The notes beneath the pieces are model-generated. The model saw nothing but the letters and a program-made list of their open reading frames with translations, had not been told where the DNA came from and did not search any database. A DNA stretch of 40,621 nucleotides, taken from assembly GCA_017430925.1 (NCBI GenBank), contig JAFRMA010000068.1:1-40621 (forward strand), written 5' to 3'. Made by a program: the position numbers and the translations under genes. This DNA comes from Solobacterium sp. (GTDB lineage: Bacteria > Bacillota_I > Bacilli_A > Erysipelotrichales > Erysipelotrichaceae). Shown here piece by piece: positions 1 through 40,621 of this stretch. Positions within the stretch are counted from its first letter, which is position 1. Every line of letters starts with the position of its first letter.

Positions 1-1824
1 CAGATGATGGTAAAGGTGCCGGTACGCTTTGACCTGGAGAATTTGTCTTCACTGCAGAAAAGATTATTAAGGGCTCTCTATCTGGATAAGAATTCTTCAG
101 AAATTAGTAAGACTGCGGATTTCTACTATCGTTATCATCACAAGGGAGTACTGAGTGTTCTGACCGACAGTGGGAAGATCACCAACCGGTTCCGCTGGTT
201 TTTCAGTTCTTCCGCGGAGAAGGAACAACTTCGCATGTCCTATGCGTTTCTGAAGTCCATGACTCAGGGTGAATACAGAGAAACCGTCACCCGCCTGGAT
301 GATTTACTGAATAAACTGACCGGCAGCACTGAAAAAGATATCCTGCATGATTTTGAGGAACATGCCTCAGAATACTATGCGCTGCTGGAAAAATACGCGG
401 ATCGTGAACTGTCCGGGGAAGATGTCGGAGAGAATGATCTGGAGTCTGATCTGATCCGTGAGATCAACACCGTACAGATAGATGAATCCCTGCTGAATGT
501 TACTTTGCGTCACTACCAGAACTTTGGCGTAAAGTATATCCTTCATCAGAAGAAAGTACTTCTCGGGGATGAAATGGGTCTGGGTAAGACGATTCAGGCT
601 CTGGCAGTCATGGCCCATCTCAGCGCACAAGGTCATACACACTTCCTGGTTGTATGTCCGACAGGAATCATGGTGAACTGGTGCAGAGAGATTGAATCCA
701 AGACAAAGATGAAGAGTATTCTGTTACACGGGCATGTCTATGAGAATATGCAGAAATGGATCCGTAACGGAGGTATCGCAGTCGTAAATTATGAATCCCT
801 GACCAAGATCCACATCCCGGATGAGATAAAGCTGTCCATGATCACAGCGGATGAAGCACACTATGTAAAGAATCCCGGAGCTATACGTACCCAGGCTTTA
901 TTGATGCTTAAGGATAAAGCAGAGTATGTCCTGTACATGACCGGTACTCCGTTAGAGAACAATATCGAAGAGATGCACTATCTGATCTCCTGTCTCAGGG
1001 AAGATATTGCGGATGAAATTGAAGGTATCCGTTACTTTGCGGAAGCGAGGGTATTCCGGGAGAAGATCGCTCCGGTATATCTGCGCAGACGACGTGAAGA
1101 TGTCCTGCAGGAATTGCCGGAACTGACGGAGATCCTGGAATGGACACCGATGAAACCGGCGGAATGGGCTGCGTACGCGAAATCAGTAGCGGCCGGTAAC
1201 TTCATGGAGATGCGCCGTGTGTCGTGGAATGCGGAAGAATCCTCCAAGGCAGAACGCCTGCTTGAACTCTGTCTGGAAGCACGGGAAGAAAAGCGAAAGG
1301 TGGTTGTCTTCTCGTTTTTCCTGGAAACGATCATGCTGGTGCAGGCAGTTCTGGAGGGTATGACTTTTCCTTCCCTGACCGGTTCTCTGAACTCTGGTGA
1401 ACGACAGTTTATCCTGGATGAATTTGCGAGGTCGGAAGACAGACATGTGCTTGTGGCACAGATCCAGGCAGGTGGTGTAGGCCTGAATATCCAATCTGCC
1501 AGTATTGTGATCCTATGCGAACCCCAGCTCAAACCATCCGCGGAAAAACAGGCAATCTCCAGAGTCTACCGTATGGGACAGGTCAGGAATGTACTGGTAT
1601 ATAAACTACTCTCCGAAGGTACCATTGATGAATACCTGGTAGAGAGACTCGGCAACAAGCAGGAGATCTTTGATACATTCGCGGATGAATCCGAAGCCGG
1701 TGAACAGTCCAAGATCAGTTCTGAATGGATCAGGGAGATCATAGAGAAAGAGAAGATCAAAGTCGCTGAAGAAATCAGAGGTGAAGAAGATGACAGAAAA
1801 GAAAGAGAACCAGAACTTCAATGA
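1..1824 (+). CDS. SNF2-family DEAD/DEAH helicase (probably 5' partial)
   Basis: This is a Swi2/Snf2-type ATPase, expected to translocate on double-stranded DNA. Numbered from the ATG at base 4, the SNF2_N half has the Walker A motif GDEMGLGKT with Lys195, the DEAH box at 283-286 (TADEAHYVKNP) and motif III MTGTPLENN. The C-terminal helicase lobe has QAGGVGLNIQSA and the motif VI block ISRVYRMGQ typical of SNF2 proteins. The N-terminal 180 residues are not recognised. The reading frame is open to the left edge (CAG precedes the first ATG) and there is no room to see a ribosome binding site, so the true start is probably outside the window. The stop overlaps the next gene by 35 bases, which implies co-transcription. 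Family is certain; the cellular role is not. Confidence 0.93.
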   Translation, partial: QMMVKVPVRFDLENLSSLQKRLLRALYLDKNSSEISKTADFYYRYHHKGVLSVLTDSGKITNRFRWFFSSSAEKEQLRMSYAFLKSMTQGEYRETVTRLDDLLNKLTGSTEKDILHDFEEHASEYYALLEKYADRELSGEDVGENDLESDLIREINTVQIDESLLNVTLRHYQNFGVKYILHQKKVLLGDEMGLGKTIQALAVMAHLSAQGHTHFLVVCPTGIMVNWCREIESKTKMKSILLHGHVYENMQKWIRNGGIAVVNYESLTKIHIPDEIKLSMITADEAHYVKNPGAIRTQALLMLKDKAEYVLYMTGTPLENNIEEMHYLISCLREDIADEIEGIRYFAEARVFREKIAPVYLRRRREDVLQELPELTEILEWTPMKPAEWAAYAKSVAAGNFMEMRRVSWNAEESSKAERLLELCLEAREEKRKVVVFSFFLETIMLVQAVLEGMTFPSLTGSLNSGERQFILDEFARSEDRHVLVAQIQAGGVGLNIQSASIVILCEPQLKPSAEKQAISRVYRMGQVRNVLVYKLLSEGTIDEYLVERLGNKQEIFDTFADESEAGEQSKISSEWIREIIEKEKIKVAEEIRGEEDDRKEREPELQ

Positions 1825-2578
1825 AGAAGAGTTACTTAAGAAAGTAGAGCGCGCAGCTGCTAAAGGCGCAGGCAGGAATCACATCATACAGTTTATTCTC
1901 GCCTGTCTGCCGGTATTACTGGCAATCGCTTTGTATGCGTATTATGTTCTTCCGAAGATCAATGCGGTAAACGCTGGATTTGAACAATTAGTTCATTTTG
2001 ACAGTGATGCGGATACACACGATACGGTACTTGAAGATCAGAGTATATTCGGCTATACAGCTGCGGATTTTGAAAACGCGATCCTTGGGGACGGCTCAAA
2101 ACTGAAGAAACTGGAAGTCTATACCCAGGAAGTATCCGATGTCAGTACGATTACCGATACAGGTTTTGTGAACTGGTCGATCTTTACCAAGACAAAGCTG
2201 ATCACTTATAACGGTACGGTCGTCTATACGGTAGATCTCTCTACGCTGAAGAAATCCGATATTCAGTTTAATGAAGAAGAGAAGATCATCACTCTGAAGA
2301 TCCCTCATGCCGGGCAGGAAGAGATCAATATCCCGGAAGACCAGATCCAGTTTGGGGATACTTCCGGCGGATTGTTAGCCTTTGGTGATATCAAACTTAC
2401 TCCGGAACAAGCTGCCCAGGTACAGGCAGGAGCCAGAGAAAAGATGCAGGCAAAACTGGATGAAGATCATGTGCTGGATACAGCAGACAGATTTGCCGTA
2501 CTGAGTGTATGGGAACTGTACTCTCCGATCATCAAAGGAGTCGCAAAGGATTATTCCCTGCAGGTGGAATTCCGGTAA
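1790..2578 (+). CDS. DUF4230 family membrane-anchored protein
   Basis: 262 aa. An acidic/basic cytoplasmic N-terminus of about 35 residues is followed by one hydrophobic segment (FILACLPVLLAIALYAYYVL) and a long extracytoplasmic domain. The tail has the DUF4230 pattern: a sensor-like stretch about avoiding 'W' residues is absent, but VVYTVDLSTLKKSDIQ followed by KIITLKIPHA is the usual strand pair of the family. Function of the family is unknown. I chose ATG 1790 rather than GTG 1781 because GAGGTG lies 6 bases before it. The gene overlaps the end of the SNF2 helicase, so the two are probably translated from one message. Assignment to DUF4230 is from remembered pattern and is moderately secure. 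Confidence 0.75.
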   Translation: MTEKKENQNFNEEELLKKVERAAAKGAGRNHIIQFILACLPVLLAIALYAYYVLPKINAVNAGFEQLVHFDSDADTHDTVLEDQSIFGYTAADFENAILGDGSKLKKLEVYTQEVSDVSTITDTGFVNWSIFTKTKLITYNGTVVYTVDLSTLKKSDIQFNEEEKIITLKIPHAGQEEINIPEDQIQFGDTSGGLLAFGDIKLTPEQAAQVQAGAREKMQAKLDEDHVLDTADRFAVLSVWELYSPIIKGVAKDYSLQVEFR

Positions 2579-2581
2579 ACA

Positions 2582-2612
2582 AAAAATAACCGCTGTCTTG
2601 AACAACGGTTAT
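2582..2612. terminator. Hairpin after DUF4230 gene
   Basis: AATAACCG and CGGTTATT form an 8-bp stem three bases after the stop codon. The T-run is good only when read on the minus strand (TTTTTT); on the plus strand the stem is followed by ATTATC, so it is a weak terminator for the upstream genes. Confidence 0.5.
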
Positions 2613-2660
2613 TATCAGTCTTAGGACTCCAATGCCCTAATACAAGTTTAATATAACAGG

Positions 2661-2690
2661 AACCGGAGTACTTTACAATACTCTGGTTTC
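2661..2690 (+). terminator. Possible second terminator after the SNF2-DUF4230 unit
   Basis: AACCGGAGTA pairs with TACTCTGGTT (10 bp with one G-T) around an 8-base loop and is followed by TTC. It lies between the DUF4230 gene and the bglG promoter. The short T-run makes it only a candidate. Confidence 0.35.
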
Positions 2691-2720
2691 TAATGATAAG
2701 AGGGAGAATATGTACAATTG

Positions 2721-2750
2721 TTGACTGTTTTTTCTTCTGTATGATATATT
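2721..2750 (+). promoter_or_regulatory. Promoter of the beta-glucoside operon
   Basis: TTGACT (2721-2726) and TATATT (2745-2750) are separated by 18 bases. Transcription would begin near 2757, just upstream of the RAT/terminator leader. Confidence 0.6.
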
Positions 2751-2763
2751 TTCTATGCGATAT

Positions 2764-2792
2764 AAAGGCTTGTTATCGAAAGAGCAACACCT
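2764..2792 (+). promoter_or_regulatory. RAT antiterminator site for BglG/LicT-type protein
   Basis: The segment beginning AAAGGCTTGTTATCG and ending GCAACACCT resembles the known ribonucleic antiterminator sequence (AAAGGATTGTTACTGC...GCAAAACCT). Its 3' end overlaps the left arm of the following terminator, which is the arrangement required for competition between the two folds. By analogy with LicT and BglG, dephosphorylated or activated antiterminator protein would bind here and let transcription continue. Confidence 0.7.
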
Positions 2793-2816
2793 GTCGTCCT
2801 TTTAACAGGTGTTTTT
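2786..2816 (+). terminator. Leader terminator controlled by the antiterminator
   Basis: AACACCTG pairs with CAGGTGTT around a 12-base loop and is followed by TTTTT. It lies between the operon promoter and the bglG start codon, so it attenuates the whole operon including the regulator itself. Confidence 0.8.
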
Positions 2817-2834
2817 CATTTCTCAGGAGGCCGG

Positions 2835-3674
2835 ATGAAGATCATACAGATCATCAATAACAATGTAGTATTGTCGGAAGATGTCAAAGGAAATGAGATC
2901 GTTGTTTTCGGTAAGGGCATTGGGTTTCGAGGTAAACGGGGAGAAGAGATCCATCCGGAAGAAATCCGGAAGATTTATCATCTGGAAGATAATACGGAGA
3001 AAAACCGGATCGTCAGTTTACTGGAAGAAATCCCCTATGAAATCATTAGTTTCGGACTTAAGGCTACGGAATACATAGCTGCCTGCAGTGTCCTGCCGAT
3101 CAGTCCGCGTATCCTGATTCCCTTGACAGATCATATCTATACGGCAATAGAACGTGCTAAAAACCATGTGTCCTTTGAAAAAGGATTATCCTGGAATGTC
3201 CGTTATTTGTACAGAGATGAGTATCATACAGCAGGGGATATCGTGGATATGATCAAGAGTGATTTCGGCGTGGATCTGGAACCGGATGAAACGGCGTTTA
3301 TAGCTTTGCATATTGTTAATGCAGAGATGGGTATTGATCTGAAAGATACCTATAAAGCGACCGGAATCATTGACCTCAGTGTACGTATGATTGAAGAGTA
3401 TTTCCAGATCAAGCTGGATCCGGATAATCTGAATTACGGCCGTTTTATCACGCATATGCAGTTTTTGACGAAGCGGATCATCACCAATACATTTGAACTT
3501 GAAGATGATGAAGAAATGATCAAATACACCAATTACCGCTATCCTGACGCGTATGACTGCGCGCTTAAGATCTGTGACGCAATTCGTGAACAGTATCAGA
3601 TGGAAATAAATAAGAATGAATATTCTTATTTGACGATCCATATAGCCAGATTACTGAAAAAGGGTCTGGATTAG
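2835..3674 (+). CDS. BglG/LicT-family transcription antiterminator
   Basis: 279 aa, the normal length for the family. Residues 1-55 are the RNA-binding CAT domain (MKIIQIINNNVVLSED, then GKGIGF). Two PTS regulation domains follow, and the conserved histidines that receive phosphate are visible: His100 (LTDHI) and His159 (ALHIVNAE) in PRD1, His207 (THMQF) and His269 (TIHIAR) in PRD2. In known relatives, the phosphate state of these histidines reports sugar transport and HPr status. AGGAGG precedes the ATG by six bases. Downstream lie its likely regulators and targets: EIIBC, a phospho-beta-glucosidase and EIIA. The RAT site and terminator in its own leader suggest autogenous control of the operon. 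Confidence 0.95.
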   Translation: MKIIQIINNNVVLSEDVKGNEIVVFGKGIGFRGKRGEEIHPEEIRKIYHLEDNTEKNRIVSLLEEIPYEIISFGLKATEYIAACSVLPISPRILIPLTDHIYTAIERAKNHVSFEKGLSWNVRYLYRDEYHTAGDIVDMIKSDFGVDLEPDETAFIALHIVNAEMGIDLKDTYKATGIIDLSVRMIEEYFQIKLDPDNLNYGRFITHMQFLTKRIITNTFELEDDEEMIKYTNYRYPDAYDCALKICDAIREQYQMEINKNEYSYLTIHIARLLKKGLD

Positions 3675-3691
3675 TTGAAGGGAGGATTCAT

Positions 3692-5035
3692 ATGGATTAC
3701 AAACAAACTGCCGCAAAGATCATTGAACTGGTCGGAGGCAAAGAAAACATTCAGGCGCATACACACTGTATGACACGTCTGAGACTCGTCTTGAAGAATG
3801 TCGCTTTGGCAAAAGAAGACGAACTGAAAAAGGTTCCGGGTATTCAGGGGGTAGTGAATAAAGCCGGACAGTATCAGATCGTTATCGGACCGGATGTAGA
3901 ACAGCTCTACAACGAACTCGCGCCGATGATTCCCAACGCAACCGCAGAGAAGGTCGTAGAAGAAAATCTGGATGCGGAAAAGGAAAGTATCTGGAATCGT
4001 GTACTTGCGTATATCTCCGGTTCTATTACACCGACGTTGCCGGTATTGATCGGCTCAGGTATGATCAGTGCGATCCTGTCACTGGCTGCGAATGTGTTCC
4101 ATGTGGATACAGCAGGATCAACCTATAATCTGCTGAATACACTGGCTAACGCGGCATATACCTATCTGCCTGTGCTGGTTGCGTTTGCGGCTGCCAGAAG
4201 ATTGAAAACCAACGAATATGTTGCGGCATTCATTATCCTGGCACTGTGTACTCCGGCTATCACCGGCGTAGCAGATCTGACGCTCTTCGGTATTCCTCTG
4301 ACCACCGTGAAGTATACCTCCAATATCGTACCTGCGTTATTGATGGTACCGGTTATGGCCTTCATTGACCGTTATATCGTGAAGTATTCACCGAAGTCGA
4401 TCGTATCGATCACACGTCCGTTGATTCTTGCGTTGATCATGTTCCCGCTGACTCTGCTCCTGCTTGGTCCGATCGGCACATGGGTAGGTACGATCCTGGC
4501 GAAGTTCTGTGTATGGATCACAAGTTTCGGCGGTGTAAGTATGGCGATCCTCAGTGCTCTGCATCCTCTGCTGGTCATGGTTGGTATGCATACACTGATC
4601 ACTCCGCTGATCGTCAACGAAATTACAACCTATGGTTCTTCCCTGCTGTTCTCCAAGGCACTTGCCGGTAACCTCGCAATTGCCGGTGCTGCGCTTGCCG
4701 TTGGTCTTAAGGCGAAGAAAGAAGAAAACAAGACAGCAGGTATTTCTACAGGTATCACAGCTCTGTTATCTGTTACTGAACCTGCGCTGTATGGTGTACT
4801 GATCCGCTTGAAGAAACCGTTGATCGGTGCCCTGGTTGGTGCGGCTATCACCGGTCTCTTTATCGGTATGTTTGATATCCGTGCTTATGCGACAGCTTCC
4901 TGTTCACTGCTTACCCTGCCGATCTTCATGGGCGGTGAAAGCATGACAAACTTCTATCTGGCAGTTGTAGCCGCAATTATCGCTGTAATTCTTGGCTTTG
5001 TGGCAACCTGGTTTATTGGATTTAAAGAGGACTAA
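3692..5035 (+). CDS. PTS beta-glucoside-type EIIBC component
   Basis: 447 aa. The EIIB domain occupies residues 1-90, with the phosphorylated Cys26 in the motif HTHCMTRLRL. A linker leads to a membrane EIIC domain from about residue 105 with roughly ten hydrophobic segments; the conserved SVTEPALYGV motif of glucose-superfamily EIIC is present near residue 360. Unlike BglF it lacks a C-terminal EIIA domain; that activity is encoded by the separate gene at 6512. It should import and phosphorylate an aryl- or alkyl-beta-glucoside or cellobiose-like sugar; the exact substrate cannot be read. GGGAGG lies before the ATG and the gene follows bglG by 17 bases. Confidence 0.92.
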   Translation: MDYKQTAAKIIELVGGKENIQAHTHCMTRLRLVLKNVALAKEDELKKVPGIQGVVNKAGQYQIVIGPDVEQLYNELAPMIPNATAEKVVEENLDAEKESIWNRVLAYISGSITPTLPVLIGSGMISAILSLAANVFHVDTAGSTYNLLNTLANAAYTYLPVLVAFAAARRLKTNEYVAAFIILALCTPAITGVADLTLFGIPLTTVKYTSNIVPALLMVPVMAFIDRYIVKYSPKSIVSITRPLILALIMFPLTLLLLGPIGTWVGTILAKFCVWITSFGGVSMAILSALHPLLVMVGMHTLITPLIVNEITTYGSSLLFSKALAGNLAIAGAALAVGLKAKKEENKTAGISTGITALLSVTEPALYGVLIRLKKPLIGALVGAAITGLFIGMFDIRAYATASCSLLTLPIFMGGESMTNFYLAVVAAIIAVILGFVATWFIGFKED

Positions 5036-5050
5036 TCGTCATTTTGCTTG

Positions 5051-5076
5051 AGGGATGGGATAACCATCCCTTTCTT
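5051..5076 (+). terminator. Hairpin between EIIBC and phospho-beta-glucosidase genes
   Basis: AGGGATGG pairs with CCATCCCT around GATAA, followed by TTCTT. It resembles an intrinsic terminator but lies inside the operon, 20 bases before the next start codon, so it may be a partial terminator or an mRNA-stabilising or processing hairpin. Confidence 0.5.
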
Positions 5077-5093
5077 GTCGAAAGGAGTTTTAT

Positions 5094-6509
5094 ATGCAGA
5101 CAAAGAGAATAAAAGAATTCCCGGAGAATTTCCTCTGGGGTGCTTCCTCTGCATCTTTTCAGTGTGAAGGTGCTGCACATGAAGACGGCAAGGGTCTGTC
5201 CGTGATGGATATGCGTAAGCAGGATCCCTCTATCTGTGACTTTGAGGTCGCCAGTGATCATTATCACCGGTATAAAGAAGATATTGCGTTAATGAAGGAA
5301 TGCGGACTCAAGGCATATCGTTTTTCCATTGCCTGGACAAGGATCTTTCCTGAGGGAAACGGGGAAGTTAACCCCAGAGGTGTTGAATTCTATAACAATC
5401 TGATCAATGAGATCGTACAGGCAGGAATCACACCAATCGTTACAATTTATCACTTTGATTATCCTCAGGGATTGGTGGACCAGTACGGAGGATGGACCGA
5501 CAGACGCAGTATTGATGATTATGTCAACTATGCGGAATTCCTGTTCCGTACATACGGAGACCGGGTTAAATACTGGCTGACGATCAACGAACAGGATCAT
5601 GTTGTACATATGCCGTATCGTCTGGGGATGAGCGATGAAAACCGCAGGGAAAAAGAGAGATTAGGTTTCCTGGCGAACCATCACATGTGTGTAGCCGCGG
5701 CAAAGGCGATACAGAAATGTCATGAATTAGTACCGGACGGAAAGATCGGACCAGCCACATGTTTTGATATGTTATATCCGACAACAAATTCTCCGGCAGA
5801 TGCCCTGGCTTGGCTGGATGCCATGGAGATCCGGAATTATTACATCCTTGACCTGAACTGCAAAGGTGAGTACAACGGAACATTCCGGAAGTATCTGGAA
5901 GACAGAGATATGTTCCCGGAAGTGCTGGACGGAGATATGGAATGCATGAAGGCAAACAGACCGGATTTCCTGGCATTCAATTACTATGCGTCCAAGAGTA
6001 TTTCCGCATGTCCTCTGGATGATGAACATGAGATCGGAGATATTGAGTTCCAGCTTCTCCCCAGCCGTGAAGCAGGTGTCTATCAGGTAGTAAAGAACCA
6101 GAATCTTAACGCTACGCTGTGGGGATGGGAAATCGATGATATCGGACTGCAGAGTGCTTCCAGATTATTGTGGGAGAGATATCGTCTGCCTCTTTTGATT
6201 ACAGAGAATGGATTCGGCAATGTGGAGAAGTGGCCGGAAGAAGGAATCCTGGAAGATGATGATCGTATTGACTATCTGACGAGACACCTTCATGCGGTTA
6301 AGGAGGCCATGAACCTTGGAGCAGAGTTTATCGGTTTCTGCTGCTGGTCGTTTATGGATCTGATCTCCGGGCATTCCGGCTTTTCCAAGCGTTACGGACT
6401 GGTCTATGTCAATCGTACGGAACATGATCTTTTAGACCTTGAAAGAAGAAAGAAAAAGAGTTATTACTGGTACAAAAATGTTATATTAAATAATGGAAAG
6501 GACATTTGA
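5094..6509 (+). CDS. 6-phospho-beta-glucosidase (GH1)
   Basis: 471 aa, typical for glycoside hydrolase family 1. The acid/base glutamate is Glu166 (TINEQ) and the nucleophile is Glu371 (ITENGFG). The N-terminal FPENFLWGASSASFQCEGA block and the DHYHRYKEDIALM block are standard. Near the C-terminus, GFSKRYGLVYV carries the Ser, Lys and Tyr that bind the sugar 6-phosphate in phospho-glycosidases. It should cleave the phosphorylated sugar delivered by the adjacent EIIBC into glucose 6-phosphate and the aglycone or a second sugar. AAAGGAG precedes the ATG. Confidence 0.95.
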   Translation: MQTKRIKEFPENFLWGASSASFQCEGAAHEDGKGLSVMDMRKQDPSICDFEVASDHYHRYKEDIALMKECGLKAYRFSIAWTRIFPEGNGEVNPRGVEFYNNLINEIVQAGITPIVTIYHFDYPQGLVDQYGGWTDRRSIDDYVNYAEFLFRTYGDRVKYWLTINEQDHVVHMPYRLGMSDENRREKERLGFLANHHMCVAAAKAIQKCHELVPDGKIGPATCFDMLYPTTNSPADALAWLDAMEIRNYYILDLNCKGEYNGTFRKYLEDRDMFPEVLDGDMECMKANRPDFLAFNYYASKSISACPLDDEHEIGDIEFQLLPSREAGVYQVVKNQNLNATLWGWEIDDIGLQSASRLLWERYRLPLLITENGFGNVEKWPEEGILEDDDRIDYLTRHLHAVKEAMNLGAEFIGFCCWSFMDLISGHSGFSKRYGLVYVNRTEHDLLDLERRKKKSYYWYKNVILNNGKDI

Positions 6510-6511
6510 TT

Positions 6512-7027
6512 ATGGGTTTATTCAGTAATTTATTTGGTAAGAAAGAAGAGCCGAAAATCGAACCGATTCCCGGAGATTTTTCTGATGATATGATCATTGC
6601 CCCTGTAACAGGAACATATCTGCCGACAAAAGACATCAGCGATCCGGTGTTTGCGGATGAAACACTGGGTCAGACAGCCGCATTTGTTCCGTCCAAGGGT
6701 ATTATCTACGCTCCGGTCAACGGTACGATTGATATGCTGGCAGATACTGCTCATGCTTTCAGTATGACGATGGCAGATGAAACCCAGGTACTCGTTCATG
6801 TCGGTATCGATACAGTAGGATTGAATGGTAAGGGATTTAAGATCCTGGCCCAGAAAGGCAGTACTGTAAAGGCAGGTACACCGGTTATTTCCGCGGACCT
6901 GGATGTCATTAAAAATGCCGGTCTGGATACAGCTGTTATGTTGATCCTGGTAGATGTTCCGGAAGGAAAGACAGTTACCTTCAAGGAACTCGCTAATGTT
7001 GAAGCAGGCGCAGTAATCAACGAGTAG
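6512..7027 (+). CDS. PTS glucose-type EIIA component
   Basis: 171 aa, single-domain EIIA of the Crr type. His96 in LVHVGIDTVGLNGKGF is the expected phosphorylation site and His81 is the conserved partner histidine. It would accept phosphate from HPr and pass it to Cys26 of the EIIB domain encoded upstream, completing the permease that lacks its own EIIA. I chose ATG 6512 because AAAGGA lies nine bases upstream; an in-frame TTG six bases earlier has poorer spacing. The gene follows the glucosidase stop codon by two bases. Confidence 0.93.
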   Translation: MGLFSNLFGKKEEPKIEPIPGDFSDDMIIAPVTGTYLPTKDISDPVFADETLGQTAAFVPSKGIIYAPVNGTIDMLADTAHAFSMTMADETQVLVHVGIDTVGLNGKGFKILAQKGSTVKAGTPVISADLDVIKNAGLDTAVMLILVDVPEGKTVTFKELANVEAGAVINE

Positions 7028-7053
7028 ATTCACATATAATACGCAAAGACAGA

Positions 7054-7085
7054 AAGCAGGTATCTCTGATGGATACCTGCTTTTC
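7054..7085. terminator. Bidirectional terminator after the beta-glucoside operon
   Basis: AAGCAGGTATC and GATACCTGCTT form an 11-bp stem with a 7-base loop, followed by TTC on the plus strand and TTTCTGTCTTT on the minus strand. It sits between the EIIA gene and the convergent minus-strand unit. Confidence 0.85.
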
Positions 7086-7093
7086 TCATACCT

Positions 7094-7255
7094 TCACAGA
7101 TATAGGAAGAACAGGATACTGAGCAGGTATGCGATTCCCCGTGGAAACAGACACAGCCCGGCAGATTCTTTCATCCGTGTATAAGGAAGCGCAAGGAAAG
7201 GATCCTGTGTTCCTTCAGGAACATAGAACCGGATATATTCGTAATTTCTTGGCAT
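7094..7255 (-). CDS. Possible 53-aa membrane peptide
   Basis: The ATG lies four bases after the stop codon of the DEDD-repeat gene, and the TGA falls nine bases before the shared terminator, which is where the last gene of that unit would end. The peptide begins MPRNYEYIRFYVPEG and ends in a hydrophobic segment (GIAYLLSILFFLYL) that could span or enter the membrane. The ribosome binding site is weak (AGAAGAGA), so it would depend on translational coupling. I do not recognise the family; a 52-codon ORF on the opposite strand (7129-7287) is less well placed. Confidence 0.4.
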   Translation of the reverse strand: MPRNYEYIRFYVPEGTQDPFLALPYTRMKESAGLCLFPRGIAYLLSILFFLYL

Positions 7256-7259
7256 GGGA

Positions 7260-8132
7260 TTATCTCTTCTGTTTATTCATCTCATAGCGGAATAAGGTGC
7301 GGATATCATCCTCGTCCATAAAGGGATAGATCAGATCAAAGTCAGCGGTAATTTTTCCTGCCATGTAATCTTTCATTAGTTTATGCAGAGCATCTTTAGA
7401 GACAAAGGGTAAATATTCCTGCCAGTTTTCATTGCGGATCAGTGCATAGCGGAAACAGGTATCTATACTGTCTTCATCCATGAAAGGAAGAAGTTCCATC
7501 AGATTTACAGATCTGTGGTTTCTTACCAGCTGTACTGCAATTTCACCGACGTCATCTTCATCAAGGAAGAGGGCGAACTTTACCAGCAGGGATGGATTCT
7601 CAGGAACTATGTCCTTTACGATATCCGCCAGGTCATCCTCATCCATGTTTTTGATTACGTTATAGTCATTCAGAAGACTGCTGATATCCTCGCCGATCTC
7701 TGCCGCACAGCGTATACATTCAGCTGTGCCGTCCTCATCCAGGAACGGAATCAGGGCAGTCAGATCTATGGATACTCCAAGTTTCATCAAATCTACGGCT
7801 ATTTCGCAGAGATCATCTTCATCAAGACAGGGAGCCATCATAGCCAGTAGAGAAGGATGGGCAGGGGTGATCTTCTCAGCAAGGTCTGCCAGGTCGTCTT
7901 CGTCCAGCTTACGAATCAAGGGTTTTATAACAGATTCATCCGCAAATACTCGTTCAAGTTCTTCTTCATTAAGTGACCGGAGAACTTCACCAAGGTCATC
8001 CTCATCAATATAGTGAAGTACTTCCTTAAGACTGATTCCCTGATAAACAAGATCCTCGGATTTCAGAACATTCCTGGCCAGAATCAGCAGTTCTTCACTT
8101 TCCAGATACGGAAGCATATGTTTAATGTTCAT
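7260..8132 (-). CDS. Acidic DEDD-repeat protein, function unknown
   Basis: 290 aa, built almost entirely of helical repeats of about 27-34 residues, each opening with a hydrophobic pair and a DEDD-like box: residues 43-46, 77-80, 104-107, 132-135 (DEDG), 164-167, 191-194, 219-222 (DEDS) and 273-276, plus degenerate copies near 7-15 and 241-249. Units at 77/104/132 recur at 164/191/219, a constant offset of 87, so a three-repeat block was duplicated. There is no signal peptide or membrane segment. The start overlaps the end of the Xre regulator by 11 bases, with AGGAG seven bases before the ATG. The shape suggests a solenoid scaffold; the acidic boxes might bind protein or metal. No function is assigned. 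Confidence 0.85.
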   Translation of the reverse strand: MNIKHMLPYLESEELLILARNVLKSEDLVYQGISLKEVLHYIDEDDLGEVLRSLNEEELERVFADESVIKPLIRKLDEDDLADLAEKITPAHPSLLAMMAPCLDEDDLCEIAVDLMKLGVSIDLTALIPFLDEDGTAECIRCAAEIGEDISSLLNDYNVIKNMDEDDLADIVKDIVPENPSLLVKFALFLDEDDVGEIAVQLVRNHRSVNLMELLPFMDEDSIDTCFRYALIRNENWQEYLPFVSKDALHKLMKDYMAGKITADFDLIYPFMDEDDIRTLFRYEMNKQKR

Positions 8133-8553
8133 CAGAGCACTCCTTTCTGTCCGTTATGTATATTCGTTCTTCTTTACTGAGGTAAGGCATCAGTTCATCC
8201 ATGTTGACCGTAATCTGTCCGCAGGATATCCGGTCCAGGATCTGTTCTCTCTGGCTTGGTGACATCAGCCACATATGTTCTGCCGGGACAAATACGGTCT
8301 TCCCGTCAAGAATCTCCTGAAGCAAAAGGGAAGAGTCATTTTTCTTTTTCAGGCATAACAGTTCATCCAAGTCGGTGTCGTAGAGATCCAGCAGTAATAT
8401 ACATGAACTGATTGAAGGAAGAGTCAGTCCCTTTTCCCATCCGGACACTGCCTGCCGGGAAACATAAACCGCATCAGCAACTTCATCCTGAGTCAGACCT
8501 TTCTTTGTCCGGAGACACCGCAGACGTTCTCCGATTACTTTTGTATCAAGCAT
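8122..8553 (-). CDS. Xre-family HTH regulator with a DEDD-repeat-like tail
   Basis: 143 aa. Residues 8-62 form a clear Cro/C1-type helix-turn-helix (IGERLRCLRTKKGLTQDEVA, then VSRQAVSGWEKG). The C-terminal 60 residues are unlike a normal Xre tail: they hold MSPSQREQILDRI and MDELMPYLSKEERIYI, the latter similar to MLPYLESEELLIL at the start of the neighbouring repeat protein. This suggests that regulator and repeat protein interact or arose from a common module. AAAGGA lies before the ATG. An inverted repeat just upstream of its promoter is a candidate operator. Confidence 0.88.
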   Translation of the reverse strand: MLDTKVIGERLRCLRTKKGLTQDEVADAVYVSRQAVSGWEKGLTLPSISSCILLLDLYDTDLDELLCLKKKNDSSLLLQEILDGKTVFVPAEHMWLMSPSQREQILDRISCGQITVNMDELMPYLSKEERIYITDRKECSDEH

Positions 8554-8576
8554 GACAGTTTATCCTTTCTGAGATT

Positions 8577-8605
8577 ATGATAGATCACCACATGTATTTC
8601 GTCAC
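8577..8605 (-). promoter_or_regulatory. Promoter of the Xre / DEDD-repeat unit
   Basis: Read on the minus strand, GTGACG (8605-8600) and TATCAT (8582-8577) are separated by exactly 17 bases, placing the transcription start a few bases before the ribosome binding site of the regulator. Confidence 0.55.
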
Positions 8606-8620
8606 GCAAGTGATACTTGC
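8606..8620. promoter_or_regulatory. Perfect inverted repeat, candidate operator
   Basis: GCAAGT-GAT-ACTTGC is a perfect 6+6 palindrome with a 3-base centre, touching the -35 box of the Xre promoter and lying between it and the tRNA terminator. Its size and position fit an autoregulatory operator. Confidence 0.45.
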
Positions 8621-8644
8621 CTAAGACAAACAGAGAAGGGAATA

Positions 8645-8676
8645 AACAAAAACTCTCAGAGATAGTCCCTGAGAGT
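8645..8676 (-). terminator. Terminator of tRNA-Pro
   Basis: On the minus strand an 11-bp stem (ACTCTCAGGGA with TCTCTGAGAGT, one G-T pair) and a 3-base loop are followed by TTTTTG, eight bases after the CCA end of the tRNA. Confidence 0.9.
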
Positions 8677-8684
8677 CATTGTCA

Positions 8685-8761
<77 letters not shown>

Positions 8762-8772
8762 ACGGCTTAACT

Positions 8773-8801
8773 ATAATAACATAAACTTTTTATTTGTTCA
8801 C
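8773..8801 (-). promoter_or_regulatory. Promoter of tRNA-Pro
   Basis: On the minus strand GTGAAC (8801-8796), a 17-base spacer and TATTAT (8778-8773) preceded by TGT, an extended -10, place the start about five bases before the mature tRNA. Confidence 0.6.
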
Positions 8802-8898
8802 TGAAAATATGAAGATATTCATAAAAAACATTAGTTTTACGGGAAATCAATTCTGTTTTCGGGAGAAAAGAGGAATTCCTACAGATAGTTCAAAACTG

Positions 8899-8907
8899 TG
8901 ATATGAT
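8899..8907 (+). promoter_or_regulatory. Extended -10 promoter of the CapA-like gene
   Basis: TGATATGAT matches the extended -10 pattern TGnTATnnT. The ATG begins at 8914, six bases after the hexamer, where transcription should start; no Shine-Dalgarno is visible. No convincing -35 is seen. Confidence 0.55.
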
Positions 8908-8913
8908 TTCTCT

Positions 8914-10092
8914 ATGCGTAAGAATACAGTGTACTTTACCGTATTGGCAATTCTGATCAGTTTACTGGGAATCGGTATTGGTTACCGCGGGTATCGGAAC
9001 AGGAAGCCTGTGGCTGTAACTACACCCGAACCGACAATAGAATCCACACCTGAACCTACACCGGAACCCACCCCGGAAGTCCATACAGCGAAACTGTTTC
9101 TGACAGGGGATGGGCTGATTCACGGCGCGATATACAAGGATGCGTTCCGCAGGGGTAACGGCACCTATGATTTCCGGGAAATGGTATCTGTACTGAAACC
9201 GATCGTTGCGAAGTATGACCTGAAGTATTACAACCAGGAGAGTCTTCTCGGAGGCGAGGAACTGGGGCTGTACGCGTATCCGCTGTTCAACAGTCCCCAG
9301 GAATTCGGGGATGCGATGGTTGACCTGGGCTTCAATATGGTCTCTACCGCAAACAATCATTCCCTGGATATGGGTGAAACCGGGATACAGAGATCTCTGG
9401 AATACTGGGGCAAACAGGATGGCGTAATCACTGCCGGTACGTATTTATCCTTTGTGGATCAGGAAGCCATCCCTGTATATGAGGTTAACGGAATCACCTA
9501 TACGTTTATGAGTTATACTTATGGGTGTAACGGGTTCCTTCCTCCGGCAGGCAAGGAATACCTGGTAAATATCTATCCCGGACAGGAAGAAAAGATCTGC
9601 GAGCGTGTGCGTAAGGCCAAGGAAATCTCTGATGTGGTGATTCTGGCATTGCACTGGGGCATCGAGTATTCACATCAGGTATCGCAGGAACAGCAGGAAT
9701 TTGCGCGTCAGCTGGCAGAGGCAGGCGCAGATATCATTATCGGGAATCATCCGCATGTGATACAACCTGTAGAATGGATCGGGGATACGATTTGTTTCTA
9801 TGCCATGGGCAATATGATCAGCGCGCAGGAAACAGTAACCAAGCAGACCGGGATGATTGCCGGACTGACCATCACCAAGACAACAGATCACGGCGAAACA
9901 ACGATAGAATTATCAGATCTTAAGACAGATCTGACGTATACTTATTTTGCGAATCACATCAACTTTAAAATCTATCTGTACAGTGAGTTGAATGATTCGA
10001 TTCTTCCGGGATGGGAGAACTATTACGAAGAACATAAACAGATCATCCGGGCTCTGGATGATACGATAGAAGTAGGAGGTATGATGGAATGA
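8914..10092 (+). CDS. CapA-family metallophosphatase-like protein, membrane-anchored
   Basis: 392 aa. Residues 7-25 form a membrane anchor, followed by a Pro/Thr/Glu-rich linker (PEPTIESTPEPTPEPTPE) and a PGA_cap domain. The domain shows the metal-site motifs LTGDGLIHG, STANNHSLDMGETG, LALHWGIEYS and GNHPHVIQPVE of the calcineurin-like fold. Relatives include CapA of poly-gamma-glutamate export, but no capB, capC or capE partner lies nearby, so the substrate is unknown. It should act outside the membrane, in or at the cell wall. Its ATG lacks a ribosome binding site and may be leaderless. The stop overlaps the next gene by four bases (ATGA). Confidence 0.9.
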   Translation: MRKNTVYFTVLAILISLLGIGIGYRGYRNRKPVAVTTPEPTIESTPEPTPEPTPEVHTAKLFLTGDGLIHGAIYKDAFRRGNGTYDFREMVSVLKPIVAKYDLKYYNQESLLGGEELGLYAYPLFNSPQEFGDAMVDLGFNMVSTANNHSLDMGETGIQRSLEYWGKQDGVITAGTYLSFVDQEAIPVYEVNGITYTFMSYTYGCNGFLPPAGKEYLVNIYPGQEEKICERVRKAKEISDVVILALHWGIEYSHQVSQEQQEFARQLAEAGADIIIGNHPHVIQPVEWIGDTICFYAMGNMISAQETVTKQTGMIAGLTITKTTDHGETTIELSDLKTDLTYTYFANHINFKIYLYSELNDSILPGWENYYEEHKQIIRALDDTIEVGGMME

Positions 10093-10559
10093 CCGGACGT
10101 GAAATAGAAATGGCAATCGATATGTGCAATGATATCCTGACACATCTGGAGAATGCGCATGGATATCTGGCCAGCGCGAGAAGATGGGGTATCTTTGATA
10201 TTCTCGGAGGACAATTACTCGCTACAGCAGGCAAACATGAACAGATGGCTAAAGCACAGAGGGAACTGAATCTGGCGACGGAAGGCTTCTATTCACTGCG
10301 CAGAAATATCAAGTATTATGAAAATCTGCAGGAATTCAACGTTGGCGCAAACGATATGAATATCGCGTTTGATTATCTTTTTGACAATCCGATCACGGAC
10401 ATCATGACCCAGAACCGGATCAAGAAAACAACTAAATCCGTAGAAGACGCAATAGCCCAGATGCATGTGATCATCGAAGATCTGTATCTGCAGGAGAGTG
10501 AGATTGCGGAAGATATTGAAAAGAAAATTGAAGAGATGCGTCAGACAGGTCAGAGATGA
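10089..10559 (+). CDS. Unknown helical protein (156 aa)
   Basis: Not recognised. The protein has no signal peptide or membrane helix and is predicted by eye to be mostly alpha-helical, with an early segment ASARRWGIFDILGGQLLATAGKHEQM and a charged coiled-coil-like C-terminus (EIAEDIEKKIEEM). It starts inside the stop codon of the CapA-like gene (ATGA overlap), so it is translationally coupled to it. Its stop codon lies inside the stem of the following terminator. Confidence 0.82.
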   Translation: MTGREIEMAIDMCNDILTHLENAHGYLASARRWGIFDILGGQLLATAGKHEQMAKAQRELNLATEGFYSLRRNIKYYENLQEFNVGANDMNIAFDYLFDNPITDIMTQNRIKKTTKSVEDAIAQMHVIIEDLYLQESEIAEDIEKKIEEMRQTGQR

Positions 10560-10569
10560 CCTGTTTTTT
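10545..10569 (+). terminator. Terminator overlapping the stop codon
   Basis: ACAGGTCA pairs with TGACCTGT around GAGA and is followed by TTTTT. The right arm begins with the TGA stop codon of the preceding gene. Confidence 0.85.
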
Positions 10570-10639
10570 CTTTCGTGACATTTACAGATTTGATAAAATG
10601 AAAGCAGAGAACAATCATATAGATAATTCAGGAGGAACT

Positions 10640-11665
10640 ATGGTACGTAATCTTACTTTGGGAACGACCGGCATTACGGTGCCTCAGAACGCATTCGGCG
10701 CATTACCGATCCAGCGTACGGAGATGGAAAAAGCAGTACAAATTCTGCGTAAAGCATATGACGGAGGAATGCGGTACTTTGATACTGCGCGCGCATACAG
10801 TGACAGTGAAGAGAAACTTGGCAACGCATTTCATGATATCCGTGACAAGATCTACATTGCCACAAAGACACAGGCAAAAACTCCGGAGAAATTCTGGCAA
10901 GATCTGGAAACGTCTCTCGAGAAGCTGCAGACAGACTATATCGATGTCTATCAGTTACATCAGGTAGACCGGTGTTACAGACCCGGTGACGGTACCGGGA
11001 TGTATGAATGCCTGCTTCAGGCAAAAGAACAGGGCAAGGTCCGGCATATCGGAGTTACCGCGCACAAGATCGAAGTCGCTTACGAGTGTGTGGAATCCGG
11101 GTTGTATGAGACCATGCAGTTCCCGTTCAGTTATTTGTCCGGTGAGAAAGAACTGAAGCTTGTACAGATGTGTAAGGAACACAATATGGGCTTTATCGCC
11201 ATGAAGAGTCTTGCGGGAGGCTTGATCACCAATGCGGCTGCGGCAATGGCCAACGTCAGTCAGTATGATGTATTGCCGATCTGGGGTATACAAAGAGAGT
11301 CTGAACTGGATGAGTGGCTGGCATTCATGGATCAGGATGTGACCATGACTGAAGATATCCAGGCGTTTATTGAGAAGGAAAGAAAAGAACTTGCAGGTGA
11401 TTTCTGCCGCGGGTGCGGATACTGCATGCCTTGCCCGATGGATATCAAGATCAATAACTGTGCAAGAATGAGTCTCTTGTTAAGAAGAGCTCCATCTGCC
11501 GCATGGCTGAGTGAAGCTAATCAGGCAGAAATGATGAAGATCGAGAACTGTATTCATTGTTATCAGTGCGCATCACGTTGTCCATATGAACTGGATACAC
11601 CTAAACTACTTGAAAAAAACCTCGCCGATTACAAGCGTGTACTTGCCGGAGAGGTTCAGGTTTAG
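10640..11665 (+). CDS. Aldo/keto reductase with C-terminal 4Fe-4S domain
   Basis: 341 aa. Residues 1-250 form an aldo/keto reductase barrel: the catalytic region reads RYFDTARAYSDSEEKLG, with Lys in ATKTQAKT and His in YQLHQVD. Residues 255-330 hold eight cysteines in two clusters, CRGCGYCMPCP and CIHCYQCASRCP, a layout typical of ferredoxin-fused reductases that probably exchange electrons with iron-sulfur partners. The substrate is unknown. I chose ATG 10640 because GGAGGAAC directly precedes it; an upstream in-frame start at 10556 lies in the previous terminator. The stop lies one base from the end of a convergent gene. Confidence 0.92.
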   Translation: MVRNLTLGTTGITVPQNAFGALPIQRTEMEKAVQILRKAYDGGMRYFDTARAYSDSEEKLGNAFHDIRDKIYIATKTQAKTPEKFWQDLETSLEKLQTDYIDVYQLHQVDRCYRPGDGTGMYECLLQAKEQGKVRHIGVTAHKIEVAYECVESGLYETMQFPFSYLSGEKELKLVQMCKEHNMGFIAMKSLAGGLITNAAAAMANVSQYDVLPIWGIQRESELDEWLAFMDQDVTMTEDIQAFIEKERKELAGDFCRGCGYCMPCPMDIKINNCARMSLLLRRAPSAAWLSEANQAEMMKIENCIHCYQCASRCPYELDTPKLLEKNLADYKRVLAGEVQV

Positions 11666-11666
11666 T

Positions 11667-12890
11667 TTACTTTTCCCTGCGGAAGGTTTTCCGTATGGAG
11701 CGAAGCAGTTCCTTGGCGGTATTGCCTTGTTCGTCGGAAGCGTCATTGGAGAACCGTACAGGAAGCCACAGTTCTCTCAGTTTCCGGGCATCTCCGGTCT
11801 GGAGAATATGTTCCGACTGTTCACAGATTACATCGGAAGCGATACTGCCGTCTACGGCAATTCCTTCCTTGGCGCAAAGACCAAGATAACTGCGGTAAGC
11901 TTCACGGATCACATCATCAGGATCGTTAAGACGGAAGATCGATCTCCGTCTTTTCTTTCCGTTTTCCGGTTTCAGAGATTCACGCCGGTAGGTGACAGTA
12001 CCATTACTGCGGTGCTGGGCACGGTCAGTCATTCTGCGGATCACAAAGTACGTAATGATCAGGAATGCCAGGATCAGCAGTCCCTTGCCTACGGTATCAA
12101 ACCAGGGATTACTGACATAGGTGTCTTCCATATCCGGGAACATTTCCTTGATGACGGAGGTAATCTGCGGTATCTCCATGTTATGCAGTCCGCCCGGCTT
12201 GATCCACATCACAAGATAGTAGATCGCGTAGGGAATCACCATCAGGACAAACATAAACGCAAAGATCACCGGAGAGATAATGTGGGTATAGATCGTTTTC
12301 AGCAGGAAGAGCAGAGCATGTAACATGGACTGTGAGCCCAGAAGCAGTACGATCAGTAAGATTCCTGCAAGTAATCCGAAGTTTAACAGCACATACTTCT
12401 GCCCGAATGTCTGTACCGCGTCATTCCGCAGCATTCTCAGTTCAAAGATGGTAAACATCAGGAAGACGAAGAAGACCGGAAGCGCCTGGTGTGTAAGCGC
12501 ATGTCCCTGACCCATATAGACCAGGGAAACCAGTGACGCAAAGCCGAATCCCGCAAGTCCGGCATTCATGAAACGGCGCACATTGTCGTAGTCTGCCTGC
12601 CATCCGTCTCTTTGTGTCTTCAGTACATATAACAAGATGACCGGTAAAGCTGAGATCATCTTGATCAGGGTAAATCCGGGGAAAACCAGTCCGGCAAGCA
12701 ATGCCAGCGGCAGGTAACCAAGTATACGCTGATTCTTCAACAACAGGCAGAGAATGCCGGATACCGCGCAGATACCGATGGATGGAAGCAGGGGAAGCGC
12801 GTTCTCGCTCAGGCTGAACAGGAATCCGATCGTGGAATAGTACATGCATAATTCACGCAGTACATCGATCATACTCAGAAATAAAGACAT
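11667..12890 (-). CDS. Multi-pass membrane protein with DUF4129-like tail
   Basis: 407 aa. About eight hydrophobic segments occupy residues 15-300 (for example ALPLLPSIGICAVSGILCLL and ILLIVLLLGSQSMLHALLFLL). A soluble C-terminus of about 100 residues follows, with PDDVIREAYRSYLGLCAKEGI and a helical tail resembling DUF4129. Such proteins accompany MoxR ATPase and DUF58 genes, as here; in other genomes a transglutaminase protein is often fused or adjacent, but none is present in this window. It starts at the stop of the DUF58 gene (ATG overlapping), so the three genes form one operon. Function is unknown. Confidence 0.82.
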   Translation of the reverse strand: MSLFLSMIDVLRELCMYYSTIGFLFSLSENALPLLPSIGICAVSGILCLLLKNQRILGYLPLALLAGLVFPGFTLIKMISALPVILLYVLKTQRDGWQADYDNVRRFMNAGLAGFGFASLVSLVYMGQGHALTHQALPVFFVFLMFTIFELRMLRNDAVQTFGQKYVLLNFGLLAGILLIVLLLGSQSMLHALLFLLKTIYTHIISPVIFAFMFVLMVIPYAIYYLVMWIKPGGLHNMEIPQITSVIKEMFPDMEDTYVSNPWFDTVGKGLLILAFLIITYFVIRRMTDRAQHRSNGTVTYRRESLKPENGKKRRRSIFRLNDPDDVIREAYRSYLGLCAKEGIAVDGSIASDVICEQSEHILQTGDARKLRELWLPVRFSNDASDEQGNTAKELLRSIRKTFRREK

Positions 12891-13972
12891 TATGCTTCAC
12901 CTCCGATATCTTTGACATTGATAATAAAGATCCTCTGACCTAACTGACGTTCATACCTGCGGATCACTTCCTGTCTGGTTTCCGGATGAGCGGTAATCAG
13001 AATATATGATCTTCCGTCATCTTTTCCCATGGTGGCATTCCGAAGCAGGCGGTTGGTTGAACAATACGATTCATGTTCGGCACGTCCCAGTCCCTCAAGG
13101 ATCGTATTCAGGTGCATACTTCCCAGACCATCCGGGACATAACTCCAGATTCCGTTGACTGCGGTCATTCTGGCATTGGTGTAGAAACTGAAACGGATCC
13201 GGTGATTCTCCAGATATTCACAGATACTCCGGGTAACTTCGTAACTACGTTCGGTTTCTTCTTCCGTGCTGCCGGCGATATCCAGAATCAGGGCTGCTCT
13301 CTGTTCGGCAGTAAAGTCATAGAGTTTTACCATTAACTGGTTCTTACGTAATGTCTGTGTCCAGGAGATGTCTCTCTGGGGTTCACGGCCGGTATATTCA
13401 CGGAAACCTACGGTCTCGATCGGATCCGGCATGATAAAACGACGGACAGAGACTTCTCCGAGATATCCTCCGAAGGCGTGTTCAACTTTATGGATGTCTG
13501 CCCGCCTGGGATAGACAATGATCTCTCTTGCCATATCCTTACGCATTGTGGAGTCTTTAATGCCAAGCAGGTCACCGGCAGTGATCACAACACCACGTAA
13601 CAGATATCTTCCCCGCGCAGGCAGGGATACATTCAAAGCCCTGGATACTTTCTGATAAGGCATGACATATAGTACCTGTTCAATTGCGGATGTATTACTG
13701 TTGACAGAACTGCCGACCTCCCGGTGAACAATTCCCTTTTCGCTGGTATCCACGATCATCTGTCTTGGCACAAGCTCGGAAAGGCGCAGGAAAAACACCG
13801 GCAGACGCTTGTTGTTGGCGACAGAAGTGATCAGCTGAAATGTCTCGTCGCATTCTACGCAGTGATGATCACTCTGGATGTCATAAGTGATCTCATCCAG
13901 TCCGTGGCGGAGGGTATACTGCTGCAGCAGAATACTGACGACAATCAGTAACAGGAAAGCGAAAAGACTCAT
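12890..13972 (-). CDS. DUF58 domain protein
   Basis: 360 aa. One N-terminal membrane segment (LFAFLLLIVVSILLQ) is followed by a beta-rich extracytoplasmic-like region. The DUF58 signature GFREYTGREPQRDISWTQTL occurs near residue 190, and a von Willebrand A-like part follows (ALILDIAGSTEEETERS). The family is almost always coded next to MoxR ATPases, which are thought to remodel the metal-binding A domain. It overlaps the MoxR gene by four bases and is probably translated by coupling. Confidence 0.9.
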   Translation of the reverse strand: MSLFAFLLLIVVSILLQQYTLRHGLDEITYDIQSDHHCVECDETFQLITSVANNKRLPVFFLRLSELVPRQMIVDTSEKGIVHREVGSSVNSNTSAIEQVLYVMPYQKVSRALNVSLPARGRYLLRGVVITAGDLLGIKDSTMRKDMAREIIVYPRRADIHKVEHAFGGYLGEVSVRRFIMPDPIETVGFREYTGREPQRDISWTQTLRKNQLMVKLYDFTAEQRAALILDIAGSTEEETERSYEVTRSICEYLENHRIRFSFYTNARMTAVNGIWSYVPDGLGSMHLNTILEGLGRAEHESYCSTNRLLRNATMGKDDGRSYILITAHPETRQEVIRRYERQLGQRIFIINVKDIGGEA

Positions 13973-14910
13973 AGATTCTCCAGAGGTACTTTGATGTTTT
14001 TCAATAATTCGCTGATATAAGCTTCACTATCTTTACGGGAAGTTGTGGAAGAACCGATACGGTGCGCAAGAACACACGGCGCAAGATCACGCACATCCTC
14101 AGGAATGACATAATCACGTCCCTTCAGGGCAGCGTGTGCCTGGGAAGCACGGTACAAAGCGATACCGCCGCGGGTGGATACACCATTACTGATACGATCG
14201 TCATTTCTGGTGGCGACGATGATATCCATGATATATTCGGCTACTTCATCTGCGACATGGACCTGGGAGATCTGTTCTTTCAATTCCTGGGTTTCTTCAT
14301 CCGTAACCACACAATCCAGTTCCTGGACGATTGCGGCAGCAGGTTTACGGGAAATGACAGCCAGTTCATCTTCACGGGACATATAGCCCAGACTGAGACG
14401 CATGAAGAAACGGTCTACCTGCGCTTCCGGCAGAGGGAAGGTACCGTAGTTTTCCAGAGGATTTTCCGTAGCCATGACCATGAAAGGTTCCTGCATGGGA
14501 TACGTAACACCATCAATGGATACCTGACGTTCTTCCATGGCTTCCAGAAGACTTGCCTGGGTTCTTGGGGTAGCACGGTTGATTTCATCCGCAAGGACGA
14601 TCTGCGCAAACAGAGGTCCCGGACGGAATTCAAATTCCTGGGTCTTCATATTATAGAAGTTAATGCCGGTAAGATCACTTGGCAGAAGGTCCGGGGTGAA
14701 CTGTACACGGCGGAAATCTCCTCCGACAGATTTGGCAAAGGAACGCAGCAACATGGTTTTACCGGTACCCGGGACATCTTCCAGAAGAATATGTCCGGAA
14801 CACAGGAAACAGATCAGTACACGTTCAATCATCTCTTCTTTGCCTAGAATTACCTTTTCACAGTTTGTGATAACACGGTCACGATATGACTTAAATAAAC
14901 TTACATCCAT
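13969..14910 (-). CDS. MoxR-family AAA+ ATPase
   Basis: 313 aa. Walker A is EDVPGTGKT (Lys51), Walker B is VLADEIN (Asp108, Glu109), and the family sequence TPRTQASLLEAMEERQVS follows. A C-terminal lid has RASQAHAALKGRDYVIPEDV. It is likely a chaperone-like ATPase acting on the DUF58 partner. I chose ATG 14910 (MDVSLFKSYR) because GTGGAGAG lies upstream; an in-frame extension to 15057 would run through the divergent promoter region. First gene of a three-gene minus-strand operon. Confidence 0.94.
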   Translation of the reverse strand: MDVSLFKSYRDRVITNCEKVILGKEEMIERVLICFLCSGHILLEDVPGTGKTMLLRSFAKSVGGDFRRVQFTPDLLPSDLTGINFYNMKTQEFEFRPGPLFAQIVLADEINRATPRTQASLLEAMEERQVSIDGVTYPMQEPFMVMATENPLENYGTFPLPEAQVDRFFMRLSLGYMSREDELAVISRKPAAAIVQELDCVVTDEETQELKEQISQVHVADEVAEYIMDIIVATRNDDRISNGVSTRGGIALYRASQAHAALKGRDYVIPEDVRDLAPCVLAHRIGSSTTSRKDSEAYISELLKNIKVPLENL

Positions 14911-14992
14911 ATAAATACTCTCCACAATAATAAAATAATGATAAACTAATATCATAAAATAACAAAATAAATCATTGCAGAGGTGCAAAATT

Positions 14993-16471
14993 ATGACACG
15001 TAAAGCAGGAATTTTAATGCCGGTTTCTTCCTTACCTTCCAAATACGGAATCGGCACACTTGGTAAAGAAGCGTACAGATTTGTGGATTTTCTGAAGAAA
15101 GCAGGACAGTCATACTGGCAGGTACTTCCTTCCGGACCGACAAGTTACGGAGATTCTCCGTATCAGTCTTTTTCTTCCTTCGCGGGGAATCCGTATTTTA
15201 TTGACCTGGATTTGCTTGCGAAAGACAAACTGCTGAAACCTGAAGAATATCAGAATCTGTACTGGGGCAGTAATCCGGAGAGGGTAGATTACGGAGCTCT
15301 GTATCAGAATCGTTTTAAAGTGCTGAGAATTGCTTCAGAGCGGTTACTGAAGAAGAAACCTGCGGATTATCAGGAATTTCTTGAAAAAGAGAAGTTCTGG
15401 CTGGATGACTATGCCTTGTTTATGACAATCAAGAATTCTCTGGGAGGGAAGCCTGTCAGTGAATGGCCGGAAGAACTTCGTACAAGAGAGAAGAATACCC
15501 TGAAGCGTACAGAGTTTATGAAACGTGATGATGTACGGTTCTGGAAGAGTGTTCAGTATATGTTCTTTAAACAGTGGAAAGCACTGAGGGCATACGCGAA
15601 TAGTAAAGGTGTCGGTATCATCGGGGATTTACCGATCTATGTAGCCCAGGATAGTGTGGAAGTCTGGGCAAATGCGGAAGTATTCCAGCTGGATGCGCAC
15701 GGCAGGGCAAAAGATGTTGCGGGATGCCCGCCGGATGGTTTTACGGCAGACGGCCAGTTATGGGGCAATCCGCTGTACAACTGGGATTATCTGGCAAGTC
15801 ATGAGTATACCTGGTGGATCCGCAGGATCGAGCAGCAGCTGAAGTTCTACGACGTTCTGAGAATTGATCATTTCCGCGGTTTTGCGGGTTATTATGCGAT
15901 CCCTGCGGCAGACAAGAATGCCAAGAACGGTGTCTGGAAAAAAGGCCCGGGAATTGCGTTGTTCAGAGCTGTAGAGAAGAAACTGGGAAAAGTGAATATC
16001 ATTGCGGAAGATCTTGGTTATCTGACGGATGATGTGTTTGAACTGCTTGAACAGTGTGGTTATCCCGGAATGAAAGTGCTTGAATTTGCGTTTGATGACC
16101 CGAAGACAGCTTCGGTATATCTGCCGCATCTTTATACAACGAACTGTGTTGTCTATCCGGGAACACACGATAATGATACGATCGTCGGCTGGTGGGAAAA
16201 AGCCAAACCGAAGACAAAAGCATACGTAAAAGAGTATTTCCAATTTGCGGATGATAAGGATATCGCCTGGAAGATGATCCGGGAAGCATATGCCAGTACG
16301 GCATCTCTGGCAATCGTCCAGTATCAGGATATTCTCGGGCTGGGCAGTGAAGCACGGATGAACGAACCATCCACCACCGGCAAGAACTGGACATGGCGTC
16401 TGACGACCACGGAATATCCGAAAGAAATCATCGCTAAACTCAAAGAACTGGCTAGAATGTATACAAGATAA
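14993..16471 (+). CDS. malQ: 4-alpha-glucanotransferase (amylomaltase, GH77)
   Basis: 492 aa, normal for bacterial MalQ. Visible family blocks include GILMPVSSLPSKYGIGTLG, GPTSYGDSPYQSFSSFAGNP, GDLPIYVAQDSVEVWAN, the nucleophile region LRIDHFRGFAGYYAIP, the acid/base region AEDLG and PGTHDNDTIVGWW. It disproportionates maltooligosaccharides and releases glucose, acting in cytoplasmic maltodextrin or glycogen use. ATG 14993 has AGAGGTG seven bases upstream; an in-frame TTG at 14975 precedes that site. No other maltose gene is nearby. The gene is divergent from MoxR across 82 AT-rich bases. Confidence 0.96.
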   Translation: MTRKAGILMPVSSLPSKYGIGTLGKEAYRFVDFLKKAGQSYWQVLPSGPTSYGDSPYQSFSSFAGNPYFIDLDLLAKDKLLKPEEYQNLYWGSNPERVDYGALYQNRFKVLRIASERLLKKKPADYQEFLEKEKFWLDDYALFMTIKNSLGGKPVSEWPEELRTREKNTLKRTEFMKRDDVRFWKSVQYMFFKQWKALRAYANSKGVGIIGDLPIYVAQDSVEVWANAEVFQLDAHGRAKDVAGCPPDGFTADGQLWGNPLYNWDYLASHEYTWWIRRIEQQLKFYDVLRIDHFRGFAGYYAIPAADKNAKNGVWKKGPGIALFRAVEKKLGKVNIIAEDLGYLTDDVFELLEQCGYPGMKVLEFAFDDPKTASVYLPHLYTTNCVVYPGTHDNDTIVGWWEKAKPKTKAYVKEYFQFADDKDIAWKMIREAYASTASLAIVQYQDILGLGSEARMNEPSTTGKNWTWRLTTTEYPKEIIAKLKELARMYTR

Positions 16472-16484
16472 ACAAAGGAATAGT

Positions 16485-17867
16485 ATGAACGTACTAAGAG
16501 AATTATTCAAACCAATCGACATGACTAAAGGCAATCCGGCGAAGAATATCGTAATGTTTGCGTTCCCGATGTTACTGGGAAACATTGCCCAGCAGTTATA
16601 CAACACAGTTGACAGTATCATTGTCGGTCGTTTTGTCGGAGATAATGCGCTGGCTGCGGTAGGCAGTGCCGGTCCGATCCTGAATCTCATGCTGGTATTG
16701 TTCATGGGGATATCCACCGGTGCCAGTATCATGGTTTCACAGTATTACGGTGCCCGGCAGCGTAAGGATTTGTCCAAGACGATCTGTACATGTATTGTGC
16801 TTACCGGTGTGGCATCTCTGTTTATTATGGTTGTGGGCTCGCTTCTGGCAAGACCGATGCTGGAACTTCTGAATACTCCGGCAGCCATCATTGACTGGTG
16901 TCACGGCTATCTTCTGATCATTTTCCTGGGGATTGCCGGGGGCGGTTACTACAACATCATGGGAGGTGTGCTGCGTGGCCTGGGAGATTCGTTTTCCGCA
17001 TTGATCTATCTGTTGATTGCGACGGTAACGAATATCATCCTGGATTATGCGTTTGTGGCATATCTCAACATGGGTGTGTATGGTGTAGCCCTGGCAACTG
17101 TAATCGCTCAGTTTCTTTCCGGTGTGCTGACCGTGCGCAAACTGACAAAGATGACCGATATTTTTGATCTGAAGAAAGAATATCTGAAACCGGAGAAGAA
17201 ATATACATCACGCTTGATTAAGCTTGGTCTTCCTTCGGGTCTTACCCAGGCGATCTTCTCCATGTCCATGATCGTTGTACAGTCTCTGACGAATTCCTTC
17301 GGTGAGATGTATATTGCGTCCAATGTCATCGTCATGCGTGTAGATGGATTCGTGATGCTGCCGGCATTCTCGTTTGGTACGGCAATGACCACGTTTGCGG
17401 GGCAGAATATTGGCGCGCAGCGTATGGACCGCGTGGATGAAGGAACCAAGAAAGGTACCCTGATTGCTTTATGTACTTCCGCGGTACTGACAATGTTGAT
17501 TCTGATCTTCGGACATCCGATCATGTCGATCTTTACGGAGACAGAGGAACTGATCTATACGGCTAACCGCTGTATGAGGATCCTTGCGGTAGGATATATT
17601 GTCATGGAACTGACACAGTGCTTATCCGGAGTCATGCGCGGGGCAGGAGATACAGTTACTCCAATGTGGATCTCCTTGTTGTCTTCCGTGCTTGTGCGTG
17701 TTCCTCTGGCGTATATCATGGTTGGTATGACAAGAACACCTGAACTGCCTCAGGGAGACTTCTTCATGATGTCCAGGTCCATGCTGATCAGCTGGATCCT
17801 CGGTGCCTTAATGACGATCTTCATGTACAGAAGGGGTAAGTGGAGAACCAAATTTGATAAGGCATAG
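16485..17867 (+). CDS. MATE-family multidrug exporter
   Basis: 460 aa with about twelve membrane segments in two repeats. The first repeat begins VMFAFPMLLGNIAQQLYNTV and contains DSIIVGRFVGDNALAAVG, both typical of the DinF/NorM-type MATE proteins; LRGLGDSF and MRGAGDTV are the equivalent loops of the two halves. These proteins expel cationic or polar drugs in exchange for sodium or protons. The gene follows malQ by 13 bases with AAAGGAA before the ATG and is probably co-transcribed, with no obvious functional link. Confidence 0.94.
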   Translation: MNVLRELFKPIDMTKGNPAKNIVMFAFPMLLGNIAQQLYNTVDSIIVGRFVGDNALAAVGSAGPILNLMLVLFMGISTGASIMVSQYYGARQRKDLSKTICTCIVLTGVASLFIMVVGSLLARPMLELLNTPAAIIDWCHGYLLIIFLGIAGGGYYNIMGGVLRGLGDSFSALIYLLIATVTNIILDYAFVAYLNMGVYGVALATVIAQFLSGVLTVRKLTKMTDIFDLKKEYLKPEKKYTSRLIKLGLPSGLTQAIFSMSMIVVQSLTNSFGEMYIASNVIVMRVDGFVMLPAFSFGTAMTTFAGQNIGAQRMDRVDEGTKKGTLIALCTSAVLTMLILIFGHPIMSIFTETEELIYTANRCMRILAVGYIVMELTQCLSGVMRGAGDTVTPMWISLLSSVLVRVPLAYIMVGMTRTPELPQGDFFMMSRSMLISWILGALMTIFMYRRGKWRTKFDKA

Positions 17868-17901
17868 AAAACTATGGTCTTTATCTGACATATGTAAGAG
17901 T

Positions 17902-17943
17902 ACCTGTCGGAATGGATATTCTGGTTCAGTCCGGCAGGTTTTA
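17902..17943 (+). terminator. Terminator after the MATE gene
   Basis: ACCTGTCGGA pairs fully with TCCGGCAGGT (one wobble) around an 18-base loop and is followed by TTTA. Confidence 0.75.
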
Positions 17944-17963
17944 GTTATACGGAGGCTGGTCGT

Positions 17964-18935
17964 ATGAGCAAACAAGGATCGGATGTGAGAGAGAAGAATC
18001 GGCGCTTTTATCATGATCGTGTGGCACCGATGATTCATGAACAATTCGCGGAATATGAGAATAGAATTGCGGTGGGGATTGCCGGTGAGGGTTCTGACTG
18101 CTTTGGCTATGATGATGAAATATCCAGGGATCATGATTTTGGGACAGGTGTCTGTCTGTGGCTTAGCGGGGAAGATATGGCGGAATTCGGCGGGGAACTG
18201 ACTGACGCATACGATTCCCTGGTGGAAGAAAAAGAACGGTCATATTTCACGGAGAGACTGAGAGAGCGCCGCGGGGTGATGACGATTCATGACTTTTATT
18301 CTGATATCCTGCAGATTGACTGTGATGTTGTACGAGGCACACTGAGTGATGCGCAGTGGCTGGGGCTGGACCACACATGTCTTGCGACAGCGGTAAACGG
18401 AGAAGTCTTCCGGGATGATCTTGGCGTATTTACCGGGTTCCGCAATTATCTTCTGGACTATTATCCGGATCGTGTATGGAAGATCCGTGTTGCAGAACAG
18501 ATGCATCTTTATTCTTCGTCTCTGCAGGTGAATTATGCCAGGTGTATGGCCAGAGGGGATACCGTGGCAGCCGAGTTGTGCAGGACTAAAGGATTGGAAG
18601 CCGCAATGGAATTGTACTTTCTGCTGAAAAGGGTGTATCCTCCTTACTACAAGTGGACTTTCCGGGCATTAAGCGAACTGGATGACACAAAAGAATTCTC
18701 TTCCCGGATTCAGGAACTCGCGGAACTGCCCTGCAGTAAAGAAGCCTGGAAAAGCACCAGGTATCATCCCAACCGGCAGAATTATAAAGACCGGATCGTG
18801 TCTCTGGCAGAGGATATCGGGCATCTTCTGTCGGAATATCTGAAAGATACCGGTTTTGTGAGGTATATCAATCCGTATCTGGAAGCAGACGTGAATAAAG
18901 TATTATCCCTGGATACAGTACAGCACAGGAAATAA
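17964..18935 (+). CDS. DUF4037 protein, nucleotidyltransferase-like
   Basis: 323 aa. The N-terminal part has AGEGSDCFGYDDEISRDHDFG, which resembles the GS...D-D catalytic loop of the polymerase-beta nucleotidyltransferase fold and is the hallmark of DUF4037. The C-terminal half is helical (VNYARCMARGDTVAAELCRTKG, KRVYPPYYKWTFRALSELDD). Substrate unknown. GGAGG lies eight bases before the ATG, directly after the terminator of the MATE gene, so it may have its own promoter. Confidence 0.85.
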   Translation: MSKQGSDVREKNRRFYHDRVAPMIHEQFAEYENRIAVGIAGEGSDCFGYDDEISRDHDFGTGVCLWLSGEDMAEFGGELTDAYDSLVEEKERSYFTERLRERRGVMTIHDFYSDILQIDCDVVRGTLSDAQWLGLDHTCLATAVNGEVFRDDLGVFTGFRNYLLDYYPDRVWKIRVAEQMHLYSSSLQVNYARCMARGDTVAAELCRTKGLEAAMELYFLLKRVYPPYYKWTFRALSELDDTKEFSSRIQELAELPCSKEAWKSTRYHPNRQNYKDRIVSLAEDIGHLLSEYLKDTGFVRYINPYLEADVNKVLSLDTVQHRK

Positions 18936-18938
18936 TAA

Positions 18939-18961
18939 AACCAGTGTATACAACACTGGTT
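18939..18961. terminator. Bidirectional terminator, convergent genes
   Basis: AACCAGTGT and ACACTGGTT pair around a 5-base loop between the DUF4037 gene and the convergent LysR gene. T-rich sequence follows on the minus strand (TTTATTATT). The stem reaches the LysR stop codon. Confidence 0.75.
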
Positions 18962-19862
18962 ATTTCTTACTGTTAATGGCATTTCTGGTAATCTCGATCA
19001 GATCTTTGGCGTACTGCGGCAGAAAGGCATCGGTACGGTAACAGGCATAGAAATGCCTCTGGTTATCATATTCCGGCAGGGGGTAGAAGATACCGTTTTC
19101 ACTTGCGTAGCCATCCACGAGAATGTCGGAACAGAACATACATGCGTCAGATGCCAGGGTTACACGGCGGGCTACTTCGAAAGAATCCGTCTCCAGGATG
19201 ACTCTGGGAGATAAACCATAGTCATGAAACATCTGGTCCTGAATGACTCTTACACTATGACCGCTTCGCAGACTGACAAAAGATTCATCGATCAGATCTT
19301 TCATGGTTAACGGCTGATTCTCTTTTTTCTTCCGGGGGAGTGAACTGTTTTTGCCGGCAAGGATACCTATGGTTTCTTTCTCGATCAGTTCGTAAGTGAG
19401 TAAAGGACTTTTGGCTTCGATTGCGGCAAGAGCGAGATCCAGCTGGTCAGAGATGATCAGTTCTTCCAATGCGGCACTGCCTACTTCGGTAAGTTCAATC
19501 GTCACGTCCGGATATCTCTGGATGAATACCGGGAAGATCTGAGGGATGATCTGCATACTTCTCTGTACACTGATACCAAGACGGAGGTGTCCCTGTTTTT
19601 GTCCCTTGATCTGGTTCAGCTCATAATTCAGATGATCATGTACGCGAAGGATGGAGCGTGCTGCCTCAAGGCATTGTTCTCCGGCATAGGTTACTTTATA
19701 GGGAATCGTATCTCTTTGAAAGATCTTAACACCGAGATCATCTTCAATCTGTTTCAGAGTCTGACTCAAAGAAGGCTGTGAAATATACAGTTTCTTTGCG
19801 GCTATGGTGATGGATCCTTCTTTGGCTATCGCCAGTAAGTATTCTGCCTGTTTTGTGTTCAT
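18960..19862 (-). CDS. LysR-family transcriptional regulator
   Basis: 300 aa. The winged HTH is at residues 1-60 (YLLAIAKEGSITIAAKKLYISQPSLSQTLKQIE), followed by a substrate-binding-like domain of two lobes. It is divergent from the CitMHS transporter and is the obvious candidate regulator of it; the effector may be a tricarboxylate. Its ATG has no ribosome binding site and lies six bases after TGTTAGAAT, an extended -10 box. Confidence 0.93.
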   Translation of the reverse strand: MNTKQAEYLLAIAKEGSITIAAKKLYISQPSLSQTLKQIEDDLGVKIFQRDTIPYKVTYAGEQCLEAARSILRVHDHLNYELNQIKGQKQGHLRLGISVQRSMQIIPQIFPVFIQRYPDVTIELTEVGSAALEELIISDQLDLALAAIEAKSPLLTYELIEKETIGILAGKNSSLPRKKKENQPLTMKDLIDESFVSLRSGHSVRVIQDQMFHDYGLSPRVILETDSFEVARRVTLASDACMFCSDILVDGYASENGIFYPLPEYDNQRHFYACYRTDAFLPQYAKDLIEITRNAINSKK

Positions 19863-19868
19863 AAATGC

Positions 19869-19877
19869 ATTCTAACA
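19869..19877 (-). promoter_or_regulatory. Extended -10 promoter of the LysR gene
   Basis: On the minus strand TGTTAGAAT matches TGnTATAAT in all but one position and ends six bases before the ATG, so transcription probably starts at or next to the start codon. Confidence 0.5.
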
Positions 19878-19943
19878 TAAGTTGTGAATTAATAGTCAGG
19901 CATCGAATATAAATAAATATCAATGTTTACATAATGAATATCT

Positions 19944-19973
19944 TTTGTGTGTTTCTGAAGTTTGTTTTATAAT
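19944..19973 (+). promoter_or_regulatory. Promoter of the CitMHS transporter
   Basis: A perfect TATAAT (19968-19973) lies 18 bases after TTTGTG (19944-19949). Transcription would start near 19980, giving a leader of about 65 bases that carries a 7-codon ORF. Confidence 0.55.
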
Positions 19974-19993
19974 CACTTTATAGAGAGGAGAAT

Positions 19994-20017
19994 ATGAGAA
20001 TAATTAATCGTTATTAA
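19994..20017 (+). CDS. Seven-codon upstream ORF in the CitMHS leader
   Basis: ATG preceded by GAGAGGAG encodes MRIINRY and a TAA, ending 30 bases before the CitMHS start codon. The ribosome binding site is as good as that of many genes in the window, so the ORF is probably translated. Its role could be attenuation or coupling, or none. Confidence 0.4.
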   Translation: MRIINRY

Positions 20018-20047
20018 ATATTTTCGTTATTCGAAAGAGGGGCTTTT

Positions 20048-21415
20048 ATGAATGGAGTTGTAGTTGGTTTATTAGGTTTCTTATGTATTATCGCAATCGT
20101 GATTACTTTGTTCAGAAGTATCACGTTGCCCAGTATTGCGTTTATTCTGTTCCCGTCGATTCTGGGCTTGATTCTTGTACTGGGAGGTTATTATACATTT
20201 GATAATCTTGCGGCACTGATCAAGGCTGGTTTCTCATCGACAGGACCGACAGCCGCATTATTCGTATTCTCTGTATTATACTTCGGTATCATGACTGATG
20301 CCGGAATGTTCGATGTCATTATCGGTAAGTTAATGACGCTGGTTGGTGACAATGTTATTGGTGTTGCGTTGATGACGGCGGTAATTGCGCTGATCGGACA
20401 TCTGGACGGCGGCGGAGCTTCCACATTCTGTATTGTTATCCCGGCAATGTTACCGGTATACAAGAAGATGCATATGCGTCCGACGACATTGCTTCGTATT
20501 GCGGTTCTTTCCATGGGTGTATTAAACCTGATGCCTTGGGCCGGTCCGACAATGCGTGCTGCGTCTGTTCTCGGTATGGAAGCAGGCAAACTGTGGAATA
20601 CATTACTTCCGATTCAGATCTTCGGTATCTTCCTGGCTCTTGCGCATGCAGCTCTTGCCGGCTGGCAGGAAAAACAGCGTGGTGCAGGTCTTGACGGTAA
20701 ACTTGCTCATGAAGAGGGCGAAGTTGAAGAAGAATCTGCACAGGCAGTACAGGATGCCGGTGAACTGGCTCGTCCGAAGCTGTTTGTATTCAACCTGGCT
20801 CTGACCATTGCGGTTATCGCTATGCTGATCTGGGATGTCTTCCCGAGTTATGTACCGTTCATGGTTGGTGTTGTTGCGGCATTGTTAGTTAACTATCCTG
20901 GCGCAAAGATGCAGAAAAAGATCATCAACCTGCATGCCGGTCCTGCTCTGACCATGTGTTCTACACTGATGGCTGCAGCAGTCCTGATGGGTATCCTGGT
21001 TAAGACAGTCAGCTCCGGTGATACAACGATTCCTTCGGTTGTTACCTGTATGTCTGACATCATCAAGATGATTCTCCCGGCTGCCCTTGGCAAACATCTG
21101 CCTCTGGTTATCGGTATTCTGTCTGTACCTCTGGCACTTGCGTTTGATACAGACTCTTACTTCTACGGAATGCTGCCGGTCATGATCGGTATCGGCGAAG
21201 GCTTCGGTGTTGGTGCTCTGCCGATTGCTGTGGCGATGGTCGTCTGCCGTAACTGTGCTACATTTATCAGCCCGATGGTTCCTGCAACATTGCTTGGTGT
21301 AGGTCTTGCGGATGTTGATATTAAAGATCATATCAAAGCGAGCTTCATGTACGTATGGGTATTCTCTATCCTGTGTATGTTATTCGCTATCGTATTAGGC
21401 ATTATGCCTCTCTAA
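20048..21415 (+). CDS. CitMHS-family citrate/cation symporter
   Basis: 455 aa with about eleven membrane segments and one large soluble loop rich in Glu (residues 210-245: EKQRGAGLDGKLAHEEGEVE). The blocks IALIGHLDGGGASTFCIVIPAM and PWAGPTMRAASVLG and a second half with AFDTDSYFYGMLPVMIGIGEG are typical of CitMHS transporters, which import citrate complexed with a divalent metal using protons. GAGGGG lies before the ATG. The divergent LysR regulator supports inducible control. Metal preference cannot be read. Confidence 0.9.
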   Translation: MNGVVVGLLGFLCIIAIVITLFRSITLPSIAFILFPSILGLILVLGGYYTFDNLAALIKAGFSSTGPTAALFVFSVLYFGIMTDAGMFDVIIGKLMTLVGDNVIGVALMTAVIALIGHLDGGGASTFCIVIPAMLPVYKKMHMRPTTLLRIAVLSMGVLNLMPWAGPTMRAASVLGMEAGKLWNTLLPIQIFGIFLALAHAALAGWQEKQRGAGLDGKLAHEEGEVEEESAQAVQDAGELARPKLFVFNLALTIAVIAMLIWDVFPSYVPFMVGVVAALLVNYPGAKMQKKIINLHAGPALTMCSTLMAAAVLMGILVKTVSSGDTTIPSVVTCMSDIIKMILPAALGKHLPLVIGILSVPLALAFDTDSYFYGMLPVMIGIGEGFGVGALPIAVAMVVCRNCATFISPMVPATLLGVGLADVDIKDHIKASFMYVWVFSILCMLFAIVLGIMPL

Positions 21416-21438
21416 ACTGCATAGATTTACAGAAAAAC

Positions 21439-21470
21439 AGGTCCATATCACTTATGATATGGACCTTTCT
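21439..21470. terminator. Bidirectional terminator, convergent genes
   Basis: AGGTCCATATCA and TGATATGGACCT form a perfect 12-bp stem with a CTTA loop, followed by TTCTTCTT. It separates the CitMHS gene from the convergent minus-strand pair. Confidence 0.9.
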
Positions 21471-21472
21471 TC

Positions 21473-22534
21473 TTATTCGGGAATAACTGTTCTTGGATTC
21501 AGTTCGTTGTTGATTTCAATCGCTCCGATCTTCCATCCGTTTGGTGTGTTGATCAGAGTCAGCTGATAACCGATATACCATGTACGGTGTACTTCACCGT
21601 TATCCGCAAAGTAGTCGAAGATGACATGTGCCACGAAGCTGTCATCACTCTGCCATGCGGCTTTCAGCACTTCTTCGTTGGAGAATTTTGATGTCTGGTG
21701 GGCGGTAAACCAGTAGTTCTGGATGCCTGTATAGCGGGGATACCAGGAAGAACTGGTCAGGGCGATTGCGGATACAGCACCGAGATTGCCGTCTTGTGCG
21801 GGATATGCCGCAAGTGTCTTTGCGTAATCAATTGCCATCTGCAGTAACTCTTTATCTTTCACCGTCTTACCGAACAGATAATTACCGCTCATGGGATCTT
21901 CCAGCAGTGTGTATTCTGCCTGATCTCCCAGGTCTAACTCCGGCACATCAATCAGGTCTTTGATCTCGTAGAGATCTACATAGGGAATATAGTTGGTTTC
22001 CCTTACTTCCCAGAAATTACTGGCAGGTATATTTTTCTCCTTGATGTTGGAGGAACTGATCTCGATTCCGTTCGCGTAGAGTTTCTTGCCTGTGGGTACT
22101 TCCACAAGATAGGACTTTGTGCCGGTGATCGGGAGAAGTACCTGGAATTCATCTTCACTGATTTCGACTACTTCCAGCGGTGCCACGTACTGATCTTCAC
22201 AATAGAGACGATAGTGATCTTCATCGTCATAGACGATATGCAGTAATTCCGGATCCAGATCTTCCAGTACGGCTGAGATTCTGGTTTTATAGGCTTCCAT
22301 ACTGTCTAGACTCTTGTATGCCGCAATGGAGTTCTCACAGATCTCATCCAAATCTCCTGAGCGGATCTGTTCCAGTGTGTTGTCCAGAGTAATCGTCTTG
22401 GCGGTTTCCAGCGGTGTTACCGGGGTATCCTGCAGTCTTGCCGCAAGGATATTCCCAAAGAGCAGGGATAGTACAGATACAGCCGCAATGATCAGGATGG
22501 CTGCGACGGGTTTTAATCCTTTTTTCTTTTTCAT
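21473..22534 (-). CDS. Membrane-anchored extracytoplasmic protein, unknown
   Basis: 353 aa. A lysine-rich start and one hydrophobic segment (PVAAILIIAAVSVLSLLFG) anchor a soluble domain with many acidic and aromatic residues. The C-terminal 110 residues (NLGAVSAIALTSSSWYPRYTG, then TWYIGYQLTLINTPNGWKIG) look like a small beta-sandwich or NTF2-like fold. I do not recognise the family. I chose ATG 22534 because AGGGGG precedes it; it begins one base after the stop of the glycosidase-like gene, so the two form an operon and probably act together outside the cell. Confidence 0.82.
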   Translation of the reverse strand: MKKKKGLKPVAAILIIAAVSVLSLLFGNILAARLQDTPVTPLETAKTITLDNTLEQIRSGDLDEICENSIAAYKSLDSMEAYKTRISAVLEDLDPELLHIVYDDEDHYRLYCEDQYVAPLEVVEISEDEFQVLLPITGTKSYLVEVPTGKKLYANGIEISSSNIKEKNIPASNFWEVRETNYIPYVDLYEIKDLIDVPELDLGDQAEYTLLEDPMSGNYLFGKTVKDKELLQMAIDYAKTLAAYPAQDGNLGAVSAIALTSSSWYPRYTGIQNYWFTAHQTSKFSNEEVLKAAWQSDDSFVAHVIFDYFADNGEVHRTWYIGYQLTLINTPNGWKIGAIEINNELNPRTVIPE

Positions 22535-22535
22535 C

Positions 22536-23540
22536 TTACTTTTTCCCCCTGACCAGAATGACCGACGGGAGATTCCGGGAATTATACATGGATACCGGAT
22601 AGTGGACATAACGTCCGTCATACATCATGACTGAGGAATTACCGCCATCCAGGTTCCCTGCCATGACTGCGTCATAATCACGGAAGATCTTGATTACATC
22701 TTCATACTGTGCTCCAAAAGACGAAGGCCCGCGTCCGTCAATCACCAGCAGTAACATCGTACCGTCTTTCTGCTGCCCGATTGCCGTACGGGGATTGACC
22801 ATGTTCAGGTTATCCGTTCCGGGTACGTAGGTAAGTTTTCCGTCGGTGATGAATGTGGGACCGAAGGTTACTGCCTCCACCACACCCATATCCAGGGCGC
22901 CTTGTCCTGTAGTAGTTGTAGTAATCAGTTTGTGATCCTTGGTAAATCCTACGATCGGCTGCGGTGCTCCGCCGCTGATCAGCTTGCCGTTCAGAATCGT
23001 GATACCTGCGGGAATACTGCCGTTGCCGACACCCCCGGCATCCTCGAAACCTCCGCCGTTGATGCCTCCGATTGCTTTATTCAGTTCTATATACGTCTCT
23101 AATTCCGGTGCGGCTCTTCCGGAACCCATATCCGGATTGATTGCCACAAATACCTGGGAAGGATCCTTGACCACCATCATATATCCTTCATAGGTATCTC
23201 CGTAGACATGCTGGATCTCTACGCCGTCACCATTCAGGTCCAGGGAAGGCTCTTCCTCCTCAACCTCGACCAGAGATACATCCGTATCCGAGAATAGTAC
23301 AGGATCGATCCGGGTCAGTTCTTCCCATTCCGCGTCAGAAATGAAGTGTTTAGCGATCTTGCATTCCAGAGAATCCGGATTCAGGTTGACAATGTTCAGT
23401 TTGTTTTCTTCACTTTCAGATCCGGTATATTTATTTTTATAGAACCGGTAGCCGGAAAAAAACAGGCAGAGACACATTGCCAGAAAACTTAGTAACAGTA
23501 CCAGTGAAACAGGTACACCTCGTTTAACTTTTTTACTCAT
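22536..23540 (-). CDS. Phosphodiester glycosidase (NAGPA-like) family protein, membrane-anchored
   Basis: 334 aa. One N-terminal membrane segment (SLVLLLSFLAMCLCLFFSGY), a variable acidic linker, then a NAGPA domain: KAIGGINGGGF, NPRTAIGQ, LLLVIDGRG and NLDGGNSSVM are the conserved blocks. Bacterial relatives act on cell wall or exopolysaccharide glycosyl phosphodiesters. The domain is complete. A promoter-like TATAAT and the GGGGTG ribosome binding site lie just upstream. It is co-transcribed with the unknown anchored protein downstream. Confidence 0.92.
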   Translation of the reverse strand: MSKKVKRGVPVSLVLLLSFLAMCLCLFFSGYRFYKNKYTGSESEENKLNIVNLNPDSLECKIAKHFISDAEWEELTRIDPVLFSDTDVSLVEVEEEEPSLDLNGDGVEIQHVYGDTYEGYMMVVKDPSQVFVAINPDMGSGRAAPELETYIELNKAIGGINGGGFEDAGGVGNGSIPAGITILNGKLISGGAPQPIVGFTKDHKLITTTTTGQGALDMGVVEAVTFGPTFITDGKLTYVPGTDNLNMVNPRTAIGQQKDGTMLLLVIDGRGPSSFGAQYEDVIKIFRDYDAVMAGNLDGGNSSVMMYDGRYVHYPVSMYNSRNLPSVILVRGKK

Positions 23541-23649
23541 ATGTCACCCCTAACTGCTATATTATACAAAAGAAAAAAAGTTTTCGATGATGAATGTGTA
23601 TGATTCGAGACTATGTACGGGATAAAACACTTAAGTTTGATTCTCCTAA

Positions 23650-23658
23650 TGGTATAAT
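23650..23658 (+). promoter_or_regulatory. Extended -10 promoter of the HTH-membrane gene
   Basis: TGGTATAAT is a perfect extended -10 (TGnTATAAT) and ends six bases before the ATG at 23665. No Shine-Dalgarno is visible, so the transcript probably starts at the start codon. Confidence 0.6.
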
Positions 23659-23664
23659 TACATT

Positions 23665-24213
23665 ATGAATCAACTTGAGATTGGCAACTTTATATACAGA
23701 AAACGAAAAGAAAAAGGGTTAACTCAGGAACAATTGGCTGAACTGTTGGATATTAATCCAAAGAGTATTTCTCGTTGGGAAACAGGAAAAAACTTACCTG
23801 ACACCGTTTTACTGAAGCCTTTGGCTCATGCTTTGGATGTTTCGGTGGAAGAGATACTAAAAGGTCAGGAGATTGAAGAGCGGGTAGATCCAATAGACCT
23901 ATCTGCAAAAACAGAAAAAAGGCATAGCAGCATTCGTGCTATGCAATGTTTGCTGGTTTTTTCGGGCTTATTATTTTTAGATGTTATGTATGGATATATG
24001 TCCGCAAATTTAAACTGGACAATTACCAGAGGCAGAATACATACAAAGGGAATAGTATTTAGTTTAATTTTCTCAAAAACCCTTATTAACGAAAAAGGTA
24101 TTATTCTAACAAAAATGTTTCATTTGTTTGTTTTCTCTTTTGCTGTTTTTCTGCTTTTGGGGATAACATATTTTATATTGAATAAATCGATAAGACGAAG
24201 AAGCCAAGACTAA
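23665..24213 (+). CDS. Xre-family HTH protein with C-terminal membrane segments
   Basis: 182 aa. The HTH is at residues 5-60 (GNFIYRKRKEKGLTQEQLAE, then INPKSISRWETG). After a short linker two hydrophobic segments follow (AMQCLLVFSGLLFLDVMYGY and HLFVFSFAVFLLLGITYFIL), so the DNA-binding part faces the cytoplasm from the membrane. This is a common design of small regulators, with unknown input. Base composition is visibly more AT-rich than in the flanking genes. Confidence 0.9.
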   Translation: MNQLEIGNFIYRKRKEKGLTQEQLAELLDINPKSISRWETGKNLPDTVLLKPLAHALDVSVEEILKGQEIEERVDPIDLSAKTEKRHSSIRAMQCLLVFSGLLFLDVMYGYMSANLNWTITRGRIHTKGIVFSLIFSKTLINEKGIILTKMFHLFVFSFAVFLLLGITYFILNKSIRRRSQD

Positions 24214-24250
24214 TTAACTAATGTATTCTCAAAGTGATACAACAATCATA

Positions 24251-25143
24251 TTATGATGAAACAAGATCGCTGTACTGTATTCCTGGATCAGAATAGGATT
24301 TGTAAATAATATAGTAAGTTGTACTGTTGTACGTGTATGTGGGTGCTATAGGATTATTATAAGTGGCGCCCTCGTTGGTCCACACTTTGTATCCCGGAGA
24401 AGAATAGTTCCATTTAAGAGGCTGAGAAATACCTGGTTTATGCGACCAATAGTTTAGATTAGAGCTGGTACCTTTCATGAAATGAAAATCATATGGCGGA
24501 GCGGACATTTTTCGTATAACGATGACTTTACAATAAGAATCAGGTAACGAAAAAGGTTTTGCCTGTTGTTTATATGCCCAGCAATTTCTTGCATTTAAAT
24601 CACTAATTACATAATCTGCAACGTCAGAAGCAGACAGTGAAGAAGAGTATGTATACCCAGCTATTCACCAGGTTGCATCCAATACGTATAACCCAGAGCA
24701 TAGGCATAGCAATTATAATTCAGATAATTGTTGTTCCATGTGTTGAGTATTGTACTATCTTGAAGTGTATAGCGAAGTGATTGTATCTTTTCGTCAGGAA
24801 TATAACCTAAAGAGGTTAACGTTTTAATAACACTATGTTGTAACTCATAGATGTTACGATCTCCGTATAAGCGATTAACCAGAATACCTTTATCATGAAT
24901 ATCCTGTATGGCCCAGGATACCATTTCTTCTTTGAAAGATGGTTCTTCATTTTGCATGGATGCAGACAGAACCAATCCGTGTGATATTAGGAATTCATAC
25001 TGTTCGGACGCTGACATTTCTAACAATGCATCAAAATCATCTGTTTTATCAGATTGATCTGATGATAATGCCATAACTGTTTGCCCTGTAGCAATTAAGA
25101 TGAGTGATAAAGAGATGAGTAAACTACAGATTTTTTTGAACAT
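24251..25143 (-). pseudogene. Secreted papain-like cysteine protein gene with a -1 frameshift
   Basis: The gene starts at 25143 (AAGGAG before the ATG) with a signal peptide (MFKKICSLLISLSLILIATG, likely cut after VMA). The frame runs through NCYAYALG, a candidate catalytic cysteine motif, and stops at 24661 just after QPGE. Reading on in another frame restores coding: AGYTYSSSLSASDVADYVI, then VIVIRKMSAPPYDFHFMKGT and WSHKPG, whose histidines fit the second catalytic residue. One extra A near 24663 gives one 297-aa protein reading PGEIAGYTY. It is either a recent mutation or a sequencing error; the site does not look slippery. AT-rich composition suggests acquisition. Confidence 0.75.
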
Positions 25144-25349
25144 ATCGTTGGTCTCCTTTTCGTAGAGCCTTGGCTTCTTCAACTACATTGTCCGAAGATA
25201 TAGTCTGTAATTGAAGGACATCTGTGTACAATATGTGTGGAATTGAAAATATGGGTAATAGTGTCAATAATTAAAAATAGATTTATAACCTATAATCTGA
25301 ACTGTTGCACGTGATAATTGGTTTTTTACGATAAATCTAAAGTGAATAA

Positions 25350-25378
25350 TTGACGTTTTGTTCATCACAAATTACGAT
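25350..25378 (+). promoter_or_regulatory. Promoter of the 140-aa unknown gene
   Basis: TTGACG (25350-25355) and TACGAT (25373-25378) are 17 bases apart. The start falls about 20 bases before the AGGAG ribosome binding site of the gene at 25408. The rest of 25183-25349 is AT-rich with no other feature I can support. Confidence 0.55.
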
Positions 25379-25407
25379 ATTGGTAGAAACAGGAGAATAA
25401 CAATCAT

Positions 25408-25830
25408 ATGTACAGAGAAGAAAAAGAAGCTTTGAATTCGGTGACGTATACGTATTATGTATCAACGATCTCTAAAAGAGATATGCTGGACCACATTGTG
25501 ACAATTCTGGAAGATGATGACATCAAGAGCCATGGCATTATCGTAACAGAACCTACACCGGATGAGGAATGGTCCGGACTGCCTCTGGAAATGCCGGAAT
25601 TACCAGTCAGAGAAGTATTCCTGGATAAATATGAAAAGATTAATTTTTCCGGTATTACCGCAATCATGGAATATCATGGAATGCCGATCATGTTGTCCTA
25701 CCGTCCTATAGATAAAACAATCTCCATTATCATACCGAAGGAGACCAGAGCATCCATCGACGAAATTGAAAAGAATGTTATTCCGGATGCAATCGATGAT
25801 AATCCGGCAGTACCGGAACAGACAAACTAA
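25408..25830 (+). CDS. Unknown 140-aa cytoplasmic protein
   Basis: Not recognised. The protein is acidic and has no signal peptide or membrane segment. It opens MYREEKEALNSVTYTYYV and contains a charged segment DMLDHIVTILEDDDI, a proline-rich stretch (EMPELPVREVFLDKYEK) and short beta-like segments (SIIIPKETR). It stands alone between its own promoter and a strong terminator. Base composition matches the main chromosome more than the AT-rich patch to its left. Confidence 0.8.
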   Translation: MYREEKEALNSVTYTYYVSTISKRDMLDHIVTILEDDDIKSHGIIVTEPTPDEEWSGLPLEMPELPVREVFLDKYEKINFSGITAIMEYHGMPIMLSYRPIDKTISIIIPKETRASIDEIEKNVIPDAIDDNPAVPEQTN

Positions 25831-25845
25831 CCTGAGTTTTAAAGT

Positions 25846-25884
25846 GAACCTCTAAGCTTAGCTTACAAAAGAGGTTCTTTTTTT
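25846..25884 (+). terminator. Terminator before the TetR operon
   Basis: GAACCTCT pairs with AGAGGTTC around a 16-base loop containing a small inner palindrome (AAGCTTAGCTT), followed by seven Ts. Confidence 0.88.
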
Positions 25885-25896
25885 ATCGGATCTGTG

Positions 25897-25911
25897 TTGA
25901 CACAGTGTCAA
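25897..25911. promoter_or_regulatory. Operator palindrome 1
   Basis: TTGACAC-A-GTGTCAA is a perfect 7+7 palindrome overlapping the -35 box. It shares the core TGACACnGTGTCA with a second site 36 bases downstream, centre to centre. Confidence 0.8.
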
Positions 25912-25925
25912 CGGAGGGGTATTAT
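25897..25925 (+). promoter_or_regulatory. Promoter of the TetR redox operon
   Basis: TTGACA (25897-25902), a 17-base spacer and TATTAT (25920-25925). The -35 box is part of the first operator palindrome, so repressor binding would block RNA polymerase. Confidence 0.8.
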
Positions 25926-25932
25926 ATGGTTG

Positions 25933-25947
25933 CTGACACGGTGTCAG
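25933..25947. promoter_or_regulatory. Operator palindrome 2
   Basis: CTGACAC-G-GTGTCAG is a perfect 7+7 palindrome lying just after the expected transcription start and before the TetR ribosome binding site. Confidence 0.8.
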
Positions 25948-25961
25948 TGAAAGGAGCTCTT

Positions 25962-26585
25962 ATGATCAAGGGAACACCGGAATTGATTGCAGGACGCAGA
26001 GAAGAAATCATCAATGCCTGCGAAAAGCTTTACCAGACCATGAGTTTCAAAGAGATCACATTGAAGGAGATCGGAAATGTTGTGCCGTTCTCCAGACCGA
26101 CGATCTATAACTACTTTCAGACGAAGGACGAGATATTTCTTGCGCTTTTTGGAAGGGAGTATGACCGCTGGAACAAGGACCTGACCGCCATTCTGGACGG
26201 ACAGGATTCAATGACCAGAGAACAACTTGCGGATGCGATTGCGGCATCCCTGGGAAACCGTCCGCAGCTTTTGAAGCTGCTCTCCATGAATAACTATGAT
26301 ATGGAAGCGAACAGCCGTCAGGAACTGCTTACAGAATTCAAGAAGTCTTACGGATGTTCCTTGCAGCTGGTATCCATGCTGGTACAGAAATTCTGCCCGG
26401 AGATGAGCGTTTCAGACATTCAAAACTTCATCTACATCTTCTTCCCGTTCATGTTTGGGATTTATCCATACACAGAGGTTACAGAGAAACAGAGAAACGG
26501 CATGAAAGAAGCAGGTGTCAACTACGTATATCAAACCGCTTATGAACTCATTTATAATTGCCTGATCCGGCTGCTGGGTGAGTAA
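25962..26585 (+). CDS. TetR-family transcriptional repressor
   Basis: 207 aa. The N-terminal HTH is FKEITLKEIGNVVPFSRPTIYNYFQTKDEIFLALF, followed by a helical ligand domain with unknown inducer. I chose ATG 25962 because AAAGGAG lies five bases upstream; longer in-frame starts (25905, 25926) would lie within the promoter and operators. The two matching palindromes just upstream indicate autorepression. All downstream genes to 31108 run in the same direction with short gaps and no strong internal terminator, so this protein probably controls the whole redox operon. Confidence 0.94.
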   Translation: MIKGTPELIAGRREEIINACEKLYQTMSFKEITLKEIGNVVPFSRPTIYNYFQTKDEIFLALFGREYDRWNKDLTAILDGQDSMTREQLADAIAASLGNRPQLLKLLSMNNYDMEANSRQELLTEFKKSYGCSLQLVSMLVQKFCPEMSVSDIQNFIYIFFPFMFGIYPYTEVTEKQRNGMKEAGVNYVYQTAYELIYNCLIRLLGE

Positions 26586-26633
26586 AGAGCGGATTCAAAT
26601 AAACAAATATCTACAACAAAGGAGACTACAAAA

Positions 26634-27569
26634 ATGACAAAATTACCGAAAATCGCACTTGGCGCATGGGCATGGGGAAACGACGGAACCTTCGGAAACA
26701 GTCTGACGGCGGAAAGCCTGAAGCCGATTTTTGATACGGCAATGGATAATAACCTGAATCTTTGGGATACAGCATATGCCTATGGTATGGGAACCTCTGA
26801 AAAAGTACTTGCAGGCTTCCTGAAAGACCTGCCGAGAGAATCTTATCTGATCTCTGATAAATTCACACCGCAGTGTGCAGATCCTTCTTCAGATACAGCT
26901 ATGGCAGATATGATTGAGAAGCAGCTGAAACTGATGGAACTGGATCATTTCGATATCTATTGGATCCACAATGTCTGGGGCGCACCGAAATGGACAGAAG
27001 AACTGGCTAAGTATTACGAAAACAAAGAGAATGTGCCGATGATTGGTGTCTCAAATCACAACCTGGCAGAGATCAAGGAAGCGGATGCGATTTTGAAGGC
27101 TCATGGTCTGAAACTTTCTGCCGTACAGAATCACTACAGCCTGATCAACCGTTCCTCCGAAGATTCAGGTATTCTTGAATATTGCAAAGAGAATGGGATT
27201 ATCTTTTTTTCCTACATGGTTCTGGAACAAGGTGCCCTTTCCGGAAAATATGACACAAAACATCCGATGCCGGCCGGATCCACAAGAGCTGAAACCTATA
27301 ATCCGGTCCTTGGCAAACTGGAGATCCTGAACGCGGAGCTAAAAAAACTGGCAGATAAATATGGTGTAGGCGCAGCACAGATTCCTGTTGCCTGGGCAAT
27401 CGCCAAAGGCACACTGCCAATCATCGGCGTAACGAAAGAAAATCAGGTACTGGATGCTGTGAAGGCTGCGAATGTTATTCTGACTGCAGAGGAAACTGCG
27501 GAATTAGAAAAGGTGGCTAACAGCCTGGAATTGAATGTTATCCGTATGTGGGAAAAGGAGATGAAATAA
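26634..27569 (+). CDS. Aldo/keto reductase (first of two in the operon)
   Basis: 311 aa, complete barrel. Catalytic residues lie in WDTAYAYGMGTSEKVLAGFL (Asp and Tyr), SDKFTPQ (Lys) and YWIHNVWG (His). It should reduce carbonyl compounds with NADPH; the substrate is unknown. AAAGGAG lies before the ATG, 48 bases after the TetR gene. Only distantly similar to the second reductase at 28629. Confidence 0.93.
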   Translation: MTKLPKIALGAWAWGNDGTFGNSLTAESLKPIFDTAMDNNLNLWDTAYAYGMGTSEKVLAGFLKDLPRESYLISDKFTPQCADPSSDTAMADMIEKQLKLMELDHFDIYWIHNVWGAPKWTEELAKYYENKENVPMIGVSNHNLAEIKEADAILKAHGLKLSAVQNHYSLINRSSEDSGILEYCKENGIIFFSYMVLEQGALSGKYDTKHPMPAGSTRAETYNPVLGKLEILNAELKKLADKYGVGAAQIPVAWAIAKGTLPIIGVTKENQVLDAVKAANVILTAEETAELEKVANSLELNVIRMWEKEMK

Positions 27570-27570
27570 T

Positions 27571-28113
27571 ATGAGCAAGAAAAATATCGGAGCGACTCTG
27601 GCCTTATATCCGTGCCCGGTCATCGTGGTTGGGGCTATGGTAAAAGAAAAACCAACATGGACGTTAGTTGCTCATGCAGGTACTGTGGCGCACAGCCATC
27701 TGATGGTATCCCTTGTACAGGCACACTATATCAATCAGGGTATCCGTGAGAATAAAAAACTTTCTGTCAATGTGGTTGATGAATCCTGGCTGAAGGATGC
27801 GGACCGTATGGGAACCATCAGCGGAAATAAGGTGGATAAGTCTGAAGCATTTGCGTGGACGATGGGAGAAAACGGTGCGCCGCTGATTAATGAAGCAAAA
27901 GTTTCCATCGAATGTGAAGTAGACGGTAACTATGAACTGGAGCACTTCGATCACTTCATCTGTAAGATCCTTGCGACCTATGCGGACGAAACTATACTGA
28001 ACGAACAAGGTAAGATCGATTACCACACCTTTAAACCGGTACTCTTTGAGTTCCCGACGTATGAATACTTCGTAACCGGTGAGAAGGTCGGCAATTGCGG
28101 CAAAATGAACTGA
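27571..28113 (+). CDS. Flavin reductase-like FMN-binding protein
   Basis: 180 aa, the length of the flavin reductase-like split-barrel family. The N-terminal LYPCPVIVVGAMV and the mid-part LSVNVVDESWLKDADRMGT, GNKVDKSEAFAW and EVDGNYELEHFDHFICKILAT are the usual flavin-site strands of this group. It may bind FMN and pass electrons to a partner such as the flavodoxin coded next. The start is one base after the reductase stop codon, so the two are translated together. Confidence 0.88.
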   Translation: MSKKNIGATLALYPCPVIVVGAMVKEKPTWTLVAHAGTVAHSHLMVSLVQAHYINQGIRENKKLSVNVVDESWLKDADRMGTISGNKVDKSEAFAWTMGENGAPLINEAKVSIECEVDGNYELEHFDHFICKILATYADETILNEQGKIDYHTFKPVLFEFPTYEYFVTGEKVGNCGKMN

Positions 28114-28135
28114 TTCAGGAAGGAGAAAGAACATA

Positions 28136-28615
28136 ATGGCAAACAAAACTTTAGTAGCGGTATTCTCCGCCAGCGGTGTAACCAAAAGAGTTGGTGAGGA
28201 GATTGCCCGTATCGCAGGCGCAGATTTCCACGAAATCACACCGAAAGAACGTTATACATCCGATGATCTGAACTGGATGAACAAGAGAAGCCGCAGCAGT
28301 GTGGAGATGAATGATCCGACATCCAGACCGGAACTTGCGGAGAGTAATCTGGATATGGCTTCCTACGATACAGTGATTATCGGCTTCCCGATCTGGTGGG
28401 GTATTGCACCGAGGATCATTGAGACATTCCTGGAAAGATATGACTTCAGCGGAAAGAAGATCATTCCCTTCTGTACATCCGGAGGAAGCGGTGTAGGAAG
28501 AAGCGACACAGAACTGCATAAGAATGTCCGCGGTGATGTGAAATGGGAAAAGGGTGTAAAGATCAACCATCCTAATGAAAAAGAAATCCGGAAATGGCTG
28601 GATAAAGTACTGTAG
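28136..28615 (+). CDS. Cytoplasmic flavodoxin
   Basis: 159 aa. The phosphate loop of FMN is FSASGVTKRVGEE and the later loops are IIGFPIWWGIAPR and PFCTSGGSGVGRSD, typical of the flavodoxin_4 group. No signal peptide. It should carry one or two electrons on FMN. Part of the TetR operon, following the flavin reductase by 22 bases with AGGAG before its start. It is a clear paralogue of the lipoprotein flavodoxin at the operon end. Confidence 0.94.
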   Translation: MANKTLVAVFSASGVTKRVGEEIARIAGADFHEITPKERYTSDDLNWMNKRSRSSVEMNDPTSRPELAESNLDMASYDTVIIGFPIWWGIAPRIIETFLERYDFSGKKIIPFCTSGGSGVGRSDTELHKNVRGDVKWEKGVKINHPNEKEIRKWLDKVL

Positions 28616-28628
28616 AAGGAGTACAAGG

Positions 28629-29687
28629 ATGAAATATACAAAACTTGGTAATTCAGACTTGATGGTATCACGTATCTGTATGGGCTGTATGGGCTTTGGG
28701 GATGCCGGAAGAGGACAACACAGCTGGACCATTGATGAAGAGCATTCCCGTGAAATCATCAAGCGTGGTCTGGACCTGGGTGTGAATTTCTATGATACGG
28801 CAATCGCATACCAGAGCGGTACCAGTGAACAGTACGTAGGACGCGCATTACGTGATTATGCAAAGCGGGAAGATGTCATCGTCGCAACGAAGTTCCTTCC
28901 CCGTACACCTGCAGAAATCGAGGCAGGAATCACCGGTCAGCAGCACATTGAAAATATGATCAATACCAGTCTCAAGAATCTAGGCATGGATTATGTGGAT
29001 CTCTATATCTATCACATGTGGGACTGGAATACTCCTCTGTATGACATCATGGAAGGGCTTAATCGTGTTGTACAAGCCGGAAAAGCCAGGTATATCGGTA
29101 TCTCCAACTGTTTTGCCTGGCAGCTCGCTAAAGCCAACGCACTTGCGGAAAAAGAAGGATTCGCGAAATTCGTTTCCATCCAGGGTCATTACAACCTGAT
29201 CTTCCGTGAAGAGGAGAGGGAAATGGTCCCGTACTGCAGTGAAGAGAACATCGCTTTGACACCATACAGTGCCCTGGCTGCAGGGAGACTCTCCAGACTT
29301 CCCGGAGAAGGAGGCACAAAACGCGCACAGGAAGATACGTATGCAAAGTTCAAGTATGACGCAACAGCAGAACAAGACAATGTGATCATTTCCCGGGTTG
29401 CGGAACTGGCAGGGAAATATGGTGTATCCATGACGGAAGTCTCTCTGGCATGGTTGTTGACCAAAGTGACATCCCCGGTAGTAGGCGCCACAAAGCTTCA
29501 CCATATTGAAGGCGCTGCTAAGGCAACCGAACTGGTGCTCAGTAAGGAAGATATTGTCTATCTGGAAGAACCCTATATACCGCATCCGTTAGCCGGTGTC
29601 ATGGCTCAGAATAAGCCGGCAAACGCGAAAGATAAACACGTATGGTCCACAGGAGACCAGAAAATCGGAGGAGAAGAAAATGAGTAA
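28629..29687 (+). CDS. Aldo/keto reductase (second in the operon)
   Basis: 352 aa. MKYTKLGNSDLMVSRICMG opens the barrel; NFYDTAIAYQSGTSEQYVGRAL holds the catalytic Asp and Tyr, VATKFLPRT the Lys and IYHMWDW the His. Family members of this length act on sugar aldehydes or xenobiotic carbonyls. ATG 28629 has AAGGAG eight bases upstream; an earlier in-frame start lies within the flavodoxin. The C-terminus overlaps the next gene by eight bases. Confidence 0.93.
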   Translation: MKYTKLGNSDLMVSRICMGCMGFGDAGRGQHSWTIDEEHSREIIKRGLDLGVNFYDTAIAYQSGTSEQYVGRALRDYAKREDVIVATKFLPRTPAEIEAGITGQQHIENMINTSLKNLGMDYVDLYIYHMWDWNTPLYDIMEGLNRVVQAGKARYIGISNCFAWQLAKANALAEKEGFAKFVSIQGHYNLIFREEEREMVPYCSEENIALTPYSALAAGRLSRLPGEGGTKRAQEDTYAKFKYDATAEQDNVIISRVAELAGKYGVSMTEVSLAWLLTKVTSPVVGATKLHHIEGAAKATELVLSKEDIVYLEEPYIPHPLAGVMAQNKPANAKDKHVWSTGDQKIGGEENE

Positions 29688-30438
29688 GAAAATCGTACAG
29701 ACCGCTGGAAGAAACCAGCTTGGAGAATTTGCGCCGATGTTTGCGCATCTCAATGATGATGTATTATTCGGAGAAGTGTGGAATGAAAAAGCCATCGATG
29801 TGAAGACAAAATGCATTATCACAGTCGTATCCCTGATGGCATCCGGGATCACAGATTCATCCCTGGGATATCACCTGCAGAACGCGAAGAACAACGGTGT
29901 GACCAAGGAAGAGATTGCGGCAATCATCACGCACGCAACAATGTATGTCGGCTGGCCGAAGGGCTGGGCAGTCTTCCGTATGGCCAAGGAAATCTGGAAC
30001 GAAGAACAACCTGCGCTCACAGAAAAAGATCGTTACCAGAATACGATATTCTTCCCGGTTGGCGAACCGAATGTGGCATATACGCAGTACTTTGTCGGTC
30101 AGAGTTATCTGGCACCTGTTTCCACAAAACAGATATCGATCTTCAACGTGACATTTGAGCCGGGATGCCGGAATAACTGGCATATCCATCATGCGAAAAA
30201 CGGCGGCGGTCAGATGCTGATCTGTGTCGGAGGCAGAGGTTATTATCAGGAATGGGGTAAAGAACCTGTCGAAATGACACCCGGTACAGTAGTAAACATT
30301 CCTGCGAATGTCAAGCACTGGCATGGTGCGGCGCCGGATTCCTGGTTCTCTCATCTGGCAGTGGAAGTAGCCGGAGAAGATACCTCTGCTGAATGGCTTG
30401 AAGCAGTTAATGAAGAGGACTATATCAAGTTGAAGTAA
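29680..30438 (+). CDS. Carboxymuconolactone decarboxylase-cupin fusion protein
   Basis: 252 aa with two domains. Residues 10-110 are CMD-like (KTKCIITVVSLMASGITDSS, then GVTKEEIAAIITHATMYVGW). This copy lacks the CxxC of AhpD peroxidases, so peroxidase activity is unlikely. Residues 140-245 are a cupin with the metal motif NNWHIHHAKNGGGQMLICVG and a second histidine block NIPANVKHWHGAAP. Such fusions are common in redox and detoxification operons; the reaction is unknown. GGAGGAG precedes ATG 29680 inside the reductase gene. Confidence 0.92.
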   Translation: MSKKIVQTAGRNQLGEFAPMFAHLNDDVLFGEVWNEKAIDVKTKCIITVVSLMASGITDSSLGYHLQNAKNNGVTKEEIAAIITHATMYVGWPKGWAVFRMAKEIWNEEQPALTEKDRYQNTIFFPVGEPNVAYTQYFVGQSYLAPVSTKQISIFNVTFEPGCRNNWHIHHAKNGGGQMLICVGGRGYYQEWGKEPVEMTPGTVVNIPANVKHWHGAAPDSWFSHLAVEVAGEDTSAEWLEAVNEEDYIKLK

Positions 30439-30451
30439 AACAGGAATATCT

Positions 30452-31108
30452 ATGAGAGTAACAAGAAGAATTATATCGATGCTGGTACTGGTAATGCTCT
30501 GTGTACTGACAGCCTGCGGAAGCCAGACAACATCTTCCGTACCGGTCAGTACGGAAACCAGCGCAGAAACTGCATCAGAATCGAAAGAAGCAGAAACAAC
30601 GCCTGATACTGAACCAGCAGAGACAAACACAGATAGGAGCGTACTGGTCGTGTATTTCTCTGCGACAGGGACGACAAAAGGTGTTGCAGAAAAGATTGCG
30701 TCAATAACGGATGCGGATCTTTACGAGATCCTTCCCTCAGAACCCTATACCAGTGAAGACTTGAACTACAGTGACAAAACCAGCCGTACATCTGTTGAAC
30801 AAAACGACAAAAGTGTAAGGCCTGAGATTGGAAGTGATCCTGTAGAGATTCACGGATATACAACGGTATTTCTCGGGTTCCCAATCTGGTGGGGAGAAGA
30901 ACCCAGGATCATGGATACCTTTGCGGAAAGCCATGATTTTGACGGAATCACGGTAATACCGTTCTGCACATCCGGAGGAAGCGGGATAGGTACGGCAGAA
31001 TCTGATCTGAAAGATCTTGCCGGCAGCGGTAACTGGATCGAAGGCAGAAGATTCGGAGGAAATGTATCAGAAGCGGATCTTCAGTCCTGGACCGATGAAC
31101 TGAAATAA
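30452..31108 (+). CDS. Flavodoxin-domain lipoprotein
   Basis: 218 aa. The signal peptide ends in the lipobox LTAC with Cys22 as the lipid site. A Ser/Thr/Glu-rich linker (SSVPVSTETSAETASESKEA) leads to a flavodoxin domain from residue 68: YFSATGTTKGVAEKI for FMN phosphate, FLGFPIWWGEEPRIM and PFCTSGGSGIGTAESDL. It matches the cytoplasmic flavodoxin of the same operon closely, yet is tethered outside the membrane. This is an unusual place for FMN chemistry; it may receive electrons from a membrane partner coded elsewhere. Last gene of the operon. Confidence 0.93.
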   Translation: MRVTRRIISMLVLVMLCVLTACGSQTTSSVPVSTETSAETASESKEAETTPDTEPAETNTDRSVLVVYFSATGTTKGVAEKIASITDADLYEILPSEPYTSEDLNYSDKTSRTSVEQNDKSVRPEIGSDPVEIHGYTTVFLGFPIWWGEEPRIMDTFAESHDFDGITVIPFCTSGGSGIGTAESDLKDLAGSGNWIEGRRFGGNVSEADLQSWTDELK

Positions 31109-31112
31109 AAAT

Positions 31113-31166
31113 AAAAAAGTGAACCTTCCTGTCGGAAATGCCGGCAGATAAGATTCACTTTTTTAA
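31113..31166. terminator. Bidirectional terminator at the end of the redox operon
   Basis: Nested hairpin: AAAAAGTGAA pairs with TTCACTTTTT, enclosing CTGTCGG and CCGGCAG. T-runs occur on both strands, so it serves the redox operon and the convergent aminotransferase gene. Confidence 0.9.
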
Positions 31167-31170
31167 TATT

Positions 31171-32349
31171 TTAGTGTTCTGTTTCGGTATATTCTTTAGC
31201 GGCTTGGAGGAAGTAGTCTACATCTTCCTCGTTGTTGAAGCCTCCCAGAGATACTCTGAGATATGCCTTACTGCTTACACTTAACGCGATATTCTTTGTG
31301 CGCATGAAATCAAAGATCTTCCGCGGGTCTTCCGGACGCATGGAGATGATTCCCAGGTGTTCTTTCGGGTCTTCCGGTGTGATGATCGGGTAACCGAGGT
31401 CCTTTAATCCCCGGTACAGTTTGTCATATAATTTCATGACATGCGCATGGATGTTTTCTACGCCTGTATTCAGAATGATCTGTAAGGCATCGTGCAGGAC
31501 ATAGATACCGGGATTATCCAGGGAACTGTTTTCCATCTTCCGCGCGTTGGTTTCATCGGTGCAGTAAATTTCCCAGCCGTCTTCGGTTTTCCTGATATCC
31601 GTACAGAATCCGGCCGCTACGTATACCGGATGGACCTTCTTCAGTAATTCTTCCGTATAGGCAGTAAAACCGATACTGATGACGGAACTGAGGCCTTTAT
31701 ATCCTGCCGCGTTTACTCCTGAGACATGCCATTTCTGCATGTCAAACGGTTCCAGACCAAGACTCTGTATCGCGTCTACGATCAGGTAGATTCCTTTCTC
31801 TGCGCACTGACGTCCCAGGTCTTCCAGATCAATACGATATCCGTTCTTGGACTGTACATGGCTGACCAGCATCATCCGTGTATGTTCATCTGTCAAAGCC
31901 ATCAGTTCCTGCACAAGGATACGTTCATCTTTCCTCGTGGGCAGGATACGTACTTCAATATCCCGTGTCTTTGCGGCATTGAGCGCAGGCATGACGACAG
32001 ATTCATGTTCGATTGCGGCAGTAACTACGTTGTCTCCCGGTTCAAATTCAAATCCCTGAAGGATTGCATTCAGTCCTTCGTTGGTATTTCTCGTAAACGC
32101 AATCAGATCCGGACTCTGCGCATTGACCAGCTGCCGGATCAATTCTCTGGTTTCATCTGCCACGATGAAGTGAGACAATCTTCCGGGACCTCCGCGTTCT
32201 ACGTTTACCGCTGCCTTGTCCCAGTCGTTGAAGTATTTCTCCATGGCTTTCCTGCCGAAGAGCGTACTTCCGCAGTCATAGGCCTGATCCAGATATATAC
32301 AGTGATTACAGGCATAAAACAGTTTGCGGTATTCTTCCTGCCAGCTCAT
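31171..32349 (-). CDS. Class V aminotransferase (PLP-dependent)
   Basis: 392 aa. The start reads CIYLDQAYDCG and RNTNEGLNAIL binds the cofactor phosphate; AAIEHESVVMPAL, VDAIQSLGLEPFDM (Asp to the PLP nitrogen) and the Schiff-base lysine in AAGYKGLSSV are visible. Related to cysteine desulfurase and isopenicillin-N epimerase-like enzymes, but a catalytic desulfurase Cys loop is not obvious, so the substrate is unassigned. It follows the ornithine cyclodeaminase-like gene by two bases; the pair probably works in one amino-acid pathway. Confidence 0.92.
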   Translation of the reverse strand: MSWQEEYRKLFYACNHCIYLDQAYDCGSTLFGRKAMEKYFNDWDKAAVNVERGGPGRLSHFIVADETRELIRQLVNAQSPDLIAFTRNTNEGLNAILQGFEFEPGDNVVTAAIEHESVVMPALNAAKTRDIEVRILPTRKDERILVQELMALTDEHTRMMLVSHVQSKNGYRIDLEDLGRQCAEKGIYLIVDAIQSLGLEPFDMQKWHVSGVNAAGYKGLSSVISIGFTAYTEELLKKVHPVYVAAGFCTDIRKTEDGWEIYCTDETNARKMENSSLDNPGIYVLHDALQIILNTGVENIHAHVMKLYDKLYRGLKDLGYPIITPEDPKEHLGIISMRPEDPRKIFDFMRTKNIALSVSSKAYLRVSLGGFNNEEDVDYFLQAAKEYTETEH

Positions 32350-32351
32350 GA

Positions 32352-33299
32352 TTACTCCTTGTCTAATACATATGCGGCTGCCGCGAGATCTTCCGCAGCC
32401 ATACCCAGAGACTCAAAGATCGTGATATCCTGATCAGTGATACGACCCTGGATCTTTTCATTGAGTAACTGTCCGATCGTTCCCAGAAGATGATCCTCTG
32501 TGATCAGTTTTTCCTTGAGAGGGAAGAGGAAGTCTCCGCTTTCATGCATAACGGATTCTACACTGTCACAGAATAATCTGGACTTCTGTACCAGGATTCC
32601 CGGAAGTTCACGGGCAGAAGGTGTACATGCGCCTACAGCGTTGATATGTGTGCCTTCCTTGATCCATGAGACATGTAATACCGGACTGCTGGAAATCGTC
32701 AGTGTGCAGACGATATCCGCTGTTTCCACGGCTTCCTGCACCGATGGGCAGGCAATCACATTCACGCTGTATAACGCCTGTGCTTCGCGGGCAAATGTCT
32801 GTGCTTTCTCCTCAATCTGGTCAAAGACACGTACTTCGCTGATCTCTCGTACTTCCCGGATCGCAGCCAGATGTGACCATGCCTGATGACCACAGCCGAT
32901 CAGCGCCAGAACAGAGGCATCTTTCCTCGCCAGCAGATCTGTCGCCACGGCACTGCAGGCACCGGTACGTATGCCGGTCACCGACATCGCGTCTACGATT
33001 CCCTTCACACTGCCGGTCTTTTCGTCATAGACGATGATTTCTCCCTGGTGGGAAGGCAGATTCTGTAAATAGTTCTTCGGATAGACACTGAGGATCTTCA
33101 TACCGAAATAACCATCATTGAAGTAAGCAGGCATGGCAGCCATGATATTGGTATTCGGCATGGGAATCACTGTACGCAGATACTGTGTACATTCTCCAAG
33201 ATCTTCTTTGCGGAAGGTCTCTCTCATCAGGGAGACACATTCACTTGAAGATAGTCTGTGCTTTACATCTTCAGCACTTAAGAAAGGTATAGATGTCAT
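32352..33299 (-). CDS. Ornithine cyclodeaminase / mu-crystallin family protein
   Basis: 315 aa. The Rossmann motif ALIGCGHQAWSHLAAI binds NAD(P), and MPAYFNDGYFGMKILSVYPKN holds the conserved substrate-side lysine. Members act as cyclodeaminases, alanine dehydrogenase-like enzymes or amino-acid synthases (for example SbnB); the activity here cannot be read. Its ribosome binding site GAGGTGA overlaps the stop codon of the thioredoxin-like gene, and the class V aminotransferase follows directly. Confidence 0.93.
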   Translation of the reverse strand: MTSIPFLSAEDVKHRLSSSECVSLMRETFRKEDLGECTQYLRTVIPMPNTNIMAAMPAYFNDGYFGMKILSVYPKNYLQNLPSHQGEIIVYDEKTGSVKGIVDAMSVTGIRTGACSAVATDLLARKDASVLALIGCGHQAWSHLAAIREVREISEVRVFDQIEEKAQTFAREAQALYSVNVIACPSVQEAVETADIVCTLTISSSPVLHVSWIKEGTHINAVGACTPSARELPGILVQKSRLFCDSVESVMHESGDFLFPLKEKLITEDHLLGTIGQLLNEKIQGRITDQDITIFESLGMAAEDLAAAAYVLDKE

Positions 33300-33308
33300 G
33301 GAATCACC

Positions 33309-33866
33309 TCATTTCAACATCAGTTCAAATCCTTTTTTATAGATCTCTTTTAATTGTTGTTTTTCTGTTTCACTTAATGCAATCTCCGGTGATGAATCTC
33401 CCTCAATCGTTCCGGAATGTTCAAAGACAACTTTCCCGCTGCGGATGAAAAACACATGCGGTGTATACAGGTGCGGGATTCCTTCATCATCTGTTTCCAG
33501 ATAATCCCCGAGATATTCGACCACCAGGTCATAGTCTTTCAGGTCGGTGTTTTTCTGCAAGGTCTTGTCTTTACGTGTATTGACATAACCTACAGAACAC
33601 TTATATTCCTTTGCGGTTTCATTCAGGACCGGCATCGCTTCATTACACCAGGGACACTGGGAAAAACCGAAATATACAGCAAATGTACTTTCGGAGTCCA
33701 TGGTTTTCTTCAGATCTTCCGCAGTCATGTCAAAGAAGACGTGGTCTTTATCCGTAAACCCTTCATACCCGCTCATATCGGATTTTGCAAAAGAGGAGTT
33801 ACTGGTGGAACGGAAAAAAGCGATGACCAGAATGATCAGCGGTACAAGATAACGAAATCTCTTCAT
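33309..33866 (-). CDS. Membrane-anchored thioredoxin-like protein (CPWC)
   Basis: 185 aa. An uncleaved signal or anchor (YLVPLIILVIAFF) is followed by a thioredoxin fold with the redox pair Cys71-Pro-Trp-Cys74 in YFGFSQCPWCNEAM, VGYVNTRKD and the cis-Pro region LYTPHVFFIRSGK. Similar proteins are annotated as bacteriocin transport accessory or disulfide reductase proteins. It acts outside the membrane on protein thiols. No clear Shine-Dalgarno precedes the ATG; TAAAAT lies seven bases upstream on the minus strand, so the message may be leaderless. Confidence 0.9.
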   Translation of the reverse strand: MKRFRYLVPLIILVIAFFRSTSNSSFAKSDMSGYEGFTDKDHVFFDMTAEDLKKTMDSESTFAVYFGFSQCPWCNEAMPVLNETAKEYKCSVGYVNTRKDKTLQKNTDLKDYDLVVEYLGDYLETDDEGIPHLYTPHVFFIRSGKVVFEHSGTIEGDSSPEIALSETEKQQLKEIYKKGFELMLK

Positions 33867-33892
33867 ATCACAAATTTTAAAACAAGACAGAG

Positions 33893-33920
33893 GAGAAAAA
33901 AAGACCTGTGTTACAGGCCT
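33893..33920 (-). terminator. Terminator after the PNPOx-like gene
   Basis: On the minus strand AGGCCTGT pairs with ACAGGTCT (one mismatch) around a 3-base loop and is followed by TTTTTTT. It separates the PNPOx-like/nitroreductase pair from the thioredoxin-like gene. Confidence 0.8.
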
Positions 33921-33926
33921 TTTGAA

Positions 33927-34328
33927 TCAGAAGGTGAATGTTTCAGGTGCTCCGGTAAAGGAACTGAATTCTGCTTTCCCGTTCTCGATATAGAGAACCT
34001 GGGTATTGTCATCGTTGACATCATACCTGGATTTCAAACCGGGATAGTTATCCAGCATATCTGCCTTGGCTTCAATACGCGGATCATCCACCAGATTTCC
34101 GCTGACTCTGAGCCATGTGCCATCCTTGTATGCGCAGATCTCAAACTTGGGGTTGGCAGCCAGCTGTCTGGATACAGGTTTTACCTTGCCTGTCTGAATA
34201 TAGAGTTTGCCTTCAAACAGATTGATGGTACCAAAGGGACGCACTCTCGGCTGATCTCCGTCAACAGTTGCCAGATAGTAGGTTTGTGCTTCTTTTAAGA
34301 ATTTACATACTTTTTCGATTCCTGTCAT
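33927..34328 (-). CDS. Pyridoxamine 5'-phosphate oxidase-like flavin protein
   Basis: 133 aa, the short single-domain form of the PNPOx-like split barrel. AQTYYLATVDGDQPRVRPFG and ISTGKVKPVSRQL-like spacing (here LYIQTGKVKPVSRQLAANPK) are the FMN-binding strands, followed by YKDGTWLRVSGN. Probably an FMN-dependent oxidoreductase or flavin carrier; it is not vitamin B6 oxidase in the strict sense. It follows the nitroreductase gene by three bases, so both flavoproteins come from one message. Confidence 0.9.
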   Translation of the reverse strand: MTGIEKVCKFLKEAQTYYLATVDGDQPRVRPFGTINLFEGKLYIQTGKVKPVSRQLAANPKFEICAYKDGTWLRVSGNLVDDPRIEAKADMLDNYPGLKSRYDVNDDNTQVLYIENGKAEFSSFTGAPETFTF

Positions 34329-34331
34329 AGT

Positions 34332-35000
34332 CTACTCCTTCCATGTGAAATGATTCCCGGCTCCGATCTCAAAGTGATATTTGACGATACCCAGATCAAC
34401 GTTGGAAAAAGGACCGGACTTAGTGGTGATACGTACCTGATCAGGTTCCTGATAATTCAGGAAGAACTTCTGCTGGTTTACCGCTGTCGGCGCAAGTAAA
34501 GCGTATTCCACGCCTTGTACAAACCAGGCGGGAGAATCATCCGTGATGTTGGACACATCCTCTCTTTTCTTGTTCAGGTGGACATGTCCTTCTTCCGCTG
34601 GATAACCAACCGAGATCACCAGGCACAGTTTCTCGTCGTCCTTGAGTACATAGCGGGCTTTGTTTTTGCGGTATGTGCCGCCGACCCAGCAAGTCCCAAG
34701 ACCCAGCGTTTCCGCAAACAAGACGATCCTTTCTCCGTAATATCCGCAGAGGATATCCAGTTCCGGTGTGTTTTTTCCCACCAGGGCGATATAGGAGTGA
34801 ACGTTGCGGAAACCTCCGTAATGCGCAAGTAATCCTTCAAAAGCATCTTTCTGACCGGTAATCAGCTGAATGTGAAGACCACTCTCTGTGTTGCACAGGG
34901 AAATCTCTTCCTGCAGTTTATTCCGGTGTTCTTCGGAAAGAGGTTCGTCTTTATACTTACGTATGGAATGTCTGTGAATGATCGCTTCCTGAATTGTCAT
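34332..35000 (-). CDS. Nitroreductase-family flavoprotein
   Basis: 222 aa. FMN-contact motifs are RHSIRKYKDEPL at the N-terminus and GERIVLFAETLGLGTCWVGG in the middle; LVISVGYPAEEGHVH and APTAVNQQKFF close the site. Family enzymes reduce nitro compounds, quinones or flavins with NAD(P)H. GAGGTA lies before the ATG. First gene of a minus-strand pair with the PNPOx-like protein; a TACAAT -10 box is seen about 25 bases upstream. Confidence 0.93.
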   Translation of the reverse strand: MTIQEAIIHRHSIRKYKDEPLSEEHRNKLQEEISLCNTESGLHIQLITGQKDAFEGLLAHYGGFRNVHSYIALVGKNTPELDILCGYYGERIVLFAETLGLGTCWVGGTYRKNKARYVLKDDEKLCLVISVGYPAEEGHVHLNKKREDVSNITDDSPAWFVQGVEYALLAPTAVNQQKFFLNYQEPDQVRITTKSGPFSNVDLGIVKYHFEIGAGNHFTWKE

Positions 35001-35041
35001 AGTTATACCTCAGTTCTATTGTAAACGTGTTTCGGGTTTTG

Positions 35042-35070
35042 TTGAATATCGAGGTGGTATATACTTATAT
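35042..35070 (+). promoter_or_regulatory. Possible promoter of the SAM hydrolase gene
   Basis: TTGAAT (35042-35047) and TTATAT (35065-35070) are 17 bases apart in the 96-base divergent interval. Alternative -10 boxes nearby (TATACT, TATCAT) keep this tentative. Confidence 0.4.
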
Positions 35071-35096
35071 CATAGTAAAGAAACAGAGGATAAATC

Positions 35097-35936
35097 ATGA
35101 ATGGATTATTGGTATTTCAGAGTGATTTCGGGCTTGTGGACGGTGCTGTAGCCGCGATGACAGGGGTTGCGTTAAGTGTGGATCTGAATCTGAAGATTCA
35201 TGATCTGACCCACGAGATTCCGCCCTTTGATACGTTTGAGGCGAGTTTCCGCCTGCTTCAGGCTGTTCCTTACTGGCCCTCCGGAACCGTGTTTGTGACG
35301 GTGGTGGATCCCGGTGTGGGAAGTAAGCGTAAAAGTATTGCGGCACGTACAGCCGGAGGACAATACATCATTACCCCGGATAACGGCTCCCTGAGTCATA
35401 TTGCAAGAGTAATCGGGATTGACGAAGTGCGGGAGATACGGGAAAGTGTGGGCAGACGAAAAGACAGCGATTACTCCTACACCTTCCATGGCAGAGATGT
35501 CTTTGCGTACACAGGAGCTCTACTGGCCTCCAACAAGGTTACTTTTGAAGAAATCGGAGATGTTATCCCGAAAGAGAGTATTGTCCTGCTGGAAGGGCTT
35601 CAGGCTGTAGTAGAAGAAGACCGCGTTACCGGAACGATAGAAACTCTGGATGTACGCTTCGGAAGCCTGTGGACCAATATCTCAAGGCATATGTTTGAAC
35701 AGCTGGGAATACAGAGCGGAGATACTCTGGATGTGTCTATTACCAATGGTAAGACCAGGGTATATCACTCGTTTGTGGACTATGGTCATACATTTGCGGA
35801 TGTAGAGATCGGGGAGCCTCTTCTCTATGTCAATTCCATGGATCATATCGGTCTGGCGATCAACCAGGGCAATTTCTCACGCGCGTACAATATCGGTATA
35901 CGTGAACCTTGGAGAATCACTGTGAAGAAGATATAA
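35097..35936 (+). CDS. SAM hydrolase (SAM hydroxide adenosyltransferase, DUF62 family)
   Basis: 279 aa. The first domain has LLVFQSDFGLVDGAVAAMTG, VTVVDPGVGSKRKSIAART, ITPDNGSLSHIAR and YTFHGRDVFAYTGALLA, the conserved blocks of the SAM halogenase/hydroxide adenosyltransferase fold, and the C-terminal beta domain is present. Hydroxide-using members split S-adenosylmethionine into adenosine and methionine. No chloride-specific loop can be judged by eye. Next to it, across a promoter, lies the methionine transport operon. AGAGGATA lies before the ATG. Confidence 0.93.
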   Translation: MNGLLVFQSDFGLVDGAVAAMTGVALSVDLNLKIHDLTHEIPPFDTFEASFRLLQAVPYWPSGTVFVTVVDPGVGSKRKSIAARTAGGQYIITPDNGSLSHIARVIGIDEVREIRESVGRRKDSDYSYTFHGRDVFAYTGALLASNKVTFEEIGDVIPKESIVLLEGLQAVVEEDRVTGTIETLDVRFGSLWTNISRHMFEQLGIQSGDTLDVSITNGKTRVYHSFVDYGHTFADVEIGEPLLYVNSMDHIGLAINQGNFSRAYNIGIREPWRITVKKI

Positions 35937-35987
35937 CAGGATTCCTGTACCTGCTTTTTACCACCATGAAAAGTTTTCTGAAAAGTG

Positions 35988-36015
35988 TTGACAAGTAATT
36001 CCCCTCTGTTAAAAT
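35988..36015 (+). promoter_or_regulatory. Promoter of the methionine transport operon
   Basis: TTGACA (35988-35993), a 16-base spacer and TAAAAT (36010-36015). The transcript starts near 36022, at the beginning of the T-box leader. Confidence 0.7.
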
Positions 36016-36021
36016 GATTAC

Positions 36022-36272
36022 AAAGCGATGAAGAGAAGAGTAGTCTTTTCGGAAGGTCAAAGAGAGTCCCGTTAGCTGAGAAGGGATACCGGAGGATCAG
36101 ATGAACATGGTCTTGGAGCTGCGTGTCCGATAGTTAGGGCATGACGGAATTCCCCGTTATCAAGGAAAAGAGTATGATGGTACTCTGTGAGGCGGATGCA
36201 GTGATGTATCCGTAAAAGCAAGGTGGTAACACGTGGTAATCCCCGTCCTGGCATTGTTCAGGACGGTTTTTT
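36022..36272 (+). promoter_or_regulatory. T-box riboswitch, probably sensing tRNA-Met
   Basis: The leader of about 250 bases starts with the stem I sequence GATGAAGAGAAGAGTAGTC. The specifier region ATGAACATGGTCTTGGAGC suggests an ATG specifier codon (36107-36109; another ATG at 36101). AAGGTGGTAACACG (36220-36233) is the T-box motif, whose UGGU would pair with the ACCA end of an uncharged tRNA with discriminator A, as in tRNA-Met. The terminator at 36243-36272 completes the switch: uncharged tRNA-Met should favour the antiterminator and expression of the transporter. Confidence 0.9.
36243..36272 (+). terminator. T-box regulated terminator
   Basis: CCGTCCTG pairs with CAGGACGG around an 8-base loop and is followed by TTTTTT, 20 bases before the metN start codon. 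Confidence 0.92.
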
Positions 36273-36291
36273 ATTACAAGGAGGATATGCC

Positions 36292-37380
36292 GTGATCACA
36301 ATAAGAGGGTTAAAGAAAACATTCCGGATCGAAAAACAGTTTGTTCACGCGGTGAACGGAGTAGATCTGGATATTTCCGAGGGAGAGATCTTCGGCGTTG
36401 TCGGATACTCCGGCGCCGGTAAATCCACACTGGTGCGTTGTATCAACTTTCTGGAGATTCCTGAGGAAGGCAGTATAACGATCAATGGCTTCGGTACATT
36501 TACAGCCAGAAACGGTAAGTTATTCCACAAAGATGATGAGAACGGTGCAGAGAAACCTGCGACAGATAAACAACTCAGACAACTTCGCCGGAATATCGGA
36601 ATGATCTTCCAGCACTTCAATCTGTTAGACAGAAGTACGGTATTCGAGAATGTGGCCTATCCGCTTCAGCATACCGGGAAGTCGAAAGCAGAGATCGCTG
36701 CCAAGGTAAAGGAACTGCTGGAACTGGTAGATCTCTCAGATAAGATCTATTCCTATCCGAGTGAGCTCTCCGGCGGACAGAAACAGAGAGTTGCGATTGC
36801 CCGGGCATTGGCGAACGACCCGAAGATCCTGCTCAGTGATGAGGCTACTTCCGCGCTGGATCCCGATGTCACGGAATCCATTCTGAAACTGCTGAAAGAC
36901 CTGAACCGGAAACTGGGACTGACTGTGATCCTGATTACTCATGAGATGGCAGTTGTACGATCGATCTGTGACAAGGTTGCTGTCATGGAGAACGGGAAAG
37001 TTGTAGAGGAAGGTAATGTCTACGGTATCTTCGCAGATCCGAAAGAGAATGTCACAAAGAGGTTTGTCAACGCTTCGTTCGGTCTCAGTAATCTGGATAA
37101 ACTGACAGAATCCGGTATGGTAACTATCACTCCGGACAGTAAACTGGTCAGGCTGACCTTCAGCCAGGAAAGCGTAGGGGAAGCGCTGATATCACAAGTA
37201 TCCCGCAAGTTTAACGTCAATCTGAATATCATTCTCGCGAATGTGGAGATCCTGCAGGATGCGCCTCTCGGGGCTCTGATCATCCTGGCCAAGGGAGATC
37301 CCGCAGACGTAGAGAACGCGCTGAAATATATTGAAGAACAGAATGTGAAAGTGGAGGTGATAGTGAATGGGATGGATTGA
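36292..37380 (+). CDS. metN: Methionine ABC transporter ATP-binding protein
   Basis: 362 aa. I chose GTG 36292 because AAGGAGGA lies six bases before it; an in-frame extension upstream would run through the T-box terminator. Walker A is GYSGAGKST (residues 38-46), the signature is LSGGQKQRVAIARAL, and Walker B is ILLSDEATSALDP. The C-terminal 90 residues form the NIL domain (ANVEILQDAPLGALIILAKG), which binds methionine and inhibits transport in relatives. The T-box upstream indicates control by methionine-tRNA charging. Followed by metI with a 14-base overlap. Confidence 0.95.
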   Translation: MITIRGLKKTFRIEKQFVHAVNGVDLDISEGEIFGVVGYSGAGKSTLVRCINFLEIPEEGSITINGFGTFTARNGKLFHKDDENGAEKPATDKQLRQLRRNIGMIFQHFNLLDRSTVFENVAYPLQHTGKSKAEIAAKVKELLELVDLSDKIYSYPSELSGGQKQRVAIARALANDPKILLSDEATSALDPDVTESILKLLKDLNRKLGLTVILITHEMAVVRSICDKVAVMENGKVVEEGNVYGIFADPKENVTKRFVNASFGLSNLDKLTESGMVTITPDSKLVRLTFSQESVGEALISQVSRKFNVNLNIILANVEILQDAPLGALIILAKGDPADVENALKYIEEQNVKVEVIVNGMD

Positions 37381-38068
37381 GTCAATTCTGCCGAATGTAG
37401 TGGTCTACTGGAAGGAATTCATACAGAGTTGCAGTGCTACCGGACAGATGTTCCTGATTGGCGGAAGTATATCTCTGGTCATCGGCTTCTTCTTCGGAGT
37501 ATTGCTGATCATCACCAGATCCGGAGGAATCAATGAAAACAAGTATGTTTACGGATTCCTGAACTTCTTCATCAATATCTTCCGTTCTGTACCGTTCATT
37601 ATCCTGCTGATCTTCCTGATCCCGTTTACGAGATCCGTCATGGGTACTGCCATTGGTGTAAAAGGCGCGATCATACCTCTGTGCTTCGGCTGTGTTCCCT
37701 TCTTTACCAGACAGGTGGAAACAGCGCTGGCAACGGTAGATCCGGGCAAGGTGGAAGCCGCCAGAGCTATGGGAAGCGGTACACCGGGTATTGTCTTCCG
37801 TGTATACCTTCATGAAGCTGTACCGGATCTTATCCGTGTAATCACAATTACAGCGATCAGCCTGATTGGTCTTACCACCATGGCGGGTGCTGTAGGCGCC
37901 GGAGGTATCGGAAGTTTCGCTATCAACTACGGACAGAATCTTCATCATCAGGATATCGTTAACGTATGTGTCGTATTACTCCTGGTACTGGTATCTCTGA
38001 TCCAGACCATGGGTAACACATTTGCCAAGAAAACTACAAACAGATCATTGTTCAGAAAAAAGGACTGA
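37367..38068 (+). CDS. metI: Methionine ABC transporter permease
   Basis: 233 aa with five hydrophobic segments. The permease coupling loop lies at VEAARAMGSGTPGIVFRVYLHEAVPD, typical of MetI-type proteins; FRSVPFIILLIFLIPFTR is the first conserved membrane block. It forms the membrane channel with MetN and receives methionine from MetQ. Starts inside the metN gene, so translation is coupled. Confidence 0.95.
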   Translation: MGWIESILPNVVVYWKEFIQSCSATGQMFLIGGSISLVIGFFFGVLLIITRSGGINENKYVYGFLNFFINIFRSVPFIILLIFLIPFTRSVMGTAIGVKGAIIPLCFGCVPFFTRQVETALATVDPGKVEAARAMGSGTPGIVFRVYLHEAVPDLIRVITITAISLIGLTTMAGAVGAGGIGSFAINYGQNLHHQDIVNVCVVLLLVLVSLIQTMGNTFAKKTTNRSLFRKKD

Positions 38069-38081
38069 AAGGAATAACTAC

Positions 38082-39029
38082 ATGAAAACTCTGACTAAGA
38101 TTATCAAGGCAGTATCAGCTGCTGCTATTGCACTCACACTTACCGCTTGCGGAAGTTCTTCTTCACAGGGATCGGGGTCCAAACCTTCCGAACCGATTAA
38201 GATCGGTATCCCGGATGACGCGACCAACGGCGGTAGAGCAATCAAACTCCTGGAAAAAGCAGGACTGATCAAGGTTGATCCGGCAGCCGGATGGGTACCG
38301 GAAATGAAGGATGTCACAGAATATCTGTACAACGTGGAAATCGTTCCTACACAGGCGAATACACTGCCTTCTACACTGGATGACTTCGGGGCTTCCACAA
38401 TCAACGGTACATATGCGATTCCGATCGGCCTGGTACCTTCCAAAGACGGCTTGATCGTTGAAGATCAGGCAGAAGCCACAAATGCCGGAGAGAAGAATCC
38501 GTTCATCAATATCATTGTCGCAAGAACTTCCGAAAAGGATAATCCTGTATACAAGACAGTCGTTGACGCGTACAATACCGACTATGTCGCACAGTATATC
38601 CTTGCGAAATATCTGGAAGCTTCCATCCCTGCCTGGGAATGGAAACCGACAGAACTGACGGATGAACAGATCCTGGATGAAGTTGATCACTATGAATCTG
38701 ACGCTGCCGGCAAGACGGTGGTAAAAGTCGGTGTATGCGGTGCCAGCAATGACTCATGGCGTGCCGTACAGAAGATCCTGGATGATAACGGAGAAAACAT
38801 CTATATCGACCTGGTACGTTTCGATGCCTATACACTGCCGAATGAAGCTCTGAACAGCGGTGAAATCGACCTCAACTCTTTCCAGCACTACGCATATCTC
38901 GAAAAGGAAATCAATACGCAGGGCTATGACCTGACAGTTATCGGTGATACAAGCATGGCTCCGCTGACACTGTATTCCAAGAAGTTTAAATCTGTGGATG
39001 AACTCAAGGAAGCTGCAGGCAAGAAATAA
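38082..39029 (+). CDS. metQ: Methionine-binding lipoprotein
   Basis: 315 aa. The lipobox LTAC puts the lipid-modified cysteine at residue 23. The mature part is a NlpA/MetQ-type binding protein. DYVAQYILAKYLEAS and SGEIDLNSFQHYAYLEKEI are recognisable, and an internal VVKVGVCGASNDSWRAVQKIL repeats the start of the first lobe. AAAGGAA precedes the ATG. The length is somewhat above the usual 270-280 residues of the family, with an expanded first half. Adjacent metN and metI support the methionine assignment. Confidence 0.9.
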   Translation: MKTLTKIIKAVSAAAIALTLTACGSSSSQGSGSKPSEPIKIGIPDDATNGGRAIKLLEKAGLIKVDPAAGWVPEMKDVTEYLYNVEIVPTQANTLPSTLDDFGASTINGTYAIPIGLVPSKDGLIVEDQAEATNAGEKNPFINIIVARTSEKDNPVYKTVVDAYNTDYVAQYILAKYLEASIPAWEWKPTELTDEQILDEVDHYESDAAGKTVVKVGVCGASNDSWRAVQKILDDNGENIYIDLVRFDAYTLPNEALNSGEIDLNSFQHYAYLEKEINTQGYDLTVIGDTSMAPLTLYSKKFKSVDELKEAAGKK

Positions 39030-39039
39030 GGAGATCGGT

Positions 39040-40245
39040 ATGACAGACGTAAAAGAAAAAATCGCGGTATTTGCGGATGAACATGGGAAAGAGTATCAGG
39101 ATATCGCTCTGGCGATCCACGCGAAACCGGAAGTATCCAACTATGAATTCTTCGCATCCAAAACACTGAGTAACAAGTTAAGAGAAGAAGGCTTTGAGAT
39201 TGAACTTCCTGCGGCTCATCAACGTACAGGTTTTGCGGCATACTACAAGTCCGGAAAACCCGGACCGGTCGTTGTGTTCCTTGCGGAATATGATGCCCTG
39301 GCAGGTCTTGGACATGGCTGCGGCCACAACATCTTCGGGGCAACATCTTCCCTGGCCGGTGCAGCTCTCAAGAGTGTCATTGATGAGATCGGCGGCGAAG
39401 TACGTGTCTATGGTACACCTGGCGAAGAAGGCGGCGAAGAAGGAAGTGCTAAAGGCAGCTTTGTGCGTGACGGATACTTCAAGGATGTGGATGTGGCATT
39501 GTGCGTACATCCCGGAAGCACACCGAAAAACGGATTATCCACGAGAAACCTGGCAAACGCGCCGGTAGATATCGAATTCTGGGGTAAGCCTGCACATGCG
39601 GCTGCCGTACCGGAACAGGGCGTAAACGCTCTGGATGCGCAGATCCTGGTCTATAACGCAATCAGTGTACTGCGTCAGCAGCTGCCTACAGATGTACGTA
39701 TCCACGGGATTATCACTGACGGCGGTACAGCTCCAAACGTCATCCCGGAATACACAAAATCCAAGTATTACCTGAGAGCTGCTTCAAAGGAAACTGTCGA
39801 TATGGTCTACGAGAAAGTAGAAAAGATCGTTCAGGGCGCAGCGTTACAAACTGGTTGTGAAGGAAAGATGCAGTTATTCCAGAACTTCGTGGAAAACATG
39901 GTGCTGACTCCTAAACTGGATCAGGTATGGGTCAAGAACATGGATGCCCTGGGTCAGAAATGTGAACCGCAGACATGGAAAGTGTCTCCGGGCTCCAGCG
40001 ATGTCGGTAATGTCTCCCAGGTTGTTCCTTCCATTCAGCCGATGATCAGTATTACGGATGTTACGGTTCCGGGACATTCCCAGGGTATGGTCGAAGCTTC
40101 CTGTTCCGAGAAGGGCATGAAATCGATCATCATTGGTGCGAAAGCATTGGCCTGGACAGCTGTAGATATCCTGACCAATCCGGAATTGCTGGCGGAAGTC
40201 AAGGAAGAACACGCGTACAACGTTGCTCATCAGAAAGAACTTTAA
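39040..40245 (+). CDS. M20-family metallopeptidase / amidohydrolase
   Basis: 401 aa. Metal-site motifs are AEYDALAGLGHGCGHNIFG and GTPGEEGGEEGSAKG, which place it in the M20D amidohydrolase group (aminoacylase or p-aminobenzoyl-glutamate hydrolase-like) rather than a dipeptidase of the PepV type. It should hydrolyse an acylated amino acid or short peptide in the cytoplasm. The position after metNIQ resembles streptococcal met operons that include an M20 peptidase, so it may release methionine from an imported derivative. AAGGAG lies seven bases before the ATG. Confidence 0.93.
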   Translation: MTDVKEKIAVFADEHGKEYQDIALAIHAKPEVSNYEFFASKTLSNKLREEGFEIELPAAHQRTGFAAYYKSGKPGPVVVFLAEYDALAGLGHGCGHNIFGATSSLAGAALKSVIDEIGGEVRVYGTPGEEGGEEGSAKGSFVRDGYFKDVDVALCVHPGSTPKNGLSTRNLANAPVDIEFWGKPAHAAAVPEQGVNALDAQILVYNAISVLRQQLPTDVRIHGIITDGGTAPNVIPEYTKSKYYLRAASKETVDMVYEKVEKIVQGAALQTGCEGKMQLFQNFVENMVLTPKLDQVWVKNMDALGQKCEPQTWKVSPGSSDVGNVSQVVPSIQPMISITDVTVPGHSQGMVEASCSEKGMKSIIIGAKALAWTAVDILTNPELLAEVKEEHAYNVAHQKEL

Positions 40246-40270
40246 GTTTCAAGTTTAAATCATACAGAAG

Positions 40271-40304
40271 ACGGATTGTTGTATGGATACAACAGTCCGT
40301 TTTT
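40271..40304 (+). terminator. Terminator of the methionine operon
   Basis: ACGGATTGTTGTAT and ATACAACAGTCCGT pair over 14 bp (one wobble) and are followed by TTTTA. Confidence 0.88.
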
Positions 40305-40327
40305 ATCATCTCAGATGCGTATGGAAT

Positions 40328-40385
40328 AATAGGACTAAATTCAAAAGACTCGGCAGATAAAGGTTTTTTGAAGCTTAGTCCTATT
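40328..40385 (+). repeat. Long inverted repeat upstream of the last gene
   Basis: AATAGGACTAA (40328-40338) pairs with TTAGTCCTATT (40375-40385), and inside it TTCAAAA (40340-40346) pairs with TTTTGAA (40366-40372). The two stems stack into one hairpin with a loop of about 20 bases. No coding meaning is seen. It may be a leader structure or an operator. Confidence 0.55.
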
Positions 40386-40431
40386 TTGTTTGGCCCACAA
40401 AAGAGACTAATGGTCGATTTAAGGAGGAAAC

Positions 40432-40621
40432 ATGCGCAGAATGAAGATCTTTCTGCGAAGTGTAGTGCTTCCTGTAACTTTGGCAGTACTGTTAGCGATG
40501 TTGTTCCGTCCCGTCTATTACAAAGACAATCAGCTGAACATACTCCTGATGTGGATCTGCATCGGAGTACCGTACGGTATTCGAAGGATGTTTCTTTGGC
40601 TTGTGCCGCATAAGTATGATC
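40432..40621 (+). CDS. Membrane protein, start only (3' partial)
   Basis: AAGGAGGAAAC precedes the ATG. The frame is open to the right edge: MRRMKIFLRSVVLPVTLAVL, then RPVYYKDNQLNILLMWICIG and LVPHKYD. Two hydrophobic segments (VVLPVTLAVLLAMLF and ILLMWICIGVPYG) indicate a membrane protein. Family not recognised. The competing ORF at 40368-40613 in another frame has no ribosome binding site and lies across the inverted repeat. Confidence 0.7.
   Translation, partial: MRRMKIFLRSVVLPVTLAVLLAMLFRPVYYKDNQLNILLMWICIGVPYGIRRMFLWLVPHKYD

Follow-up and report, generated by a model that had tools for sequence, protein, structure and literature searches.

The RRNPPA regulators, among them ComR, Rgg, PlcR and PrgX, place an HTH domain beside an alpha-solenoid, and a paper on the group describes Rgg and PrgX as having a TPR-like fold without a TPR sequence (PMC9765709). 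LytTR Regulatory Systems are small operons of a regulator and a partner gene, and positive feedback is reported for those whose sites lie immediately before the -35 (PMC6193735). With regard to the solenoids themselves, a review of alpha-solenoids names eight subfolds, MgtE being unmentioned in the part of the text used here (PMC11514114). Titles and the starts of abstracts contained, among the matches listed, no description of a module made up of an XRE regulator and a solenoid, and no literature was found that names the motif strings of the solenoid or the palindrome described below.

The locus considered here lies in the window, by which we mean the whole stretch of 40,621 nucleotides of Solobacterium sp. 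DNA that was analyzed, and its host is a likely gut bacterium of the Erysipelotrichaceae. Our preferred reading, which we put forward with some confidence, is that the solenoid protein encoded there is one half of a split XRE-type regulator, probably the sensing subunit, and that the system is autoregulated through a palindrome, likely by activation. The features on which the argument draws, in the order of transcription, are as follows.

8685-8761, minus strand: tRNA-Pro (cgg), just upstream of the operon.
8651-8677, minus strand: terminator-like hairpin behind the tRNA-Pro, between it and the operon.
8606..8620, no strand assigned: palindrome GCAAG-N5-CTTGC, a candidate autoregulatory operator, occupying bases 67 to 53 upstream of the XRE start.
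8577..8605, minus strand: promoter-like pair GTGACG-17-TATCAT directly after the palindrome, proposed on the basis of its register across loci.
8122..8553, minus strand: XRE (HTH_3) regulator gene, 143 amino acids (HTH_3 E 9e-14), with an 11-base overlap with the downstream solenoid gene.
7260..8132, minus strand: solenoid gene (protein P0001), ATG to TAA, 290 amino acids, ten predicted helical hairpins of which eight have a DED[DGS] box.
7305..8006, minus strand: stretch that contains all eight DEDD-like boxes (residues 43-276).
7094..7255, minus strand: small ORF of 53 amino acids with the N-terminal motif IRxYVPEGxQxPFLxL and a hydrophobic C-terminus, which comes third in the apparent operon of close relatives.
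7053..7083, minus strand: terminator-like hairpin after the small ORF.

An earlier note on this DNA had drawn attention to eight DEDD-like boxes in P0001 at residues 43, 77, 104, 132, 164, 191, 219 and 273. These positions are exact; six of the boxes read DEDD, that at 132 reads DEDG and that at 219 DEDS, with successive spacings of 34, 27, 28, 32, 27, 28 and 54 residues. P0001 contains 8 instances of a hydrophobic residue followed by DED[DGSE]; when the same protein was shuffled 20,000 times the average was 0.05 and no shuffle had more than 2. The array is a real, non-random repeat, far above chance. The hydrophobic pair said to precede each box stands in part, since one hydrophobic residue is found in front of all eight but the pair in only about six (not at KL 75-76 or NM 162-163). 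The AlphaFold2 model of P0001 is a helical solenoid with a pLDDT of 92.6, so that this fold, suggested earlier, has been borne out as a confident prediction, while the number of repeats has to be raised from eight to ten predicted hairpins. The two unboxed hairpins have ESEE (residue 11, in the first hairpin) and SKDA (residue 245, in a whole hairpin inside the 54-residue gap) at the box position. In the model each of the eight boxes sits at the turn that joins the helices of its hairpin and opens the second of them, which starts at the residue after the first D in 8/8 cases, as fits helix N-capping by the box.

A profile check of P0001 against Pfam gave no match to HEAT, ARM or TPR, the families named in the earlier note, nor to PPR or PUF, at E up to 10, and these models were also absent from the relatives checked (Pfam sets with E up to 0.001 and 0.01). 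P0001 may represent a new repeat class: it is without a curated match, but its relative P0014 lies above the cut-off of Ins_allergen_rp (PF06757), likewise a repeat model, with 30.5 vs 23.2 bits over residues 87-217. Although 6 of 30 members match this model at E<=0.01, P0001 has no match to it at E up to 10 and no single stretch of P0014 passes alone. The unrelated models SAM_2 (in P0033) and ArsA_HSP20 plus DUF6266 (in P0038) also exceeded their own cut-offs, again with no single stretch passing alone, and the passes of all four models are read as putative effects of repetitive sequence. The TTRAP family (PF14203) has one LPFMDED-helix unit in 2L7K, presumably a TTRAP protein (profile E 0.046), and several relatives score above its gathering cut-off, up to 38.3 bits over under half of the model; the match spans only 22-29 of 62 positions, P0001 itself reaches 10.5 vs 27 bits, and TTRAP is without a tandem array. 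TTRAP was therefore dropped as a family name because under half of its model is covered; its literature includes, among the matches listed, the name of a bacterial protein. Sequence matches to solved structures were unconvincing (MarR/SarZ at E 0.014 and 0.019, a protein kinase at 0.011 and 2L7K as above), DUF3944, GatB and a phage tail-chaperone gave weak matches only, and RPN6_N matched the protein of locus L105 below threshold (19.1 of 26.5 bits).

A protein search from P0001 recovered 167 homologues. Among the 120 listed, 88 carry HTH_3 or HTH_19 on the same chain according to the Pfam column and 32 do not, one of the latter, P0043, having a sequence that starts inside such a domain. Repeat units in relatives follow one another at distances of mostly 26-32 residues and have a PF[LM] turn, and orthologues differ by whole repeats; P0005 has, relative to P0001, one 27-residue unit more and one fewer. 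The short relatives at L107, L117, L118 and L119 (112-126 residues) contain four PF[LM] units and zero DEDD in their first 105 residues, and the window's family also holds fused proteins with LAPFL units (L013, L015, L016), again without DEDD. Because these relatives keep the PF[LM] hairpin without DEDD, the box does not define the repeat; judged by these sequences, it is a lineage-specific decoration of a wider PF[LM] hairpin repeat. In the partners at L099, L101, L102, L105, L109, L112 and L121 a separate, often acidic N-terminal segment resembling MILKK...G.EI precedes the PF repeats.

Members of the solenoid family are found in 15 of the 145 genomes from the window's family (1 of 6 in its genus); for its phylum the figures are 32 of 392 genomes and 23 of 154 genera, and each of these 32 genomes belongs to the window's class or nearer, in a sample whose number of genomes from other classes is not given. 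Lachnospiraceae, Oscillospiraceae and other Clostridia are also spanned by the first set of loci, all of them with fused forms, and the nearest relative locus in that set, L033, comes from a Solobacterium MAG of sheep duodenum. Viral contigs gave 61 pattern matches with zero confirmed relatives, and plasmids and phages zero matches for the 126-residue relative of L117, the sole query used there.

In order to see what accompanies the solenoid, two sets of loci are available. The first comprises 23, of which 15 are stand-alone, 7 are fused and one (L047) is cut at a contig end; an XRE gene is found upstream on the same strand in 15/15 assessable stand-alone loci, including L045. The second comprises 30 loci from a profile search, the ORF having been read for 23 and the neighbors for 20, and a same-strand XRE gene, overlapping or up to 163 bases upstream, is present in 20/20 stand-alone loci, two of which (L095 and L101) duplicate L044 and L045 of the first set. 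Beyond the XRE gene no neighbor is common to loci outside near relatives, among the ORFs listed and read by eye. When the XRE family is compared with the fused families by hhalign the alignment extends beyond the HTH into the first repeats, with probabilities of 99.8 and 99.7 that are carried mainly by the HTH, the tail having been scored jointly with it. Because the XRE tail aligns with the first, degenerate repeats, the solenoid would start on the XRE protein and continue on the second protein; the tail is thus predicted to carry degenerate first repeats upon which the second protein stacks. The proposal that the solenoid binds a partner, perhaps through its acidic edge, can accordingly be made more specific in one respect, in that the partner is most likely the XRE protein encoded upstream, to which it appears fused in relatives.

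A third gene is found in the window's clade. The small ORF starts four bases after the solenoid gene and is present in 4 of 16 split loci (the window, L031, L032 and L033) and absent from the 12 others. A comparison of the window with L033 gives 5 synonymous changes and no others for residues 1-33, and 7 synonymous and 9 other changes for residues 34-53, within which the hydrophobic part lies. A protein search returned only the protein itself and one that is 81% identical, and since the L031 form was missed this search has a short reach. In this clade the 53-residue protein might bind the solenoid as a membrane-anchored ligand. Terminator-like hairpins number 3 in 7020-8700 as compared to 0.9 in shuffles.

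Conservation of GCAAG-N5-CTTGC was first seen in an alignment of the upstream regions of relatives. Of the 16 split loci, 11 have the pattern GCAAS-N5-STTGC no more than 200 bases from the XRE start, ten of them between -73 and -61 and L044 at -198, against a mean of 0.0115 and a maximum of 1 in shuffles; L025, L026, L028, L035, L039 and L044 have no palindrome near the XRE start. Since this pattern was read from the sequences of the first set, the second set is the test that counts, and here the fixed pattern is found in 11/17 loci, with positions from -71 to -62 throughout (0.004 on average and at most 2 in shuffles), the 17 being the 20 loci less the duplicates L095 and L101 and L120, for which no start was found. 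Five of the six remaining loci have the palindrome with one mismatch at -73 to -65.

A plain promoter scan of 7020-8700 shows no excess (4 pairs vs 3.7 in shuffles), and the case for a promoter therefore rests on a register conserved across loci. A -10 box with at least 5/6 matches at a spacing of 15-19 is found in 17/19 site-bearing loci where 1.45 are expected, 19 of 24 rows having been used after removal of near or exact duplicates (L030, L032, L101) and of the two with the -198 site (L044, L095). With the start site assumed to lie 7 bases after the -10, the center of the palindrome falls at -42 or -43; the palindrome abuts the -35, which in site-bearing loci is weak, with 2-5 of 6 matches to TTGACA. 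Among fused genes, the variant [TG]CAA-N7-TTG[CA] together with a -10 of at least 5/6 is in register at -42 to -44 in 8/16 (shuffle mean 0.005, maximum 1), a looser pattern set after viewing the data, with some of the eight being close kin and L011 and L016 unscored for want of a start; the remaining 8 of 16 are without a palindrome variant. This putative promoter layout, common to split and fused forms, is the strongest sign that we are dealing with one system.

As to how such a system might operate, we picture the XRE protein binding the palindrome as a dimer and acting on its own promoter from this position just upstream of the -35, with the solenoid holding or releasing XRE upon binding of a partner, for which the 53-residue protein with its hydrophobic C-terminus would be a candidate in the window's clade. 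Because the site lies at about -43 from the assumed start, positive feedback is the likelier sign, although such a position is also compatible with repression. The opposite sign, in which XRE covers the -35 and represses its own promoter with the solenoid serving as co-repressor or anti-repressor, appears to us rather unlikely; in its favor, the palindrome abuts the -35, and autorepression is common for XRE proteins. On the other side, activated promoters have a site center near -42/-43 together with a weak -35, and the fixed center and weak -35 found here resemble them. LytTR systems whose sites sit directly before the -35 are, moreover, reported to show positive feedback (PMC6193735).

Activation of the promoter by XRE remains the reading that we prefer, and two rival explanations concern what the acidic boxes would do. 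P0001 has a net charge of -38, and 30 of its 66 acidic residues fall within the 32 residues of the eight boxes, each at a hairpin turn, from which it might be supposed that the acidic edge mimics DNA, occupying the HTH and keeping XRE off its operator. We regard this as improbable, for L107, L117, L118 and L119 are XRE-linked yet without a DEDD box, and since box-less relatives keep the same linkage the box is unneeded for the partnership with XRE. Just as improbable, in our estimation, is a divalent-cation sensor in which the boxes bind Mg2+ or Ca2+, in the manner of the MgtE N domain, and XRE activity changes once the solenoid is occupied. The MgtE N-terminal domain (PF03448) likewise consists of helical repeats, and 2oux_B, which we take to be an MgtE-type entry, is one of two compact structural matches; P0001, in contrast, is a non-transporter, linked to XRE, and falls below the Pfam cut-off of MgtE_N with 18.6 of 25.9 bits, the best score among 30 members being 22.0 bits (P0005) against that same gathering cut-off.

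A toxin-antitoxin or defense pair, in which XRE would be the antitoxin and the solenoid the effector, would fit the overlapping, XRE-first arrangement of two genes and the patchy distribution given above (15/145 family genomes, 1/6 of the genus), but is very improbable, as many relatives are single fused chains, none was confirmed in viral contigs, the one short relative was unmatched in plasmids and phages, PADLOC models gave no solenoid match at E<=0.1, and no toxin-family match for the solenoid was found in PADLOC, NCBIfam or Pfam.

The activated split regulator that we favor would appear to act close to home. In the 2.7 Mb genome of the window the palindrome occurs in one place, compared with 6 for a reversed control; with a GTG extension and two mismatches allowed the counts are 38 vs 72, and summed over 18 genomes 101 vs 99. 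Because no excess over controls is seen, a regulon wider than the system's own promoter is invisible. The stringent palindrome is found in 11 of 145 genomes of the window's family at 12 places, of which three lie in the solenoid operon, four precede XRE genes of another kind (L082, L083, L084, L089) and five have no XRE gene behind them in the sequence read (L081, L085, L086, L090, L092). Before the four other XRE genes the site reads GCAAS-N5-STTGCGTG; by eye the products are XRE plus a membrane domain and XRE plus a zinc ribbon, and the family search found no solenoid in these genomes. This type of site thus seems to be part of a wider class of XRE proteins, as four places precede XRE genes of the other kind. 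Genome G071 has a second GCAAG-N5-CTTGCGTG site (L092, 1501), at a distance from the operon, downstream of another XRE gene.

With this analysis an unnamed repeat family gains a genetic role as the standing partner of XRE regulators, and the starting idea is corrected, the striking acidic box being a lineage-specific decoration with a wider repeat beneath. The specific palindrome makes the proposed circuit directly testable. Should the solenoid prove to be a sensor, Bacillota of the gut and rumen would have an overlooked class of self-switching regulators, a parallel to the RRNPPA receptors, and their signals could then be sought. A more far-reaching picture, which we offer only tentatively and think somewhat unlikely in its entirety, is that of a TPR-free counterpart of RRNPPA: XRE-solenoid switches across Bacilli and Clostridia, built on the unnamed PF[LM] repeat, split or fused, with one self-activating promoter layout, in which the window's clade would sense the membrane through the tail-anchored 53-residue protein, IRxYVPEGxQxPFL docking on the acidic solenoid.

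The comparison with RRNPPA itself has points on both sides. The HTH and the predicted solenoid likewise lie side by side, on a single chain in fused relatives, and in the window's clade there is a small ORF directly downstream. A Foldseek search with the model of the fused relative P0038 returned ComR as its first three matches, and PlcR, Rgg2 and PrgX among the first 20, although over the full chain length the similarity is weak (TM 0.20-0.26, rmsd 17-23); VIA aligns mainly with the HTH. In contrast to RRNPPA, the window's system has no TPR sequence match, the units of its family being spaced mostly by 26-32 residues and having a PF[LM] turn; HTH and solenoid are encoded in the window by two overlapping genes; and the small protein carries its conserved motif N-terminally and is hydrophobic toward the C-terminus, unlike the propeptide with a C-terminal pheromone described in PMC9765709. 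With LytTR Regulatory Systems the window's locus shares, by sequence, the placement of candidate sites upstream of the -35 of a small operon for a regulator and its partner. It differs from them in that the regulator is an HTH_3 XRE protein in place of a LytTR DNA-binding regulator with a transmembrane inhibitor, that the site is a palindrome rather than the direct repeats of LytTR, and that the partner is a predicted soluble solenoid, with a hydrophobic protein at best the product of a third, clade-specific gene.
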